Shown: positions 1-64,000 of the stretch, one piece after another
Layout of the letters: every line of letters begins with the position of its first letter
Numbering within the stretch: position 1 is the stretch's first letter
Origin: Alphaproteobacteria bacterium
GTDB taxonomy: Bacteria; Pseudomonadota; Alphaproteobacteria; DSM-16000; Inquilinaceae
Reading direction: 5' to 3'
DNA: 64,000 bases
Assembly (NCBI GenBank): GCA_028284045.1
Contig: JANQSN010000058.1
Coordinates: 62,001 to 126,000, forward strand
Made by a program: the position numbers and the translations under genes
The notes under the pieces: generated by a model
Seen by the model: the letters and a program-made list of their open reading frames with translations, nothing else
Database searches by the model: none
What the model was told of the DNA's origin: nothing

Positions 1-1
1 G

Positions 2-967
2 CTGAGCGACCTCCGCGAAGTCGAGGATCATCTGAACAGCCGGTTTGCCGACATGGCGCCGCAGATCCGCGCGTTGATCCTCGCCATGGCGAGCGGCGAG
101 GCGCTGCTTCTCGTCGGTCCGCCGGGAACCGCGAAGTCGCGCCTGGTGCGGGCGCTCTGCCAATGTCTGGGTTTCTTGAACGAGAAGATGCAGCCGGCCT
201 CAAGTGGCCAAGGCTATTTCGAGTATCTGTTGACTCCCTTTACCGAACCAAGCGAGCTGTTCGGGTATTTTAATTTGAAAGAAGCAATGATTGAGGGGAA
301 TTTCTCTAGAATTGAGGAGGGGATGATGCAGAACGCTAAGGTCGTCTTCCTCGATGAGATATTCAATGCAAGCAGTGCGATCTTGAATTCGCTGTTGAGC
401 TTCATGAACGAGCGGAAGTTCCATGACCGCGGGGTGACCCGCGACGTGGCGCTTAAGTGTCTGTTTTCGGCGACCAATCAGATTCCCAGCGCGTCGGAGC
501 TGCGGGCGGTGTTCGACCGTTTCCTGTTGCGTGTCTGGGTCGACAACGAGCCCGAAGAGCCGAACCGCATCGAGGACCTGATTGCCGCCGGATGGCGCGA
601 GACCCATGGCCATTCGGAGGTGCCCGTCAAGCCGACCCTGCTCGGCGGTCTGGAGCGCCTGCGCAGCGATATCGAAGCCCGGTCCGGCGCCGGCGAGCTG
701 GTGCCGGTGCGCGGCTCGGAAGACTATGTGAAGCTGTCCGGCCTGATCCGCCAGATGCGGCGGAGCGGTTTGTCGGAGGTCTCCAACCGGCGGTTGATCA
801 AGTTCATTCGGGTCATGCTGATCAACATGCTGTACCGCCAATCCAAAGGTGATACGCGCCCAGGTCTGCAGCCGGAAGATCGCCTGTGCCTGCTGCGGTA
901 CGGCGCGGACCAGGACACCCAAGCCCAGGTCAGCGAGATCGAGAACCGCGATCTCACCAAGTACTGA
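2..967 (+). CDS. MoxR-type AAA+ ATPase, 5' end cut by the window
   Basis: This is an AAA+ ATPase of the MoxR/RavA group, which works as a chaperone-like motor with vWA-domain partners. The frame is open from base 2, and the residues before the first ATG (base 53) match the usual MoxR N-terminus, so the true start lies upstream. Counting from that ATG, the Walker A motif GPPGTAKS is at residues 22-29, Walker B VVFLDE at 97-102, the sensor-1 segment SATNQ at 139-143, and a candidate arginine finger (FDR) at 154-156. Thirty-two bases separate it from the next gene, which is the first of a chain of overlapping genes. Bases about 180-460 are clearly more AT-rich than the rest of the gene. The family assignment is firm; the substrate is unknown. 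Confidence 0.93.
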   Translation: MSDLREVEDHLNSRFADMAPQIRALILAMASGEALLLVGPPGTAKSRLVRALCQCLGFLNEKMQPASSGQGYFEYLLTPFTEPSELFGYFNLKEAMIEGNFSRIEEGMMQNAKVVFLDEIFNASSAILNSLLSFMNERKFHDRGVTRDVALKCLFSATNQIPSASELRAVFDRFLLRVWVDNEPEEPNRIEDLIAAGWRETHGHSEVPVKPTLLGGLERLRSDIEARSGAGELVPVRGSEDYVKLSGLIRQMRRSGLSEVSNRRLIKFIRVMLINMLYRQSKGDTRPGLQPEDRLCLLRYGADQDTQAQVSEIENRDLTKY

Positions 968-999
968 ACAGCCCGAACCGTCAACGATTCTGCCCGCCG

Positions 1000-2697
1000 A
1001 TGCATCTGGATATCGTGGCGCCAACCGTGTGGCAGGGGGTGGCGGAGCCTGTGTTCGCCGGCCATCCTCCCGAAGTGCGCCGCAGCGCGTGGATCGCGTT
1101 GCGCGCCGCCCATGATCACCATATCGGCCTGACGCCGACGGTGGCGCGGGACTTCGCCGTCTTGATGCCGGTGCCCAGCCTTGCCGGTCCCGTGTCGACC
1201 CGCAACGCGCTGGCGGCCTATCTGGTGGAGGCGCTCGCACTGGCGCGCGGCGCGTCGGGGGACCGGTCCCTCGCCGCCCCGGACAGCGATCGCAGCCGCC
1301 GGCTATGGCGCCTGATCCCGCACGCGCTGGTCCTGCAGATGATCGTGCTGCCCGCCGCCCGGATGGTCAATCAGGCCATGGGCCGGGTCGTGCTGTTCGG
1401 GGATGCTCAATCCCCGCTGTCCCACCGCGACGACGCGGTCTGGCGTGGCTATGCCGGCGCCTTCGATCGGCGTTTCCCCGGTGTGCTGGAGCGGTGGCGG
1501 CAAGACGGCGACGGGGTGACCCGGTTGCTGCACGGTTTTGCGCTGCAGGGCGTCGTGCAGCGGCGGCTGGGCCAGGTGGTCCTGCCGGGACCTCCGACCT
1601 GCGAGCGGACGGATGCGACGGCCTTGCCGCTGCCGTCGCCCGACCCGGCGCTGGTCGCGTTGCTGGCCACCGCCCGGCCGCGGGTGGCGACCTCGGTGCG
1701 CCGGATGCAGCCCCCGAGGCCGGTTCGCCGCTCGCGCCAGCAGGACCATCAGGCGGAGCGGCCCCGCGAAGAAGGGGTGGTCGGCATTCGCGTGGCACGC
1801 TCGATCGAAGAGGTCGACGGCATGCTGCTGAGCGAGCATCTGAACCCCCCGCCGATCAAGCTCGACCGGCTGCTGAACAACGAGTTCCTGGTCTACCACC
1901 GCCCGCCGCGCCGGGTACCGCGGCGCACCGTCTTGCTCGTCGGGATCGTGCCGCAGGTCTTGGCGCTTCGGCAGGCCGCCCTGGCCAAGGTCGCGTGGAT
2001 CGAGGCGATGGTGTGGATCGCCCGTACGCTGTGGCGGGCGGACTGCCGCGAGTCCGACATCCGCTGGGTGGAGGCCCGGGCCGACGGCGTCTCCGTCAGC
2101 GGCTACAGCCTCGACAGCGACGGGCCGCCCCCGGCCGTCGGGGCCGACACCGTGGAGCCCGGCGACCGGATCCGCTTCACGTCGCTGTGCGGCTGGACGC
2201 CGGACTTCCTCGACCGACGGCCGAACGGCCGGCTGCGGCCCGTACGGTCGGGCCCACCGGCGGAGGAGGGGCTGGTCAGGCCCTCCACGGACCGTCTGCC
2301 GGACCTGATGGCCGCCGCCTGCGGCCGGTCGCCGGACGGCGACGATATCGGCGTCGACGACTATGCCATCGTCCATGCCTTCGTGCTGATGGGGTGGGAT
2401 CGGCCCGGCACGCTGTCCGCCGATGCGCTGCGTCAGGCGCTGGTGCGGGCGCATACGGGTCTCGGCCTCGGGCACCGACCGAAGCAGTCCACCAGCCTCA
2501 CCGTGATACCGGCGGGCGCGGAGGGGCCCGAGCCGTGGTGCCATATCGACGACCAACACGGCCTGCAAACCGCCGAGCCGCCGGACCCCGCCGACGGACC
2601 GTGGGGGACCGACGAGACGCCCGACGACATCCTGATGGGGCGGCTGATCGACTTCTGGACGCAATCCGCACGCAGGGCGTTCGATCTTGCCGATTGA
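1000..2697 (+). CDS. Degenerate vWA-like protein of the MoxR operon
   Basis: This 565-residue protein has no catalytic motif I recognise. I chose the ATG at 1000 because an in-frame start further upstream (886) lies inside the MoxR gene and would give a low-complexity, out-of-frame leader. The middle of the protein has the layout of vWA partners of MoxR ATPases: LDRLL followed by EFLVYHR, then a basic linker and a hydrophobic strand (VLLVGIVPQ, residues 311-319). In an active vWA domain this strand would carry the metal-binding DxSxS. Here V314, I316 and P318 occupy those positions, so the site looks lost. Residues about 215-255 are a Pro/Arg/Gln-rich linker. The vWA reading is inference from position and local pattern; an unrelated fold is possible. 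Confidence 0.7.
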   Translation: MHLDIVAPTVWQGVAEPVFAGHPPEVRRSAWIALRAAHDHHIGLTPTVARDFAVLMPVPSLAGPVSTRNALAAYLVEALALARGASGDRSLAAPDSDRSRRLWRLIPHALVLQMIVLPAARMVNQAMGRVVLFGDAQSPLSHRDDAVWRGYAGAFDRRFPGVLERWRQDGDGVTRLLHGFALQGVVQRRLGQVVLPGPPTCERTDATALPLPSPDPALVALLATARPRVATSVRRMQPPRPVRRSRQQDHQAERPREEGVVGIRVARSIEEVDGMLLSEHLNPPPIKLDRLLNNEFLVYHRPPRRVPRRTVLLVGIVPQVLALRQAALAKVAWIEAMVWIARTLWRADCRESDIRWVEARADGVSVSGYSLDSDGPPPAVGADTVEPGDRIRFTSLCGWTPDFLDRRPNGRLRPVRSGPPAEEGLVRPSTDRLPDLMAAACGRSPDGDDIGVDDYAIVHAFVLMGWDRPGTLSADALRQALVRAHTGLGLGHRPKQSTSLTVIPAGAEGPEPWCHIDDQHGLQTAEPPDPADGPWGTDETPDDILMGRLIDFWTQSARRAFDLAD

Positions 2698-4732
2698 TCT
2701 CCATTTCGGCCGCCTGAACGCCTGGCAGGCTCTGCGGGTGAGTGCCGACTGTCGCGAGCATTGGCCGACGCTGCGCGCCCTGCAGCCGCGCCTGAAGCTG
2801 GAGCCCAGTGGGCCGCATTGGTGGATCCTGGTCAACAGCCCTTCCGAACAGCACAGGGCGCAGGTTGCCGCGTGCGAGGCGCTGTTGAAGGCATGCAACG
2901 ACGCGGGCGCGCCGATCGCCGCCGAGGACTTGCGGGCCCCTCGCGAACCGGACCTGCCGGCGCTGGCCGATTGCCTGGGCGTTCTCGCCCTGAACGTGAC
3001 CGAGATCGCGCCTGGTGACGCACAGCCGATGGAGCCGGTGGCGGATCTGTCGATGGTCCTGGCGCCGCTGGATCGCGTGCCGGGACTCGAGGCGGCGCTG
3101 GCGGAGTTGACCCGGGCCGACAGCGCCCCCCTGATCGATGCTGCGTTCAGCGATGACGGGCTGTGGGGTTTCTTCTGGTTCGAGGCCGATGCGCGCCGGG
3201 GCTCGTACCTGTCGCTGCTGGCGGACCTGCGCCGCCGCTTCGATGCCTTCACGCTGTGCGGCTGGGCGACGGGCGCGGGCCTGCTGCTGTTGCCCGAGGA
3301 GCGATCGGTGACCGACGCCGTCGCCTACGCCTTCTCGCGGGCCTGGAGGAATCTGAGGGATCAGCCCCTCGGTCCCGGTCGGGCGCTCGCCGTCTTCATC
3401 GACACGACTGACAGCACGAAGCCCTATTGGCAGATCGAATGCGATCTGCCGGCATCGCCGTCCGGCGCCTTGGAGACGAGCATCCCGACCACGGTCGACA
3501 TCTTTTCGGCCGAGTTGACGTCGACACCCGAAGCGCTGCGTGCGTTGAACGCGCAGATCGCCAAGGCGTCACCCTCCGCCGGCTATCGGCTGCAACTGGA
3601 ACCGATGCCGACCCGCGTGCGCCAAGGCGAGACGGTCGAAGCGCTGGAACGGCAGCGCGACGAGATCGAAGAGAAGATCGATGTCTACCGGGCGATGGAG
3701 CGCAGCCGGCCGCGTCTGATGCGCTTCGCCTTCGATCAGCTTCCCGCCTTGGCCGACTTCATCACGCGGCTGCCGATCGAGGCCGTCGATCGCGGACGCG
3801 TCCGATATGCCTTCCAGACGACGATCGCCGACCGGGCCGGCTGCCATTGGCTGTGCTACGACCCGGGCGAGGCGCTGGAGCAGGCGTTCTTTCCCTATTG
3901 GCATTGGCAGGCCGATCCGGCGTCGCCGATCGTCTTCGCGGTCGATCCCTACTGGCGCCTGGAGGCGCTGCGGGAGAGCCGGACCGAGGTCTTCGTACCC
4001 GACGGATACCGTCTCAACCCGCCCCTGCGCGCCGCCGTGGCCGTGGACTTCGACGGCTATGTCCGCGAGCAGCTTCGCCTGTGGACGCAGCACGGCGGCG
4101 CGCGGTTCACGATACCCGATGCGCCCTATGTGGTGTTCGGACCGGCGCCGGAAGCCCGGCGGCTGACCGTGGATGTACTGGATCGCGACGCGTTCCAGCC
4201 GCTCAGCCAACGCCTGCCCTGGATCAACGACAACCTGATCCTGCGCGAAGCCGTCGAAGGAGACTCCTTCGTCGCCGAGGCGGCCCGCCATGCCGGACGG
4301 GTGGCGATCCTAAACCGGCTGGAGAACGACGCCGACGCCGCCCATGCGCGCCTGGACGCCGACGCGGCTGACCTGCAGGCGTCCTTGCGCCATGGCCTGG
4401 CCGAGCTGCTCAATCGCCTGGCGGTCGAGATCGAAACGACGGCGGACCGGACCACCCAGGCCGTGAGGTCTATCGAGCACTTCTCCGCGCGGCTGATCGC
4501 CCTTGATGAGATCGTCCACGACGCCCTGAAGATCGCCGATCGGGCGGAGGATACCGCACGCAAGATCCCGCCGACGGTGTCGGCGTTGGAGGGTGATCGT
4601 CGTCGGATCGCAGCGCAGCTGCGCGCGACGCTGAACCGGGCCGATCACATGCACGCCGCCGCCGAACGGCGCATGCAGACGGTTCAACGGCGGCTGCAGG
4701 CTCTGAGGCAGAGGCTCGACGATGTCTGGTGA
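2687..4732 (+). CDS. Unknown protein of the MoxR operon with a C-terminal coiled coil
   Basis: This 681-residue protein belongs to no family I recognise. A TTG start at 2687 overlaps the preceding stop by 11 bases, which suggests translational coupling. The first roughly 530 residues look globular and are rich in aromatic residues (short runs such as WGFFWFEAD and FFPYWHWQAD). From about residue 535 to the end it is a long, Ala/Arg/Leu-rich helical stretch typical of a coiled coil. There is no signal peptide or membrane segment. Because it sits between a vWA-like protein and two membrane proteins, it may be a cytoplasmic adaptor in the same complex; that is inference. It could carry one of the accessory domains described for MoxR-vWA-beta-propeller systems, but I cannot assign one by eye. 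Confidence 0.75.
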   Translation: MPIDLHFGRLNAWQALRVSADCREHWPTLRALQPRLKLEPSGPHWWILVNSPSEQHRAQVAACEALLKACNDAGAPIAAEDLRAPREPDLPALADCLGVLALNVTEIAPGDAQPMEPVADLSMVLAPLDRVPGLEAALAELTRADSAPLIDAAFSDDGLWGFFWFEADARRGSYLSLLADLRRRFDAFTLCGWATGAGLLLLPEERSVTDAVAYAFSRAWRNLRDQPLGPGRALAVFIDTTDSTKPYWQIECDLPASPSGALETSIPTTVDIFSAELTSTPEALRALNAQIAKASPSAGYRLQLEPMPTRVRQGETVEALERQRDEIEEKIDVYRAMERSRPRLMRFAFDQLPALADFITRLPIEAVDRGRVRYAFQTTIADRAGCHWLCYDPGEALEQAFFPYWHWQADPASPIVFAVDPYWRLEALRESRTEVFVPDGYRLNPPLRAAVAVDFDGYVREQLRLWTQHGGARFTIPDAPYVVFGPAPEARRLTVDVLDRDAFQPLSQRLPWINDNLILREAVEGDSFVAEAARHAGRVAILNRLENDADAAHARLDADAADLQASLRHGLAELLNRLAVEIETTADRTTQAVRSIEHFSARLIALDEIVHDALKIADRAEDTARKIPPTVSALEGDRRRIAAQLRATLNRADHMHAAAERRMQTVQRRLQALRQRLDDVW

Positions 4733-5237
4733 CCCCGCCGCCCCGACGGCCACCGGCGCCGATCGCCTGGACGCTGCTGAGCGGCGTCTGGAGGCTGCGC
4801 GCGAGCGGGCCGGGCGGGAGATCGCTCGCCTCCAGGCACCGGCGGCCGATGCGCGCGATCGGCTGCGCAAGACCGACAAGACCATCCGGCGACACACGGC
4901 AGCGCTGCTGGCGAAGCTGGCGCTGTACCAGCAGCGTTGGGCTTGGCCGGCGCGTTCCTTCGATGATCGCATGCGCCGCGAGACGGCGGCCGTGAACCGC
5001 CGGATCGCCTGGCTTGAGGTCAAGGCCGTAGGGCTTTCGATGCGGCTGTGGTTCGCGCGCAACTGGCGCCGGTTGGCGATCGGGGCGGCGGTCTTGGTGT
5101 TGACCGTCCTGGCGATCCGCTATGGCCCCCTGGTGGTGGCCGAGGCGGAGAGGTTGTGGGAACGGTTGGTGACGTTCTGGCAGTTTCGAGGCGGGGCCGT
5201 CGGAGAGCCGGCCGATTCCTGGAGCGTGTCGCCATGA
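4722..5237 (+). CDS. Small single-pass membrane protein with a coiled-coil N-terminus
   Basis: This 171-residue protein starts with an ATG that overlaps the preceding stop by 11 bases. Residues about 13-60 are rich in Ala, Arg and Glu and look like a coiled coil. One clear transmembrane helix spans about 117-139, with arginines just before it, followed by a short tail. No known domain is visible. It is probably an inner-membrane anchor or adaptor that pairs with the coiled-coil tail of the preceding protein; that pairing is inferred from gene order and composition. Its stop shares four bases with the next start. Confidence 0.75.
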   Translation: MSGDPAAPTATGADRLDAAERRLEAARERAGREIARLQAPAADARDRLRKTDKTIRRHTAALLAKLALYQQRWAWPARSFDDRMRRETAAVNRRIAWLEVKAVGLSMRLWFARNWRRLAIGAAVLVLTVLAIRYGPLVVAEAERLWERLVTFWQFRGGAVGEPADSWSVSP

Positions 5238-6496
5238 GCGGCCGTTTTGTCCGTCCCCTCGGCGACGAGCCGCGCTTGCGGCTGTCTCGTTCCGCGCTGC
5301 TTCAGCGGTTGCCGCGGGCGGCGGCGGTGTCCCGCTTGCTGGGCGCGAGATGGGCCGGTCTCGGGGTTCTGGGCGTCGTCCTCGCCGGGTGCGCCTGGAT
5401 CGTCATCAAGCGCTTCTACCCGGTCGATGGCCCGGCCCGGCTGCTCTACTGGCTGCACGATACCCTGTTGCTGCCGCTCTGGGGCTGGCTGTGGCATGCG
5501 GCGGGCGCGATCAGCCTGACCTGGCTGGTACCGGCCGGCGTGTTTCTGGCGGTCGGCCTTGCCGGCTATGCCAGCAATCGGTCGATCCTGCGGGCCCTCC
5601 AGCGCGGCACCCTCATTCGCACCTTGCCGCCGGCGCGGCTGGCGGTGCTGCATCTTCGTCTGCTGCAGCGGCTCCAATCACGGTTCCGGTCGATCCTGTA
5701 TGCCACGGCGGTTGCCGAGAGCGAGGCGGTGAAGGCCGTGGAGACGGTCCGCCTCCGTGCGCTTTCGGGGGCGCCCGTGCCGGCCGAGGACGTCGCCCGG
5801 GCCCTCGGCCGGTCGCTGCTGGCCCATGACCTGGCGGCCGCGCGCCGGCATCCGGCGCGCCAGGCCGATGCCGCCAGGCTGCTGCATCACGCCGTCGTCT
5901 GCGCGGATATCGCCGGGACGAACGGCGACTTGGCGGCGATCGCCGGGCCGCTGGCCGCGGTGGTGACGCGTCTGCGCACGGTGGTGCTCACCCTCCCGGG
6001 CAAAGCCGCATTGGCCGACGCCGCCGAAGCCGCCTTCGCCGCAGCGGGTTCGCAAGATGCGGCCACCGGCGAAGGCCTGCCCGCGCGCTTGCCGGCCAGT
6101 TTGTCGATGCTGTTCAACCGCTACGCCGCGCAGGTGGAGCGAGGACTCCATACCTCGGTCGCCGCGGCCAACCGTATGGTCCTGCCCGAACAGGTCGATA
6201 GCATCGGCTGGACCTGCGCCTTGCTGTGCGCTGTGGGGATCTTGCAGCGCCGCGGCGATGCAGCACAGCTCTCCACCTTTGCGGAGGACATCTTCCGGCT
6301 GGGGGTCGCGCTGGATGCCGAAGGCCGGCACGACCCCGGCGACGCGTCGGCCGCGGCGCTCGCCGAGGCCATTGCGGCGGTCGATCCGTTGTTTCTGATG
6401 CGCGGCGTCGGCGACCGCTCGAAGAACGTCGGGTCGTCGTCGATCTGGCATCACTGGGGTCGCGCGGCGGCAACTGGTCCGGGGGCAGCGCCTTGA
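5234..6496 (+). CDS. Two-helix membrane protein of the MoxR operon
   Basis: This 420-residue protein has no recognised family. I chose the ATG at 5234 because it forms a 4-base ATGA overlap with the preceding stop. The N-terminal 40 residues are basic. Hydrophobic segments lie at about 41-58 and 92-111. The remaining roughly 300 residues are soluble, Ala/Leu/Arg-rich and largely helical. The gene ends in a TTGA overlap with the giant gene downstream, so the two are very likely translated together. It may be a membrane scaffold for the ATPase-propeller complex, by inference from context only. Confidence 0.75.
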   Translation: MSGRFVRPLGDEPRLRLSRSALLQRLPRAAAVSRLLGARWAGLGVLGVVLAGCAWIVIKRFYPVDGPARLLYWLHDTLLLPLWGWLWHAAGAISLTWLVPAGVFLAVGLAGYASNRSILRALQRGTLIRTLPPARLAVLHLRLLQRLQSRFRSILYATAVAESEAVKAVETVRLRALSGAPVPAEDVARALGRSLLAHDLAAARRHPARQADAARLLHHAVVCADIAGTNGDLAAIAGPLAAVVTRLRTVVLTLPGKAALADAAEAAFAAAGSQDAATGEGLPARLPASLSMLFNRYAAQVERGLHTSVAAANRMVLPEQVDSIGWTCALLCAVGILQRRGDAAQLSTFAEDIFRLGVALDAEGRHDPGDASAAALAEAIAAVDPLFLMRGVGDRSKNVGSSSIWHHWGRAAATGPGAAP

Positions 6497-9400
6497 ACGC
6501 CCTGCTGCGCCGCTGGCTGGACGCCAAGCTGGCCGACCGCATCGGGCTGGAACGGATGCCGCGCCTGCGGCATCGGATCGACTTCGTCCTGGTGTTCTTG
6601 GTCGTTCTGGGGGTGACGTCGCTCGGAGCGGTCGGGCTGCTCGCCGGCTGGATCCTGGATGCGCGGGGCGCCTTCGTGCAACAGCCGTTCCGCGCCGTTC
6701 CGGATGCCCGCATCCTCCACAACCTTCGCGACGATCCGAACGCCGCGCCGTTTGCCGACATGGCGTTCGATGCCGAACGCCGGACCTTGCTGGTGCTGCG
6801 GGAGGACGGGCGGCTCCATCGGCTCGATCTCCGAACGCGGGTCTGGCGCGAGGTGGTGGATGCGCCGGCCGACTTCGCGGGTCCGTTCTCTGCGCTGCAG
6901 AGCGGCTGCGGACCCGCGGCCGATCCCGACCGTTGTCCGGCACCGTCCGCCGTCTGGGCGATCACCCGGTCCGGGGCGTTGGCCCGGCTCGACGGCGACG
7001 GCTGGCGGACGCTGATCTCCGACACCCGGTTCGTCGGTCTGTCCGGTGCGGCGGTCTCCCAGGACGCCTTGACGGCGGTCGCCGTCTCCGACGATGGCCG
7101 CTGGATCCTGCTGGCCGCCGGGACGGAGGGGTTCGGTCTGTTCGACGCCCAGTCCGGCACCTGGCAAGCCGTCGACCCGGCGGACCAGCGCGCCCTGCGG
7201 CGTGGGCAGCCGCCGGGTGGAGACACCCGGCTGGCCTTCGCCGGAGACCGCTTCTGGGTGGGCGCTGAGGGGGGCCTGTCGAGCTTCGCTCCTGTAGGTG
7301 GCGGCACCGACGCCTTGGCGGCGGTTTCCGGCCCCGTCCTCGATCTCGACAGAGCGGCCGACGGCACGCTGCTGGTGCTCAGCGAAGAGGCCTGCGAAGG
7401 GCCGGGCGCGGCTTGCCTGCATCTCAATCGCATCCGCAACGGCAGCGTGGAGAACATCCTCGCGGAGCGGGAGCACCACCCCAGTCTCAATGGATCGGCG
7501 GTGTTCCACGCCGGCGCGGTGCCGGAAGGGGTGGTGGCGGTCGCCGCCGACGGGGTCTATCTCTATCTTGAGGGCGAGCGGCACTGGCGCCAGCTCGCCG
7601 CCGGCACGGTCGTCGATGCGTGGGAAGGCACCGGCACGGCAGGCCTCTATGTCGTCATCGGTGACTCGGTCCTGCAGTTTCGCGACGGTCGCCAGGTCGG
7701 ATCCTGGTCGTTGGCGGGCTTTTTGGTGCGCCACTTGCTACCCGTCGCCGGTGGGGCACCGCTGCTGGTGGGACAGGGCGGCGGCGTTGCGGCGCTGGCG
7801 CCGGACGGCAGCCTGACCGAGATGTTCCCGGTCCAGGCCAGCGCCATCGACCCGACATCGGTGCACGCCGGCGCAGCGGTCGGCAGCACCGTGTTGCTGG
7901 CCGGCCGAGACGGTCTGCTGATCCACGACGTTCGGCGACGGACCTATGTCGACCAGGCGAGCCCGACCGAGAGGCTGATCTCTTCGCCGACACGCTTGGT
8001 GGCGGCGGGTCGGCGTCTTTGGGCCGTCGATGACGATCAGGGATGGGCCGCTGCCGTCGATCTCGGTCCGTCGGCGCAAGGTCCGGTTACGATCGCCGAC
8101 GAGATCCTGGTCGGCCGTGGCTGGACCGGCGTCCATCCCGACGGGGCGGGACTGCTGGTCACGCCCCCCGGCGCGCCGCCGCGCCACCTGCAGTTCGGCG
8201 GACAGGCGATCGCGGCCACCGCCTTGTGGCCCGACCCGGCGGGCCGTACCGACATGATATCCGCCCTGGTCGCCGGGGATGTCGGACCCGATGGATCGCT
8301 TTGGCTCGCCGACCGCCAGCGCGTCCAGCGCTACGACACCCGCGCACGCGCCTGGTCGATGGCCCGGGTGCCCGATCTGGATGGTCAGGCGATCGTCGAT
8401 GTCGCGGTCCATGGCGACGATCTGCTGGTCGTCGGCAGTCAAGGCTTGCTGGTTCGTAACGAGGATGCGGTCCTCGGCGCCGGTCCCGGCATGCCCGTCG
8501 CGTCGTCGCGCATCAGCGACGCCGTCGCGGATGGCGGGCTGATCTTCATGGCCGGCGACGGGCAGGTCGCCGCCTACGGCACGGTCGCGCGCAGGGTTCA
8601 CCAGACCTGGCCGATCGCCGGAGACCGTCCGCTGATCAAGGGCGTCTTCAACGGGATGCCCTTGCTGCATGCCGGCAATGTGGCGCAACTGGGTCGCCAG
8701 TCGCTGTCGGTCGACAACGCCGAGATCGTCGATGTCGCCCGATCCGGCGAGGACATCGTCACCCTGCAGCGGTTGCGCGGTACCCAGTTCGTAGCGGTTT
8801 TCGGCGACAACGGGGCGCGCTGCGTTTTCCGGCGGCCCGAGCCCGGCGGCGCGCGTCTCGACGATGCCCGATCGCTCGACGATGGTCGCCGGATCGCCGC
8901 GCTGCTGAACGGCCGGCTGGAGATCTATGACGATCGCCTGCGCAGTTGGCAGATCGCCGGGCCGGACGTGCCGGCGGCCGAGCGGCTCTACCGGCTGGCG
9001 GATCATCTCGCGGTGGTCGGCGCCGGCGGTCTGACGGTGGCGCCGCTGGACCGCATCCGTGTGGCCCAGAGCTGTTCGACGGCGCCGGTCCGGGCGCCGT
9101 GGGGGACTCTTCCGGCGGCTCATATCGCGGTCGACGAAGCGTCTGCGACGGCGGCTCTGCTGAACGCGGCCGGGGTGGTCCAGCGTTGGCGCGGCGGCCG
9201 GATCGAAACGGTGCTGCCCGCGCCGAACGGCGGCCCCGATCTCAGCCGCGCGCGGCGCGTCTACCGGGACGGCAGCCGGCTGATCTTCTATGCCGGCCGG
9301 ACCCTTTGGATCTACGACCTCGATACCCGCAACTGGCGCGCGGTGGAGATACGATTGGGCGATCCGAGCGATGCCCTGGCCGATCTAGATCTCCGCGTCG

Positions 9401-12400
9401 AGGCCGGCGGCTGGATCGTGACCGGCTGGACGAGCGCCGGGCGCACCCTGTCGGCGATGGTCGATCCCGGCGACGCGGCGATCGATCTCGACACGCCTTT
9501 GGTGCCGTTGTTCTTGCCGGCCTTTCCTTGGGCGCCGGCGCGCCTGGTCGACGTTGCCGAGATCGACGGGGACCGCTGGGGCGTGTTGCTCGACGACCGA
9601 TTGATGATACTGGATGCCGCGACGGGGCGGTGGATGGGCGGGCTGGCGCTGCCCCATGCCGATCGCCGGCGCAGCGTTCGGAGGTGGGGCGACCGCTTGG
9701 TCGTGGCCGAACCGCGGAGCGGCCAGCCGGACCGCGTCTATCTTGTGCCGCAGAGTCCGCCCGGACAGTCGGCGCGCCCGGCCGAGCACGTGCTGGAACC
9801 GGCGACCGGCGCGCGCCATCTGATCGGGGCTGGCGGTGAGTACCTTTGGGCCGTCGGGCCGGATGACGCGGTGCTGTCCTGCCCGTTTCGCCCCGGTGCG
9901 TCCTACCCGGCGGCGTGCAGCCGCGCGTTGGGGCCGGCGCTGAGCTTGCGCGCGGGCGACGTCGAAGCCGCCTATCAGCAGCCTGGCTGGTGGCTGGTGC
10001 GGGCGGCCGGTGCCTGGACGGTCATCGACCGAGCCGCGCGGGTGGCCCGGCCCGTCACCGGGCCGCTGGACGGCGTGACCCGCCCTCAGACGGTATTCCA
10101 GGAGAACGACCGGCTCTATCTCCTGGCCGATGACGGCCGGCTGCTGACGGTCGATGCGGACGCCCGCAGCCGGGAGGTGCTGGCCGGGGTCTCCGCGCTG
10201 GGCCGGGTGGCCGGCGAATTGGCGGCCCGGATCGGCGTCCAGGTAGTCCGGCTGCCCGATGGGGTGCCGAGCCCGCCGAGCGACCTGATCGGCTGGCCGG
10301 TCGATGCCGCCGACATACGCACCTCGTCGATCAATGCGGATCGCACCGCCGCCGCCCTGCTGCGCGACGGCACGCTGCTCGCCCGACGGCACTATGCGTC
10401 GGCGGCGGCATCGGCGGCGGAAGCGGATGACCTGTTGTCTATGCCCGGCGCCCCCGCCCTGGCGGATCCACGGGCCGTCTTCCGGCTTGACCGCAGCGAC
10501 GACCGGCCGGCCTGGTTGATTCAGGACCGCAGCGCGCTGGTGCTGGCGACCCCCGGACAATGCCCGGTGGACGATCCCGAAGCGGATGGTTCCGAAGAGG
10601 GACCGTCGCAGCAGGAGGACGCCGCCGACGAGGACGCCGCCGTTGGCACGGTCGCCGATCAAGAGGTGCCGGGGGAGGCCACGGCGGCCGATACCGCGCC
10701 GCCGCCGCCGCCGCCGATGATCGACTGCGTCGAAAGCCGCCGGCTCGATCTGCCGGCGGCGCCGGAGGGTGCGGATCGCATCGTCACCGCCGCCAATCTG
10801 GGTGGTGACGTCCTGACCGTTCGGCTTTCCGACGGGGCGGCCTACCGGTATCGCCTCGATGCGCCGGCCGATGGGACATCCGCCTTCGAGACGTCGGCGG
10901 CCGCCTGGCTACCGGGGAGCCGGCTGGCACGACTGGCCGACAGGGCTAGCGTGTTGCGCGCCAGGATCGCCACGGCGCCCGACGGCGTTGAGCGCCTGGA
11001 CCTGCTGCGCGGCGAGCCTGGGACCGACGGATGGGCGGTGTTGCGAAGCGACGTGGCGGGGCTGTCCTTCGAGGGCCACCAGCTCGACCGGGCGTCACCG
11101 CAGGACGCCCTGAATGCCGGGTGGTTGCGCTGGGATCGAACCGCCCGGACGTTCGAGGTCGCCGGCGCCGCCGGCCCGGTGGCGATGGCGCCGTCGCAAT
11201 TCATCCAGGCCGGCCGCTTCATCGTTTCCGCCCCCGGCATCGCGCTGCGCACCGGCATGCAGGAGATGGCGGTGGCCAACCGGTACGGTGTGTGGCGCTA
11301 CGCCGATCTGGCCCCGTCGGCCACGGGGCAGCCTGCGGGCCAGGGACCGGTCTTCACGCCGGTCGATCTGCCGGGGCTGGTCGCGGCGGCACACGGGCGG
11401 TTCCGGTTGGCCGATGGCCGCAACGTCGACGCGGCCGGCGTCGTCGCCATGGACGCCGACAGCCATCGCGAGATATCCGGCGGCCTGACGGTGACGGAGA
11501 CGTTGCGCGGTGGTGGCTTGAGCTTCTCGCTATCGCGGGCAGGCGCCACCGTCGATCCGGTCGGTGCGCAGGGTTTCCTCTGGGACCAGCGGTCCGATAT
11601 CGGTCTGCGCGACGGCGATATCGTGATGGTGACGCCGCTCGGCCTCGTCAGGCCGGACAGCCTGTCGGGTATCGTGCCCTTGCCTGCCGGCGGGCCAAGC
11701 AGCGCCTTCGACGTCGTGAACGAAGACGGTCTCTATGCCCGTTCATCCGACCAGGTGTGGTGGCGGCTGACGGATGCCGGATGGGTTCGCGCCGCCGACC
11801 CCACGACCGACCGGTCGATGGTCGACACGCCGCAGTGGCATTGGCACATGCGCGGCGGCGTGGCGCAGATCGCGCCGGCCGCCGGGGCGCCCGACTGGCG
11901 CACCCAGCGAGACGGTATGGCCTTCGTGGCCGACCGGATCCTTGCCTTGGGATCGGACGGTGGCGCCGTCGTGTTGCTGACCCCGAACGGCACCACCCTT
12001 GCCGCCGATGCGGGGGCGTTGCACCGGGCCGGGATGCGGGTGGCGGATCTGCCACCGGACACTGATCTCGACAGCCTCCGGCTATCGCCCACCGAAACCG
12101 TGGTGGTCGCGGGCCGGCGGGGCGGTCGAACGCTGTGGGACGGCCAGCGGCAGGCTTGGGTTCTGCCGAATCCGGGACGCGATCCAGTCGTGCGGCGCAA
12201 CCCGGTCGACACGCCGCTGATGCAGATCGGGATCGACGGCGGTGCCTCCACGGTCACGACGCCGGTCCGGCGGCTCGACGGCACGGCCGCCCAAGCGCGC
12301 CTGACTTGGTCGGCGGGTGCATTGCTGCCGATCGATCACGCCCAGGACGTCTTCGTCGAGGGCAATCGCGTCATGATCGCCACCCAGGCCGGGCTGGAGA

Positions 12401-14682
12401 TACGCACGCCGGCCGCTGCCACCTGGCGCCTGGACACGCGCATCGACGGGCAGGACCAACCCCGGGCGATCGTCCGCATCGGCCGACCCGACCCGGCGCC
12501 CCACCGGGTCCTCGCGCGCACGGCCGATGGCGCCTGCTACGAGCTGACAGCGGCCACGCCGCAGCCCTGCGGCGATGCAGCGTTGCTCGACCGGCTGCGC
12601 CTGGCGCGTACGGCCTTCTGGCACTGGGTCTTCGCGCGTACGCCTCTGGGTGTCTATCTGGACAGTCAGGGTAGCGCCCTGCCGCCGCCGATTGACCGTG
12701 TCGGCGGTAGTGCCGGACCGGGATTGCCGCATGATCGGCCCACCGACGCCATGCGTTGCGACGGCCGCGGCTACACGGCCTGGGGCGGTTCGCGGATCAG
12801 CGTGCATGACGGCGCCTTCGCGCTCGGCTCGGCACGGACCTTCGAGATGCTATCGCGGGACTGGCAGCTTCTGTGCGTGGCGTCGGCTGTGCCGATCGGT
12901 CAGACGGTGGTGCCGGCGGGTGCCTATGCCTTCAGCGGTGCGTCGGCGTTGGCGTTCGACGGGACGTCCTGGCGGTCGGTACCCGAGTTGGCGGGCAGCC
13001 TCGCCAGGCTGCAGGCGGGCGACCTCGTCTATGCCGCCGGACGGCTGCGTCTGGTCTTGGACGGCGCGCGACTGCTGTTCGAGCACAACCGCCTCGACGG
13101 CGTCTGGCGGCCGATCGACTGGATCGGCGGACGCTGGACCATCGATGCGATCGAGGCCGGGGTATGGGCCTATGGCACGCCCTGGATGGCGACCCCGGCC
13201 GGGCTGGTGCGGTTCGCGCGGTCCCAGGGCCGGATCGAGGTCGATCCGGCGCAATTGCGCATCGTGCCGATCGGTGGTGCGGACGGGTGTCCTATCGACC
13301 GGATCGAGACGCTGGACGGCGAGACCGCCGCCATCCCCCGTCAGGCGGGGACGCCGACCCGGCTGCGCTGCCGGGACGGTCGGGTGATGGCCGGTATCCT
13401 CGACGGGTCTCGCGACGCGGATGCGTTGGCCGTGCAACCGGCCGATCCGTTCGCCACGCGGACGCTGATCGACGAGGAGGGGTGGACCTGGACCGCCAAC
13501 AGCCCCGATCCCACCCGGCGGGGCAGCATGGCGGTGGTGCTGCGCGATCGGTCGCTGCGCCTGACCGGCGGCCGGTTCGATGCCGACCGGCTGGGTGCCG
13601 TCGCCGCCGTCGAGCCGGGGTGGCTGGAGCTGATCACCGATCACGGTTGGCTGCGCAATCCTGAAACGGATATCGGGTTGCTCGACAGCCGCCTCGGATC
13701 GGTCCAGCCGCAAGGGGGAGTGCAGGCCGCAAGCCGCGACGTCGATCGCCGGGGCGACCCGATCCTGTGCCTTAGCGGCCGTGGTGGCGAGACGGTATGG
13801 CGGCCCGACACCGACACCGCCCGGGACGACCGGTGCGGGACGTTTGCCGGGCTGACGGGGCTTTGGGAGGGCCGGTTGCTGGCCGACGGTGTCCAGTTCC
13901 GGGGGTACACGGCGGAGGGCGCGCAGGCCTTGAGACGGCTGGAGGACGGCCGCTTCTCCGACATGATCGTCCGCGGTTTGCCGGCCCCGGTCCGGTCGAC
14001 GGCCGCGGGTGGGACGACACTGATCGTGCCGACAGAGATCGGTGCGACCGGCCTTGGGGATACCGGTGTCGTCCAGGCGGTCTTCCTGGTGGGGCAGCGA
14101 CCGGGCGATGGCCTCTACCGGGCGCGCGACGGCACGTCGTCGCTGGTGGCGGGGCGGGCGCTGTTCGATCTGAACGGTCTGACGTCCACCGCTTGCCCGG
14201 CGTTGTCGGAATGGCTGACCCGTCTGCCGGACGACGCACGGGTGATGCAGGCGATGCCGGTGGCCGACGGCGCCTTCAGCGTCTTGGTCGAACGGGGGTA
14301 CCGGCGCGATGAAGCGATCGGCAGATGCAACGCCCGCCGTCTGGGTGTCAATCTGCGCGCCCTGGATGTGGCGGACCGCTGGTACTTCAATAGGGGGCGG
14401 ACGGACTGGCCGAGCGACACGGCGACGGTGCAGGTCACCTGGGATCAAGGTGGCGCCTATGTCCATACCCCAGGTGGCCTGATGCTGACCGTCGGACCGG
14501 GTCTGAGGGGGGCGAAGGGGCTGCGCCGGTCGGTGAACACGGGCGAGGCGGTGTTCCTGTTGACGGGGCACGAGATCTATCTGGCCGAGGCCGACGACCT
14601 GATTCACACGGTCTTCACCCGCGGGTCGGCCGGTCGAGCGGGGCCGGGGCTGGATATCATCGGCGGCAGCGCAAGACCCTGA
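6493..14682 (+). CDS. Giant membrane-anchored beta-propeller-like protein (about 2729 residues)
   Basis: I placed the start at TTG 6493, which overlaps the preceding stop by four bases and sits just before a basic N-terminus. The frame is open further upstream, but only inside the previous gene. A single transmembrane helix covers about residues 29-54. By the positive-inside rule, the rest would lie in the periplasm. The body repeats a blade-like pattern, with D-x(2-4)-W endings such as LDLRTRVW (111), FDAQSGTW (217), YDTRARAW (614), YDDRLRSW (812), YDLDTRNW (941) and LDAATGRW (1040), as expected for several beta-propellers in tandem. An acidic, then Pro-rich linker at about 1357-1410 splits it in two. 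No catalytic motif is visible. It is the probable propeller partner of the MoxR system. The frame is intact over 8 kb with no premature stop. Confidence 0.85.
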   Translation: MNALLRRWLDAKLADRIGLERMPRLRHRIDFVLVFLVVLGVTSLGAVGLLAGWILDARGAFVQQPFRAVPDARILHNLRDDPNAAPFADMAFDAERRTLLVLREDGRLHRLDLRTRVWREVVDAPADFAGPFSALQSGCGPAADPDRCPAPSAVWAITRSGALARLDGDGWRTLISDTRFVGLSGAAVSQDALTAVAVSDDGRWILLAAGTEGFGLFDAQSGTWQAVDPADQRALRRGQPPGGDTRLAFAGDRFWVGAEGGLSSFAPVGGGTDALAAVSGPVLDLDRAADGTLLVLSEEACEGPGAACLHLNRIRNGSVENILAEREHHPSLNGSAVFHAGAVPEGVVAVAADGVYLYLEGERHWRQLAAGTVVDAWEGTGTAGLYVVIGDSVLQFRDGRQVGSWSLAGFLVRHLLPVAGGAPLLVGQGGGVAALAPDGSLTEMFPVQASAIDPTSVHAGAAVGSTVLLAGRDGLLIHDVRRRTYVDQASPTERLISSPTRLVAAGRRLWAVDDDQGWAAAVDLGPSAQGPVTIADEILVGRGWTGVHPDGAGLLVTPPGAPPRHLQFGGQAIAATALWPDPAGRTDMISALVAGDVGPDGSLWLADRQRVQRYDTRARAWSMARVPDLDGQAIVDVAVHGDDLLVVGSQGLLVRNEDAVLGAGPGMPVASSRISDAVADGGLIFMAGDGQVAAYGTVARRVHQTWPIAGDRPLIKGVFNGMPLLHAGNVAQLGRQSLSVDNAEIVDVARSGEDIVTLQRLRGTQFVAVFGDNGARCVFRRPEPGGARLDDARSLDDGRRIAALLNGRLEIYDDRLRSWQIAGPDVPAAERLYRLADHLAVVGAGGLTVAPLDRIRVAQSCSTAPVRAPWGTLPAAHIAVDEASATAALLNAAGVVQRWRGGRIETVLPAPNGGPDLSRARRVYRDGSRLIFYAGRTLWIYDLDTRNWRAVEIRLGDPSDALADLDLRVEAGGWIVTGWTSAGRTLSAMVDPGDAAIDLDTPLVPLFLPAFPWAPARLVDVAEIDGDRWGVLLDDRLMILDAATGRWMGGLALPHADRRRSVRRWGDRLVVAEPRSGQPDRVYLVPQSPPGQSARPAEHVLEPATGARHLIGAGGEYLWAVGPDDAVLSCPFRPGASYPAACSRALGPALSLRAGDVEAAYQQPGWWLVRAAGAWTVIDRAARVARPVTGPLDGVTRPQTVFQENDRLYLLADDGRLLTVDADARSREVLAGVSALGRVAGELAARIGVQVVRLPDGVPSPPSDLIGWPVDAADIRTSSINADRTAAALLRDGTLLARRHYASAAASAAEADDLLSMPGAPALADPRAVFRLDRSDDRPAWLIQDRSALVLATPGQCPVDDPEADGSEEGPSQQEDAADEDAAVGTVADQEVPGEATAADTAPPPPPPMIDCVESRRLDLPAAPEGADRIVTAANLGGDVLTVRLSDGAAYRYRLDAPADGTSAFETSAAAWLPGSRLARLADRASVLRARIATAPDGVERLDLLRGEPGTDGWAVLRSDVAGLSFEGHQLDRASPQDALNAGWLRWDRTARTFEVAGAAGPVAMAPSQFIQAGRFIVSAPGIALRTGMQEMAVANRYGVWRYADLAPSATGQPAGQGPVFTPVDLPGLVAAAHGRFRLADGRNVDAAGVVAMDADSHREISGGLTVTETLRGGGLSFSLSRAGATVDPVGAQGFLWDQRSDIGLRDGDIVMVTPLGLVRPDSLSGIVPLPAGGPSSAFDVVNEDGLYARSSDQVWWRLTDAGWVRAADPTTDRSMVDTPQWHWHMRGGVAQIAPAAGAPDWRTQRDGMAFVADRILALGSDGGAVVLLTPNGTTLAADAGALHRAGMRVADLPPDTDLDSLRLSPTETVVVAGRRGGRTLWDGQRQAWVLPNPGRDPVVRRNPVDTPLMQIGIDGGASTVTTPVRRLDGTAAQARLTWSAGALLPIDHAQDVFVEGNRVMIATQAGLEIRTPAAATWRLDTRIDGQDQPRAIVRIGRPDPAPHRVLARTADGACYELTAATPQPCGDAALLDRLRLARTAFWHWVFARTPLGVYLDSQGSALPPPIDRVGGSAGPGLPHDRPTDAMRCDGRGYTAWGGSRISVHDGAFALGSARTFEMLSRDWQLLCVASAVPIGQTVVPAGAYAFSGASALAFDGTSWRSVPELAGSLARLQAGDLVYAAGRLRLVLDGARLLFEHNRLDGVWRPIDWIGGRWTIDAIEAGVWAYGTPWMATPAGLVRFARSQGRIEVDPAQLRIVPIGGADGCPIDRIETLDGETAAIPRQAGTPTRLRCRDGRVMAGILDGSRDADALAVQPADPFATRTLIDEEGWTWTANSPDPTRRGSMAVVLRDRSLRLTGGRFDADRLGAVAAVEPGWLELITDHGWLRNPETDIGLLDSRLGSVQPQGGVQAASRDVDRRGDPILCLSGRGGETVWRPDTDTARDDRCGTFAGLTGLWEGRLLADGVQFRGYTAEGAQALRRLEDGRFSDMIVRGLPAPVRSTAAGGTTLIVPTEIGATGLGDTGVVQAVFLVGQRPGDGLYRARDGTSSLVAGRALFDLNGLTSTACPALSEWLTRLPDDARVMQAMPVADGAFSVLVERGYRRDEAIGRCNARRLGVNLRALDVADRWYFNRGRTDWPSDTATVQVTWDQGGAYVHTPGGLMLTVGPGLRGAKGLRRSVNTGEAVFLLTGHEIYLAEADDLIHTVFTRGSAGRAGPGLDIIGGSARP

Positions 14683-14770
14683 GCGGGCGCCGGGCCGTCG
14701 GGTCGACGGCCTTGCCCATCTCACACGAGGTCCCGTCTGCAGATGAGGGAGGGCCGTCAATGCGGAGGAT

Positions 14771-15889
14771 TTGTCGGCGACCGGCCAGGTCGCGTTGGCG
14801 TCTGCGGCGCGCGGGTGGCCAGGCTGCCCGGCGGCGGCGGACGGCCTGAGCCGGGGGGGCGCATCCGTGTCCAACGGCGACCGCCAGGCCGGGTCCCATG
14901 GGCAACCGTCGCCGGAGGCAGCCACCGATCCCGTCACCGATCGGCTGTCGATCGACGAGGGAGACCTGACGCTACGGATCCGGCAGGCCGGCTCGCGAGG
15001 GCGGCTCATCGGTAAGGGCCGGGACGCCTTTCTGGAGACGAATGCAGCCAGAGTGCGGTCCTGGATGGAGCGCGAAGCCCGGCATCGCAACGACCGGCTG
15101 GAGGCGTTGCGCCTGGGGCCGAGCCTGACGCCGCCGCCGACGGTGCATCCGCAGCCGCCTGCGATCGCCTCGTCGGTCCGCAAGGGGATTGGCCCATGGC
15201 CCTTCCACTTGTCGCGCCATCGGTTCCTTCGGCTGGGCATGTCCGATGACGATCGCATCGCGGCGGCCGCGTATCGTCACCGCCGCGGGCGCGTGCTCGA
15301 CGAGCATCATGCCGCGCTGGAACCGGTGGCCGCACCGGCGGAGGCATCGTTGCGGGAAGCGCCGTCTCCGGAAGGCCCTTCGCCGATCTTGAACGATCTG
15401 TCCGGCGTGCTATCGGCTATCACGGCACCCGATACGCCGCGTTTTGCCGTCGACGCGGAAAACCCGGTCAGGCAGGGACGTCTTCTCCGGATCAACATCC
15501 GGATGACGGCCGTCGAACGGCTGCCTCTCTATCGGCTATCGGTCGTGTGGCCGGAGCGTCGCCTCGATCGCGAGCCGGTCTCCAATGCGACGGTGAGGTT
15601 GGCACTGCGGGCCTGGACGCTCGCGGCCATCGCGGTCTGCCTCGACCACCTGTTTCTCGACCGGGACGATTGCACGGCGGTGCGGATCGCGGTGCACGGG
15701 CACACGGCGTCTGGCAAGTCGGACAGGCGCCTTGCGGACGCCGCCTTCAACAAGGGCGAGTTCCTGCTGGAGATCGGTGCCGGATCCACCTTGCAGAACC
15801 TGGACCCGTTGCCGGCGACGGTCCGCCTGGCCGAGATCCCCGTCGAGTGGATCGATAGGTTGCGCCCCGATTGGGCGCCAGCCCGTTGA
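14771..15889 (+). CDS. Unknown protein closing the MoxR operon
   Basis: The longest frame begins at TTG 14771, just after a GGAGG-like stretch; GTG 14867 is an equally plausible start, so 340-372 residues are possible. I recognise no family. The first half is polar and low-complexity (Pro, Arg, Gly and Ser). The second half, from about residue 230, looks like a folded alpha/beta domain (for example VNIR-like strands, RLSVVWPER and RIAVHGHTASGK). The Gly/Ser/Lys in HTASGKS is not a convincing P-loop. It follows the giant gene by 88 bases on the same strand, so it is probably the last gene of the system and may be an effector or accessory subunit. That role is inference. Confidence 0.65.
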   Translation: MSATGQVALASAARGWPGCPAAADGLSRGGASVSNGDRQAGSHGQPSPEAATDPVTDRLSIDEGDLTLRIRQAGSRGRLIGKGRDAFLETNAARVRSWMEREARHRNDRLEALRLGPSLTPPPTVHPQPPAIASSVRKGIGPWPFHLSRHRFLRLGMSDDDRIAAAAYRHRRGRVLDEHHAALEPVAAPAEASLREAPSPEGPSPILNDLSGVLSAITAPDTPRFAVDAENPVRQGRLLRINIRMTAVERLPLYRLSVVWPERRLDREPVSNATVRLALRAWTLAAIAVCLDHLFLDRDDCTAVRIAVHGHTASGKSDRRLADAAFNKGEFLLEIGAGSTLQNLDPLPATVRLAEIPVEWIDRLRPDWAPAR

Positions 15890-15954
15890 GGGCCGGTCAC
15901 CGGCGATCGGGCTGACGCGGCGCTTCGCTGGGACGACCCGGCGCGGGTGGTGCC

Positions 15955-15985
15955 CGCCCGCCCGGCCACGCCAGCCGGGCGGGCG
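15955..15985. terminator. GC-rich hairpin between convergent genes
   Basis: A perfect 12-bp inverted repeat (CGCCCGCCCGGC / GCCGGGCGGGCG) with a 7-base loop lies in the 117-base gap where the + strand MoxR operon and the - strand sulfide oxidoreductase operon converge. No T-run follows on either side, so intrinsic termination is likely but not proven. Confidence 0.5.
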
Positions 15986-16006
15986 TCTCGCGTCTGGATC
16001 TCGACG

Positions 16007-16378
16007 CTACGCGGGGTTCGCCCTGCGGTGGAGGCGCCGTCGCCAGATCAGGGATTGCCCGGTGTAGACGAGGATCGCCATGCCGATGGCGCCGGCCACG
16101 GCGAAGCCCATCACGAAGATGACATCGATCGCTCCACCGATATCGGCGAAGGTGGAGTGCGTGACCGACAGGATGAAGACGATCGCGACCACGGCGCCGA
16201 TCGGCATCGATAGCTGCGACAGCAGGAACTTGCGCCAACTCACCGCCCGATCCCGCACCAGCACGTACAGGTAGGCCGCCGCAATCGATATCGTGCCGAC
16301 GAACATCAGCCAGAACAGTCCGCGCCCGAACACCTCTTCCAGCAAGGCGAAAACGACGCCGGTGGAGATGTCTGTCAT
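16007..16378 (-). CDS. Small integral membrane protein next to SQR
   Basis: This 123-residue protein has about three hydrophobic helices and a basic C-terminus. It lies 12 bases downstream of the sulfide:quinone oxidoreductase gene on the same strand, so it is almost certainly in the same operon. It resembles the small conserved membrane proteins catalogued as DUF5368, although I am recalling that family rather than testing it. A natural guess is a membrane anchor or quinone-side partner for the oxidoreductase; no residue proves that. The start is the ATG at 16378. Confidence 0.75.
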   Translation of the reverse strand: MTDISTGVVFALLEEVFGRGLFWLMFVGTISIAAAYLYVLVRDRAVSWRKFLLSQLSMPIGAVVAIVFILSVTHSTFADIGGAIDVIFVMGFAVAGAIGMAILVYTGQSLIWRRRLHRRANPA

Positions 16379-16390
16379 GTCGATGCCTCC

Positions 16391-17698
16391 TTAGGTGCGG
16401 CCACGCAACATGGCCTGATAGGTTGCCTTCACGGCGACTTCCTTGATGAGCCAACTGACCCAGAGTTCCTCCAGCGGGGCGATGATGCCGGGGAAGGACG
16501 GTGTCAGATTGTTGTCGTAGTCGAACTCGATCAGCATCGCGCGGCCGATCCGAGTGGTCAGCGGACAGGAGGTGTAGCCGTTGTAGCGCGCGCTGCCTTC
16601 CTGGCCGACGATCGCGGAAACCAGATGGTCCACGACCACGGGCACCTGCCATTTGACGGACGCCGCCGTCTTTCCCTTGGGCACGCCCGCCACGTCGCCG
16701 AGGGCGAAGATCGCCGGATAGCGCCGGTGGCGTAGGGTCTCCCGGTCCACCTCGACCCAGCCCTGGCCGACCCAGCGGTCGGTCCAGCTCAAGCCGGATT
16801 GGGGCACGAAATCCGGGGCGCGCTGCGGCGGCACGACGTGCAGGTAGTCGTACCGGATCTCCCGATCCCCGTCCGGCGTCGCGAAGGTGGCCATCCGGCG
16901 CCCGGCGTCGACCGCCTTCAGGACGTGACTGTACAAGGCGTCGATCCCGCGATCCTCGAACAGCATGCGCACCCGCTCCGCGATGATGGGCACGCCGAAC
17001 AGGGTATCGTTGTGCGAGGCGTAGCGGATCTGTGTCCTCGTCGCGTTGCCGGCCCGCCGGGCGATGTCGTCGATCAGGAAGGCGTGCTTCATGGGCGCGC
17101 CGCCACACTTCATTGCGGTGGCCGGGCGGGTGAAGAGTCCGATGCCGCCGGTTTCGGCGAAGTGGGACGCGGCCTGCCAAGTCTTCGCGGCGGCGTCCGG
17201 CCCGGCGTAGAGTGCACCGATGCCCTCGCGCCCCACGAGGTCGAGGGAGAAGCCGTCGATGGCGTCGTGATCGAGCACGAGACCCGGCGCGACCACGAGG
17301 AAATCGTAGGCGATCGTTTCGTTCGTCGTGGTCTCGACGGTCTTGGTTTCGGGATCGACGGCCGCCACGGCCGCCTCGACCAGCGAGATGCCGGACGGCA
17401 GCCAGTCGGTGGTCCGCGACATCACGTAGTCCGGCGGTCTCAGGCCGGCGGCGATCAGCGTCAGGCCAGGCTGGTAGATGTGGTCGCGTCGCGGCTCGAT
17501 CACCGTGATCTGGGCCCCATCCAGGCGGCGCAGCAGCACGTTCGCCAAGGCGGTGCCGGCCGCGCCGGCGCCGATGATGACGATCCGGGCATTGGTCGAG
17601 ACCTGCGCCGGCTGGGCCGCCACCAGACCCGTCGCCGCGACGGCGCCGACACCGCCGAGGCCGGCCACGGACAGGAATTGCCTTCGGTTGAGCATCAT
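16391..17698 (-). CDS. Sulfide:quinone oxidoreductase-like flavoprotein with a Tat signal
   Basis: This enzyme probably oxidises sulfide and passes the electrons to quinone through FAD. I chose the ATG at 17698 because GGAGG lies five bases upstream; a GTG at 17710 is the longer alternative. The N-terminus has the twin-arginine motif NRRQFL and a hydrophobic stretch. The dinucleotide-binding motif GAGAAG is at 44-49. The two redox cysteines expected in the family are present as MKCGGAP (C198) and TSCPL (C378), with flanking sequence like the mitochondrial (type II) branch. A second FAD segment (FALGDVAG) precedes the second cysteine. A Tat signal would put the enzyme on the periplasmic side. 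Related flavocytochrome-c sulfide dehydrogenase subunits are the main alternative. Confidence 0.85.
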   Translation of the reverse strand: MMLNRRQFLSVAGLGGVGAVAATGLVAAQPAQVSTNARIVIIGAGAAGTALANVLLRRLDGAQITVIEPRRDHIYQPGLTLIAAGLRPPDYVMSRTTDWLPSGISLVEAAVAAVDPETKTVETTTNETIAYDFLVVAPGLVLDHDAIDGFSLDLVGREGIGALYAGPDAAAKTWQAASHFAETGGIGLFTRPATAMKCGGAPMKHAFLIDDIARRAGNATRTQIRYASHNDTLFGVPIIAERVRMLFEDRGIDALYSHVLKAVDAGRRMATFATPDGDREIRYDYLHVVPPQRAPDFVPQSGLSWTDRWVGQGWVEVDRETLRHRRYPAIFALGDVAGVPKGKTAASVKWQVPVVVDHLVSAIVGQEGSARYNGYTSCPLTTRIGRAMLIEFDYDNNLTPSFPGIIAPLEELWVSWLIKEVAVKATYQAMLRGRT

Positions 17699-18212
17699 GC
17701 ATGCCTCCACCAGGAACGTGTGGTGGGATGCCGCGACGGCGCCCGAGGGAGTCGCTATCGACGGTTGCTCGTTGTCGCTGAGTATTCGCCTCTATTGGCC
17801 CATAAGGGCGCCGGCGCTCTCTCTCTCTTCTGAGCGGCAAAATGGGGGTGCCGCCTCCAAAGACAGAGGCAGAACAAAAGATCGCAACAACAGAGAGAAT
17901 ATATCACGGGCTTATGATTATCGGTAGCGTTAATTCGTTTACGAAGCGCTGCGATGCCGAAAATTGCCGAAACCTCCAATCGGCCGCCGAGACGGATTTT
18001 TTCCGCGCCGGTAAGCCTCTAGATTGAAACGGGTTTGCAGAATCTATTGCGGCGCACAAAGCGAATTTTGCTGCGCCGCAAAATTCTTCACCGAGAATGC
18101 TTGCGCGTTTCTTGCTGCATTGCAAAAACGCCCATCTCGTGCAGCGGCCAAAGCGGAAAGCGGAAAGCGGATCGGTTAGCGATCGGACCGGACAGGCGGC
18201 CAACGGTGAAGG
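17699..18212. other. Gene-free spacer between mnmA and the SQR operon
   Basis: This stretch of about 510 bases is more AT-rich than its surroundings, especially 17880-18090, and should hold the promoter of the SQR operon on the - strand. The short ORFs within it have no coding character. It contains an unusual pair of overlapping hairpins, listed separately. I could not assign -35/-10 elements with confidence. Confidence 0.6.
18047..18086. repeat. Two overlapping, mutually exclusive hairpins
   Basis: TTGCGGCGCA (18047-18056) is the perfect inverse of TGCGCCGCAA (18072-18081). GAATTTTGC (18063-18071) is the perfect inverse of GCAAAATTC (18078-18086). The two stems share bases and cannot form together. 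This resembles an attenuator-like switch or a nested operator. No gene starts nearby on the + strand. On the - strand it lies about 130 bases after mnmA and about 350 bases before the SQR gene. Confidence 0.5.
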
Positions 18213-19379
18213 TCAGGCGGCGCTGCGGTCCGGCGATCCGGCCGGCGCCGCCCCTTCAGCCGCGGCGCTGTCGGTGCCGGCGATCCAGCCGCCGCCGAGG
18301 ACGCGGGTGTTCTGATAGAAGACCGCGGCCTGGCCGGGCGAGACGCCGTATTGTGGGTCCGCCAGCGCGACCGTGGCGCCGCCGGTGCCGTCGCGCCGGA
18401 CCCGCGCCGGCACGGCCGGCTGGGTGGAGCGCAGCTTCACCGCGACCGCGATGCCGTCATCGCCGTCCGCCTCCGCCGGTCCCAGCCAGTTCACGTCGCG
18501 CACGCGCACGGTGCGGCAGGCCAGCGCCGCCTTGGGCCCGACGACGACCTGCCGGCGCGCCGGATCGAGGCGCACGACATAGAGCGGGTTCGCGGCGGCG
18601 ATGCCCAGGCCGCGGCGCTGGCCGACGGTGTAGTGCACGATGCCGTCGTGCCGGCCCAGCACCCGGCCGTCGAGGTCGACGATCTCGCCGGGTGCCGCCG
18701 CATCGGGCCGCAGCTTGGCCAGCACGCCGCTATACCGGCCCTCCGGCACGAAGCAGATGTCCTGGCTCTCCGGCTTGGCTGCCACCGGCAGGGCGAGGCG
18801 GGCCGCCAACGCCCGTGTCGCGGCCTTGTCGAGCCGGCCTAAGGGGAAGCGCAGGAAATCGAGCTGGTCCCGCGTCGTCGCGAACAGGAAGTAGCTCTGG
18901 TCCTTCGCCGGGTCGGTGCCGGTGTGAAGCTCCGGCCCCGCCGGGCCGTCGACCCGGCGGACATAGTGACCGGTGGCCAGCGCCTCGGCCCCCAGATCGC
19001 GCGCGGTCTCCAGCAAGTCGCGGAACTTGACCCGCTGATTGCAGCGCACGCAGGGGATCGGCGTCTCGCCGGCGACATAGCTGTCGGCGAAGTCGTCGAT
19101 CACGGCGGCGCGGAAGCGCTGTTCGAAGTCCAGCACGTAGTGCGCGATGCCGATATGGTCGGCGACCCGGCGGGCGTCGTGGATGTCCTGGCCGGCGCAG
19201 CAGGCGCCCTTGCGCCCGACCGCCTGGCCGTGGTCGTAGAGCTGCAGCGTGATACCGACGACCTCGTGGCCCTGTTCGGCCAGCAGCGCAGCGGTCACCG
19301 AGCTGTCGACGCCGCCGGACATGGCGACGACGATGCGGTGGCGCGGGCCGTCGGCCCTAGAGGAAACCGTGTCCGTCAT
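18213..19379 (-). CDS. mnmA: tRNA-specific 2-thiouridylase MnmA
   Basis: MnmA transfers sulfur to uridine 34 of Lys, Glu and Gln tRNAs, using ATP to activate the base. The 388 residues match the family length. The PP-loop motif SGGVDSSV is at 21-28. The catalytic cysteine pair is C110 (in PCVRC) and C209 (in DICFVPEG). The gene ends the long SUF operon, 48 bases after sufA. The sulfur it uses normally comes from a cysteine desulfurase, two of which are encoded just upstream, so the placement makes functional sense. Confidence 0.96.
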
Positions 19380-19427
19380 CGCGTTCGTCTTGGCCGGTGC
19401 CGCGCCGAGCCCCGCCCGCGCCGCCCC

Positions 19428-19793
19428 TTACGTCGCGGCGGCGGCGCCTTCCGGCTTATCGGCCACCCGGAAACTCTCGCCGCAGCCGCAGCGGTCGATC
19501 TCGTTCGGGTTGTTGAAGACGAACTGGGCACCCAGGTCGCGTTCCACCCAATCCATCTCGGTGCCGATCAGGAAGAAGCTCGCCGTCGGCTCGATCAGCA
19601 CGGTCACGCCATGGCTCTCCACGGCGTCTTCCAGCGGCTTCTTCTCCGTGGCGTACTCCATGGTGTAGCTGAGGCCGGAGCAGCCGCGTGCCTTGACGCC
19701 GACGCGCAAGCCCACCACCGGCTTGCCGGCCGCCGCCATCAGCTCCTTCAGCCGCGCCGCGGCGCGTTCCGTCAGCGTGATCGGTGCCTTCAT
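19428..19793 (-). CDS. sufA: A-type iron-sulfur carrier (SufA/ErpA family)
   Basis: This protein carries assembled Fe-S clusters to target apo-proteins. I chose the ATG at 19793, giving 121 residues, because the family typically begins at this point (ITLTERA). A longer frame to 19826 only adds a basic leader. The three conserved ligands are C38 (in ARGCSG) and C102/C104 (in RCGCGES). The gene is preceded by sufT with a 139-base spacer that holds a strong hairpin. SufA and ErpA cannot be separated by eye; the operon argues for SufA. Confidence 0.92.
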   Translation of the reverse strand: MKAPITLTERAAARLKELMAAAGKPVVGLRVGVKARGCSGLSYTMEYATEKKPLEDAVESHGVTVLIEPTASFFLIGTEMDWVERDLGAQFVFNNPNEIDRCGCGESFRVADKPEGAAAAT

Positions 19794-19840
19794 CGCCACC
19801 ATCCGTCGGATCCTTCTTCTTACCACTCTTGCCGTCGCCA

Positions 19841-19906
19841 GCCCGCTCCCCCGCCCGGCCCCCCATTCCAGGATACTGACGTGGGGGGCCGGGCGGGGGA
19901 GCGGGC
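19841..19906. repeat. Perfect 24-bp GC-only hairpin, copy 1 (sufT-sufA spacer)
   Basis: A 24-base arm (19841-19864) is matched exactly by its inverse (19883-19906) around an 18-base loop. The loop contains ATTCCAGGATACTG. The same design, with the loop inverted, occurs at 24070-24134 in another spacer of the same operon. The stem is exceptionally stable and may set mRNA processing, partial termination or transcript protection. Confidence 0.85.
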
Positions 19907-19932
19907 GGGTCCGTCAGATCACGACCAAGTCC

Positions 19933-20334
19933 TCAATCGAAGCCCAGCGCCATGCGCGCGTCCTCGCCCATCATACCCGGATGCCAGGGCGGGTCCCAGA
20001 CCAGCTCCAAGTCGCAGTCCATCACGCCCTCCACCGATAGGACGGTGGAGCGCACCTGCTCCGGCATGCTGCCGGCGACCGGGCAGTTCGGCGTGGTCAG
20101 CGTCATCTCCACCGCGACCTGGCCGATCGCGTCGATCTCCACCCGGTAGATCAGACCGAGATCGAAGATGTTCACCGGGATCTCCGGATCGAAGATGGTG
20201 CGCAGCACTTCCACGATCGGTCCGGTCAGCGCATGGTCGGGCAACGGCGCCAGATGGGGCGGCAGATCTTCCGCCGCGGCGCCCGGGCCGCTTACCGCGT
20301 CATCCATGGCCTGTCTGTCCTCTGCCAGCGACAT
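19933..20334 (-). CDS. sufT: SufT, MIP18/DUF59-type Fe-S assembly factor
   Basis: This 133-residue protein belongs to the DUF59 (MIP18-like) family, which helps Fe-S cluster maturation or delivery. Typical family signatures are visible: a DPEIPVNIFDLGL segment and TTPNCPVAG with the conserved cysteine. The extra roughly 40 N-terminal residues are polar and probably disordered. It lies 33 bases downstream of sufS in the same operon. The family call is firm; the exact role in cluster delivery is known only in part for the family. Confidence 0.92.
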   Translation of the reverse strand: MSLAEDRQAMDDAVSGPGAAAEDLPPHLAPLPDHALTGPIVEVLRTIFDPEIPVNIFDLGLIYRVEIDAIGQVAVEMTLTTPNCPVAGSMPEQVRSTVLSVEGVMDCDLELVWDPPWHPGMMGEDARMALGFD

Positions 20335-20367
20335 CGCCCTCGCGCTCCCGTTCCGTCTCAGCCGATC

Positions 20368-21633
20368 TCACGCCTCGCCGAACAGCCGGCGGACGTGGTG
20401 AAGCGCGTCCGCCAGCCTATCGACTTCGCCGCGGGTGTTGTAGAGGCCAAACGACGCTCGCGCCGTGCCCGGCAGATCCCACAGATCCATCAGCGGCTGC
20501 GCGCAGTGATGCCCCGCGCGCACCGCCACGCCCTTGCGGTCGAGGATGGTGGCGACGTCGTGGGGATGCGCGCAGTCCAGCGTGAAGGACACGATGGCTG
20601 CCTTCCCCGGCGCCCGGCCGACGATCTCCAGCCCCGGCAGATCGTCCAGCCGCTCCGTCGCATAGGCGAGCAGATCCGCCTCGTGCCGGGCGATCGCGTC
20701 GAAGCCGATGGCCTCGACATAGTCGATCGCCGCGGCCAGGCCCACCGCCTCGATGATCGGCGGGGTGCCGGCCTCGAACTTCCACGGCAGGTCGTTCCAA
20801 ACGGTCTTCTCGAAGCTGACGGAGCGGATCATGTCGCCGCCGCCCTGCCAGGGGGGCATGCGCTCCAAATGCGCCCGCTTGGCGTAGAGCACGCCGATGC
20901 CGCTGGGCCCGTACAGCTTGTGGCCGGTGAAGCAGTAGAAGTCGACGTCCAGCGCGGTGACGTCCACCGGCTGATGCACCACCGCCTGGCTGCCGTCCAG
21001 CAGGACCGGTACGGCGCGTTCATGGGCGAGGCGGATGACCTCATCCACCGGCACCACGGTGCCCAAGACGTTGGAGACATGGGTGACGGCGACCAGGCGC
21101 GTCCGCGGGCCCAGCAGGTCGGCATAGGCGTCGAGATCGAAGCGGCCGTCGCGCTGGACCGGCGCGATCTTCAGCACCACGCCCAGGCGGTCGCGCAGCA
21201 TCTGCCAGGGCACGATGTTCGCGTGATGCTCCATGGCGGAGATGACGATCTCGTCGCCCGCCGACAGGAAGGCGCCGGCATAGCTGTTGGCCACCAGGTT
21301 GATCGCCTCGGTGGTGTTGCGGGCGAAGATCACCTCCTCCACCGCGCCGGCATTGAGGAAGGCGCGGATCCGCTCGCGCGCGCCCTCATAGGCATCGGTG
21401 GCCTGGCCGCTCAACAGATGCAGGCCGCGATGGACATTGGCGTAGTCGGTCTCGGCAAACCCGGTCATCCGGTCCAGCACGGCGCGCGGCTTTTGGGCGG
21501 AGGCGCCGGTGTCGAGATAGACCAGCGGCCGGCCATGCACCTCCCGCGACAGGATCGGGAAGTCCGCCCGGATCCGGGCGACGTCGTAGTCGTTGACCGG
21601 GCTGGCCGGCCAGGTCGCCGTCTCGGCCGCCAT
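20368..21633 (-). CDS. sufS: SufS-type (group II) cysteine desulfurase
   Basis: SufS removes sulfur from cysteine with PLP and feeds it to the SufBCD scaffold. I chose the ATG at 21633, which forms an ATGA overlap with the sufD stop, giving 421 residues. The PLP-binding lysine is K239 in the GHKLYGPSG motif, and the persulfide cysteine is C377 in RAGHHCAQP, the short-loop arrangement of group II enzymes. It is one of two cysteine desulfurases in this operon; the other (26198-27340) is of the NifS/IscS type. No SufE or SufU gene is visible nearby. Confidence 0.96.
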   Translation of the reverse strand: MAAETATWPASPVNDYDVARIRADFPILSREVHGRPLVYLDTGASAQKPRAVLDRMTGFAETDYANVHRGLHLLSGQATDAYEGARERIRAFLNAGAVEEVIFARNTTEAINLVANSYAGAFLSAGDEIVISAMEHHANIVPWQMLRDRLGVVLKIAPVQRDGRFDLDAYADLLGPRTRLVAVTHVSNVLGTVVPVDEVIRLAHERAVPVLLDGSQAVVHQPVDVTALDVDFYCFTGHKLYGPSGIGVLYAKRAHLERMPPWQGGGDMIRSVSFEKTVWNDLPWKFEAGTPPIIEAVGLAAAIDYVEAIGFDAIARHEADLLAYATERLDDLPGLEIVGRAPGKAAIVSFTLDCAHPHDVATILDRKGVAVRAGHHCAQPLMDLWDLPGTARASFGLYNTRGEVDRLADALHHVRRLFGEA

Positions 21634-22982
21634 CACGCGGCCCCCCGTTCCGCCGTGGCGCCGTGGTCGGCCCGGTCGGCGGCCAGCCAATCGGTGACGA
21701 TCTCAGTGAAGTGCTGGCGCACCGCGTCGTCGGCGATCTCGTCCAGCACCTCCACCACGAAGGCCTCGATCAGCAGCGCGCGCGCCCGCTCCGCGTCGAG
21801 CCCGCGCGAGCGCAGGTAGAACAGCGCTTCCGCATCCAGCTCCCCGGCGGTGGCGCCGTGGCTGCATTTGACGTCGTCGGCGAAGATCTCCAGCTCCGGC
21901 TTGCTGTCGATCTCCGCCTGCGGCGACAGCAAGAGGGCGCGGTTCATCTGATAGCCGTCGGTGCGCTGGGCATCGCGTGCCACCTCGATCCGGCCCTGGA
22001 ACACGCCGCGCGCCTGGTCGTCCAGGACGCCCTTGATGACCTGGCGCGAGCGGCAATCCGGCACCGCGTGGCGCACCACCGTCGTGGTGTCCAGCACCTG
22101 CCGGCCGCGGCCGAGATAGGTGCCCGACAGCCGGCATTCGCCGCCACGGCCGGTCAGGACGGCCGCCACCTCGGTCCGCGCGACCGCGCCGCCGGTGGAC
22201 AGCATGAAGCCGTCATACACGGCGTCGCGCGCGACCTGCACCAGCACGGTGGCGAGATGGCTGGTCTCGCCGCCCTCGCGCTGCAGCTTGTAGTGGCCGA
22301 GCCGGGCGCCCGCGCCGACGGTGATCTGCAACACCGGGGTGGTCAGGATCGGCCCGGCCGGGCCGACATGGCGTTCGACCAGCGTGGCGTCGGCGCCGTC
22401 GCCGGCCTCGATGATCAGCCGCGGATGGCTCATCGCCGGGGCGTCGCCGCCGGGCAGCGTGAGGCAGACGATCTCCAGCCGGCCGACCGTCGCGCCCGGC
22501 GCCAGGCGCACCACCAACCCACCGTCGAGAAAGGCGGTGTTGAGCGCGAGGAAGGGGCGTTCGCCGGAGGTCAGGGCCTCGTCCAGCACCGCCGCGGCCG
22601 CGCCGTCGCCGTCGGCCAGCAGGCCGTCGAGCGGGGTCGCGGTGACGCCGGGCAGGTCGGGCGTCGACAGGTCCGGGCGGAACCGGCCGTTGACCAGCAC
22701 CAGCCGGCGATCGGCATCGGTGTCGGCGAGCCATGGGGCAGCTTGCGCGGGATCCACCGCCGCCGGCGCGAGCGTCCAGGCGGTACGGGCCACATCGCGC
22801 AGATCCGTGTAGCGCCAGGCCTCGGTGCGCCGCGTCGGCAGGCCGAGCGCGGTGAAGCGGTCGAGGCCCTGCTGGCGCAGGCGCGCCGCGGCGGCCCCGC
22901 CCGGCCCGTCGGCCCGGAACGCCGCGCGGCCCGCGGCGATCGCCGCCGGCTCCTCCACCGTCATGGTCGCGTTGGTCGCCAT
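21633..22982 (-). CDS. sufD: SufD, SUF scaffold subunit
   Basis: SufD pairs with SufB in the SufBC2D complex that builds Fe-S clusters. The 449 residues match the family, with the beta-helix core and the C-terminal segment CSHGATAGELDAEALFYLRSR that is typical of SufB/SufD. The N-terminal roughly 100 residues are Ala/Arg-rich, as is common for SufD. It is translationally coupled to sufS (ATGA) and separated from sufC by a 297-base spacer filled by a palindromic repeat. Confidence 0.95.
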   Translation of the reverse strand: MATNATMTVEEPAAIAAGRAAFRADGPGGAAAARLRQQGLDRFTALGLPTRRTEAWRYTDLRDVARTAWTLAPAAVDPAQAAPWLADTDADRRLVLVNGRFRPDLSTPDLPGVTATPLDGLLADGDGAAAAVLDEALTSGERPFLALNTAFLDGGLVVRLAPGATVGRLEIVCLTLPGGDAPAMSHPRLIIEAGDGADATLVERHVGPAGPILTTPVLQITVGAGARLGHYKLQREGGETSHLATVLVQVARDAVYDGFMLSTGGAVARTEVAAVLTGRGGECRLSGTYLGRGRQVLDTTTVVRHAVPDCRSRQVIKGVLDDQARGVFQGRIEVARDAQRTDGYQMNRALLLSPQAEIDSKPELEIFADDVKCSHGATAGELDAEALFYLRSRGLDAERARALLIEAFVVEVLDEIADDAVRQHFTEIVTDWLAADRADHGATAERGAA

Positions 22983-23112
22983 TGGTCTTGCTGCTCTTCT
23001 CTCCGACCTGCCGCCGTCGACAATGCGGCGACGACAATCTCTTTCTCTTTGCGCCAGTGGGGCCCGCTCGGCGGCCCCCCGCGGAACACCTCTTGGGCGA
23101 ACACGCCCAACG

Positions 23113-23231
23113 CGTCATGGCCGGACTTGATCCGGCCATCCACGGGTCTCCGCTGGCGCCGTCGCACAGTGGTTGCGAGCGACCGCGCCGCTGGCAGTCC
23201 GTGGATGCCCGCATCGAGTGCGGGCATGACG
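23113..23231. repeat. Composite inverted pair of palindromes in the sufC-sufD spacer
   Basis: Two hairpins of the same build (9-bp stem, 5-base loop) face each other: ATGGCCGGA/TCCGGCCAT at 23117-23139 and ATGCCCGCA/TGCGGGCAT at 23205-23227. Each is bounded outside by CGTC/GACG and inside by CCACGG/CCGTGG, so the whole 119 bases is itself an inverted repeat, like a BIME made of REP units. The ends CGTCAT/ATGACG match those of the 71-base repeat at 31557 and 52602. Confidence 0.8.
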
Positions 23232-23279
23232 GTCAAGCGTTGCCTATTCCGCACGACTCCGACCGCCTTCTCGCCGTCT

Positions 23280-24029
23280 CTACGCCGCTTCCGGCACGAC
23301 GCCGGCGTAGCCGCGGGCTTCCAGCTCCTCCGCCAACTCCGCGCCGCCGGAGCGGACGATCCGCCCGCCGGCCAGGATGTGCACATGGTCCGGCACGATG
23401 TAGCCCAACAGCCGCTGATAATGCGTGATCACCAGGGTCGAGCGCTGCGGGTCGCGCAGCGCGTTGACGCCGTCGGCCACCACCTTCAGCGCGTCGATGT
23501 CGAGGCCGCTGTCGGTCTCGTCCAGCACCGCCAGCCGCGGTTCCAGCAGGGCCATCTGCAGGACCTCGTTGCGCTTCTTCTCGCCGCCGGAGAACCCGAC
23601 ATTGACCGGGCGCTTCAGCATGTCGTCGGCGATGCCCAGCGCGCGGGTCTTGGCGCGCACCAGCTTGATGAAGCCCATGGGGTCCAGCTCATCCTCGCCG
23701 CGCGCCTTGCGGTGGGCATTCAGCGCGGTGCGCAGGAAGGTGGTGGTCGTGACACCCGGGATCTCCAGCGGGTACTGGAAGGCGAGGAAGAGGCCGGCCC
23801 GCGCGCGCTCCTCCGGCTCCATCTCCGCCAGGTCCTCGCCCAAGAAGCGGATCGAGCCGCCGGTGATCTCGTAGCCGTCGCGCCCGGCGATCACGTAGCT
23901 CAACGTGCTCTTGCCGGACCCGTTGGGCCCCATGATCGCGTGAGTCTCGCCGGGGCCGATCGACAGCGACACGCCCTTCAGGATCTCCTTGCCGTCGATT
24001 TCGGCCCTGAGATCTTCGATCTCCAACAT
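23280..24029 (-). CDS. sufC: SufC, ABC-type ATPase of the SUF system
   Basis: SufC is the ATPase that drives conformational change in SufBC2D. The 249 residues match the family. Walker [10 protein letters not shown] is at 34-42, the signature SGGEKKR lies in the middle, and Walker B ends in LDETDSGLD, which is typical of SufC rather than a transporter. It lies between sufB and sufD; 137 bases with a strong hairpin separate it from sufB. Confidence 0.97.
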
Positions 24030-24069
24030 GCTTCTTGCCTTCTCGTCGTCTTCTTATCTGCTGAACCGG

Positions 24070-24134
24070 CCCGCGCCCCCGCCCGGCCCCCCAACGGCAG
24101 TATCCTGGAATGGGGGGCCGGGCGGGGGCGCGGG
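24070..24134. repeat. Perfect 23-bp GC-only hairpin, copy 2 (sufB-sufC spacer)
   Basis: Arms 24070-24092 and 24112-24134 are exact inverses around a 19-base loop containing CAGTATCCTGGAAT. That 14-base run is the reverse complement of the loop at 19865-19882, so the two elements are the same repeat in opposite orientation. Confidence 0.85.
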
Positions 24135-24166
24135 GCGGCCTCGGCCCGGCGAAACGTCAGATCAAC

Positions 24167-25624
24167 CTAGCCCACGCTGCCTTCCAGGCTGATGCCCACC
24201 AGCTTCTGCGCCTCCACGGCGAACTCCATCGGCAGCACCTGCAGCACCTCGCGGCAGAAGCCGTTGACGATCAGCGCCAAGGCCTCCTCTTCGTCGATGC
24301 CGCGCTGGCGGCAGTAGAAGAGCTGGTCCTCGCTGACCTTCGACGTGGTCGCCTCGTGCTCCACCTGGCCGGTGGGCGTACGGCTTTCGATATAGGGCAC
24401 CGTATGCGCGCCGCACTGGTCGCCGATCAGCAGGCTGTCGCACTGGGTGAAGTTGCGCGCGTTGTCCGCGCCCGGCAGCATGCGCACCAAGCCGCGATAG
24501 GTGTTGTCGGACCGGCCGGCCGAGATGCCCTTGGAGATGATGCGCGAGCGGGTGTTGCGCCCGATATGGATCATCTTGGTGCCGGTATCGGCCTGCTGGC
24601 GGTTGTTGGTAATGGCGACGGAGTAGAATTCCCCGACCGAGTTTTCGCCCTGCAGGATGCAGCTCGGATACTTCCAGGTGATGGCCGAGCCGGTCTCCAC
24701 CTGGGTCCAGGAGACCTTGCTGTTGCGGCCGCGGCAGGCGGCGCGCTTGGTGACGAAGTTATAGATGCCGCCGACCCCGTTCTCGTCACCGGGATACCAG
24801 TTCTGCACGGTGGAGTACTTGATCTCTGCATCGTCCAGGGCGACCAGCTCGACCACCGCGGCGTGGAGCTGGTTCTCGTCGCGCTGCGGCGCCGTACAGC
24901 CTTCCAGATAGCTGACATAGCTGCCGGCGTCGGCGATGATCAGCGTACGCTCGAACTGACCTGTGTTCTGGGCGTTGATCCGGAAGTAGGTCGACAGCTC
25001 CATCGGGCAGCGTACGCCCGGCGGCACATACACGAACGAGCCGTCGGTGAAGACGGCGGAGTTCAGCGCTGCGAAGTAGTTGTCGGAGGTCGGGACCACG
25101 GAGCCGAGATACTTGCGCACCAGATCCGGGTGCTCGCGCACCGCTTCGGAGATCGAGCAGAAGATGACCCCGGCCTCGGCCAGCTTGGCCTTGAAGGTGG
25201 TGGCGACGGAGACGCTGTCGAACACCGCGTCGACGGCGACCACGCCGGCCAGCACCTTCTGCTCGTCCAGCGGGATGCCGAGCTTCTCGTAGGTGCGCAG
25301 CAGCTCCGGATCGACCTCGTCCAGGCTGTTGGGGGCGACCTTCTGCTTCGGCGCGGCGTAGTAGTAGGCGTCCTGGTAGTCGATCGGCGGGAAGGAGACC
25401 TTGGCCCAGTTCGGCTCCGGCATCTCCTGCCAGCGGCGGAAGGCCTTCAGGCGCCAGTCGAGCAGCCAGGCCGGTTCCTCCTTCTTCGCGGAGATGAAGG
25501 CGATCGTGCTCTCGTCGAGGCCCTTGGGCGCCGTCTCCTGCTCGATATCGGTGACGAAGCCGTATTTGTAGCGCTCGTTGGTCACCGAGCGGATCTGCTG
25601 CAGGGTTTCTTCGACTGCGGCCAT
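24167..25624 (-). CDS. sufB: SufB, SUF scaffold subunit
   Basis: SufB is the core scaffold on which Fe-S clusters are assembled with SufC and SufD. The 485 residues are the usual length. Family segments include [15 protein letters not shown] and the cysteine-bearing LEGCTAPQR. The start is the ATG at 25624. A 198-base spacer upstream contains two IscR-like palindromes and an AT-rich stretch, so transcription may start here as well as far upstream at 29.1 kb. Confidence 0.97.
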
Positions 25625-25676
25625 GTCCGCCTTACTCCCTCGTGTCCGTCGCTGACGCGCGGCCCTCGCGGGCCTC

Positions 25677-25701
25677 TTGCCCTACTGAAATAGTCGGTTA
25701 C
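25677..25701 (-). promoter_or_regulatory. IscR type-1-like operator upstream of sufB
   Basis: Read on the - strand, the core is CCGACTATTTCAGTAGGG. Against the 25-base Escherichia coli type-1 IscR consensus as I remember it (ATA-SYYGACT-N5-AGTCRRS-TAT), I count about 20 matching positions. It lies about 53 bases before the sufB start. An iscR-like gene is encoded in the same operon. Confidence 0.6.
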
Positions 25702-25770
25702 TCGGCCGGCGTCCAGCCCGGAACATCGCCGTTTTTCGAATCTTCCGCCGACGCTCGGGTCGGAAATTAT

Positions 25771-25787
25771 CCGACCTGTTAAGTCGG
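25771..25787 (-). promoter_or_regulatory. Second IscR-like dyad upstream of sufB
   Basis: On the - strand CCGACTTAACAGGTCGG has symmetric CCGAC/GTCGG ends and the GACT...GTC spacing of type-1 IscR sites. It is followed by GATAAT, a possible -10 element, so a bound regulator would cover the promoter. It matches the consensus less well than the site at 25677. Confidence 0.45.
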
Positions 25788-25822
25788 ACGTTTCCTTGAG
25801 CCTACCATCGCCCGCCGGATGC

Positions 25823-26152
25823 CTAGCCCAGCATGTTGTTGACTGCGTCGGGCAGCCGCACCGTGAGGCCGTCGAGTTGGTCGGTGACGATGATCTGGCA
25901 GCCCAGCCGCGAGGTCTTGGTCAGGCCGAAGGCGAGGTCGAGCATGTCCTCCTCGTCCTCGCTGGCCGGCGCCAGGCGCGGGTACCAGTCCGTCTCGATG
26001 ATCACATGACAGGTCGAGCAGGCGAGCGACCCCTCGCACGCCCCTTCGATGTCGATGTCGTTGGCATGGGCGACCTCCAGGATCGACAGCCCCGCCGGCG
26101 TCTCCACCTCCCGGCGCGCCCCATCCTTCTCGACGAACACCACCCGCGGCAT
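25823..26152 (-). CDS. fdx: [2Fe-2S] ferredoxin, adrenodoxin type
   Basis: This 109-residue electron carrier has the four cluster ligands C39, C45, C48 and C85 in the Cx5Cx2Cx36C spacing of vertebrate/Isc-type ferredoxins, with the motif [10 protein letters not shown]. In Fe-S assembly this type supplies electrons for sulfur reduction. It lies 45 bases downstream of the IscS-like desulfurase and upstream of sufB, giving the operon an ISC-like front end on a SUF body. Confidence 0.93.
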
Positions 26153-26197
26153 CTCTCCCCCTCAATGCTGGCTTCTCAGAACGTGATGGCGCCCACG

Positions 26198-27340
26198 TCA
26201 CGCCGCCGGACGGCGGTCGACGTGGCGCCGATGAAGACGGCACCAGGCCGCTACGAACCTGTCGATATCCGCGTCGGTGCTGGTCCAGCCGAGGCTGACG
26301 CGGATGATCGTCTCGCCGACCGCCGCGGGCAGGCCCATGGCGGCCAGCACATGGCTTGGCCCGACCTTGCCGGAGGTGCAGGCCGCCCCGGCGCCGACGG
26401 CGATGCCGTCGAGGTCGAACGCCATCACCTGGGTCTCGGCGGCGACGCCGGGCATCGACAGGGCGGATGTGTTGGCCACCCGCGGCGCGCCGTCGCCGGC
26501 GACCACGAGGCCGGGCGCCTCTGCGAGGCACGCCGCCTCCAGCCGGTCGCGCAGGGCCGACAGCCGCGCCTGCTGGCCGATCTCCGCCGCCGCCGTGGCC
26601 GCGGCGGCGAAACCGGCGATGCCCGCCAGGTTCTCCGTACCGGCGCGGCGCCGCGCTTCCTGCGCACCGCCGCGCAGGAGCGGCGCCAAGCTGGCGTCGC
26701 GCGCCACGACCAGGGCGCCGACCCCGGCCGGTCCGCCCAGCTTGTGGGCCGACAGCGCCAGCGTGTCCGCAACCGCGGTCAAGGGCGCCAGGTCGAGCCG
26801 TCCGGCCGCCTGCACCGCGTCGACATGCAGCCGCCCGCCGGCCGCGCGGACCACCTGGGCGACCTCCGCCACTGGCTGGATGACGCCCGTCTCGTTGTTG
26901 ACCGCCATGACCGACACAAGCGGCGGTCCGCGCTCGGCCATCGCCGGGTCGGCCAGCAGGGCGGCCAGCGCCGCGGGGTCGACGCGGCCGTCGCCGTCGA
27001 CGGCGATGGTGCAATCGCCGACCGCGGGGTCGAGCCAGGCGCGCACGCTGTCATGCTCCACCGCCGAGGCGATGCGCGGGCCCGGACTGCCGGTCCAACG
27101 TGCCAGCGCCAAGGCGTTGGCCTCGGTGGCCCCGCTGGTGAAGACCACCTGCGCCGGTGCCGCGCCGGCCAGTGCCGCGACGGCGTCGCGCGCCGCCTCC
27201 AGCCGACGGCGCGCGGCGCGGCCGGCGGCGTGGACGGAGGAGGGGTTGCCGGGGCCCGCATCCAAGCTCTCCGCGATCGCCCGGCTGGCCTCCGGCCGCA
27301 GCGGCGCGGTCGCGTTGTAGTCGAGATAGACGGGCGTCAT
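26198..27340 (-). CDS. NifS/IscS-type (group I) cysteine desulfurase
   Basis: This PLP enzyme releases sulfur from cysteine. I chose the ATG at 27340, where the family motif VYLDYNATAPL begins; the frame upstream runs into a basic leader. The 380 residues carry the PLP lysine K200 (SAHKLGGP) and the persulfide cysteine C321 in the longer loop GAACTSGK, which marks group I. It is slightly shorter than IscS. It follows the iscR-like gene by 109 bases. Together with SufS it gives the operon two desulfurases; this one could serve the ferredoxin or MnmA branch, which is inference. Confidence 0.93.
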   Translation of the reverse strand: MTPVYLDYNATAPLRPEASRAIAESLDAGPGNPSSVHAAGRAARRRLEAARDAVAALAGAAPAQVVFTSGATEANALALARWTGSPGPRIASAVEHDSVRAWLDPAVGDCTIAVDGDGRVDPAALAALLADPAMAERGPPLVSVMAVNNETGVIQPVAEVAQVVRAAGGRLHVDAVQAAGRLDLAPLTAVADTLALSAHKLGGPAGVGALVVARDASLAPLLRGGAQEARRRAGTENLAGIAGFAAAATAAAEIGQQARLSALRDRLEAACLAEAPGLVVAGDGAPRVANTSALSMPGVAAETQVMAFDLDGIAVGAGAACTSGKVGPSHVLAAMGLPAAVGETIIRVSLGWTSTDADIDRFVAAWCRLHRRHVDRRPAA

Positions 27341-27449
27341 GGTCGATGCGGCTGGGAAAGGGTGGGGCGCGCGCGGCGGCTGATGTCTTGGGTGCGCGCG
27401 TTGGTCGCCGACGCCGAGCCGCTCCTTGGGCCTAGGCGTCGGCGGCGGG

Positions 27450-27917
27450 CTATTCGGCGGCGGCGGGCATCGCAAGCGACCGGTTGAAGACCCGGCTGGC
27501 GCCCAGCACCCGGCGTTGCACGACGTCGTCGAGGCTGACCGAGCTTAAGAAGATGTGGATCTGGTTGCCCAGCTCCTCCCACAGATCGTGGGTCAGGCAG
27601 CGGCTGCGGTCGGATTGGCAGCCGATCGGCGAGCCGACATGGCAGCGGGTCGCCCGGATCGGCTCGTCTACCGCCAGGATGATGTCGGAGACCCGGGTGT
27701 CGACCGCCGAGCGTGCCAGCATGTAGCCGCCGCCGGGGCCGCGCACGCTGCGGATCAGCCCGCCGCGGCGCAGCTTGGCGAAGAGCTGCTCCAGATAGGA
27801 CAGCGAGATTTCCTGGCGTTCGGCGATCTCGGCCAATGCGACCGGGCGGCCCTGGCTGAACTTCGCCAGGTCGACCATCGCCATGACGGCGTAGCGTCCC
27901 TTGGTGCTCAGTTTCAC
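27450..27917 (-). CDS. iscR: Rrf2-family Fe-S regulator, IscR-like
   Basis: IscR-type proteins sense Fe-S status through a [2Fe-2S] cluster and control Fe-S assembly genes. The 155 residues begin MKLSTKGRYA, as the family does, followed by a winged helix. The ligand region has C92, C100 and C107 with H110 (RCLTHDLW); the spacing is slightly wider than the x5/x5 of the Escherichia coli protein but keeps the pattern. It lies 30 bases after cysE. The IscR-like palindromes at 29099, 25771 and 25677 fit autoregulation of this operon. Confidence 0.9.
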   Translation of the reverse strand: MKLSTKGRYAVMAMVDLAKFSQGRPVALAEIAERQEISLSYLEQLFAKLRRGGLIRSVRGPGGGYMLARSAVDTRVSDIILAVDEPIRATRCHVGSPIGCQSDRSRCLTHDLWEELGNQIHIFLSSVSLDDVVQRRVLGASRVFNRSLAMPAAAE

Positions 27918-27947
27918 CTGCGTGCTCTCCCGCCTGTTGTCCGGCCG

Positions 27948-28721
27948 CTAGCCGGCTACCCGGTCGACCGGGCTCGTTTCGCCCGCCGGGGCCGTGGGGG
28001 CTGCCTCGGCGATTTGGGCCGGTTCTACGGGGGCCGGGGATGGCGACGGCGCTTGCGTCGGCGGCGCCGTGCCCTCCAGCTCCGCGATGCGCGCGGTCAG
28101 CCGAGAGACCTCCTCGCGCAAGGAATGGATGGCGCAGGCGACCGGATCGGGGGCGTCGTCGCACGGCGTTCCGTAGGCGACGAAGCGCCCCGGCTCCGCA
28201 TCGCCGGCGGTCTGCCGGCGCGGCTGGGCCGGGATGCCGACCATGGTGGCGCCCGGCGCGACGTCCTTCAGCACGACCGCATTGGCGCCGATGCGCGCGT
28301 TCTCGCCCACGGTCAGCGGGCCCAGCACCTTCGCCCCGGCGCCGACGATCACGCCGTCGCACAGAGTGGGGTGCCGCTTGCCCGGCTGCAGGGACGTCCC
28401 GCCCAGCGTGACCCCCTGATACAGCATGACGTCGTCGCCGATCTCCGCCGTCTCGCCGATCACCAGGCCGGTGCCGTGGTCGATGAAGAAGCGCCGGCCG
28501 ATCCGCGAACCCGGATGGATCTCGATGCCGGTGAAGATGCGCGCCACGTAGCTGAGCCAGATCGCCGGTACCTGCCAGCCCCGCTGCCACATCCAATGCG
28601 CCAGGCGATAGCTGGCGATGGCGTGGAAGCCGGGATAGCAGAAGACGATGGCAAGCGTGGAATGGGCGGCAGGATCCCGGGCCTTGATGGCGGCGATCTC
28701 GTCGCGAAGACGCTTGAACAC
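27948..28721 (-). CDS. cysE: Serine O-acetyltransferase CysE
   Basis: CysE makes O-acetylserine, the direct precursor of cysteine, which the desulfurases downstream consume. The hexapeptide-repeat core and family motifs are clear ([17 protein letters not shown], then GVTLGG and [12 protein letters not shown]). I chose GTG 28721, at the usual family start (FKRLRDEI); an in-frame GTG at 28757 would add 12 residues. The C-terminal roughly 70 residues are a Pro/Ala-rich tail beyond the catalytic domain. It is the first gene of the SUF operon, with a leader of roughly 360 bases before it. Confidence 0.93.
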
Positions 28722-29286
28722 GGTCGATACCCCTATGATATATACCGCAGTTTTCACAACCTACGGGCGGCCGGGTCGGGCGATCCCCGCCGTTGACTAG
28801 GCCAGAGCCAGCCCCGCGCCATCGGATGCACGCACATCCCAAGCAGAGCGACGGGTGGCAGGGCGAAGGGAAGAGACGATGGACACCGCCGAACCGGTTG
28901 GCGCCGGTCCGCCTGGTCGCTATGCTGCGCCCGGAGCCCTAGGGCCGGCCGGCGCCTGCGGCCTCTCCACCGTCGACCCACCGCGTAACGCCGCCTCCGC
29001 GCGCAACGCCTCGGTCTTGCGTCTCGTCTTCCGTCGATCGGTGATGCGTCCGCGACCTGCACCGCACCGCCGATCTCAACCTTCAGCCTTCAATATAGAT
29101 ACCCTAGTAGGGGGGTCAAGTATAGGCGGCGATCGATAGGACGGCGCGGATCTGATCCGACAAACGAAGGGGCGTACGGCGTGCCGGCCGGGGTCACGCT
29201 CGGTTGATCAGGTTTGTCGGGTATAGCCAGAGCCGGGGCCGCGCCTGTCCGTCCGGCGCGGTTGTTCAAGGAGCCATGAAAGCAAG
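28722..29286. other. Divergent spacer and long leader of the cysE-suf operon
   Basis: No convincing gene lies here. The left part, up to about 29085, would be a 5' leader of about 360 bases if transcription starts at the promoter described next. Just before cysE is an AT-rich patch (about 28733-28755) that may hold another start. The right part leads into the + strand hydrolase at 29287; I saw no clear promoter for it. Confidence 0.5.
29092..29123 (-). promoter_or_regulatory. Promoter with overlapping IscR-like operator for the cysE-suf operon
   Basis: On the - strand, TTGACC (29114-29119) and TATATT (29092-29097) are separated by 16 bases, a good housekeeping promoter. The 25 bases 29099-29123 overlap it and have type-1 IscR outer halves: ATACTTGAC at one end and GGGTAT at the other. 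The centre is C-rich and departs from the consensus. The arrangement suggests that bound regulator would block this promoter. Confidence 0.6.
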
Positions 29287-29946
29287 ATGCCCGAAGTGAT
29301 CTTCAACGGCCCGGAGGGCAGGCTGGAGGGCCGTTTCCACAGCGCCGCCCGGCCCGAAGCGCCGGTGGCCCTGCTGCTGCATCCCAACCCGCAGCAGGGC
29401 GGCAGCATGAACAACAAGATCATCTTCAGCCTGTATCAGCGCCTGCAGCGCCGCGGCTTCTCCGTCATGCGCTTCAATTTCCGCGGCGTCGGCCGCAGCC
29501 AGGGCACCCACGACCGCGGGGAGGGGGAGCTGTCGGACGCCGCCTCGGCGCTGGACTGGCTGCAGACCATCAACCCGAACGCCCGGTCGTGCTGGGTCGC
29601 CGGCTACTCCTTCGGCGCGTGGATCGGCATGCAGCTTCTGATGCGCCGGCCGGAGATCGCCGGGTTCGTGTCGATCGCGCCGCCGGCCAGCATGTACGAC
29701 TTTTCGTTCCTGGCGCCGTGCCCGTCCTCCGGGCTGATGATCAACGGCAGCGCCGACAAGGTCATCCCGCCCGACAGCGTCGTGAAGCTGGTCAAGAAGC
29801 TGTCGCAGCAGCGCGACATCGTCGTCGACCACCGGGTGATCGACGGCGCCAACCACTATTTCAGCGATCATCTGGCGGTGCTGGTCAATCACGTCGACGA
29901 ATATCTGACCCGCGCCGTCAAGGCGACCGTCGCGGCGGCGGAGTAG
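29287..29946 (+). CDS. Alpha/beta hydrolase
   Basis: This 219-residue soluble hydrolase has the nucleophile elbow GYSFGAW (S108), an acid in GSADKVIP (D157) and the histidine in GANHYF (H190). An HPNP oxyanion-type segment lies near residue 32. It is compact and lacks a lid. Its substrate is unknown; relatives with this layout are annotated only as hydrolases. It is divergent from the cysE-suf operon, and such a neighbour is common beside alphaproteobacterial SUF operons as far as I recall. Confidence 0.88.
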   Translation: MPEVIFNGPEGRLEGRFHSAARPEAPVALLLHPNPQQGGSMNNKIIFSLYQRLQRRGFSVMRFNFRGVGRSQGTHDRGEGELSDAASALDWLQTINPNARSCWVAGYSFGAWIGMQLLMRRPEIAGFVSIAPPASMYDFSFLAPCPSSGLMINGSADKVIPPDSVVKLVKKLSQQRDIVVDHRVIDGANHYFSDHLAVLVNHVDEYLTRAVKATVAAAE

Positions 29947-29969
29947 GCGGGCGGCCCGCCAGCCGCCGG

Positions 29970-30170
29970 CTAGCCGAGATAGGCCGCCCAGTAGACCGGC
30001 CAGATCAGCGACCAGACGATCGTCTCGCCGATATTCTCCAGGCAGGTGATGTTGATGCACACCTCCGTGCCGCCGACGAAGCGGAGATAGAGGTTATGCA
30101 CCAGCGTCGCCGCGGCGTAGAGAACGTAGAGGGCCACCAGGCCCTCCCCCCAACGGGTGGTGCGGGTCAT
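29970..30170 (-). CDS. Small membrane protein, 66 residues
   Basis: From the ATG at 30170 this frame gives a compact protein with two hydrophobic helices (about 10-27 and 50-64). Two cysteines, C38 and C43, lie in the loop between them. Upstream of that ATG the frame only shadows tyrS. It is convergent with the hydrolase and divergent from tyrS. The function is unknown. The balanced composition and clear helices support a real gene. Confidence 0.6.
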   Translation of the reverse strand: MTRTTRWGEGLVALYVLYAAATLVHNLYLRFVGGTEVCINITCLENIGETIVWSLIWPVYWAAYLG

Positions 30171-30278
30171 CGCTGCGCAGGCTCGCAATCGTCCGGATCC
30201 CTCGCCGCGCAGCCATAGCATGCGCCGCCGGCCGCCGGAACCGCCGTCGGCTGCCTTCCCGGAGCATCGAGGTGCCGC

Positions 30279-31523
30279 GTGACATCTGACTTCCTGGCCG
30301 CGATGGAGGCGCGCGGCTTCGTTCATCAATGCACCGACGCCGAGGGGCTGAACGCCGCGCTCGCCGGCGGTCCGATGCCGGCCTATGTCGGCTATGACGC
30401 GACCGCCGGCAGCTTGCATGTCGGCAATCTCGTGTCGATCATGATGCTGCGATGGCTGCAGAAGACCGGGCACAAGCCGATCGTGCTGGTCGGCGGCGGC
30501 ACCACCAAGGTCGGCGACCCATCCGGCAAGGACGAGGCGCGCAAGCTGCTCGACGACGCGCAGATCGCCCGCAACATCGACGGCATCCGCAGCGCCTTCG
30601 CCCGCTTCATCCGCTTCGGCGACGGGCCGACCGACGCGCTGATGGTGAACAACGCCGATTGGCTGGACGCTTTGGCCTACATCCCGTTCCTGCGCGATGT
30701 CGGCCGGCACTTCACCATCAACCGCATGCTGGCCTTCGACAGCGTGCGGACGCGCCTGGACCGCGAGCAGCCGCTGACCTTCCTGGAGTTCAACTACATG
30801 ATCCTCCAGGCCTACGACTTCATGGAGCTGTCGCGCCGCCATGGCTGCCGGCTGCAGATGGGCGGCTCCGACCAATGGGGTAACATCGTCAACGGCATCG
30901 AGCTGGCGCGCCGGGTCGACGGGCGCGAGCTGTACGGGCTGACCACGGCGCTGATCACGACGGCGTCGGGCCAGAAGATGGGCAAGACCCATGCCGGCGC
31001 CGTCTGGCTGAACGCGGAGGCTTTGCCGGACTGGGACTACTGGCAGTTCTGGCGCAACACCGACGACGAGGATGTCGGGCGGTTCCTGCGCCTCTACACC
31101 GACCTGCCGCTGGACGAGATCGCGCGTTTGGAGGCCTTGGGCGGGGCGGAGATCAACGAAGCCAAAAAAATCCTGGCGACCGAGGCGACGCGGCTGGCGC
31201 GCGGCGAGGCGGCGGCCGACGCGGCGGCGGAGACCGCCCGCCAGACCTTCGAGCTAGGGACCGCCGCGGACGGCCTGCCGACCGTCGATCTCGATCGCGC
31301 CCGGCTGGCCGATGGCGTGCCCGCCTATCTGCTGTTCCGCGAGGCCGGGCTCGCGGCCTCCAACGGCGAGGCGCGGCGGCTGATCCGCGGGCAGGGCGCG
31401 CGCCTCAACGACGTCCGCCTGGACGACGCCGAGCGGCCGGTGACGCTGGCCGATCTCGACGCCGACGGCACGGCAAAGCTGTCCGCCGGGCGCAAGCGCC
31501 ACGCGCTGATCCGCGTGGTTTAG
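30279..31523 (+). CDS. tyrS: Tyrosyl-tRNA synthetase
   Basis: TyrS charges tRNA-Tyr. The 414 residues include the class I HIGH-like motif HVGN at 47-50, the KMSKS-like motif KMGKT at 233-237, and a C-terminal S4-type RNA-binding domain (around [15 protein letters not shown]). The start is GTG 30279. The TAG stop is the first three bases of a palindromic element. Confidence 0.97.
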
Positions 31524-31656
31524 CAGGCTGCTGAAAACACCGGATTTCGCCTTGAACGTCATTCCCGCGAAGGCGGGAATCTTTTCGTTTCAATCGGTTG
31601 CAGATCCCCGCTTGCGCGGGGATGACGTCGGGAGGGTGTTCTTCAGCAGTTTGCTA
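31521..31656. repeat. MITE-like palindromic element after tyrS, containing a 71-bp dispersed repeat
   Basis: Outer arms TAGCAGGCTGCTGAAAACACC (31521-31541, written here as its first 20 bases plus C) and the near-inverse at 31635-31656 flank a core at 31557-31627. The core is two hairpins (CCCGCGAAGGCGGG and CCCCGCTTGCGCGGGG) joined by a spacer with CAATCGGTTG. Its reverse complement matches 52602-52672 at about 62 of 71 positions by eye. The left end supplies the tyrS stop codon. Confidence 0.8.
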
Positions 31657-31696
31657 GCGGTTCGGCATCGCCGGCGTCTGCTTTTGTTGCGGACCT

Positions 31697-32209
31697 CTAC
31701 CGGGACAGCCGGCGGGTGAGGTCGTGCCACCATCGCTCTTTCCAATGTTTGCGGGCCTTCAAGGACGGTGACGGCAGAACGAACAATGCCGTGCGGCCCA
31801 CCTTCTCCGGCTGCAGACCGTAGTCGACAGTCCGGCGCCCGAGGAACACCTGGGCCGGGCGCTTGCCGACAAAGGCGACGATCTCGGGGCGATACCGCTC
31901 GATGGTCGAGCGGAGGCGGTCGGGATCGTCGGCGGAGGTGTCGAGTTCGCTATCCATGCCGGACTGCGATTTGCAGATGTCGGTAAGCCCCAAGCCGTAT
32001 TGCAGCAGTGTCTTGAACGCGCCCGGCTCAAGCTGTCGCGGCGTCAGGCCGACCGAAGCGAGCGTGGCCCAGAAGAGGTTTCCGCGGCCGGCGTAGTAGG
32101 CGCCGATCTCCGCGGATCGGCGCCCGGCCGCGCTGCCACAGAACATGATCTTGAGGTTCGGCTTAAGCACGTCTTTCAAGACGTCCGAACCCCTATGCGG
32201 AGCTTTCAT
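31697..32209 (-). CDS. mug: Mismatch-specific DNA glycosylase (Mug/TDG superfamily)
   Basis: This 170-residue protein looks like a G:T/U mismatch glycosylase of the uracil-DNA-glycosylase superfamily, which removes mispaired uracil or thymine. Motif 1 is present as CGSAAGRRSAEIGAYYAG followed by GNLFW. The C-terminal loop motif is LPSPS followed by ARKHW. A glycine/serine version of motif 1, rather than the classic NPG, is seen in several branches. It is preceded by the AsmA-like gene by 26 bases on the same strand. Confidence 0.82.
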   Translation of the reverse strand: MKAPHRGSDVLKDVLKPNLKIMFCGSAAGRRSAEIGAYYAGRGNLFWATLASVGLTPRQLEPGAFKTLLQYGLGLTDICKSQSGMDSELDTSADDPDRLRSTIERYRPEIVAFVGKRPAQVFLGRRTVDYGLQPEKVGRTALFVLPSPSLKARKHWKERWWHDLTRRLSR

Positions 32210-32235
32210 CGCGCGGCCTCCTCGTGCTTGCGTCG

Positions 32236-35200
32236 TTAGTCGTCGCGGTCGGGAAACTCGGGTAGGGCAGACTCGGACGGCTGGCCCTCGGCGATCTCGT
32301 CGTCGGTGTCGCCCAGGAAGAAGACGTCGCGCAGGAAGCCCGGGGCCAGCACCGACAGCGGGTTGACGGAGACCGAGGGCGCGTCCAGCGGCCCGGTGAT
32401 CGCATAGGTGAAGGCGAAGATGCCGCCGCTGCTGCCGGTTAGGATGTCGCCGATCAGCGGAATGCCGGCGAGGAAGCCGTTGACGCCGTAGAGCGGCACG
32501 ATGGTGCCGTAGGCTTCGATGGTGTCGGCCGGCACGGAGATTTCGCCCTCCAGACGCAGGCCGAGCGCGCCGCCGAAGGCGCGGCCGTTCTCCAGGCGGA
32601 TGGTCGACCCGTCGCTGGTGAGGTGGACCGCCGCCCGCTCGAAGACCAGCCCGTCGGTCTGCATCAGCGATTGCAGCCCGCTAATCGACAAAGCCGCGAT
32701 CAGGCGGGCCAGCAGCGGCACCTCGCGCACCCGGAACCGTTCCGCCTGCAGCGACCCCGAGAAGGCGGGCACGGTCGTATCGGACCCGGGCGCATCGGAC
32801 CCGGCCTCCGCGTCGTCGAAAAGGGTTACGTCGGCGGAGAACAGGCCGCCGTCGACCCCGTCCGTCAGGTCGAGATCCGCCAGGACCGTCCCGAGGCCCT
32901 CGACCTCCGCCGCCAGATGCCGGCCATCGACCGCTGCGGCGAGGGTCAGCGCGACCCGGCCGCCCTGGTCGGTGCCGCCGGCCAGGTCGATGCGTTGCCA
33001 GCCCTCACCGTCGAACTCCACCAGTCCGGTGACGCCGACCAACTCCCCGTCCTCGCGCAGCCGCACCCGGTCGAAGGCGAGCGTCGCCGCCATCGGTGCC
33101 GGTGGCGCCGGCGCCGCGCTCTCGCCGGCGCCGTCGTCTGCCGCCTCCTCCACCGCGGCGCCGTCCGCGGTGCCGCCGCCGGCCGTGCGGCCCCGGTCGG
33201 CGATCAGCGCCTCCAGGTCCAGGAAGGCGCCGCGCAGCTCCACAGACAGGCTGTCGTCGTCGAGCCAGGACACCAGCGCGGCGAGGCGGTGGTCGTCCAG
33301 CGCGATCTCGCCCAGATCGATCCGCGCCATCGTGCCGTCGGCGCGGAAATCGAGGCGGCCGGCCGCGCGCAGCCGCGGCGCCTCCAACACCACGCGCGGT
33401 GCTGCGACCGGCTGCAGATCCGACAGCGCCAAGGCGATCTCTAGCCGTGACGGCTCGCCCTCGGCCTTGGCATAGCCCAAGGCATCGAGGGCGAGCGCCG
33501 CCGGGGTGAGGTCGATCACCGCCTCGACGCTCTGCCGGGTGCGGTCGTGATCGACCAGCGTCGCGGTGACCGCGACCGGCCCGGTGACGCCGGGCAACAC
33601 GTCGAGCCCCAGCCGGGCGCGCTGGTCGTCGTCAAGCCGGCCGTCGATCTCCAGGCGCGAGATCTCCGTGGCGCTGGCGAAGCTCTCCTGCCAGGTGAAG
33701 TCCAGCGGCACCTGGTTCGCCGTCGCCTGGCCGGTCAGCGTCATGCCGCGGCCGGTCAGATCGAGCCTTCCGTCGATGTCCGCCACCTCCAGCCCCGCGG
33801 CCACCGGGCCGACGCTGCCGTCGGCGATGGTCGCGGAGGCGGCCAGCGCCACCTCCTCGAACAACAGGGCGGCGAGCAGCGGAAAGCGGAAGCCGAGGCG
33901 TACGCCCGCCTCGCCGCCGGCCGCCGCGGGGTCGAGGCCGATCCGCCGCGCATAGCCCAGCCGCGGGTGGTCGAGCAGGGCGAGGACGGCACGGAGCGAG
34001 CCGGCAACGGCGACATCGATATCGATCCAGGCGTCGGGCAGGTCGAACCCGTCGATGCGGATCGCCGCCTCCGGAATCGCGAGCCCGGCGGTGGTCCCGC
34101 CACCCACGGCGATCTCCACCGCCTCCAGGTCGATGGTCGCCGTGCCGTCCAACCCGGTGATCGGGGGCATGCCGTCCAGATAGACGACCTGCATGTCCGC
34201 CATGCCCAGGCGGATATCCAGGCTGTCCACCACCACCGCCTCGCCGCCGGCCGTCGGGTCGGGCCACAGCCGGCCGGTCAGCGAGAGTTGGCCGTCGTGC
34301 AGCAGGCCGCGGCTGAGATTGGCCGTCACCCAGTCCCGGCCGCCGGGTTCCAGGGCCGGCGGCCAGAGCTTGCCCAGGAAGTCGACCGGCAGCCCGTCCA
34401 ACCGTCCGTCGACGCGGAGCGGATGGGCGCCGGTGGCATCCGCCGCGTCCAGGTTGGCCGTCGCCTCGATGCGCGGACCCCCGAGATCGAGGTCCAGGCG
34501 GCCGATCCGCAGGGTGCCGGCCAGCAGATCGGCCGCACCGGTCAGCCGGGCCGCCCCGAGCGACAACGGGGCGGCCAGCCAGCCCGCGGTGTCGATCACC
34601 GTCGGCCCGGTGCTGACGTCGAACCCGACCCAGCTCGGGCGCACCGCCGGTTCGCCCCCCGGATCGCCGGCCAGATCGACCATGGCCCGGGCCGAGACAT
34701 GCACATCGCCGCGCGCGGTGACGGCGGCCAGCGGTGCCAGCGCCGGATGCCAGTCCGCCAGCGCCTGGGCGTCGACCCCGGTGCCGCGCAGCGACAGCCG
34801 GGCCGCGCCCCGGCCGTCCGCCGCCGAGAGCTCCAGCGCCCCGTCCAGCGCGACCGTGCCGCCGGCCAGCGCGGCGTCGGCCGACAGCGTGACTGCCAGC
34901 CCGTCCGCGCCGGGCCGGATCTCCGCGGCGACGCTGGTCGCCTGCCAGGTCCGGCCAAGCCGCCGGTCGTCGACATGCACCACGCCGTCGAAGAGCTGCA
35001 GCGCGTCGAGATCACCGAGCGACAGCCGGCCGGCCGGATCCGGCGCGGCCCGAGGCGCGGCGGCCTCCGCCTGGAACAGCGCGGCCAGGTCGGCGAGGTC
35101 GAGCGTGGCGGTGTCGGCGGCGCCGCTTGCCCCGGTGTCCCCGGTGGCGATCTCCGACGCGCGCAGATGGATGTCCCCGGCCGCATCGCGGTCGACATGG

Positions 35201-35637
35201 ATCTCCAGCCCGGTGGCGATCAGTTCGCGGGGCTTCAGCGTGCCGGTCAGCAGCGCCGGCACATCCACCCGGACCAGCAGCGCGGAGACCTCCGCCACCG
35301 GCCGGTCGTCACCGTCCTCCAGCCGGACGGCGCGGGCGGTCAGGCCGGGGGGGCCGAAGCCTGGGCGCCAGTCGAGCAGGGCGGCGCCTACGGTGACGCG
35401 GCGGCCGTCGCCGCTCAACGCCGCCTCCATCTCGCCGACCAGCGGGTCCAGCGGCACCGGGCCTTGCGCCAGGCGCCAGAAGGCGATGGCCAGCACGATT
35501 ACCAGCCCGCTCAGCGCATGGGCCGCCAGCCCCGCCAGCCAGCCGGCCGGCCAGCGCACCAGGCGCGGCAGGCGCCGGCCAGCGGGCTGGTCGCCCGACG
35601 GGTCGGTGTCCGGTGTCGTGAGAGGATCGGTCGCCAT
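32236..35637 (-). CDS. AsmA/YhdP-like inner-membrane protein
   Basis: This 1133-residue protein has one N-terminal membrane helix (about residues 36-57) and a long, repetitive beta-rich periplasmic region, the layout of the AsmA/TamB/YhdP group. Proteins of this group span the envelope and are thought to carry phospholipids to the outer membrane. The C-terminal segment with GLRLEGEISVPADTIEAYG and a gly-rich GIFAFTY stretch resembles the AsmA-like C-terminal domain. An Ala/Pro/Glu-rich linker interrupts it at about residues 820-855. It is divergent from glnE with a 76-base spacer. The specific subfamily is not certain. Confidence 0.85.
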   Translation of the reverse strand: MATDPLTTPDTDPSGDQPAGRRLPRLVRWPAGWLAGLAAHALSGLVIVLAIAFWRLAQGPVPLDPLVGEMEAALSGDGRRVTVGAALLDWRPGFGPPGLTARAVRLEDGDDRPVAEVSALLVRVDVPALLTGTLKPRELIATGLEIHVDRDAAGDIHLRASEIATGDTGASGAADTATLDLADLAALFQAEAAAPRAAPDPAGRLSLGDLDALQLFDGVVHVDDRRLGRTWQATSVAAEIRPGADGLAVTLSADAALAGGTVALDGALELSAADGRGAARLSLRGTGVDAQALADWHPALAPLAAVTARGDVHVSARAMVDLAGDPGGEPAVRPSWVGFDVSTGPTVIDTAGWLAAPLSLGAARLTGAADLLAGTLRIGRLDLDLGGPRIEATANLDAADATGAHPLRVDGRLDGLPVDFLGKLWPPALEPGGRDWVTANLSRGLLHDGQLSLTGRLWPDPTAGGEAVVVDSLDIRLGMADMQVVYLDGMPPITGLDGTATIDLEAVEIAVGGGTTAGLAIPEAAIRIDGFDLPDAWIDIDVAVAGSLRAVLALLDHPRLGYARRIGLDPAAAGGEAGVRLGFRFPLLAALLFEEVALAASATIADGSVGPVAAGLEVADIDGRLDLTGRGMTLTGQATANQVPLDFTWQESFASATEISRLEIDGRLDDDQRARLGLDVLPGVTGPVAVTATLVDHDRTRQSVEAVIDLTPAALALDALGYAKAEGEPSRLEIALALSDLQPVAAPRVVLEAPRLRAAGRLDFRADGTMARIDLGEIALDDHRLAALVSWLDDDSLSVELRGAFLDLEALIADRGRTAGGGTADGAAVEEAADDGAGESAAPAPPAPMAATLAFDRVRLREDGELVGVTGLVEFDGEGWQRIDLAGGTDQGGRVALTLAAAVDGRHLAAEVEGLGTVLADLDLTDGVDGGLFSADVTLFDDAEAGSDAPGSDTTVPAFSGSLQAERFRVREVPLLARLIAALSISGLQSLMQTDGLVFERAAVHLTSDGSTIRLENGRAFGGALGLRLEGEISVPADTIEAYGTIVPLYGVNGFLAGIPLIGDILTGSSGGIFAFTYAITGPLDAPSVSVNPLSVLAPGFLRDVFFLGDTDDEIAEGQPSESALPEFPDRDD

Positions 35638-35713
35638 CGCCTAGCCCGGCGGATGCCGTCCTGACGGTTGGCCGGTGCTGGCGGCATCGGGCCGAACCGG
35701 GTAACAACGATCC

Positions 35714-38710
35714 ATGATCGCGGATACCGAAAATTGGCCGGCGCCCAGCAACCGGTCGATGGCGTCGCTGGGGCGGGAACGCTGGGCGGAACGGCTGGCC
35801 GAGGTTGCCGAGGCCGGCGACGACGACACCGCCGCCTTCGGCCGGTCGCTGCTGGCCAACCCGCGCGGCCGGGTGATGCTGAACGCCGTCTTCGGCAACA
35901 GCCCGTATCTGACCCAATGCCTGCTCACCGAGCCGCGACTCCTTCGGGATCTCGACCGGCTCGGCCCCGACCGGCTGGCCGATGAGACGATCGCCGCGGT
36001 CGCCGACCCGGCGACCGAGCCCCACGACCGCGCCCAACTGATGGACGGTCTGAGGGCCGCCAAGCGGCGCATCGCGGTCACCGCCGCGCTGGCCGACATC
36101 GCCGGCCTGTGGCCGCTGGAGACGGTGACCCGCCAACTGACCCGGTTCGCGGAGGCGGCGCTGGGCGCGGCCTGCCGCCATCTGCTGCGCGCCGCCGCCG
36201 CGAAGGGCAGCCTGGCCCTGGCCGACGACGCCGCGCCGGAGGCGGGATCCGGCCTGATCGTCCTGGGCATGGGCAAGCTCGGTGCCGAAGAGCTCAATTA
36301 TTCCAGCGATATCGACCTGATCGTCCTCTACGACGATCAACGCCTGCCGCCGGGCGGAAACGACAATCCCGGCGGCGCCTTCGTGCGGCTGACCCGCGAT
36401 CTGGTGCGCATTATGGAGGAGCGGACCGCCGACGGCTACGTCTTCCGCACCGACCTGCGGCTGCGCCCCGACCCCGGCGCGACGCCGGTGGCGCTGTCGG
36501 TCACCGCGGCGGAGAGCTACTATTCCAGCCTGGCGCAGAGCTGGGAGCGCGCGGCGATGATCAAGGCGCGGCCCGTCGCCGGCGACCGCGCGGCCGGGGA
36601 GGCGTTCCTGGCCAGCTTGCGCCCCTTCGTCTGGCGGCGCAGCCTGGATTTCGCGGCGATCCAGGACATCTTCGAGATCAAGCAGCAGATCAACGACCGC
36701 CAGCGCGCCAGCGGCGCCCTGGCCGTCAACGGCCACAATCTGAAGCTCGGGCGCGGCGGCATCCGCGAGATCGAGTTCTTCGTTCAGACCCAGCAGCTCA
36801 TCCATGGTGGCCGCAACCCCAGACTGCGCGGCCGCGACACGCTGGGCGGGCTGAAGGCGTTGAGCGAGGCCGGGCACATCGGCGCCGACGTCGCCGACGA
36901 CCTGACGCTGGGCTACCGGTTCCTGCGCCAGGCGGAACACCGCCTGCAGATGATCGACGACCGGCAGACCCATACGCTGCCGACCAGCGACTCAGGTGTC
37001 GACGCGCTCGGCACCTTTCTCGGCTTCGAGGTGCCGGACATGTTCCGGCGCGGCTTGCGTCGGGTGCTGGAGCGGGTCGACCAGCACTACGGCGACCTGT
37101 TCCGCGAGCATCGCCGCGGGGCGGAGCCGATCGTGCCGCTGGCCTTCGCCGGCACCGACGAGGATCCGGAAACGGCGGCGTTGTTGGCGGAGCTGGGCTT
37201 CGCCGATCCACCGCAGGTGTTCGCCACGGTGCGCGGCTGGCTGCACGGCCGCTACCGGGCGACGCGCAGCGAGCGGGCGCGCCGGCTGGTCACCCGGCTC
37301 GCCCCGACGCTGGTGCATACGCTGTCGTTGACCCCGTCGCCGGACCAGACCCTGCGCCGCTTCGACGACTTCCTGGGTCGGCTGCCGGCGGGCGTGCAGA
37401 TCTTCTCGCTGTTCCAGGCCAACCCGGACCTGATCGACCTGCTGGTGGAGATCCTCGGTCTGTCGGAGCGGCTGGGCCAGCACCTCGCCCAGAACCCGGC
37501 ATTGCTCGACGCCGTGCTGACCCCCGGCTTCTTCGACCGGCTGCCCGAGGCGGGCGATCTTGCGCGCGAGCTGGCCGACCAGCTTGCCGGCGTTCGGGAT
37601 CTGGAAGACGTGCTGGTCGGCGTGCGGCGCTGGACCAACGACCACCGCTTCCGCGCCGGGGTGCAGGTGCTGCGCCGCATCGCCAGCCCGGCGGATTGCG
37701 CGCCCTTCCTCAGCGACCTGGCCGAGGTGGGTTTGCGCGCGCTGCAGGAGGCGGTGGGCCGCGGCTTCGCCGAGCGCCATGGCGGCTTCGTCGAACGCCA
37801 CGGCGATTCCGCCGGCGCGCCCCGGCTGGCGGTGATTGCGCTGGGCAAGCTGGGCGGGCGGGAGATGACCATCCGCTCCGACCTCGACCTGATCGCCGTG
37901 TTCGATGTCGCCGATCCGAGTGCGGAGAGCGACGGGCCTCGCCCGCTGGATCCGTCGAGCTATCACGCCCGGCTGTGGAAGCGGATCATCTCCGCCGTCA
38001 CCGTGCCGACGCGCGACGGCGCGCTCTATGAGGTCGACATGCGGCTCCGGCCGTCGGGCAATGCCGGGCCGCTGGTCACCAGCCTGGAGGCGTTCGCCCG
38101 CTACCACGCCGACAGCGCGTGGACCTGGGAGCATATGGCGCTGACCCGGGCGCGGGTGATCGCGGGTCCGGCGGACCTGGTGGCGCGGCTGGAGGCGGCG
38201 GTGCAGGGTGCGCTGACCCGGCCGCGCGATCCCGCCCGGCTGGTCGCCGATGTCGCCGACATGCGCGAGCGCATCGCGCGCGAGCATCCGCCGCGCTCGG
38301 CGTGGGATGCCAAGTACCGACGCGGCGGGCTGGTGGATATCGAGTTCCTAGCGCAGTACCTGCAGCTTCGCCACGCGCCGGCGCGGCCCGAAATCCTGTC
38401 GGCGAACACCGGCCAGGCGCTGGCGCGGCTGGCCGATGCCGGGTTTCTGGATGCCGATACGGCGGTCGACCTGATGGAGACGCTGGCCATGTGGCAGGCG
38501 ATCCAGGGCTATGTCCGGCTGACGGTGGAGGGGGTCTTCCAGCCGGCGGAGGTGTCGCCGGCGGTCTCGACGGCGCTGGCCCGGCTGGTCCTGCGCCGTA
38601 CCGAGGGGCCGGCGGATTTCGCGTTGGCCGAACGGGCGGTGGAGGCAATGGCGGAACGGGCCTATGGCCATTTCCGTCGCCTGATCGAGACGCCGGCGCA
38701 AGCGGCCTGA
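35714..38710 (+). CDS. glnE: Glutamine synthetase adenylyltransferase/deadenylylase GlnE
   Basis: GlnE adds AMP to glutamine synthetase or removes it in response to nitrogen status. The 998 residues contain two nucleotidyltransferase domains in tandem. The N-terminal one carries GMGKLGAEELNYSSDIDL near residue 187; the C-terminal one carries LGKLGGREMTIRSDLDL near residue 709. Each has the paired acidic residues expected (SDIDL, SDLDL). It starts with the ATG at 35714, 76 bases from the divergent AsmA-like gene. Confidence 0.97.
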   Translation: MIADTENWPAPSNRSMASLGRERWAERLAEVAEAGDDDTAAFGRSLLANPRGRVMLNAVFGNSPYLTQCLLTEPRLLRDLDRLGPDRLADETIAAVADPATEPHDRAQLMDGLRAAKRRIAVTAALADIAGLWPLETVTRQLTRFAEAALGAACRHLLRAAAAKGSLALADDAAPEAGSGLIVLGMGKLGAEELNYSSDIDLIVLYDDQRLPPGGNDNPGGAFVRLTRDLVRIMEERTADGYVFRTDLRLRPDPGATPVALSVTAAESYYSSLAQSWERAAMIKARPVAGDRAAGEAFLASLRPFVWRRSLDFAAIQDIFEIKQQINDRQRASGALAVNGHNLKLGRGGIREIEFFVQTQQLIHGGRNPRLRGRDTLGGLKALSEAGHIGADVADDLTLGYRFLRQAEHRLQMIDDRQTHTLPTSDSGVDALGTFLGFEVPDMFRRGLRRVLERVDQHYGDLFREHRRGAEPIVPLAFAGTDEDPETAALLAELGFADPPQVFATVRGWLHGRYRATRSERARRLVTRLAPTLVHTLSLTPSPDQTLRRFDDFLGRLPAGVQIFSLFQANPDLIDLLVEILGLSERLGQHLAQNPALLDAVLTPGFFDRLPEAGDLARELADQLAGVRDLEDVLVGVRRWTNDHRFRAGVQVLRRIASPADCAPFLSDLAEVGLRALQEAVGRGFAERHGGFVERHGDSAGAPRLAVIALGKLGGREMTIRSDLDLIAVFDVADPSAESDGPRPLDPSSYHARLWKRIISAVTVPTRDGALYEVDMRLRPSGNAGPLVTSLEAFARYHADSAWTWEHMALTRARVIAGPADLVARLEAAVQGALTRPRDPARLVADVADMRERIAREHPPRSAWDAKYRRGGLVDIEFLAQYLQLRHAPARPEILSANTGQALARLADAGFLDADTAVDLMETLAMWQAIQGYVRLTVEGVFQPAEVSPAVSTALARLVLRRTEGPADFALAERAVEAMAERAYGHFRRLIETPAQAA

Positions 38711-38726
38711 TCTATCGGTGGGCGCG

Positions 38727-39089
38727 ATGGCGAATTCCGACGACTTCATCGGCCATCTCTTGGACATGGTGCACCCGCCCGGCAGCGTGGCGGCGCGGCG
38801 GATGTTCGGCGGACACGGCCTGTTCCGCGACGGCGTGATGATCGGCCTGGTCGCCGACGACACCCTGTTCTTGAAGGTCGACGACACCAACCGCGCGGCG
38901 TTCGAGGCGGCCGGCTGCGGCCCCTTCGTCTATGAGGCGAAGGGCAAGCGCACGGTGATGTCCTACTACCAGGCGCCGCCGGACGCCTTGGAGGACGAGG
39001 GCCTCCTCGCCGACTGGCTGGCCAGCGCCTACGCCGCGGCGGTCCGGGCTGACGCCGCCAAGCCGGCCAGGCAGCGGCGGCGCAAATAG
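38727..39089 (+). CDS. TfoX/Sxy N-terminal-domain protein
   Basis: This protein of about 120 residues has the TfoX N-terminal fold (RRMFGGHGLFRDGVMIGL, then LFLKVDD and AFEAAGC). In gammaproteobacteria the full-length protein controls competence; stand-alone N-terminal proteins like this one have no defined role. A basic tail (RQRRRK) closes it. I chose the ATG at 38727; GTG 38718 is the longer option. It follows glnE by 16 bases. Confidence 0.88.
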   Translation: MANSDDFIGHLLDMVHPPGSVAARRMFGGHGLFRDGVMIGLVADDTLFLKVDDTNRAAFEAAGCGPFVYEAKGKRTVMSYYQAPPDALEDEGLLADWLASAYAAAVRADAAKPARQRRRK

Positions 39090-39288
39090 TCGGTGGGTGC
39101 GCCTTGCATCCGGCACCGATTGCGCGGCTTGGCGATCGTTTGTGTGGCGGGGGTGATGTTGGGAGGGGGTTTTCGACTGGCCAACCGAGGCGATTGGGGC
39201 CCCTTGCCATTCGGCGCCGGGCGGCCAAGCTAAAGGGGGTGGGTCGGTTCCGGCCCGCTCTCCCGCCCGGATCATCAGGAGCTTCGCC

Positions 39289-39750
39289 ATGACCGTCGAT
39301 GCCGGCCAGCCCGCGCCCGATTTCTCCTTGCCGACGGCCGGTGGCGGCACGGTGTCGCTTGCCGATCTGCGGGGTCGGAAGGTCATCGTCTACTTCTATC
39401 CGAAGGCCGATACGCCGGGCTGCACCAAGGAGAGCTGCGGCTTCAACGACGCGATGCCCGACTTCTCCGCCGCCGACGCGGCGATCATCGGCATCTCCAA
39501 GGATCCGGTGGCGAAGCTGGAGAAGTTCCGCGACAAATACGGCCTTGGCTTCACCCTGGCCTCCGACGCCGACGGCGACACCGTGGAGCGCTACGGCGCC
39601 TGGGTGGAGAAGTCGATGTACGGCAAGAGCTATATGGGCATCGACCGGTCGACCTTCCTGATCGACGAGGCGGGGACCCTGCAGCAGGTCTGGCGCAAGG
39701 TGAAGGTGCCGGGCCATGTCGCGGCGGTGCTGGCGGCCGCGCGCGGCTGA
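39289..39750 (+). CDS. bcp: Thiol peroxidase Bcp (peroxiredoxin Q)
   Basis: Bcp reduces peroxides using thioredoxin. The 153 residues match the family. The peroxidatic cysteine is C45 in DTPGCTKESC and the candidate resolving cysteine is C50, the usual 1-Cys-x4-Cys arrangement of this group. Catalytic P/T/R neighbours are intact (YPKADTPGC). It is convergent with the next gene, with a 38-base gap. The 199 bases upstream hold no recognisable gene. Confidence 0.96.
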   Translation: MTVDAGQPAPDFSLPTAGGGTVSLADLRGRKVIVYFYPKADTPGCTKESCGFNDAMPDFSAADAAIIGISKDPVAKLEKFRDKYGLGFTLASDADGDTVERYGAWVEKSMYGKSYMGIDRSTFLIDEAGTLQQVWRKVKVPGHVAAVLAAARG

Positions 39751-39788
39751 CCGGGGCGCGGGTGGTTCAGTCTGGATCGAAAATGCCG

Positions 39789-40376
39789 CTACCGGTCGAG
39801 CCAGGTCTGCAGGACCAGCGTCGCGGTCTCGCCGTAGAGGTCCTGAAGCGCTTGGTAGATCGCCTGGCCTTCGGGCGTGAGATCCTCGTAGCGGCATACC
39901 CAATAGGCGCCGGTGTCGCGATCGAACCCGACCCAGCCGGTGGAACCCAGCATCACGGCGGCATAGTAGTCCACCGACAGCGGCTTCTTCGACGGCGGCA
40001 TGTCGTAGATCTTGACGCGGCCGGGGTAGTAGATGCTGGCCAGCAGCGTCCGCCGCTTCTCCAGCGCCTCCTGGAAGTCGCGGGTCTGGCGGTTGTGATC
40101 GGTCGACGAGAATAGGGAGCGCATCCGCTGGCCGAACCCGCCGGTGCGCTGGCCCGGCCGCTCCGGCAACGGGGGCAGGGATGTGGTGTCGTCGCCCACC
40201 AGGACGTCGTTGGCGAGCGTCTGGATCGACCCGCCGCACACCATGAAGTCGTCGTCGTTGTTGGGTAAGGCGACAAGCTGCACGAACAGCCCGCCCTCGC
40301 CGACCGCATCGTAGCGGCGGTCGCCGACGGGAAACCGCACACACCCCGTCACGGCGCCGGGATTACCGCGATCCAT
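39789..40376 (-). CDS. Conserved-looking protein of unknown function
   Basis: This 195-residue protein starts at the ATG 40376 (GTG 40379 is adjacent). I recognise no family. It looks soluble, with ordinary composition and a well-mixed sequence, including GCVRFPVGDRRYD near the start and DMPPSKKPLSVDYYAA in the middle. There is no signal peptide and no obvious catalytic motif. It is convergent with bcp and divergent from a long non-coding stretch. I call it real because codon usage resembles its neighbours and no better frame overlaps it. Confidence 0.7.
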   Translation of the reverse strand: MDRGNPGAVTGCVRFPVGDRRYDAVGEGGLFVQLVALPNNDDDFMVCGGSIQTLANDVLVGDDTTSLPPLPERPGQRTGGFGQRMRSLFSSTDHNRQTRDFQEALEKRRTLLASIYYPGRVKIYDMPPSKKPLSVDYYAAVMLGSTGWVGFDRDTGAYWVCRYEDLTPEGQAIYQALQDLYGETATLVLQTWLDR

Positions 40377-41252
40377 CACTCAACTCCGGCGGCAGTCGGA
40401 CACCGGGGGGTGCAAGGGGTCTCGGGTCGTCGACCCGCAATCGGCGCCGGCGAGCGGACCCAGATCAGGACCCGACAACGGCGCAGTGGAAGGGGATATA
40501 TGGGCCTGAAAAGGGCCGTGCGCAATGATCCGTACGCCTACATGATATTGGCCCAACAGCGGTTTCCGAGCCGAGTGCGTGTCTTGCCTGCCGAATTTTC
40601 ATCCGAATGTCATAGCAACAGCCCGGTCGTCGATGATATCGTGACAATCGGTCTGGTCGTCGGATTGGCCGTCGCTGCGGTCGGAGATGCACCGATCCTG
40701 CGGGGGATCGTCCGAGACACGGGGTCCGATCGCAAGACGTGCTGGACAGCGACGTCGCAAACGCGGACCCTGTCAGACCGGCGGAGATCCCGTAAGGTCG
40801 GTCGTACGCCGCACCTTTGTTGCTCAAGGAGTTCGATCTCCCAACCAGGGAGACGGGTCTTCTAAGGACGGACAACGGTCCAAGGGAATAATGGTCCGGA
40901 AGGATAGCCAACCGGAAACACACATCCAGTAAAGGCAGCGGCCCGACAAGGCCAACGCCGAACAGGAACAACGAGACGAGACATCAGCGATCGGACGGAT
41001 GGGCGCGGGGACGGTTGAACGATACCGAACCGATGTGCCGAATTTCGGAAATAAGACCTTATTCTTGAGACAAGTCGCTTGAGATCCGGGAGCAGGATTT
41101 TCGGTGTCGTCGGCCTCGGCCGGGTGGATGCCGCCTCGGTCCCTTCGTGACGAGACGACGGCCCCTCCCGAAGCCAAGGTCGATACCGACACCGCCCGCG
41201 CGCCGAATGGCCAGCCAAACACCCATGAGCACCCTCTCGGAGAGTCTTTGAC
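40377..41252. other. 876-base stretch without a recognisable gene, upstream of the cold-shock gene
   Basis: Every ORF here has unlikely composition and no family resemblance. The sequence is more AT-balanced than the neighbouring genes and has many short repeats of AAGG, CGGAC and GGTCC. The right half probably contains a long 5' leader for the cold-shock gene, as such genes often have. I could not identify a defined RNA or promoter. Confidence 0.45.
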
Positions 41253-41831
41253 ATGCAGATGCGTCGGTCCCGTCCGTCGCCGTCCGTGGCCCGTACCAAC
41301 GTCACCGCTACGGTCAAATGGTTCAACCCAACGAAAGGCTTCGGCTTCGTGCAGCCCGCGGATGGCTCGCCCGATGCCTTTCTGCACATCTCGGTGGTCG
41401 AGCAGATCGGCCGGCGCGAGCTGCCCCAGGGCGCCGTCGTCGAGTGCGATCTGGCCGACGGCCAGCGCGGCCAGCAGGTCGTCGTGATTCACAGCGTCGA
41501 TGAAAGCGACCTGCCGGAGCCGAGCTTCGGCGGTGGCGGTGGCGGCGGCGGCTTCGGGGGGCCCAGCGCCCGCCGTGGTCCGCCCGGCGGCGGCTATGGC
41601 GGCGAACCCATGGGCGGCGGAGAGCCGCTGGAAGGCGTGGTGAAATTCTTCAACGCCGAGAAGGGGTTCGGCTTCATCCGCCCGGATGACGGCAGCCGCG
41701 ACGTCTTCGTCTCCGCCCGCACGCTGTCGGCCGCCGGCCTGTCCATGCTGGACAGCGACCAGCGCGTTCGCATCACCGTGCGCAGCGGCGACAAGGGGCC
41801 GATGGCCGCCTCGATCGCGCTGCTCGACTAG
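41253..41831 (+). CDS. Double cold-shock-domain protein
   Basis: This 192-residue nucleic-acid-binding protein has two cold-shock domains: about residues 16-85 (VKWFNPTKGFGFVQP) and about 127-192 (VKFFNAEKGFGFIRP). A Gly-rich linker joins them. The RNP1-like KGFGF motif is intact in both. Such tandem proteins occur in alphaproteobacteria and act as RNA chaperones. It starts at the ATG 41253, after GGAGAG. Confidence 0.94.
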   Translation: MQMRRSRPSPSVARTNVTATVKWFNPTKGFGFVQPADGSPDAFLHISVVEQIGRRELPQGAVVECDLADGQRGQQVVVIHSVDESDLPEPSFGGGGGGGGFGGPSARRGPPGGGYGGEPMGGGEPLEGVVKFFNAEKGFGFIRPDDGSRDVFVSARTLSAAGLSMLDSDQRVRITVRSGDKGPMAASIALLD

Positions 41832-42069
41832 GCAGCCGGCCGGGCCGGGCGGACCTGCCGTCCGGCCCCGACGCTTCTTGGACGATGAGCCGGCTCGCCT
41901 TGGCGCGGGCCGGCGTTTCGGTGCGCCCGATCGGTCGGCCCTTCCCCGCCGGCCGGTGATCGGCTATCCGATCGACCGGACGGCGCCCCTTCGCCAGACA
42001 AATCCCTGTTCCGGACGGCAAGCGGCGGCGCCGACGCTGACATCGCCGTCGCCCAAGGTTCTTCCGCCC

Positions 42070-42840
42070 ATGCGCGCATCCGTCGGCCTTATCGGTGTCG
42101 GCGCCTTCGGCGAATTCATGCTGGCGCATCTGCTGGCCCATTGCCGCATCAGCGCCTTCGATCCCGGACGCGATCTGACCCCGCTGACCGATCGGTGGGC
42201 CGTGGTCGTGGAGGATCTCGCCGCCGTCGCCGCCAAGGACGTCGTGATTCTGGCGCCGCCCGTCCAGCGCATCGCCGAGGTCTGCCAGCAGATCCGCGAC
42301 TGGGTGAAGCCGGGCGCCCTGGTCCTCGATGTCGGCTCGGTGAAGGAAGAGCCGATGGCGGCGATGCTGGCGCATCTGCCGGAGACCGTCGCCGTCGTCG
42401 GCACCCATCCGCTGTTCGGCCCGCAGACCGGCGGGGCCGGCATCCGCGGCCTGCGAGTCGCCCTGGTGGAGGGGCGCGGCGGGCGGCTGGCCTGCGTGGA
42501 ACGTTTCCTCAGCGAGGAGCTGGGGCTCGCGACGCTGGTCACCACGGCCGAAGAGCATGACCGGCAGCTTGCCTATGTGCAGGGCCTCACCCACCTGATC
42601 TCGCGCATCCTGGTGGAGATGGACCTGCCGCCATTGGACCACACCACGGTGACTTTCGACACCATGATGCAGATGGTGGAGTCGGTGCGCTACGACTCCG
42701 AGGAGCTGTTCCGGGCGATCGAGAACCGCAATCGCTTCGTGCCCGACACCCGCGACCGGTTCTTCCGGGCGGCGCGGATCATCGAAGAGGCGCTGGCCCG
42801 CCCGCGGACGGCTGCGTCGATGCCACCGGAGACCTCATGA
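42070..42840 (+). CDS. Prephenate/arogenate dehydrogenase family protein
   Basis: This NAD(P)-dependent enzyme belongs to the TyrA family, which acts in tyrosine synthesis. I chose the ATG at 42070; upstream the frame overlaps the cold-shock gene and is not coding. The 256 residues are on the short side and resemble the arogenate-type branch. The dinucleotide motif GVGAFG is at 9-14, and the family's GTHPLFGPQTG with the catalytic histidine follows mid-protein. The stop overlaps the next start (ATGA). A second TyrA elsewhere in the genome cannot be excluded. Confidence 0.87.
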   Translation: MRASVGLIGVGAFGEFMLAHLLAHCRISAFDPGRDLTPLTDRWAVVVEDLAAVAAKDVVILAPPVQRIAEVCQQIRDWVKPGALVLDVGSVKEEPMAAMLAHLPETVAVVGTHPLFGPQTGGAGIRGLRVALVEGRGGRLACVERFLSEELGLATLVTTAEEHDRQLAYVQGLTHLISRILVEMDLPPLDHTTVTFDTMMQMVESVRYDSEELFRAIENRNRFVPDTRDRFFRAARIIEEALARPRTAASMPPETS

Positions 42841-44153
42841 CGCCGGCGGCCCGCCTGGCCGCCGCGGTGGAGTTGCTGGACGGCATCCTCGGCGGAACGC
42901 GCCCGGCCGACACTCTGGCCTCGGCCTATTTCCGCAGCCGCCGCTTCATCGGCGCGAAGGACCGCGCGACCGTTGCCGGCCTGGTCTACGGCGCCTTGCG
43001 CCATCACGCGCGGCTCGGCTGGTGGCTGGCGCATCTCGGCCACCCGAGGAGCGACGGCCGCGCCCGTCTGATCGCCCATCAGCGGCTGGTCGGCGGCCTG
43101 GACGGCGCGGCCGTGGCCGCCTTGTTCGGCGGGGACCGCTATGCCCTGCCGGCGCTGGCGGCCGACGAGGTGCGGCTGGTCGACCGGCTGGAGGGCCGCA
43201 CGCTCGTCCATCCGGAGATGCCGCCGGCGGTGCGGCTGGAATGCCCGGACTGGGCCTGGCCGGACCTGGCGGCCACCTATGACGGGGCGGCCGATGCGGT
43301 GCTGGCGGGGCTGACGGCGGAGGCCGCGCTCGATCTCCGGGTCAACCGGCTGAAGCTGAGTCGCGATCAGGTGCTGGCCGCGTTGGCCGAGCGCGGGATC
43401 TCCGCGGCGGCGACCCCTTGGTCGCCCTTCGCCATCCGGGTCGACGGGCGCCCGGCGCTCGGCGGGATGGCCTTGTTGCGGGACGGCGCGATCGAGGTGC
43501 AGGACGAAGGCTCGCAGCTTGTCGCCCTGCTTGTCGATGTCGCGCCCGGCCAGCAGGTCGCCGATTTCTGCGCCGGTGCCGGCGGCAAGGCGCTGGCCAT
43601 GGCGGCCTTGATGGACGGCAAAGGGCGCGTGGTGGCGGCGGATGTGTCGCCCGGCCGGCTGAAGCGGGCGCGCGAGCGGCTGCGCCGGGCCGGCGTCGAC
43701 AATATCGAACCGAAGCTGCTGGACGGCGAACAGGATCGCTGGGTGAAGCGCCAGCGCCGCAAGTTCGACCGCGTGCTGATCGATGCGCCGTGCAGCGGCA
43801 CCGGCGCCTGGCGGCGCAATCCCGATGCCCGCTGGCGGCCGGTCGACCTTGAGGCGCTGACGGCGACGCAAGACCGCATCCTGGCCAGCGCCGGCCGGCT
43901 GGTGCGCCCCGGCGGCCGGCTGGTCTACGCCACCTGCTCGCTGCTCGCCGCGGAGAACGAGGCGCGCGTCGCCGCGTTTCTGGAGCGTAACCCCGACTTC
44001 GCGCCCGTCGACGTCGCATCGGTCTGGCAGAGCGTGCTGACGGCGCCGTTCCCTGGCGATGCTGCGGCCGGCCCGTATCTGCGCCTGACGCCGGACCGGC
44101 ATGGCACGGACGGCTTCTTCGTCGCGGTGCTAGCCCGCGCCGATCCGCTATAG
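42837..44153 (+). CDS. rsmB: RsmB/NOP-type RNA (cytosine-5) methyltransferase
   Basis: This SAM-dependent enzyme methylates cytosine in rRNA or tRNA. The 438 residues include an N-terminal NusB-like region and the C-terminal Rossmann domain. The SAM motif VADFCAGAGGK lies near residue 240. The two catalytic cysteines are in DAPCSGTG and YATCSLL. Coupling to the tyrA-like gene (ATGA) is unusual in function but clear in sequence. RsmB is the closest match; other NOP-type members are possible. Confidence 0.88.
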   Translation: MTPAARLAAAVELLDGILGGTRPADTLASAYFRSRRFIGAKDRATVAGLVYGALRHHARLGWWLAHLGHPRSDGRARLIAHQRLVGGLDGAAVAALFGGDRYALPALAADEVRLVDRLEGRTLVHPEMPPAVRLECPDWAWPDLAATYDGAADAVLAGLTAEAALDLRVNRLKLSRDQVLAALAERGISAAATPWSPFAIRVDGRPALGGMALLRDGAIEVQDEGSQLVALLVDVAPGQQVADFCAGAGGKALAMAALMDGKGRVVAADVSPGRLKRARERLRRAGVDNIEPKLLDGEQDRWVKRQRRKFDRVLIDAPCSGTGAWRRNPDARWRPVDLEALTATQDRILASAGRLVRPGGRLVYATCSLLAAENEARVAAFLERNPDFAPVDVASVWQSVLTAPFPGDAAAGPYLRLTPDRHGTDGFFVAVLARADPL

Positions 44154-44221
44154 CCCGCGCGGGGGCGTTTGCGGCACTGTGGCGCCACACCTCCGTTGCC
44201 CCGAAGGCTTGAAACGTTCCC

Positions 44222-45787
44222 ATGGTCGACACGGCGGCGCATGACCGCATTCTGATCCTCGATTTCGGCAGCCAGGTTACCCAGCTCATCGCCCGGCGCG
44301 TCCGCGAAGGTGGCGTCTACAGCGAGATCTGGCCCTACGACCGGGCCGATACCGCGGCGCTGGCCGGGTTCGCCCCGCGCGGCATCATCCTGTCGGGTGG
44401 GCCGGCCTCGGTCACCGGCAGTGCGACGCCGCGGGCGCCGGACGCCGTCTTTGCAGCGGGCGTGCCGGTGCTGGGCATCTGCTACGGACAGCAGACCATG
44501 TGCCATCAGCTCGGCGGCCGGGTCGAAGGCGACGACCATCGCGAGTTCGGCCGGGCCGAGGTGTCCGTGACGGCCGATGCCCGCCTGTTCGGCGCGGATT
44601 GGCCGGTGGGCGGCCGGCAGACGGTGTGGATGAGCCATGGCGACCGCGTCGTGGCGCTGCCCGACGGTTTTCGGACGATCGCCGTCAGCGACGGCGCGCC
44701 GTTTGCCGCCATCGCCGACGAGGCGCGCGGCTTCTACGGCGTGCAGTTCCACCCGGAGGTTGCCCACACCCCGGGGGGCCGTGCGCTGCTGCAGCGCTTC
44801 ACCCACGAGATCTGCGGTTGCCGCGGCGACTGGACCATGGCGCAGTTCCGCAGTGAGGCGGTCGCCGCGATCCGCCGTCAGGTCGGCGGGGACCGCGTCA
44901 TCCTCGGCCTGTCGGGCGGGGTCGACAGCGCGGTCGCCGCGGTGCTGCTGCACGAGGCGATCGGCGCGCAGCTCACATGCATCTTCGTCGATCACGGCCT
45001 GCTGCGCGACGGGGAGGCGGCGCAGGTGGTCGACCTGTTCCGCGGGCACTACAACATCCCGCTGGTGCATATCGACGCAACCGACCGGTTCCTCGACCTC
45101 TTGGCCGGGGTCGACGATCCGGAGACCAAGCGCAAGCGCATCGGCGCCACCTTCATCGAGGTCTTCGACGGCGAGGCGGCGAAGATCGGCGGCGTGCGCT
45201 TCCTGGCCCAAGGCACGCTCTATCCCGACGTGATCGAGAGCGTCTCGGTGGTCGGGGGTCCCAGCGTCACCATCAAGTCCCACCACAATGTCGGCGGCCT
45301 GCCGGAGCGCATGAACCTGGCGCTGGTGGAGCCGTTGCGCGAGCTGTTCAAGGACGAGGTGCGCGCGCTGGGCCGAGAACTCGGGCTGCCCGACGACATG
45401 ATCGGCCGCCATCCCTTCCCCGGCCCCGGCCTGGCCATCCGCATCCCCGGCGAGGTGACGGCCGACAAGCTGGCGATCCTGCGCAAGGCCGACCGGATCT
45501 ATCTGGAGGAACTGCGCACCGCCGGCCTCTATGACGAGATCTGGCAGGCCTTCGCCGTGCTGTTGCCGGTGCGCACGGTCGGCGTGATGGGCGACAGCCG
45601 CTCCTACGACTATGTCTGCGCCTTGCGCGCCGTCACTTCGACCGACGGCATGACGGCGGATTTCTACCCGCTGCCCCACGACCTCTTGGGCCGCATCGCC
45701 ACCCGCATCGTCAACCAGGTCGCCGGCATCAACCGCGTCGTCTACGACGTCACCGCCAAACCGCCGGGGACGATCGAGTGGGAGTAG
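44222..45787 (+). CDS. guaA: GMP synthase (glutamine-hydrolysing)
   Basis: GuaA converts XMP to GMP using glutamine and ATP. The 521 residues match the family. The N-terminal glutamine amidotransferase has its nucleophile C87 in GICYGQQ and the His-Pro-Glu triad segment HPE further on. The ATP-pyrophosphatase P-loop SGGVDS is at 231-236. The C-terminal end PPGTIEWE is typical. Confidence 0.97.
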
Positions 45788-45804
45788 GGCGCAAGCGCTG
45801 GAGC

Positions 45805-45856
45805 TAGATCAACCTGCGTTCAGATGGACTCATCCGAACGCAGATAAGTTGATCTA
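45805..45856. repeat. Palindromic element, unit 1 of a twin
   Basis: The order is TAGATCAAC, CTGCGTTC, a 14-base loop, GAACGCAG, an ATAA bulge, then GTTGATCTA. Both stem segments are perfect. It lies 17 bases after the guaA stop and could end that transcript. Confidence 0.8.
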
Positions 45857-45867
45857 ATTCAAAGTGT

Positions 45868-45909
45868 TAGAGCATCTTATCTGCGTCCATTCGGACGCAG
45901 GATGCTCTA
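45868..45909. repeat. Palindromic element, unit 2 of a twin (inverted relative to unit 1)
   Basis: The order is TAGAGCATC, a TTAT bulge, CTGCGTCC, a 4-base loop, GGACGCAG, then GATGCTCTA. It has the same build as unit 1, but the 4-base bulge is on the opposite arm and is its complement, so it is the same repeat type in reverse. Its right end supplies the TAG stop of the broken gene on the - strand. Confidence 0.8.
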
Positions 45910-46138
45910 GCGCAACTCCCGCGCCGCCTGCTCGAACCAGCCGATGACCCGCGCAAGATGGGCCTCGCCCCAGGTCGCGGTGAGTTTCTGCGTTCCCTGG
46001 TCGGCCGGGTCGCGAAGCGCCGCGAGACGGTCTTCGACATAGGCCAGCGTGAGCGGCCGGCGTGAGCGGGATACGACAAAGCACGGTGATGCAGTGCTTC
46101 CAGTCGTCGTAGGTCCTCAAAGGCAGCACGGCGGTCAC
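45907..46138 (-). pseudogene. Small gene broken by a 13-bp tandem duplication
   Basis: One frame gives a sensible start (about TAVLPLRTYDDWKHCITV) and a second gives a sensible end (LTLAYVEDRLAALRD, then TWGEAHLARVIGWFEQAAREL and stop at 45907). They meet at a tandem duplication: 46044-46056 and 46057-46069 differ at one base. Deleting one copy restores a single frame of about 72 residues. The family is not certain. A sequencing error is the alternative. The upstream frame stays open beyond 46138, so the original gene may have been longer. Confidence 0.65.
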
Positions 46139-46303
46139 CCTGCCACCGCTCTTGCAGACGGCCTCTTGATGAGGACGAGGGTCGGGCCCAGTTCGTGTCG
46201 GTGCCGTCCCCTCGATCGCACGCCGCAGAGCGCGGAACTCGGCAAGGTCGGCTGGACCGACAAGGGCCCTATGACCCCTTCCATTCTTGCGCCTTGAGTT
46301 CGT

Positions 46304-46317
46304 AACGTTATAACGTT
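46304..46317. promoter_or_regulatory. Zur-like palindrome upstream of folE
   Basis: AACGTTATAACGTT is a perfect 14-base palindrome with the GTTATAAC core of Zur operators. It lies 70 bases before the folE start. The operon it precedes (folE, COG0523 GTPase, DUF1826) is a classic set of zinc-starvation genes, so sequence and context agree. Confidence 0.75.
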
Positions 46318-46386
46318 GCGATCACTGACCACAAGAGCCGATTGCCCCCTGCTCGCCGGGGGATTGGCCGCGGGAACGGGTTTGAA

Positions 46387-47040
46387 ATGGACGCAGCAGT
46401 TGTCGATGGCCGGCCCACGCAAGCGGCTTCCACCAACGCCAGAGGGCGCCGGCGGCCCAGCCGGGCAGAGGCGGAAGCAGCGGTTCGGACGCTGATCGAA
46501 TGGGCGGGCGAGGACCCCGACCGCGAAGGCTTGGCACGCACGCCTGAGCGTGTGGTGCGGGCCTATGAGGAGTTCTTCGCCGGATACGACGAAGATCCGG
46601 TCGCGCTGCTTGAGAGGACATTCGAGGAGACGGCCGCCTACGACGAGATGATCGTCCTGCGCGACATCCGCCTCGAATCCCATTGCGAGCACCACATCGT
46701 GCCCATCCTGGGAAAGGCGCATGTCGGCTACCTGCCAGCGGGCCGCGTCGTCGGGATTTCCAAGCTCGCGCGCCTTGTCGACGTTTTCGCCAAGCGGATG
46801 CAGATCCAAGAGGCGCTGACGGCGCAGATCGCGGACACCATCCAGGAGATTCTCAAGCCGCGCGGTGTCGCCGTCGTCATCGAAGCGGCGCACCAGTGCA
46901 TGACCACGCGCGGCATCCGCAAGCCGGGAGTCAGCATGATGACCAGCCGCATGCTCGGCTCGTTCCGCGACGATCCGGCGACCCGCCGGGAGTTTCTCGC
47001 GATGATCGAAAGCCCGAGGAGCGTATCGTATGGGGGCTGA
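46387..47040 (+). CDS. folE: GTP cyclohydrolase I (FolE)
   Basis: FolE converts GTP to dihydroneopterin triphosphate, the first step to folate and related pterins. I chose the ATG at 46387, giving 217 residues. The zinc ligands are C100 and H103 (in SHCEHH) and C171 (in AHQCMTTRG). In Zur-controlled operons such copies are backups or zinc-priority targets. Here it sits behind a Zur-like site and ahead of a COG0523 GTPase, which favours a second, stress-related folE copy. That cannot be confirmed from one window. Confidence 0.94.
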
Positions 47041-47176
47041 GCGCACCGACCCGACGACATCGGCACGCTGTGCAGCCCGCATCTCGGTTGCGCGAGTCGA
47101 AGAAGGACCGGCGCTGGCCCCTGGGTTCGATGCCACCGGACCGATTCCCGTCATCCATGAAGGTCGCTACGCATGA
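47030..47176 (+). CDS. Coupled 48-residue ORF resembling the N-terminus of HisI
   Basis: This ORF fills the gap between folE and the COG0523 gene. Its ATG overlaps the folE stop by 11 bases and its stop shares ATGA with the next start, so it looks translated. Its C-terminal half, with [18 protein letters not shown], resembles the opening of phosphoribosyl-AMP cyclohydrolase (HisI), a zinc enzyme that is duplicated in some Zur regulons. The rest of that enzyme is absent, so it may be a deletion remnant kept as a coupling leader. The HisI link is from memory of the family and is tentative. Confidence 0.45.
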
Positions 47177-48402
47177 GTGACGCTCTCTCGCACCGCAAGC
47201 TTCCGGTTACGGTCCTGTCCGGGTTCCTCGGCGCCGGCAAGACGACCTTGATGAACCACATCCTCAACAACCGCGAAGGCAAGCGCGTCGCGGTCATCGT
47301 CAACGATATGAGCGAGGTGAACATCGACGCCGATCTCATCCGCGACGGTGGCGCCGATCTGAGCCGGACCGAAGAGACGCTCGTCGAGATGAGCAATGGC
47401 TGCATCTGCTGCACGTTGCGCGATGACCTTCTGAAGGAAGTGCGTCGGCTCGCCCATGATGGCCGGTTCGACTACCTGCTCATCGAATCGACCGGCATCT
47501 CCGAGCCGCTACCGGTGGCGGCCACCTTCAGTTTCCGCACGGAGGAGGGGGAGAGCCTGGAGGACGTCTCGCGCCTCGATACGATGGTGACCGTCGTCGA
47601 TGCCGCGAACCTTCTGGGCGACTACGCGTCGACCGATTTCCTCAAGGACCGGGGCGAGGCGCTGGGCGAGCAGGATGATCGAACGCTGGTCAACCTGCTG
47701 GTCGATCAGATCGAGTTCGCCGACGTCGTCATCCTGAACAAGATCGATGCCGCGTCGTCGGAGCAGCGCGATGCCGCGCGCAAGATCATTCGATCGCTCA
47801 ATCCCGACGCGGAGCTGATCGAAACCAGCATGTCGCGCGTATCGCTGGACGAGGTGCTGAACACCGGCCGGTTCGATCACGACAAGGCCCAGGAGCATCC
47901 GCTGTGGTTCAAGGAGCTTTACGGCTTCGCGGACCACAAGCCGGAGACGGAAGAGTATGGGGTGCGCAGCTTCGTCTATCGCGCGCGCCGGCCGTTCCAT
48001 CCGGAGAAGTTTCACGCCTTCATCAAGGCGTCCTGGCCGGGTGTCATCCGTGCCAAGGGTCATTTCTGGCTGGCGACCCGCCCGGAATGGGTCGGTGAGT
48101 TGAGCCAGGCCGGTGCGATCGTGCGCCATGAGGCCATGGGCTTCTGGTGGGCGAACGTGCCGAAAGAACGGTGGCCGGACCACCCGGAATGGCGCCAACA
48201 CATCGCCAATGCCTGGGATGCCGTCTACGGAGACCGCCGCCAGGAGATCGTCTTCATCGGCACCGATATGGATGAGGCCGATATCCGACGCCGGCTCGAT
48301 GCCTGCCTGGTCGGCGATGCCGACGCCACAGCCATGCAACCGGCGGCCTGGAGCAAGCTGAAGGATCCGTTCCCAGTCTGGAAGAGGGCCGAACGGTCAT
48401 GA
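47173..48402 (+). CDS. zigA: COG0523 (CobW/ZigA-like) GTPase, probable zinc metallochaperone
   Basis: This family loads metals, usually zinc, into client proteins when the metal is scarce. The 409 residues have Walker A GFLGAGKT at 17-24 and the diagnostic CxCC motif (C77, C79, C80, in [10 protein letters not shown]). A C-terminal CobW domain follows. The Zur-like site, folE and the DUF1826 gene all point to zinc. FolE itself may be its client, as reported for ZigA/ZNG1-type proteins in general; here that is inference. Confidence 0.93.
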
Positions 48403-49094
48403 CCGGTCAAGTGGTATCGCTGGACGGCAAGGGAGTTGGCACCACGGCCACGTTGGGCTCGGGCATCGAGACGTGCGACACGGCGGACGACCTCACCGCC
48501 ATCAACCGGCCCGGCACGGAGCTTGTGATCTGGCGGCGCAGGCTTCCGTTGTGCCTGCAAAACTGGCTCGACCACATGGACCCTTCGTGCCTGCCCGATC
48601 TCCGGGTTCTGGTCCGGCCCGGCGACCTTCGACGCGCGCTGCCGCCGCATCTGGACGACTGCGGTGTGCCGCCGGGGGATATGCGCGACTTGCTGATCGG
48701 CGATGTCGACGATCTCGTTTCGGTCTTCTCCAGGATCATCCAGACCGATCTCGTCGACGTGAGGCTGGAGCGCGTCAGCAACGATGCCTGCTGGCGGTTC
48801 CACCGCGACTTCGTTGAGGCGCGCCTGCTGACCACCTATCGGGGTCCGGCGACCGAGTGGGTCCAACCGATCCACGCGGAGCGGGCGTTGCGCGACCAGA
48901 AGATGTTCGACGGGCCGGTCGAGCATCTCGGCATCCATGACGTGGCGATCTTCAAGGGGAACTGTGCCGCGTCGGGCAGCGGGATCGTGCACCGCTCGCC
49001 GCCCATCATGGACACCGGCGGCACGCGATTGCTGCTCTGCCTCAACAAACGGTCGGCCGCGTCGCCTGAAGCGTGGTCTCCGGAAAAGCACTGA
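48399..49094 (+). CDS. DUF1826 protein
   Basis: This 231-residue protein is typical of DUF1826, with the segment [19 protein letters not shown] and several conserved Cys/His (for example HRDF and [12 protein letters not shown]). The family is often found with COG0523 GTPases in Zur regulons and probably takes part in zinc homeostasis. Its ATG overlaps the zigA stop by four bases. Its biochemical role is not known. Confidence 0.88.
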
Positions 49095-49220
49095 GCCGCA
49101 TCCGGGAACACGCGGCCCTTCGCGGGAATGGCGTTCAGGGCCAAATCCGGTTTCTGCGGCAGCCTGCGAGCGCATTTTCGAGCCGGGCGGATTCACCCGG
49201 CCTGAAGGCGGCGCCGGCGG

Positions 49221-49781
49221 CTATGTCGCAGCCGACCGTTTGCGCATGATCGGGCGGGTCGGCGACCGTCTGGCGACCTCCACGAATCCCGCGGCGCGGA
49301 ATGTCCCGACAAACCCCGTCCAGGCGTAGACGGGCGGGTACTTGGCCTTGGGGGTGTCTATCGGATAGCCCTCGACGACGGACGCCCCCCGGTCAAACGC
49401 CCACTGCGTTGCCGCATCGAGCAGCATCACCGACAGGCCGTCGCGGCGAAACCGCTTGTCGATCAGGAAGCAGGACACACTCCAGACGGCTTCGTCATCG
49501 ACGGGCTTCAAGACGCGCGACGACGCAAGCCGCGGAAAGGCGGACCGGCGGTCGATCTGCACCCAACCGACCGCTTTGTCGTTGTTGAGAGCGACAAGCC
49601 CCGGACCATGACCATCGTCGAAGAGCTGCTTCATGGCGCGGCGATTGCCATCGCCTATGCCGGCATCCATCGCCGTCTTGGAAAGCCGCCACAGCATGCA
49701 CCAGCAACCGCCGCAGCCGCCTTTCTCCCCCATCACGGTCTCGAAGTCGTCCCAAGTCGCGGGGCGTATGTCGAAGCTCAT
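49221..49781 (-). CDS. GNAT-family acetyltransferase
   Basis: This 186-residue protein has the GNAT fold (VGWVQIDRRSAF, then FLIDKRFRRDGLSVMLLDAA with the acetyl-CoA-binding R/Q-x-x-G-type loop). I chose the ATG at 49781. An N-terminal cysteine cluster GGCGGCWC (C23, C26, C28) is a recurring feature of one branch of these proteins. The substrate is unknown. It is convergent with the Zur operon and divergent from the large FAD/GcvT-type gene. Confidence 0.85.
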   Translation of the reverse strand: MSFDIRPATWDDFETVMGEKGGCGGCWCMLWRLSKTAMDAGIGDGNRRAMKQLFDDGHGPGLVALNNDKAVGWVQIDRRSAFPRLASSRVLKPVDDEAVWSVSCFLIDKRFRRDGLSVMLLDAATQWAFDRGASVVEGYPIDTPKAKYPPVYAWTGFVGTFRAAGFVEVARRSPTRPIMRKRSAAT

Positions 49782-49924
49782 CGAGACTCCTTTGAGCATT
49801 GGGTCGGTCATCGCCAAGAGGTGGCCGTGTGCCGCATCGACCCCGTTCGGCGCGCCGCCCCGACGCAACTGGACCGATCATCGCCGCGGATGGGTGCGAC
49901 GGGGGCGTCCTTCGTGTAGAGACT

Positions 49925-49963
49925 CCGCCGTCTAGGGCCGCCGTCTAGGACCGCCGTCCAGGG
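49925..49963. repeat. Three tandem 13-bp repeats
   Basis: The unit CCGCCGTCTAGGG occurs three times in a row with one or two changes per copy. It lies in the divergent spacer 31 bases before the FAD/GcvT-type gene. It may be slippage-prone or an operator array. Confidence 0.75.
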
Positions 49964-49993
49964 CCGGCGCCCCCGTGCGCGAAAGAGGATGAC

Positions 49994-52555
49994 ATGGCAG
50001 CGTTTCCGGAGACAGCGAAGGTCGTCATCGTCGGTTTGGGCGGGATCGTCGGATCCTCTGTCGCCCATCATCTGATCGAGCGCGGCTGGGACGACATCGT
50101 CGGCATCGACGCCTCGGCGATCCCGACGGATGTCGGCTCGACCTCGCATGCGTCGGACTTCTGCTACGGCACGGCCCACGACTTCCTGTCCTGCTGGACC
50201 ACCCGCTATTCCATCGCCTTCTACGAGCGGATGGGGCGCTACGCCAAGGTCGGCGGGCTGGAGGTCGCGCGGGTCGGCGACGATGCCCGGATGGACGAGA
50301 TCAAGCGCAAGGTGGCGTCCGGCAAGGCCTTCGGCACCGGCGTGCGGCTGGTGGGCCCGGCGGAGATCAAGGAGAAGTTCCCGCTGATCGACGAGAGCCT
50401 GGTGCAGGGCGGGATGTGGGATCCCCATGCCGGGCTGGTGGTGCCGCGCTCCCAGGTCGTGTGCGGCGAGTTGGTGGACGCCGCCGTCGCCACGGGCAAG
50501 CTGGCGGCCTTCGCCAACACGCCCGCCACCGGCCTGATCGTCGAGGATGGCCGCATTCGCGGGGTTGAAACCCCGCGCGGCGCCATCCGCGCCGACCGCG
50601 TCGTCGTCTGCGCCGGGCTCTGGGGCCGCCTGCTGGCGGAGATGGTAGGTGAAGACCTGCCCGTCATGCCGGTCGACCACCCGCTCTTGTGGTTCGGCCC
50701 CTACGAGGAATTCGCCGGCACCGGCAAGGAGATCGGCTGGCCCCTGCTGCGCGACCAGGGCAACTCCGCCTATATGCGCGACACCGGTGACCCGAAGACC
50801 ACCGAAGGCGGCATGATCGAATGGGGCTACTACGAGGAGAGTGCGCCGCGCCTCGTCCACCCGCGCGACATCCTTGGTAAGGGCGAGGCCCGCCTGTCGC
50901 CTTCCCAGCGCGACCTGGAGATCGAGCAGGTCATGGAACCGTTGCAGCGCGCCATGGAACTGACCCCGATCCTGGAAGAGCTGGGATACGAGGAAAAGCG
51001 CTCCTTCAACGGCCTGCTGCAGGTCACGACGGACGGCGGTCCGTCGATCGGCGAGAGCCAGAGGGTCCGCGGCCTCTGGTACGCCGTGGCGATCTGGATC
51101 AAGGACGGCCCCGGCATGGCCAAGCTGCTGGTCGACTGGATGACCGACGGCCGCACCGAGATCGACCACCACGCCATCGACTACGCGCGCTTCTACCCGT
51201 TCCAGACCGACGCGGCGTTCATCCAAGCCCGCTGCACCGAAACGGCCATGAAGATCTACAACCCGGCCGTCCATCCGCGCGAGCCCTTCGCCGGCGGCCG
51301 GGACGTGCGGCGTAGCCCGTTCTATGAGCGGGAGGTGGCGCTGGGCGGCCATTTCATGGAGCTGGGCGGGTGGGAGCGGGCGCATGGCTACGCCAGCAAC
51401 GAGCCTCTGCTGGAGACCTACGGCAATCAGGTGCCGGTGCGGGAGAACGAGTGGGACAACCGGCATTTCTGGCGGGTGTCGAATGCCGAGCATCTGGCGA
51501 TGAGCGCCGATGTCGGCATGATCAACCTCTCCCACTTCGCCATCTACGACGTCACCGGCCCCGACCATGTCGCGTTCATGGAGTATTTGTGCGTCGCCCG
51601 GGTCGGCGGCGACAATCAGGTCGGCAAGGGCATCTATACCCATTTCCTGGATGAGCACGGGATGGTGCGGGCGGATTTCACGGTGTTTCGCCTGGCCGAC
51701 CGTATCCGCTTCATCGACGGGGCCGATGCCGGCAACCGCGACTTCACCTACATGAAGCGCATGGCGGCTGATCTCGGCTATGACGTGGCGGTCACCGACC
51801 GGTCGACGGAACTGGTCACCATCGGGGTGTGGGGGCCGAACGCGCGGGCCAGCCTGCAGAAGGTGGTGGAGGACCCCGCCGCCCTCGACCGCGACGCCTT
51901 CCCCTTCGCCTCGCTGAAGCCGGTGCGCATCGCCGCGCAGGAGGTGCTGGCCTTCCGCATCTCCTATGTCGGGGAGCAGGGGTTCGAGCTGCACATGGCC
52001 TACGGCGATGCCTTGCCCGTATGGGACGCGATCCGGGCGCAAGGCGTCATGCCGTTCGGCGTGGAGACCTATGCCAATTCCCGGCGGATGGAAAAGAGCC
52101 TGCGCCTGCAGAACGCCGACCTGTTGACCGAGTACAACCTGCTGGAGGCCGACCTTGCCCGCCCCAAGGTCAAGGACGCCGATTTCGTCGGCAAGGCGGC
52201 CTACCTCGCCCACCGGGCCCGGCCGCATCAGCCGGCGACGCTGTGCACCCTGGTGATCACCGACAACCGGGACGCCAGCGGCACCTTGCGCTACCCCGTC
52301 GGCACGCTGCCGGTCCTGGATGCAGAGACCGGCGAGACCTTGGTGGATGGCGAAGGCCGCCTGTCCTACACCACGTCGATCGCCTACGGTCCGACCATCG
52401 GTCGCAACATCGCGCTCGCCTACCTGCCCCATCAGCACGCGGTGACCGGCAAGACGTTCCGGGTGGAGTATTTCGGCGAAACCTATCCCGTGGAGGTCGC
52501 CGGCGTCGGCTACGCGCCGCTCTACGACCCGGAGAACCTGAAGCCGCGGTCGTGA
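49994..52555 (+). CDS. FAD-dependent oxidoreductase fused to a GcvT-like aminomethyltransferase
   Basis: This 853-residue protein joins a DAO-type FAD oxidase (FAD motif GLGGIVGSSVAHH at about 14-26) to a C-terminal glycine-cleavage T-protein-like domain (from about 440). That layout is shared by dimethylglycine and sarcosine dehydrogenases and by related demethylases, in which the released one-carbon unit goes to tetrahydrofolate. Which methylated amine it uses cannot be read from the sequence. No neighbouring folate or glycine genes help. The start ATG 49994 follows GAAAGAGG. Confidence 0.88.
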   Translation: MAAFPETAKVVIVGLGGIVGSSVAHHLIERGWDDIVGIDASAIPTDVGSTSHASDFCYGTAHDFLSCWTTRYSIAFYERMGRYAKVGGLEVARVGDDARMDEIKRKVASGKAFGTGVRLVGPAEIKEKFPLIDESLVQGGMWDPHAGLVVPRSQVVCGELVDAAVATGKLAAFANTPATGLIVEDGRIRGVETPRGAIRADRVVVCAGLWGRLLAEMVGEDLPVMPVDHPLLWFGPYEEFAGTGKEIGWPLLRDQGNSAYMRDTGDPKTTEGGMIEWGYYEESAPRLVHPRDILGKGEARLSPSQRDLEIEQVMEPLQRAMELTPILEELGYEEKRSFNGLLQVTTDGGPSIGESQRVRGLWYAVAIWIKDGPGMAKLLVDWMTDGRTEIDHHAIDYARFYPFQTDAAFIQARCTETAMKIYNPAVHPREPFAGGRDVRRSPFYEREVALGGHFMELGGWERAHGYASNEPLLETYGNQVPVRENEWDNRHFWRVSNAEHLAMSADVGMINLSHFAIYDVTGPDHVAFMEYLCVARVGGDNQVGKGIYTHFLDEHGMVRADFTVFRLADRIRFIDGADAGNRDFTYMKRMAADLGYDVAVTDRSTELVTIGVWGPNARASLQKVVEDPAALDRDAFPFASLKPVRIAAQEVLAFRISYVGEQGFELHMAYGDALPVWDAIRAQGVMPFGVETYANSRRMEKSLRLQNADLLTEYNLLEADLARPKVKDADFVGKAAYLAHRARPHQPATLCTLVITDNRDASGTLRYPVGTLPVLDAETGETLVDGEGRLSYTTSIAYGPTIGRNIALAYLPHQHAVTGKTFRVEYFGETYPVEVAGVGYAPLYDPENLKPRS

Positions 52556-52601
52556 GGGGCGTTTCGAGGGGTGGGGTCGGGTCTGACGAACACGTTCCCA
52601 A

Positions 52602-52672
52602 CGTCATCCCCGCGCAAGCGGGGATCTCCAACCGATTGAAACGGCGAGATTCCCGTTTGCGTGGGAACGACG
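52602..52672. repeat. 71-bp dispersed repeat, copy 2
   Basis: This has the same two-hairpin build as 31557-31627 in the opposite orientation, with about 62 of 71 matching positions. The central CAACCGATTGAAAC is identical. CCAACGTC/GACGTTGG extends the outer dyad by three bases on each side. The outer arms seen at 31521-31656 are absent here. Confidence 0.85.
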
Positions 52673-52705
52673 TTGGGGGAGACTCTGGTGTCTCTCAAGA
52701 ACCGG

Positions 52706-53203
52706 CTAAATCGGCTGCTGGGTGAAGAACTCGCGGAAATAGACGTCGGTGACCTTGTCGAAGCCGACGGCACTGGTGACGATGCGCAGCAGTTCCGCAC
52801 GCAGCCGGTCCAGTCCGTGGGCGCCCTGGATCTCCGACGGCGACAGGCGGGTCAGCATCTGCCAGATCGCGTCGTTGATGACCGGCTGCTGCTGCTCCAA
52901 GAGCAGGGCCGTCGCCGGCTCGTCGAGGTCCAGCGTCAGCCCCAGCATGAGGCGCATCGGCAGCCGGCCGTTCTCGGGCGCCAGCATCACGTAGAGGGTC
53001 GGCATCTCGTAGCGCAGCGCGTCGGGACCGGGCTCGCCGGTCGGTGCCGCGCTGGCGCCGCCACCGCCGCCCCCGCCGCCGGCCAGCGCGGGTGCCATGG
53101 GCGCGGTCGCCAGGACCAGCAGCGTCGCGATCCCGGCGAGCCAGGCCGCCGACCGGCCGGCGATGCGGCGCGGCGACGAGCAAGCGAGCACCGATAGGAC
53201 CAT
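52706..53203 (-). CDS. FliL-like exported protein
   Basis: This 165-residue protein has an N-terminal signal-like segment (about 1-41, ending ALA), a Gly-rich stretch, and a C-terminal region that looks like FliL (RLMLGLTLDL, INDAIWQMLTRLS, LRAELLRIV, VYFREFFTQ). FliL stabilises the flagellar motor. No other flagellar gene is nearby, so this may be a FliL-like relative rather than the flagellar gene itself. A longer start upstream is possible. Confidence 0.75.
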   Translation of the reverse strand: MVLSVLACSSPRRIAGRSAAWLAGIATLLVLATAPMAPALAGGGGGGGGASAAPTGEPGPDALRYEMPTLYVMLAPENGRLPMRLMLGLTLDLDEPATALLLEQQQPVINDAIWQMLTRLSPSEIQGAHGLDRLRAELLRIVTSAVGFDKVTDVYFREFFTQQPI

Positions 53204-53385
53204 GAAGAACCTCCGGACCCGGCACCGCGGGCCATCGCCGACCCCGGGGCCAGCGGTGAAAGGTGTGAGAGAAATGCGTTGTTAAGGAAATCCTATCGGG
53301 TCAAAGCATATCATTCCGTTAACGGCTGGGTCTGCACGGTAGAAAGATCCGGTAACGGCTCAACAATTGATGAGGTGATGGCGGG

Positions 53386-53943
53386 ATGATCGGGCGACGG
53401 CGACCCCATCGGCACGGTTCGGCCCGGGTCACGGCGCGGTGGTGCGTCTTGGCGACCACAGCCGCCGTCACCGCTGGTGCGATGGGACCCGGCGCCGCCG
53501 GTGCTGAGCCTGCCGGCCCGCTCGACTCGCTGTTCGTCGATCCGATGGCCCGTGTCGTGCCCAACCCGCTGGCGCCGAGTGAGGAGCCGCCGCGTCCGGC
53601 GACGGAAGACTGTCAGGCGCGGATGCTGCTGGACTGTTTCGTCTCCGGTACGGTGCAGACGCTATCGCGCGAGGCTGAGGGCGCGCCTGCTTCCGACGCG
53701 GCGGCGGAACCGCCGGTCCGCGACCGGACCCCCGTCGCGCCGCGCGCGCCGGCCGCGCCTGAGGTGGCGGCGCCGGAGCCGCCGGCCGCCCCGGCCGAGC
53801 CGCCGACACCCCCGGGTCCACCACCGGAGATCGCCGAGTTGCGCGCGGCGATCGAGCGCGCCGGGCTGGAAGGCACCGTCACCATCGATGACGACGGTAC
53901 GGCGGGCGTGCTGACCATCGTCCCGCCCGCCGCGTCGGAATAG
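53386..53943 (+). CDS. Exported Pro/Ala-rich protein of unknown function
   Basis: This 185-residue protein begins with a basic segment and a hydrophobic stretch ending AAGAEPAG, a likely signal peptide. A two-cysteine loop (CQARMLLDC) lies near residue 77. Residues about 110-145 are Pro/Ala-rich. A short folded tail follows (VTIDDDGTAGVLTIV). I recognise no family. It is divergent from the FliL-like gene. Confidence 0.65.
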   Translation: MIGRRRPHRHGSARVTARWCVLATTAAVTAGAMGPGAAGAEPAGPLDSLFVDPMARVVPNPLAPSEEPPRPATEDCQARMLLDCFVSGTVQTLSREAEGAPASDAAAEPPVRDRTPVAPRAPAAPEVAAPEPPAAPAEPPTPPGPPPEIAELRAAIERAGLEGTVTIDDDGTAGVLTIVPPAASE

Positions 53944-53975
53944 CGCGGCGGCGGGGGCGCCGCTCCACCGTTGTC

Positions 53976-54647
53976 TCAGACCAGATGGAGCTGGAAGAAC
54001 GCCTGGGTGCGCTCCGCGGCGATGCGGGCGCTGTCGGGGGCGTAGTCCGCCCGCTCGGTGCAGTTGAAGCCGTGCCCGGCCGGGTAGGTATGAATGTCGG
54101 CCTGCGGCTGGGCGGCACGGATGGCCGCCACCGCGTCCGGCGGGATGATCGGGTCGGCGTCGCCGAAATGCATCTGAACCGGGCAGCAAGCCGCCTCGTC
54201 CTTGAAGTCGATGATCTGCCCGCCGTAGTAGCATACCGCACAGGCCGGCTTGCGCCGGGTCGCCGCCAGGAAGGCCACCGACCCGCCCCAGCAGAAGCCG
54301 ACGACGCCGACCCTGCCATGGGCCGCCGCCGCCTCCATGGTCGCGGCGATGTCGAACACCGCCCCGTCCCAGCCGATCTCCATCCTCAGCGCGCGGCCGC
54401 GGGCCAGGCCGTCCTCGTCATAGCCCAGCTCCACGCCGCTCTCGACCCGGTCGAACAGCGCCGGGGCCAGCGCCGCGTAGCCCTGCTCGGCGAACCGCGT
54501 GGCGAGGGATCGGATGTGGTGGTTGACCCCGAAGACCTCCTGAACCACCACCAGCGCGGCCACCGGCCGGGGGCCGGGCAGGGCGCGGAACACGTCGAAG
54601 CGGTGGCCGTCCTCGGCGGTCAGGGTCACGGTGGAGGTGCTGATCAT
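53976..54647 (-). CDS. Dienelactone hydrolase family protein
   Basis: This 223-residue alpha/beta hydrolase has the nucleophile in GFCWGG (a cysteine, as in dienelactone hydrolase), the acid in HFGDADPI, and the histidine in AGHGFN. I chose the ATG at 54647; the longer frame upstream overlaps the ychF gene. Its substrate is likely a lactone or ester, which cannot be fixed. It is 56 bases after ychF on the same strand. Confidence 0.9.
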   Translation of the reverse strand: MISTSTVTLTAEDGHRFDVFRALPGPRPVAALVVVQEVFGVNHHIRSLATRFAEQGYAALAPALFDRVESGVELGYDEDGLARGRALRMEIGWDGAVFDIAATMEAAAAHGRVGVVGFCWGGSVAFLAATRRKPACAVCYYGGQIIDFKDEAACCPVQMHFGDADPIIPPDAVAAIRAAQPQADIHTYPAGHGFNCTERADYAPDSARIAAERTQAFFQLHLV

Positions 54648-54703
54648 GGGCGGAGCGTCTCCTCGGCGCCGATCCTCGCCGGCCGGTGCCGGCCCGTCAG
54701 AAG

Positions 54704-55804
54704 CTACACGTTGAAGCGGAAGTGGAAAATGTCGCCGTCCCGGACGACGTAGTCCTTGCCCTCCTGGCGCATCCGGCCGGCGTCCTTGCACGCCTGTTCG
54801 CCGCCCAGCGCGATGAAAGTGTCGGTGTCGACCGTCTCGGCGCGGATGAAGCCGCGTTGGAAGTCGCTGTGGATGGCGCCGGCCGCCTCCGGCGCGGTGG
54901 CGCCGCGGGTCACCGTCCAGGCGCGCGCCTCCTTCGGTCCCACCGTGAAGAAGGTCACGAGATCGAGCAGGCTGTAGCCGGCGCGGATCACCCGGTTCAG
55001 CCCCGGCTCCGCCAGCCCCAGGCTGTCCAGGAACGCCTGCTTCTCGTCCGCATCCTCCAGCAGCGCCACCTCCGCCTCGATGGCCGCGGAGATCACCACG
55101 CTGCCGGCGTCGGAACCGGCGGCCATGACGTCGACCCGGGCGGACAGCGCATTGCCGCTGGCGGCGCTGTCCTCGTCGACATTGCAGACATAGAGGACCG
55201 GCTTTGCGGTGACGAGTTGCAGGCGCCGAAACGCCGCAGCCTCGTCCGGCGTATCGGGCAGGGCGGTGCGCGCCGGGCGCCCGTCGGTCAGGGCGGCCAG
55301 CGCGCGCTCCATCAGCGCCTGCTCGCCCACCGCCTCGCGGTCGCCGCCGCGCCGGCGCTTGGCGACGGCCTGGAGGCGGCGCTCCAGGCTCTCCATATCC
55401 GCCAGCATCAGCTCCGTCTCCACCGTCTCGGCATCGCGCACCGGGTCGACCGAGCCGTCGACATGGGTGACGTCGCCTTCGAAGCAGCGCAGCACGTGCA
55501 GGATCGCGTCGACCTCGCGGATATGGCCGAGGAACTGGTTGCCCAGCCCTTCGCCCTTCGAGGCGCCGCGCACCAGCCCGGCGATGTCGACGAATTCAAG
55601 CTGGGTGGCGATCACCTTGGCCGAGCCGCCGAGCCGGGCCAGCGTCGCCAGCCGCGGATCGGGCACGCCGACCCGGCCGGTGTTCGGCTCGATGGTGCAG
55701 AAGGGATAGTTCGCCTGCTCCGCCGCCTGGGTCGAGGTCAGCGCGTTAAACAGGGTCGACTTGCCGACATTGGGCAGGCCGACGATGCCGCAGTTGAAGC
55801 CCAT
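54704..55804 (-). CDS. ychF: YchF/Ola1-type ATPase
   Basis: YchF is an ATP-preferring TRAFAC-class protein linked to ribosomes and stress. The 366 residues have the P-loop GLPNVGKST at 8-16 and the family's NYPFCTIEP segment. The C-terminal TGS domain ends the protein (YVVRDGDIFHFRFNV). It follows pth by 58 bases on the - strand, part of the rplY-pth-ychF run common in bacteria. Confidence 0.97.
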   Translation of the reverse strand: MGFNCGIVGLPNVGKSTLFNALTSTQAAEQANYPFCTIEPNTGRVGVPDPRLATLARLGGSAKVIATQLEFVDIAGLVRGASKGEGLGNQFLGHIREVDAILHVLRCFEGDVTHVDGSVDPVRDAETVETELMLADMESLERRLQAVAKRRRGGDREAVGEQALMERALAALTDGRPARTALPDTPDEAAAFRRLQLVTAKPVLYVCNVDEDSAASGNALSARVDVMAAGSDAGSVVISAAIEAEVALLEDADEKQAFLDSLGLAEPGLNRVIRAGYSLLDLVTFFTVGPKEARAWTVTRGATAPEAAGAIHSDFQRGFIRAETVDTDTFIALGGEQACKDAGRMRQEGKDYVVRDGDIFHFRFNV

Positions 55805-55862
55805 CGATGCTGTCGGTCCTTGAGCGGGGACGAAGGAGGGAGAGGGAGAAGACGCGCCGGCC

Positions 55863-56495
55863 TCAGGGCGTCTCGGGCTCGCGCGTCTTCAGGCTGACGG
55901 CGTTCATGAAGCGGTCGGGCCGGCCCTCCGCCAGCGCCGGCAGGCCGTCCACCACCGCGTCGATCAGCGGGTCCAGCCAATCCTCGTCGGCGCGCGCGAA
56001 GTCGTGCAGGACATAGCCGTGCACCGCGTCCTTGCGGCCCGGATGGCCGATGCCCAGGCGCACCCGCCAATAGTCGGGGCCGATATGCCGATCGAGCGAG
56101 CGGATGCCGTTATGGCCGCCGGCGCCGCCGCCCTTCTTCACCCGGCACTTGCCGGGCGCCAGGTCAAGCTCGTCATGCACGACGATGACCTGGTCGAGGC
56201 CGAGCTTGTAGAAGCGCATCGCCTCGCCGACCGCCCGGCCGCTCTCGTTCATGAAGGTCATCGGCTTCATCAGCATCAGCCGCCGGCCGGCCAGCACCGT
56301 CTCCGCCGTCATCGCCTGAAAGCGCCGGCGGTAGGAGGCCAGCCCCTGCCGGTCGGCCAGGGCGTCGATCACCATGAAGCCGATATTGTGGCGATGGCGG
56401 GCGTATTGCGGGCCGGGATTGCCCAAGCCGACCACAAGCTGCGTCACCGCCGGCCCCCGTTCGCGGCCGATCAGGCCGGCCAGCCAATCAAGCAT
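55863..56495 (-). CDS. pth: Peptidyl-tRNA hydrolase
   Basis: Pth frees tRNA from stalled peptidyl-tRNA. I chose the ATG at 56495, giving 210 residues; the longer frame upstream overlaps the ribosomal protein gene. The family motifs are present: GLGNPG near residue 23, the catalytic histidine in RHNIGF (H36), and VVHDELD in the middle. Confidence 0.96.
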   Translation of the reverse strand: MLDWLAGLIGRERGPAVTQLVVGLGNPGPQYARHRHNIGFMVIDALADRQGLASYRRRFQAMTAETVLAGRRLMLMKPMTFMNESGRAVGEAMRFYKLGLDQVIVVHDELDLAPGKCRVKKGGGAGGHNGIRSLDRHIGPDYWRVRLGIGHPGRKDAVHGYVLHDFARADEDWLDPLIDAVVDGLPALAEGRPDRFMNAVSLKTREPETP

Positions 56496-56533
56496 CGCGC
56501 CACCCTGCCTGCCAGGGCCGGCGGCAGGGCCGG

Positions 56534-57163
56534 TCAGACGTCGTCGTCTTCGTCGTCCGCCTCGCTCTCCTGCGCCTCCAGCGCTTCGGAGCGGACCGCC
56601 GACGGCGCGGCGATGGTGGCGATGGTGAAGTCGCGGTCGGTGATCGACGGCTTGACCCCCGTCGGCAGTGTCACCGCGCTGATATGGATGCTGTCGCCGG
56701 TGTCGAAGGGGGCGAGGTCGACGACGATCTCTTCGGGGATCTGGGTGGCCCGGCAGGTCACCTCGATCGCGTGGCGGACAATGTTCAGCACGCCGCCGCG
56801 CTTCAGCCCCGGGCTTTCGTCCTCGTTGACGAAGCGGCACGGCACCTCCAGCGTCACCGTGGAGCCGGCCGACAGGCGCAGGAAGTCCAGATGCACCGGC
56901 ACGTCGGTGACCGGGTGGCGCTGCAGGGCGCGCGGCAGCACGGTGTGCTCCTCGCCGTCCACCACCAGGCGGTAGGTATGGGTGGCGAAGCTGGCGTCGC
57001 GCAGCAGGGCCTGCAGGCGCAACAGCTCGACATTCACCATGACCGGCGGCTGCTTGTCGCCATAGATCACCGCCGGCACCATGCCGTCGCGGCGGGCCTG
57101 GCGAGCCGCCCCCTTGCCGGCCCGCTGGCGCCGTGCGACCGGCACTTCAATCGTCTCGGCCAT
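56534..57163 (-). CDS. rplY: 50S ribosomal protein bL25 (Ctc-type)
   Basis: This 209-residue protein binds 5S rRNA. The N-terminal L25 domain (RRQRAGKGAARQARRDGMVP, then VIYGDKQ) and the C-terminal TL5/Ctc domain are both present. An acidic tail (EADDEDDDV) closes it. It starts the rplY-pth-ychF run. Confidence 0.96.
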   Translation of the reverse strand: MAETIEVPVARRQRAGKGAARQARRDGMVPAVIYGDKQPPVMVNVELLRLQALLRDASFATHTYRLVVDGEEHTVLPRALQRHPVTDVPVHLDFLRLSAGSTVTLEVPCRFVNEDESPGLKRGGVLNIVRHAIEVTCRATQIPEEIVVDLAPFDTGDSIHISAVTLPTGVKPSITDRDFTIATIAAPSAVRSEALEAQESEADDEDDDV

Positions 57164-57420
57164 CGGCCCTCAATCTCCCAAAGTGCACCACCCGTCGCCC
57201 GTCGATGTCCGACGTAACGGATGAAACGCCGAACGCCGGCCTCCAGGGGTGCCGGCGTCCGAAGTCGTCGATTCCGAATAAGACGCGACCATATACGCGC
57301 GCGCGCCTGCGCTGTCAAAGGCCGGCACGCCGCCGGCCGAACAGCGAGAAGGGCCGGCGTCCGATCGGCGCCGGCCCTCCCGCAATCGCGCTCAAGCCGT
57401 CCCGATGGGACGGGTGCCGA

Positions 57421-57849
57421 TCAGCCCTTCTTGCCGGCCATGGACTTCAGCTCGTCCAGGCTCTCGCTGATCCGGTTCTGGATGATCTCGGCCGCTTCGG
57501 TGTTCGACTTGCCGAGCATCTCGGCCAGCTCGCGCATATTGGCGAGCATCTTCTCGAACGCCGTCTTGGTCGCGTCGGCCTGGCGGGCCAGCCGCTCTTC
57601 CGGCGAGCCGGCGGCCATCAGCGTCGTCAGCATGGTCGACATCTCTTCGGTCATCTGCCGCATGATGTCGGCCTGGCGGCGCGCGACCGCCTGCATGCCT
57701 TCGAAGGCCAGCTTGTTGGCCGTGGTCAGGGCCTCGATGTTGCGCCGCTGGGCGGCCATCACCGCGTCCATGTCAACCATCGGCAGCTTCAGCTCCGACA
57801 TATACTTGGAGATGTCCATATCCATGAACGGGTTGGTCTGCTTTGCCAT
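57421..57849 (-). CDS. Phasin family protein
   Basis: Phasins coat polyhydroxyalkanoate granules. The 142 residues include the family region (RRNIEALTTANKLAFEG, then MRQMTEEMST), and the whole is amphipathic and helical. Upstream is a strong promoter bracketed by TGCACTGCACA sites, which fits control by PhaR in response to the polymer. No PHA synthase gene is in the window. Confidence 0.93.
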   Translation of the reverse strand: MAKQTNPFMDMDISKYMSELKLPMVDMDAVMAAQRRNIEALTTANKLAFEGMQAVARRQADIMRQMTEEMSTMLTTLMAAGSPEERLARQADATKTAFEKMLANMRELAEMLGKSNTEAAEIIQNRISESLDELKSMAGKKG

Positions 57850-57882
57850 GGTGGTCTTCCGCTCCTCGAGGCCCGCAGCTCA

Positions 57883-57954
57883 TGCTGCACTGCACACAAG
57901 TCGACTATGCGGCTGATTTCCTGCGCTGTCAAACGTTTTTGTGCAGTGCAACAT
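57883..57954 (-). promoter_or_regulatory. Phasin promoter with two inverted PhaR-like operators
   Basis: On the - strand TTGACA (57927-57932), a 17-base spacer and CATAGT (57904-57909) make a good promoter about 55 bases before the phasin start. TGCACTGCACA lies on both sides in opposite orientation: + strand 57886-57896 and - strand 57941-57951. PhaR is known to bind TGC-rich dyads at phasin genes in alphaproteobacteria. Confidence 0.65.
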
Positions 57955-57968
57955 ACGCCGCTGATGGG

Positions 57969-58640
57969 TCAGTTTTCGGCCGGATCGGCCGGGGAAGCGC
58001 CGGCCGCGTCTTCATGCGCGGTCGCGGCCTCGCCGTCGCCCGACGGGGTCGGCCGGCGGCGCTCCATCAGGGTGGCAAGCTGCTCTGTCTGGCGCAAGCA
58101 TCGGTCGACCATGGCCATGGTCGCCGCCATGTCCTCGCTGTCGTCGCGCGTCCAGGTGCGCAGGCAGATCAGGTAGACGACGGTCAGCGCCCGCACGCGC
58201 AGTTCGCCCAGCAGCCCGTCGGTTGCCAGCTCCGCCAGGTCGAGGGTCTGGCGCATCGAGGCCTCGACCGCCAGGATCTGGCCGAACACGGTGATCGGAT
58301 CGCCGGGCAGGGCGCGGATCACCGCCATCACGCCGTCCTTCAGCGGCATCAGCGCATCGAAGCGCCGCATCAACAGGTCGAACAGCCGGTCACGTATGCT
58401 GTCCGCCGGGTCGCCGGGCCCGTCGGCGGCGACGGCCCGGTCGAGATGCCGGCCGAGCGCCTCCAGAAGCGTGCGTTTGGTCGGACAGACCGCCAGGGCG
58501 TCGGCGACGTCCATATCGGCCGCCCGGGCCGCGCCGGAGACGGTGACGGCGGGCCAGCCGATATCGGCGGCCAGGGTCATCGCCGCGGTGACCAGGCGCG
58601 CCGCCGCCGCGCCGGGGTGGGTCGTCTCGGTATCGGTCAT
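57969..58640 (-). CDS. TetR/COQ9-like helix-turn-helix protein
   Basis: This 223-residue protein has an N-terminal region like a TetR helix-turn-helix (residues about 12-58, with AADIGWPAVTVSGAARAADM) and a helical C-terminal domain with LFDLLMRRFDALMPLKDGV and AVEASMRQT. That pattern is shared by some TetR-type regulators and COQ9-like lipid-binding proteins. The tail is polar. Its target is unknown; its place before the phasin gene does not prove a link. Confidence 0.75.
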   Translation of the reverse strand: MTDTETTHPGAAAARLVTAAMTLAADIGWPAVTVSGAARAADMDVADALAVCPTKRTLLEALGRHLDRAVAADGPGDPADSIRDRLFDLLMRRFDALMPLKDGVMAVIRALPGDPITVFGQILAVEASMRQTLDLAELATDGLLGELRVRALTVVYLICLRTWTRDDSEDMAATMAMVDRCLRQTEQLATLMERRRPTPSGDGEAATAHEDAAGASPADPAEN

Positions 58641-58683
58641 CGGGAAACGGCCTCGTCGCGTGTCGGAGCGGAAGGGGCGGGCA

Positions 58684-59190
58684 CTACCGGCCGATCGGGG
58701 CGACCCGGCCGCCGGTCAGCCGGACCAGCGCGTCCGGCGTCAGCGCGAACACCGTATCCGGCGTGCCGGCCGCCGCCCAGAGCCGATCGAGGGTCATCAG
58801 GTCGCCGTCGATGACCACCGTCAACGGTTGATCATGCCCCACCGGCGGCACGCCGCCGATGGCGAAGCCGGTGATCGCACGCACGAAGCCGGCATCGGCG
58901 CGGGCGATCGTCACGGCGCCGAGGTCGGCCGCCAGCGCGGCGGCCAGCGCCGCTTCGTCGACGCGGTTGGCGCCGCTGGCGATGGCCAGCACCGGGCGGC
59001 TGCCGGGTTCGGCCCGGAAGATCAGGGATTTGGCGATCGCGGCGACCGCGCAGCCGATGGCCGCGGCGGCGTCCGCGGCGGTGCGGGTGCCGTCGGGAAA
59101 CCGACGGATTTCGGCCGCTACACCACGCTCGGCCAGGGCCGCGGCAACCCGCTGACTGGCGGCGGGCAGGGCCGGTGCTGCTTCAGTCAC
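58684..59190 (-). CDS. YbaK/EbsC-type (prolyl-tRNA deacylase-like) protein
   Basis: This 168-residue protein has the YbaK fold, which hydrolyses mischarged aminoacyl-tRNAs. The lysine expected to be central is in AIAKSLIF, and the GGVPPVGH loop is present. It overlaps proC by eight bases, so the two are coupled. Which amino acid it clears is not visible. Confidence 0.92.
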   Translation of the reverse strand: MTEAAPALPAASQRVAAALAERGVAAEIRRFPDGTRTAADAAAAIGCAVAAIAKSLIFRAEPGSRPVLAIASGANRVDEAALAAALAADLGAVTIARADAGFVRAITGFAIGGVPPVGHDQPLTVVIDGDLMTLDRLWAAAGTPDTVFALTPDALVRLTGGRVAPIGR

Positions 59191-60001
59191 CGCCGCCCAG
59201 CGCCTCTGCCCGGGCGACCGCCGCGGCGACCGCGCGGCGGAACAGGTCCGGCACCGCGTCGGGTGCCATCAGGACGTCCAGTGCCGCCTCCGTCGTGCCG
59301 CGGGGGCTGGTGACGTTCTGGCGGAGCACCGCGGCCGGCCGGTCGTCGGCCTCCGCCAGCGCGGCGGCGCCGATCACCGTCTGACGCGCCAGCCGCATCG
59401 CCTGGTCCGGCGCCAGCCCGGCCGCCGTGCCGGCCGCCGCCAGCGCCTCCATCAGCAGGAACACATAGGCCGGGCCGCCGCCGGACAGCGCGGTGACCGG
59501 GTCCATCAGCCGCTCGTCGTCGATCCATTCGATCTGTCCCACCGCCGCCATCAGGCGTCCGGCGAGCGCCTTGTCGGCGTCCAGCGCGGTCTTACCGGCG
59601 ACCAGCACGGTGACGCCGCGGCCCACGGCGGCGGGGGTGTTGGGCATGGCGCGCAGGACGCGCGCATCGGGTCCCAGGCGCGTCTGGAACCAGTCGAGCG
59701 ACAACCCCGCCGCGATCGACAGCACCGGCGCGCCGGCCGCCGCCAGCGGTGCCACCGCCGGCATCACGTTCGCCATCACCTGCGGCTTGACGGCCAGCAC
59801 CACCATGTCCGGCGTCGGACCGCCGGCCAGGGCTGCCGGATCGTCGACGGGCGTGACCGCGCCGGCATCGAGTCCCGGCGGCAGCCCGGCCGGGTCGGCG
59901 ACCAGCGCCTCGCCGACCAGCCCCGCCGCCTGCCAGCCGGCCAGCAGCGCGCCGCCCATCTTGCCGCAGCCGATTAGCGCCAGCCGCGCGCCCGCGCCCA
60001 T
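59183..60001 (-). CDS. proC: Pyrroline-5-carboxylate reductase
   Basis: ProC makes proline from pyrroline-5-carboxylate with NAD(P)H. The 272 residues start with the dinucleotide motif IGCGKMGGALL. The C-terminal family signature (ALSGGGPAYVFLLMEAL, with TSPRGTTEAAL) is clear. It is in the ybjN-proC-ybaK run on the - strand. Confidence 0.95.
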   Translation of the reverse strand: MGAGARLALIGCGKMGGALLAGWQAAGLVGEALVADPAGLPPGLDAGAVTPVDDPAALAGGPTPDMVVLAVKPQVMANVMPAVAPLAAAGAPVLSIAAGLSLDWFQTRLGPDARVLRAMPNTPAAVGRGVTVLVAGKTALDADKALAGRLMAAVGQIEWIDDERLMDPVTALSGGGPAYVFLLMEALAAAGTAAGLAPDQAMRLARQTVIGAAALAEADDRPAAVLRQNVTSPRGTTEAALDVLMAPDAVPDLFRRAVAAAVARAEALGGGD

Positions 60002-60043
60002 CAGCCCGCTCTCCGCAAGATCAGCGTCGATCCGCCGGCGCCC

Positions 60044-60547
60044 TCAGGCCTCCGCCACGGTGTCAATGATCGCCCCGTTCAGGCTGGCGGCGGGTTCGAC
60101 CTCCCCGGTCACGCACAGTTGGAAGGCCGGATAGAAGCGCTCGCACTCGCTGAGCGCGATATCCATCAGGTCTTCGAGCTGCTCGGTGCTGGCCCCTTGC
60201 GAGCCGCGCAGCAGCGTCGTGTGCCGGAAGATCGGCGTGCTGTCGTCGCTGTCGACGTCGAAATGGCCGAGCCACAGCCGCTCGTTGATCAGGGCCAGCA
60301 GCTCCCAGGTCGCCGCCAGGCGGTCTTGGGCGATCGGCAGGTCGAACTGGCAGGAGAACTGCATGGCGCTGACGTCGTCGTGCCAGAAGAAGAACATGCG
60401 GTAGCCGGTCCAGCGGCCCGACACCTCGACCACGAGCTCGTCCAGGCTGGAGCGATCGAACAGCCAATTGTTGGCGCTGACGATCTCCTCAAGGATATCG
60501 AGCGGATTGGCGGTCTGGCTCGCCGCGGCGAGAGAGGTGACCGTCAT
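60044..60547 (-). CDS. YbjN domain protein
   Basis: This 167-residue protein has the YbjN fold, which is related to secretion chaperones. I chose the ATG at 60547. Visible features are EVSGRWTGYRMFFFWHDD and LLALINERLWLGHFDVD. It lies 42 bases before proC on the same strand, an order common in alphaproteobacteria. Its role is not known here. Confidence 0.9.
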   Translation of the reverse strand: MTVTSLAAASQTANPLDILEEIVSANNWLFDRSSLDELVVEVSGRWTGYRMFFFWHDDVSAMQFSCQFDLPIAQDRLAATWELLALINERLWLGHFDVDSDDSTPIFRHTTLLRGSQGASTEQLEDLMDIALSECERFYPAFQLCVTGEVEPAASLNGAIIDTVAEA

Positions 60548-60935
60548 CGGGCGTTTCCTTGCCGTCGACAGGGGAAAGGGCGTGCTGCCGGGGCGGCAGT
60601 GCCACCGGCACGCGGCCGACCGAAGGGCCAACTGAAAGGCATGGTGCGTCCCGTCAAGCAATCCATGGCGGGAACCCGCCGGGCCGGCCGCATCGCCTCG
60701 GCGCCACCGGGGCGCTGGCGCGATTCGCCACCGTCGACGGGCAATCGAGCGGTATTAACCAAAATCTGGTGCGCTGTTCGGTGCCCAATACAACAGGCGG
60801 TAGGGTGACATAGGGTCATCGCCGGGCGCAACCCGATTTCCCCGGACCGCCGCCGGCCCTCCCCAAGATCTGGGGGACCCAAGATCTGGAGGGTCAGGGG
60901 CTGGCTGGCGTGGACCCGTTGGCGGCCCGTCGGCG
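60548..60935. other. Spacer between the ubiK-like gene and ybjN
   Basis: No gene is seen in these 388 bases. Near 60867-60898 the run AAGATCTGG occurs twice, and CCCCAAGATCTGGGG forms a weak hairpin just past the ubiK-like gene on the - strand. A promoter for ybjN is expected around 60600-60800, but I could not place one with confidence. Confidence 0.4.
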
Positions 60936-61328
60936 TCACGAGTCGGCGGCGCCTTCGGCCGGTTTGCGGGCGGTGCGCGGCCGGCGGGCCGTGCCGCTTT
61001 GGGTCGCCTTGGCCCCGGATGATTTGGCCCCGGACGACTTGGCCGTGGCGGTGCGGCCCGATTTCGCCCCGGCGCCTTCCAGTGCGGCGACGCGCGCTTC
61101 CAGCGCGGCGACCTGGTCGGACAGGGCCTCCTGCGCCTCGCGGGCGGCTTCCGCCACGGCGCGCAGCGCGTCGAACTCCTCCCGCGGGACCAGGTCGAGG
61201 CGATAGACGAACTCGCCCATCCGCTCGCGGAACTGCGCTTCCGCTTCTTCCCGCAGGCTCGCCGCGGCCCCCAGCGCGCCGGAGGTCATCCGCGCCAAGT
61301 CGTCGAGCAACCGCTTGTCCATCGCCAT
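60936..61328 (-). CDS. ubiK: Accessory factor UbiK/BMFP family protein
   Basis: This protein belongs to the BMFP/UbiK family, small coiled-coil proteins that assist the ubiquinone-synthesis complex. I chose the ATG at 61328, giving 130 residues; MDKRLLDDL is an alternate start two codons on. The start (LLDDLARMTSGALGAA) and the coiled coil (LSDQVAALEARVAALE) match the family. The Ser/Lys/Ala/Arg-rich tail resembles those of other alphaproteobacterial members. Confidence 0.9.
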   Translation of the reverse strand: MAMDKRLLDDLARMTSGALGAAASLREEAEAQFRERMGEFVYRLDLVPREEFDALRAVAEAAREAQEALSDQVAALEARVAALEGAGAKSGRTATAKSSGAKSSGAKATQSGTARRPRTARKPAEGAADS

Positions 61329-61541
61329 GATCGTTACCGCCCTCAACACCGGCCTACCGCGTCATCGGCGCTTGGCCGGCAACGCTTCTCTTCGACAATG
61401 TACGATGCCGCGCCTGCATTGCAACGCCGGCCCCCGACTGGCTATACCACGGGCGCGCCCCCCGGGGCGTCGCGCGACCGCAACGATCGCCGTCGGTCGC
61501 GGCCGCCGCCCCGGCTTCCCCGAATAGGATCGCCCGCGCGC

Positions 61542-62525
61542 ATGATCGTCGTAACCGGTGGCGCCGGTTTCATCGGCTCCAACCTGATCGCCGGGCTGGA
61601 GGAGCGGGGATACGGCGACCTGGTGGTCGTCGACTGGCTGGGCCAGGGCGAGAAATGGCGCAATCTCGCGCGCCGCAACATCGCCGACGTCGTGCCGCCG
61701 GAGGCGCTGGCCGGCTGGTTGTCCAGCCGGGCGGGCCGCGTCCGCGCGATCTTCCATATGGGGGCGAATTCCGCCACCACCGAGACCGACGGCGACCGCA
61801 TCCTCGACCAGAACCTGCGCCCCACCCTGGCCTTGTGGGACTGGTGCACGCGCCACCGCGTGCCGCTGATCTACGCCTCCTCCGCCGCTACCTATGGCGA
61901 CGGCGCAGCCGGCTTCGACGACGACCCCGAGCCTGCGGCGCTGGCGCGGCTGAAGCCGCTCAATCTCTACGGCTGGTCGAAGCACGCGGCCGATCGGCGG
62001 CTGCTGGCGCTGGCGGCCCGCGGCGAACGGCCGCCGCATTGGGCGGGGCTGAAGTTCTTCAACGTCTACGGCCCCAACGAGTACCACAAGGGCGACATGC
62101 GCTCCGTCGTCCACAAGCTGTTCCCGGAGGTCGCCGCCGGGCGGCCGGCAAAGCTGTTCCGCAGCTACCGCAACGACTATGCCGATGGCGGGCAGATGCG
62201 CGACTTCGTACATGTCGGCGACTGCGTGGCGGTGATGCTGTGGCTGTTGGAGGCGCCGTCGGTCTCCGGCCTGTTCAATGTCGGCAGCGGCCAGGCGCGC
62301 ACCTGGGTGGACCTGGCGACGGCGGTCTTCGGCGCCGTGGGGCGCGCGCCGGACATCACCTTCGTCGACATGCCGGAAGCGTTGCGCGACCGCTATCAGT
62401 ACTTCACCGAGGCGCCGGTCGGGCGGCTACGCGCGGCCGGCTACGACCGGCCGTTCACCGCGCTGGAAGACGGCGTCGCGGACTATGTGCGCGGCTATCT
62501 GGCGACGGACGATCCCTACCGGTGA
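61542..62525 (+). CDS. hldD: ADP-L-glycero-D-manno-heptose-6-epimerase
   Basis: HldD makes the heptose precursor for the lipopolysaccharide core. I chose the ATG at 61542, giving 327 residues, because the frame begins with the family's MIVVTGGAGFIGSN. The catalytic Y143 and K147 are in YGWSK. The gene shares a divergent spacer of about 213 bases with the ubiK-like gene and is followed by lgt. Confidence 0.93.
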   Translation: MIVVTGGAGFIGSNLIAGLEERGYGDLVVVDWLGQGEKWRNLARRNIADVVPPEALAGWLSSRAGRVRAIFHMGANSATTETDGDRILDQNLRPTLALWDWCTRHRVPLIYASSAATYGDGAAGFDDDPEPAALARLKPLNLYGWSKHAADRRLLALAARGERPPHWAGLKFFNVYGPNEYHKGDMRSVVHKLFPEVAAGRPAKLFRSYRNDYADGGQMRDFVHVGDCVAVMLWLLEAPSVSGLFNVGSGQARTWVDLATAVFGAVGRAPDITFVDMPEALRDRYQYFTEAPVGRLRAAGYDRPFTALEDGVADYVRGYLATDDPYR

Positions 62526-62562
62526 GGCGGTGAAGCGGGTCGATCCTTGAGGAGACGACGCG

Positions 62563-63420
62563 ATGGGCACCCTGGTGCTGCCGTTCCCGGCGATCGATCC
62601 GATCGCGCTGGAGATCGGCCCGCTGGCGATCCGCTGGTATGCGCTGGCCTATCTGGCCGGCTTCCTCCTGGGCTGGCGGTACTGCGTGCGCCTGGCGCGC
62701 AAGGCGCCGTTGGCGCCGACGCCGGAGCATATCGACGAGTTTCTGACCTGGGCGGTGATCGGCGTGATCGTCGGCGGCCGCCTCGGCTTCGTCCTGTTCT
62801 ACGAGCCGACCTACTACCTCCAGAACCCGGTGGAGATCGTGAAGATCTGGACCGGCGGCATGTCCTTCCACGGCGGTCTCTTGGGCGTCGCGGTGGCGGA
62901 GGTGCTGTTCGCCTGGCGCCACCGCATCCGTTTGCTGTCGCTGGCCGACGTGATCGCCGCGGCGGCGCCGATCGGCCTGTTCTTCGGGCGCATCGCCAAC
63001 TTCATCAATGGCGAGCTGTGGGGCCGCGCGACCGACCTGCCCTGGGCCATGGTCTTCCCGCACCCCTTGGCCGGCGGCGTGCCGCGACATCCCAGCCAGC
63101 TCTACGAGGCGGTGCTGGAAGGCCTGGTGCTGTTCGTCGTCTGCTGGCTCTTGGTCCGGCGGCGCGAGGTGCGGTTGCGGCCCGGCCTGGTCACGGGCGT
63201 CTTCCTGATCGGCTACGGCATCGGCCGGTTCCTGGTGGAGTTCGTGCGCGAGAGCGACCCGGCGCTGGGCGATGTGCTGCTGGGCATGACCATGGGCCAG
63301 GCGCTGTGCGTGCCGATGGTGCTGGCCGGGTTTGGCCTCGTCCTCTATGCGCGGCGCCGGGCGCCGGTTTCGGCCGATCCGCCGACTGCTGAGCAAGAAG
63401 CCGCGGCCGAAAGGCGGTGA
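62563..63420 (+). CDS. lgt: Prolipoprotein diacylglyceryl transferase
   Basis: Lgt attaches diacylglycerol to the cysteine of lipoprotein precursors in the inner membrane. The 285 residues have about seven hydrophobic helices. The signature GRIANFINGELWGR and the HPSQLYEA segment are intact. The ATG at 62563 is preceded by GAGGAG. Its stop forms a GTGA overlap with the next gene. Confidence 0.96.
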   Translation: MGTLVLPFPAIDPIALEIGPLAIRWYALAYLAGFLLGWRYCVRLARKAPLAPTPEHIDEFLTWAVIGVIVGGRLGFVLFYEPTYYLQNPVEIVKIWTGGMSFHGGLLGVAVAEVLFAWRHRIRLLSLADVIAAAAPIGLFFGRIANFINGELWGRATDLPWAMVFPHPLAGGVPRHPSQLYEAVLEGLVLFVVCWLLVRRREVRLRPGLVTGVFLIGYGIGRFLVEFVRESDPALGDVLLGMTMGQALCVPMVLAGFGLVLYARRRAPVSADPPTAEQEAAAERR

Positions 63421-64000
63421 GCGATCCCGGCGCCCCGATTGCCCGGATCCTGGCGGATCGCGGCGAGGTCTCGCTGGCGGAGTACATGGCGCTGGCCGCC
63501 GGCCATCCGCAGGCCGGCTACTACCGCCGGGCGGCCGCCATCGGCCGCGATGGCGACTTCGTCACGGCCCCGGAGATCAGCCAGGTCTTCGGCGAGCTGA
63601 TCGGCCTGTGGGCGGCGGAGAGCTGGCGCGTGCTGGGCGCGCCCGATCGGCTGGTGCTGGTGGAGTTGGGCCCCGGCCGCGGCACGCTGATGGCCGACGC
63701 GCTGAGGGCGGCGCGGGTGCTGCCGGGCTTCCTGGCGGCGGCGGAGCTGCATCTGGTGGAGACCAACGCGCGGCTGCGCGCGGCGCAGGCGGAGCGCCTC
63801 GGCGACCGGGTGGCTGGCTGGCATGACGGGCTGGCGAGCGTGCCCGACGGCCCCATCCTGGTGATCGCCAACGAGTTCTTCGACGCCCTGCCGATCCGCC
63901 AGCTCGTGCGCACGGGCGACGGCTGGGCGGAACGCCGGGTGCGCTGGGACGCCGCCGCCGGCCGGCCGGCCTGGGCCTTGTCGGCGCCGTCGGCCGCGCT
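63417..64000 (+). CDS. MidA/NDUFAF7-type SAM-dependent methyltransferase, 3' end beyond the window
   Basis: This is the start of a protein of the MidA (NDUFAF7) family, which methylates an arginine of a complex I subunit in mitochondria and has uncharacterised bacterial members. I chose GTG 63417, which overlaps the lgt stop by four bases. The opening (LAEYMALAAGHPQAGYY) matches the family, as do the SAM-binding segment VELGPGRGTLMAD and ANEFFDALPIRQ. About 194 residues are seen; the C-terminal part is missing. Confidence 0.9.
   Translation, partial: MSDPGAPIARILADRGEVSLAEYMALAAGHPQAGYYRRAAAIGRDGDFVTAPEISQVFGELIGLWAAESWRVLGAPDRLVLVELGPGRGTLMADALRAARVLPGFLAAAELHLVETNARLRAAQAERLGDRVAGWHDGLASVPDGPILVIANEFFDALPIRQLVRTGDGWAERRVRWDAAAGRPAWALSAPSAA

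Follow-up and report, generated by a model that had tools for sequence, protein, structure and literature searches.

Zur-regulon clusters of the kind described by Haas et al. 2009 (PMC2770081) bring together COG0523 GTPases and paralogues of the zinc enzymes HisI, CysRS and FolE, and DUF1826 is also named in that work. Zur sites tested by EMSA in P. denitrificans, for example GTAACGTAATAACAT, are given in Table 7 of PMC5387054. In the window, the whole 64-kb stretch of DNA that was analysed, a Zur-like box in a promoter region lies among zinc-response neighbours, in the order broken gene, Zur-box-like palindrome, folE, hisI remnant, zigA and DUF1826 (Table 1). With a probability that we put at roughly 0.7, the broken gene is a paralogue, inactivated not long ago by a 13-bp tandem duplication, of a small (~70 aa) Zur-regulon protein.

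Table 1 Features of the window in and around the broken small gene
Feature	Coordinates	Strand	Basis
guaA, convergent neighbour outside the zinc cluster	44222..45787	+	NF000848
Broken small gene	46138-45907	-	GTG start 46138, TAG stop 45909-45907
N-terminal part, GTG 46138 and the 27 residues after it (TAVLPLRTYDDWKHCITVLCRIPLTPA)	46055..46138	-	tblastn with C58 paralogue
C-terminal part, other frame, to the TAG stop	45907..46062	-	tblastn with C58 paralogue
94-aa ORF as present, family residues N-terminal, then out-of-frame residues	45854..46138	-	ORF list
13-bp imperfect tandem duplication	46044..46069	-	Sequence, repeat search, frame switch; 12/13 identical
Zur-box-like palindrome GTAACGTTATAACGTTGC, between the broken gene and folE	46302..46319	.	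17/18 to symmetrised motif
folE, GTP cyclohydrolase I	46387..47040	+	PF01227, NF006825, TIGR00063
hisI remnant, 48-aa ORF	47030..47176	+	tblastn 73% over 26 aa, E 9e-7
zigA, zinc metallochaperone GTPase (COG0523)	47173..48402	+	NF038288, 647.9 bits against a cut-off of 600
DUF1826 protein	48399..49094	+	PF08856, 153.6 bits

A 13-bp tandem repeat and a change of frame

A preliminary description of this DNA placed adjacent 13-bp copies with a single mismatch at 46044-46056 and 46057-46069, and both the coordinates and the difference, A at 46046 for G at 46059 (one base; 92% identity), were verified in the sequence. The 64-kb window has three comparable adjacent repeats (unit of 12-40 bp, at least 12/13 identity). 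In 60 simulations under a first-order Markov model the mean was 0.4 and the highest count 3, so that the 13-bp repeat alone is only mildly unusual and makes modest evidence. Its meaning comes from its position, as tblastn with an intact paralogue changes frame exactly there. Residues 1-27 of the paralogous protein encoded on contig C58 matched the window at 46135-46055 (81% over 27 aa), and residues 21-70 matched it in a different frame at 46062-45913 (82% over 50 aa). From these two pieces, the gene was placed on the minus strand, a point that the preliminary description does not make, between the GTG and TAG codons listed in Table 1. The two halves correspond to successive stretches of an intact member of the family, which gives good support to the original claim that the duplication breaks a gene, and the 72-residue protein that removal of one copy was said to restore comes close to the intact family members, which have ~65-75 aa and carry the signature W..CIT..C.IPLT. 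The frame change at the duplication deprives the window copy of the single open frame of the family, and it was classed on that account as a broken member, disrupted relative to intact homologues as a pseudogene is. A separate gene in the C-terminal frame was ruled out, as the ORF list of the window holds no ORF of at least 25 aa with an ATG, GTG or TTG start in that frame.

Of 111 loci, 10 showed the repeat pair, and every one of these is a single place in the window's own genome, which rules out the duplication as an old trait of the family. Relatives with the same duplication and no intact protein had been named as grounds against a broken gene, and the opposite was found, with the family frame open in 59 of the 60 named loci and the duplication seen only here. 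The single exception, at 6001-6087 of locus L073 (Paracoccus mutanolyticus), ends after ~29 residues with no second piece found in another frame, and is an independent loss by a different kind of event.

At the site itself, Rfam gave no matches and a tRNA search found nothing, the one tRNA-Asp lying far away. A ~107-bp palindromic element occupies 45804-45910, one of its ends falling at the stop codon of the broken gene; it is one of 12 near full-length copies in the genome (88-98% identical), is TA-flanked in the copies examined and looks like a MITE. A further 13-bp tandem pair (12/13) lies at 49924-49949, to the right of the DUF1826 gene and outside the genes annotated here.

The small family and its zinc neighbourhood

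A search of the window's own genome with 45900-46300 returned a second place, C58:79155-79368 (79% identical), where the minus strand has an uninterrupted frame of 75 aa next to cysS, so the window copy is ruled out as the sole genomic copy. On one strand, C58 carries zur, a COG0523 GTPase, a cysS paralogue (cysS2) and the intact small gene, with hisI on the other side of a palindrome from the small gene. The hisI remnant of the window, the second broken gene of its zinc cluster, matches only the N-terminus of this zinc-cluster hisI and runs into the start of zigA, its lesion being a large deletion; the two genes broken in the window cluster, small gene and hisI, both have intact C58 counterparts. 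A second cysS (60% identical) is found on C18, and further hisI-like and folE genes on C20 and C37. The C-terminus of the C58 COG0523 protein also has a weak match of 24 aa at 46345-46416 (E 0.003, composition correction off), which was taken as chance.

The palindrome of the window lies ~160 bp upstream of the GTG of the broken gene and is common to folE, and the next-best Zur-like score in the window is 12/18. A search of the genome for its 14-bp core, allowing at most 2 mismatches, gave just two sites, this one and C58:82896 in the other zinc cluster. A related site, ATGTTATAGCATAAC, stands between genes whose best matches are znuA and znuC, both somewhat below the curated cut-offs.

A profile search of genome contigs yielded 60 loci of the family; the titles of their records name Alpha-, Beta- and Gammaproteobacteria, with a small number of other groups. 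Among sets of relatives that contained no second genome of the window's genus, a match was present in 5 of 96 relatives and, within the order, in 5 of 17 genomes (the window's own genome counted in both), and in 3 of 289 genomes of a class-wide sample. The small gene was also found in 52 of 5426 E. coli genomes, with no annotated feature of its own under the match in the ten matches listed, and in 520 plasmid records, mostly of Klebsiella; in the E. coli and Klebsiella records examined, the small protein is left without annotation. Three loci (L019, L024 and L029) have two copies of the small gene ~0.8-0.9 kb apart. Pfam and NCBIfam assigned the C58 protein to no family, and Pfam gave scattered weak matches for 57 members (best E 0.004), the best for the first member being below cut-off. 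The literature searched contains no description of the family, and it appears to be undescribed.

An AlphaFold2 model of the member from locus L015, built with 57 members, consists of four helices (mean pLDDT 93.9), with the invariant cysteines C15 and C20 at the end of helix 1. A PDB profile search with the family gave nothing at E up to 1, and comparison of the fold with PDB and viral structures gave nothing below E 4, so that no function can be borrowed from a known fold. Our guess is that the conserved C-x4-C motif might bind metal or engage the COG0523 GTPase.

The association of the family with zinc genes was measured by tblastn (E 1e-4) across the 60 loci. COG0523/zigA was the most frequent (33 loci), ahead of zur-like genes (20), hisI (16), cysS (14), DUF1826 (13) and folE (7). 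With cysS set aside, 40 of the 60 loci have one or more zinc markers (E 1e-6), and a further 6 have cysS alone; the other 14 had neither within the stretch covered, some of them being short contigs, and none of four control stretches of the window had any zinc marker. An 18-bp Zur-like box scoring at least 15/18 occurred in 27 of 60 loci against 0 of 180 Markov shuffles, and at 14/18 in 34 of 60 against 2 of 180, with the limit that the motif was built from the window's own genome and P. denitrificans, so that locus L038, from P. denitrificans, does not count as independent. Upstream of the small gene, to a distance of 350 bp, 11 of 60 loci have a box of at least 14/18, compared to 25 of 1200 random stretches from the same loci. 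Neighbourhood and motif together make the small gene a putative zinc-starvation (Zur-regulon) gene. Against this, we place the family gene of P. denitrificans by inference at pden1333-1337, genes that the main text of PMC5387054 does not mention as zinc-responsive.

Remnants of COG0523 genes, comprising approximately the first 47 residues, lie just upstream of the small gene in L015 (5051-5176), L016 (5813-5974) and L031 (5837-5974), indicating that zinc clusters lose parts in other genomes too. For the zur-like gene of L016 (5313-5803) and for zigA of L066 (6268-7445), the match is broken into two pieces that overlap, the pattern expected from a frameshift or an error in the sequence.

Age of the break and its explanations

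The two pieces of the window copy were compared separately with 24 homologues, and no further stops or indels were found in either. Their pN to L015 was 0.066 (N piece) and 0.067 (C piece), compared to 0.057 and 0.097 for the intact C58 copy; 61 of 70 residues are common with L015 and 58 with C58, and the invariant residues W12, C15, I16, T17, C20, P23, L24, R32 and G52 are retained. With pN over the two pieces no higher than in the intact copy, no other stop or indel and the invariant residues in place, the break would be young. At the same time, the one-base divergence of the 13-bp copies shows that the pair has persisted for some time, and the scant decay outside the repeat fits a young break, a switch or an assembly error equally.

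Most likely, the duplication broke one of two copies recently and permanently, within a cluster from which redundant parts are disappearing. The duplication, near codon 20-28, would have originated by replication slippage. It shifts the frame, and a product could contain no more than the initial third of the protein ahead of out-of-frame residues. This loss was presumably tolerated owing to the intact copy in the C58 zinc cluster, a redundancy that may likewise have permitted the decay of hisI in the window cluster. As for what was lost, the intact protein, as a guess, most likely supports the zinc-starvation response beside the COG0523 GTPases.

A sequencing or assembly error, with the gene intact in the organism, is unlikely. 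The assembly is a draft of 63 contigs and the gene otherwise looks intact, but a spurious 13-bp insertion that imperfectly copies its neighbour would be an atypical base-calling error, the assembly has a completeness of 100 and a contamination of 1.54, and the large deletion in the neighbouring hisI shows genuine decay in the cluster.

The preliminary description suggested that slippage could reverse the event and that the gene may therefore vary in phase and not be dead. Gain and loss of the 13-bp duplication would then toggle a zinc-starvation protein in the population, which now seems quite improbable. In its favour, the tandem repeat lies inside the coding region and has a frame-shifting length (not a multiple of 3), and the remainder of the window gene, still intact in appearance outside the repeat, looks selected. 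The usual substrate of phase variation, however, is a short repeat tract of many units, and here just two copies are present, differing at one base, a pair old enough to have acquired a substitution and not replaced by a fresh duplication afterwards. The intact relatives lack the duplication, so no hypermutable tract is conserved at the site, the intact paralogue would mask any switch, and the hisI remnant beside it also speaks for loss. That the altered 94-aa ORF, or its N-terminal piece with the C-x4-C motif, is functional still is very hard to credit, for while the W..CIT..C.IPLT piece is in frame from the GTG, R32, G52, W62 and F63, (nearly) invariant in 57 aligned members, are lost together with helices 3 and 4 of the confident four-helix model of a relative.

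That a short duplication breaks a reading frame is commonplace, and the small conserved family is the part worth following, as its protein is encoded, in three proteobacterial classes, beside genes of zinc starvation and boxes like those of Zur. If controlled by Zur, it would add a new component to the bacterial response to zinc shortage, and the C-x4-C motif offers a direct route to testing metal binding. A broader reading, which we offer tentatively and hold to be possible rather than probable, is that the family is an undescribed Zur-controlled one of four-helix C-x4-C proteins in Alpha-, Beta- and Gammaproteobacteria that may act with COG0523 GTPases in zinc delivery or sparing, one copy being off here, conceivably reversibly.

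Comparison with described systems

The break resembles pseudogenisation by short tandem duplication or slippage, with adjacent copies, a length not divisible by 3, a lost frame and an intact remainder of the gene; it differs in that the copies have already diverged by one base, and is otherwise ordinary. With slippage-mediated phase variation it shares a repeat within the coding frame, whereas two imperfect copies are present here as opposed to a tract of many units. The palindrome of the window resembles the EMSA-tested P. denitrificans Zur sites, GTAACGTAATAACAT and others (PMC5387054). In comparison with the clusters of PMC2770081, zigA/COG0523, zur, hisI, cysS, folE and DUF1826 are all found beside the family gene, and a ~70-aa C-x4-C protein, absent from the portion of that text covered, is added to them. 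The present locus also differs from those clusters in that its genes are divided over two clusters, in one of which two genes are broken.
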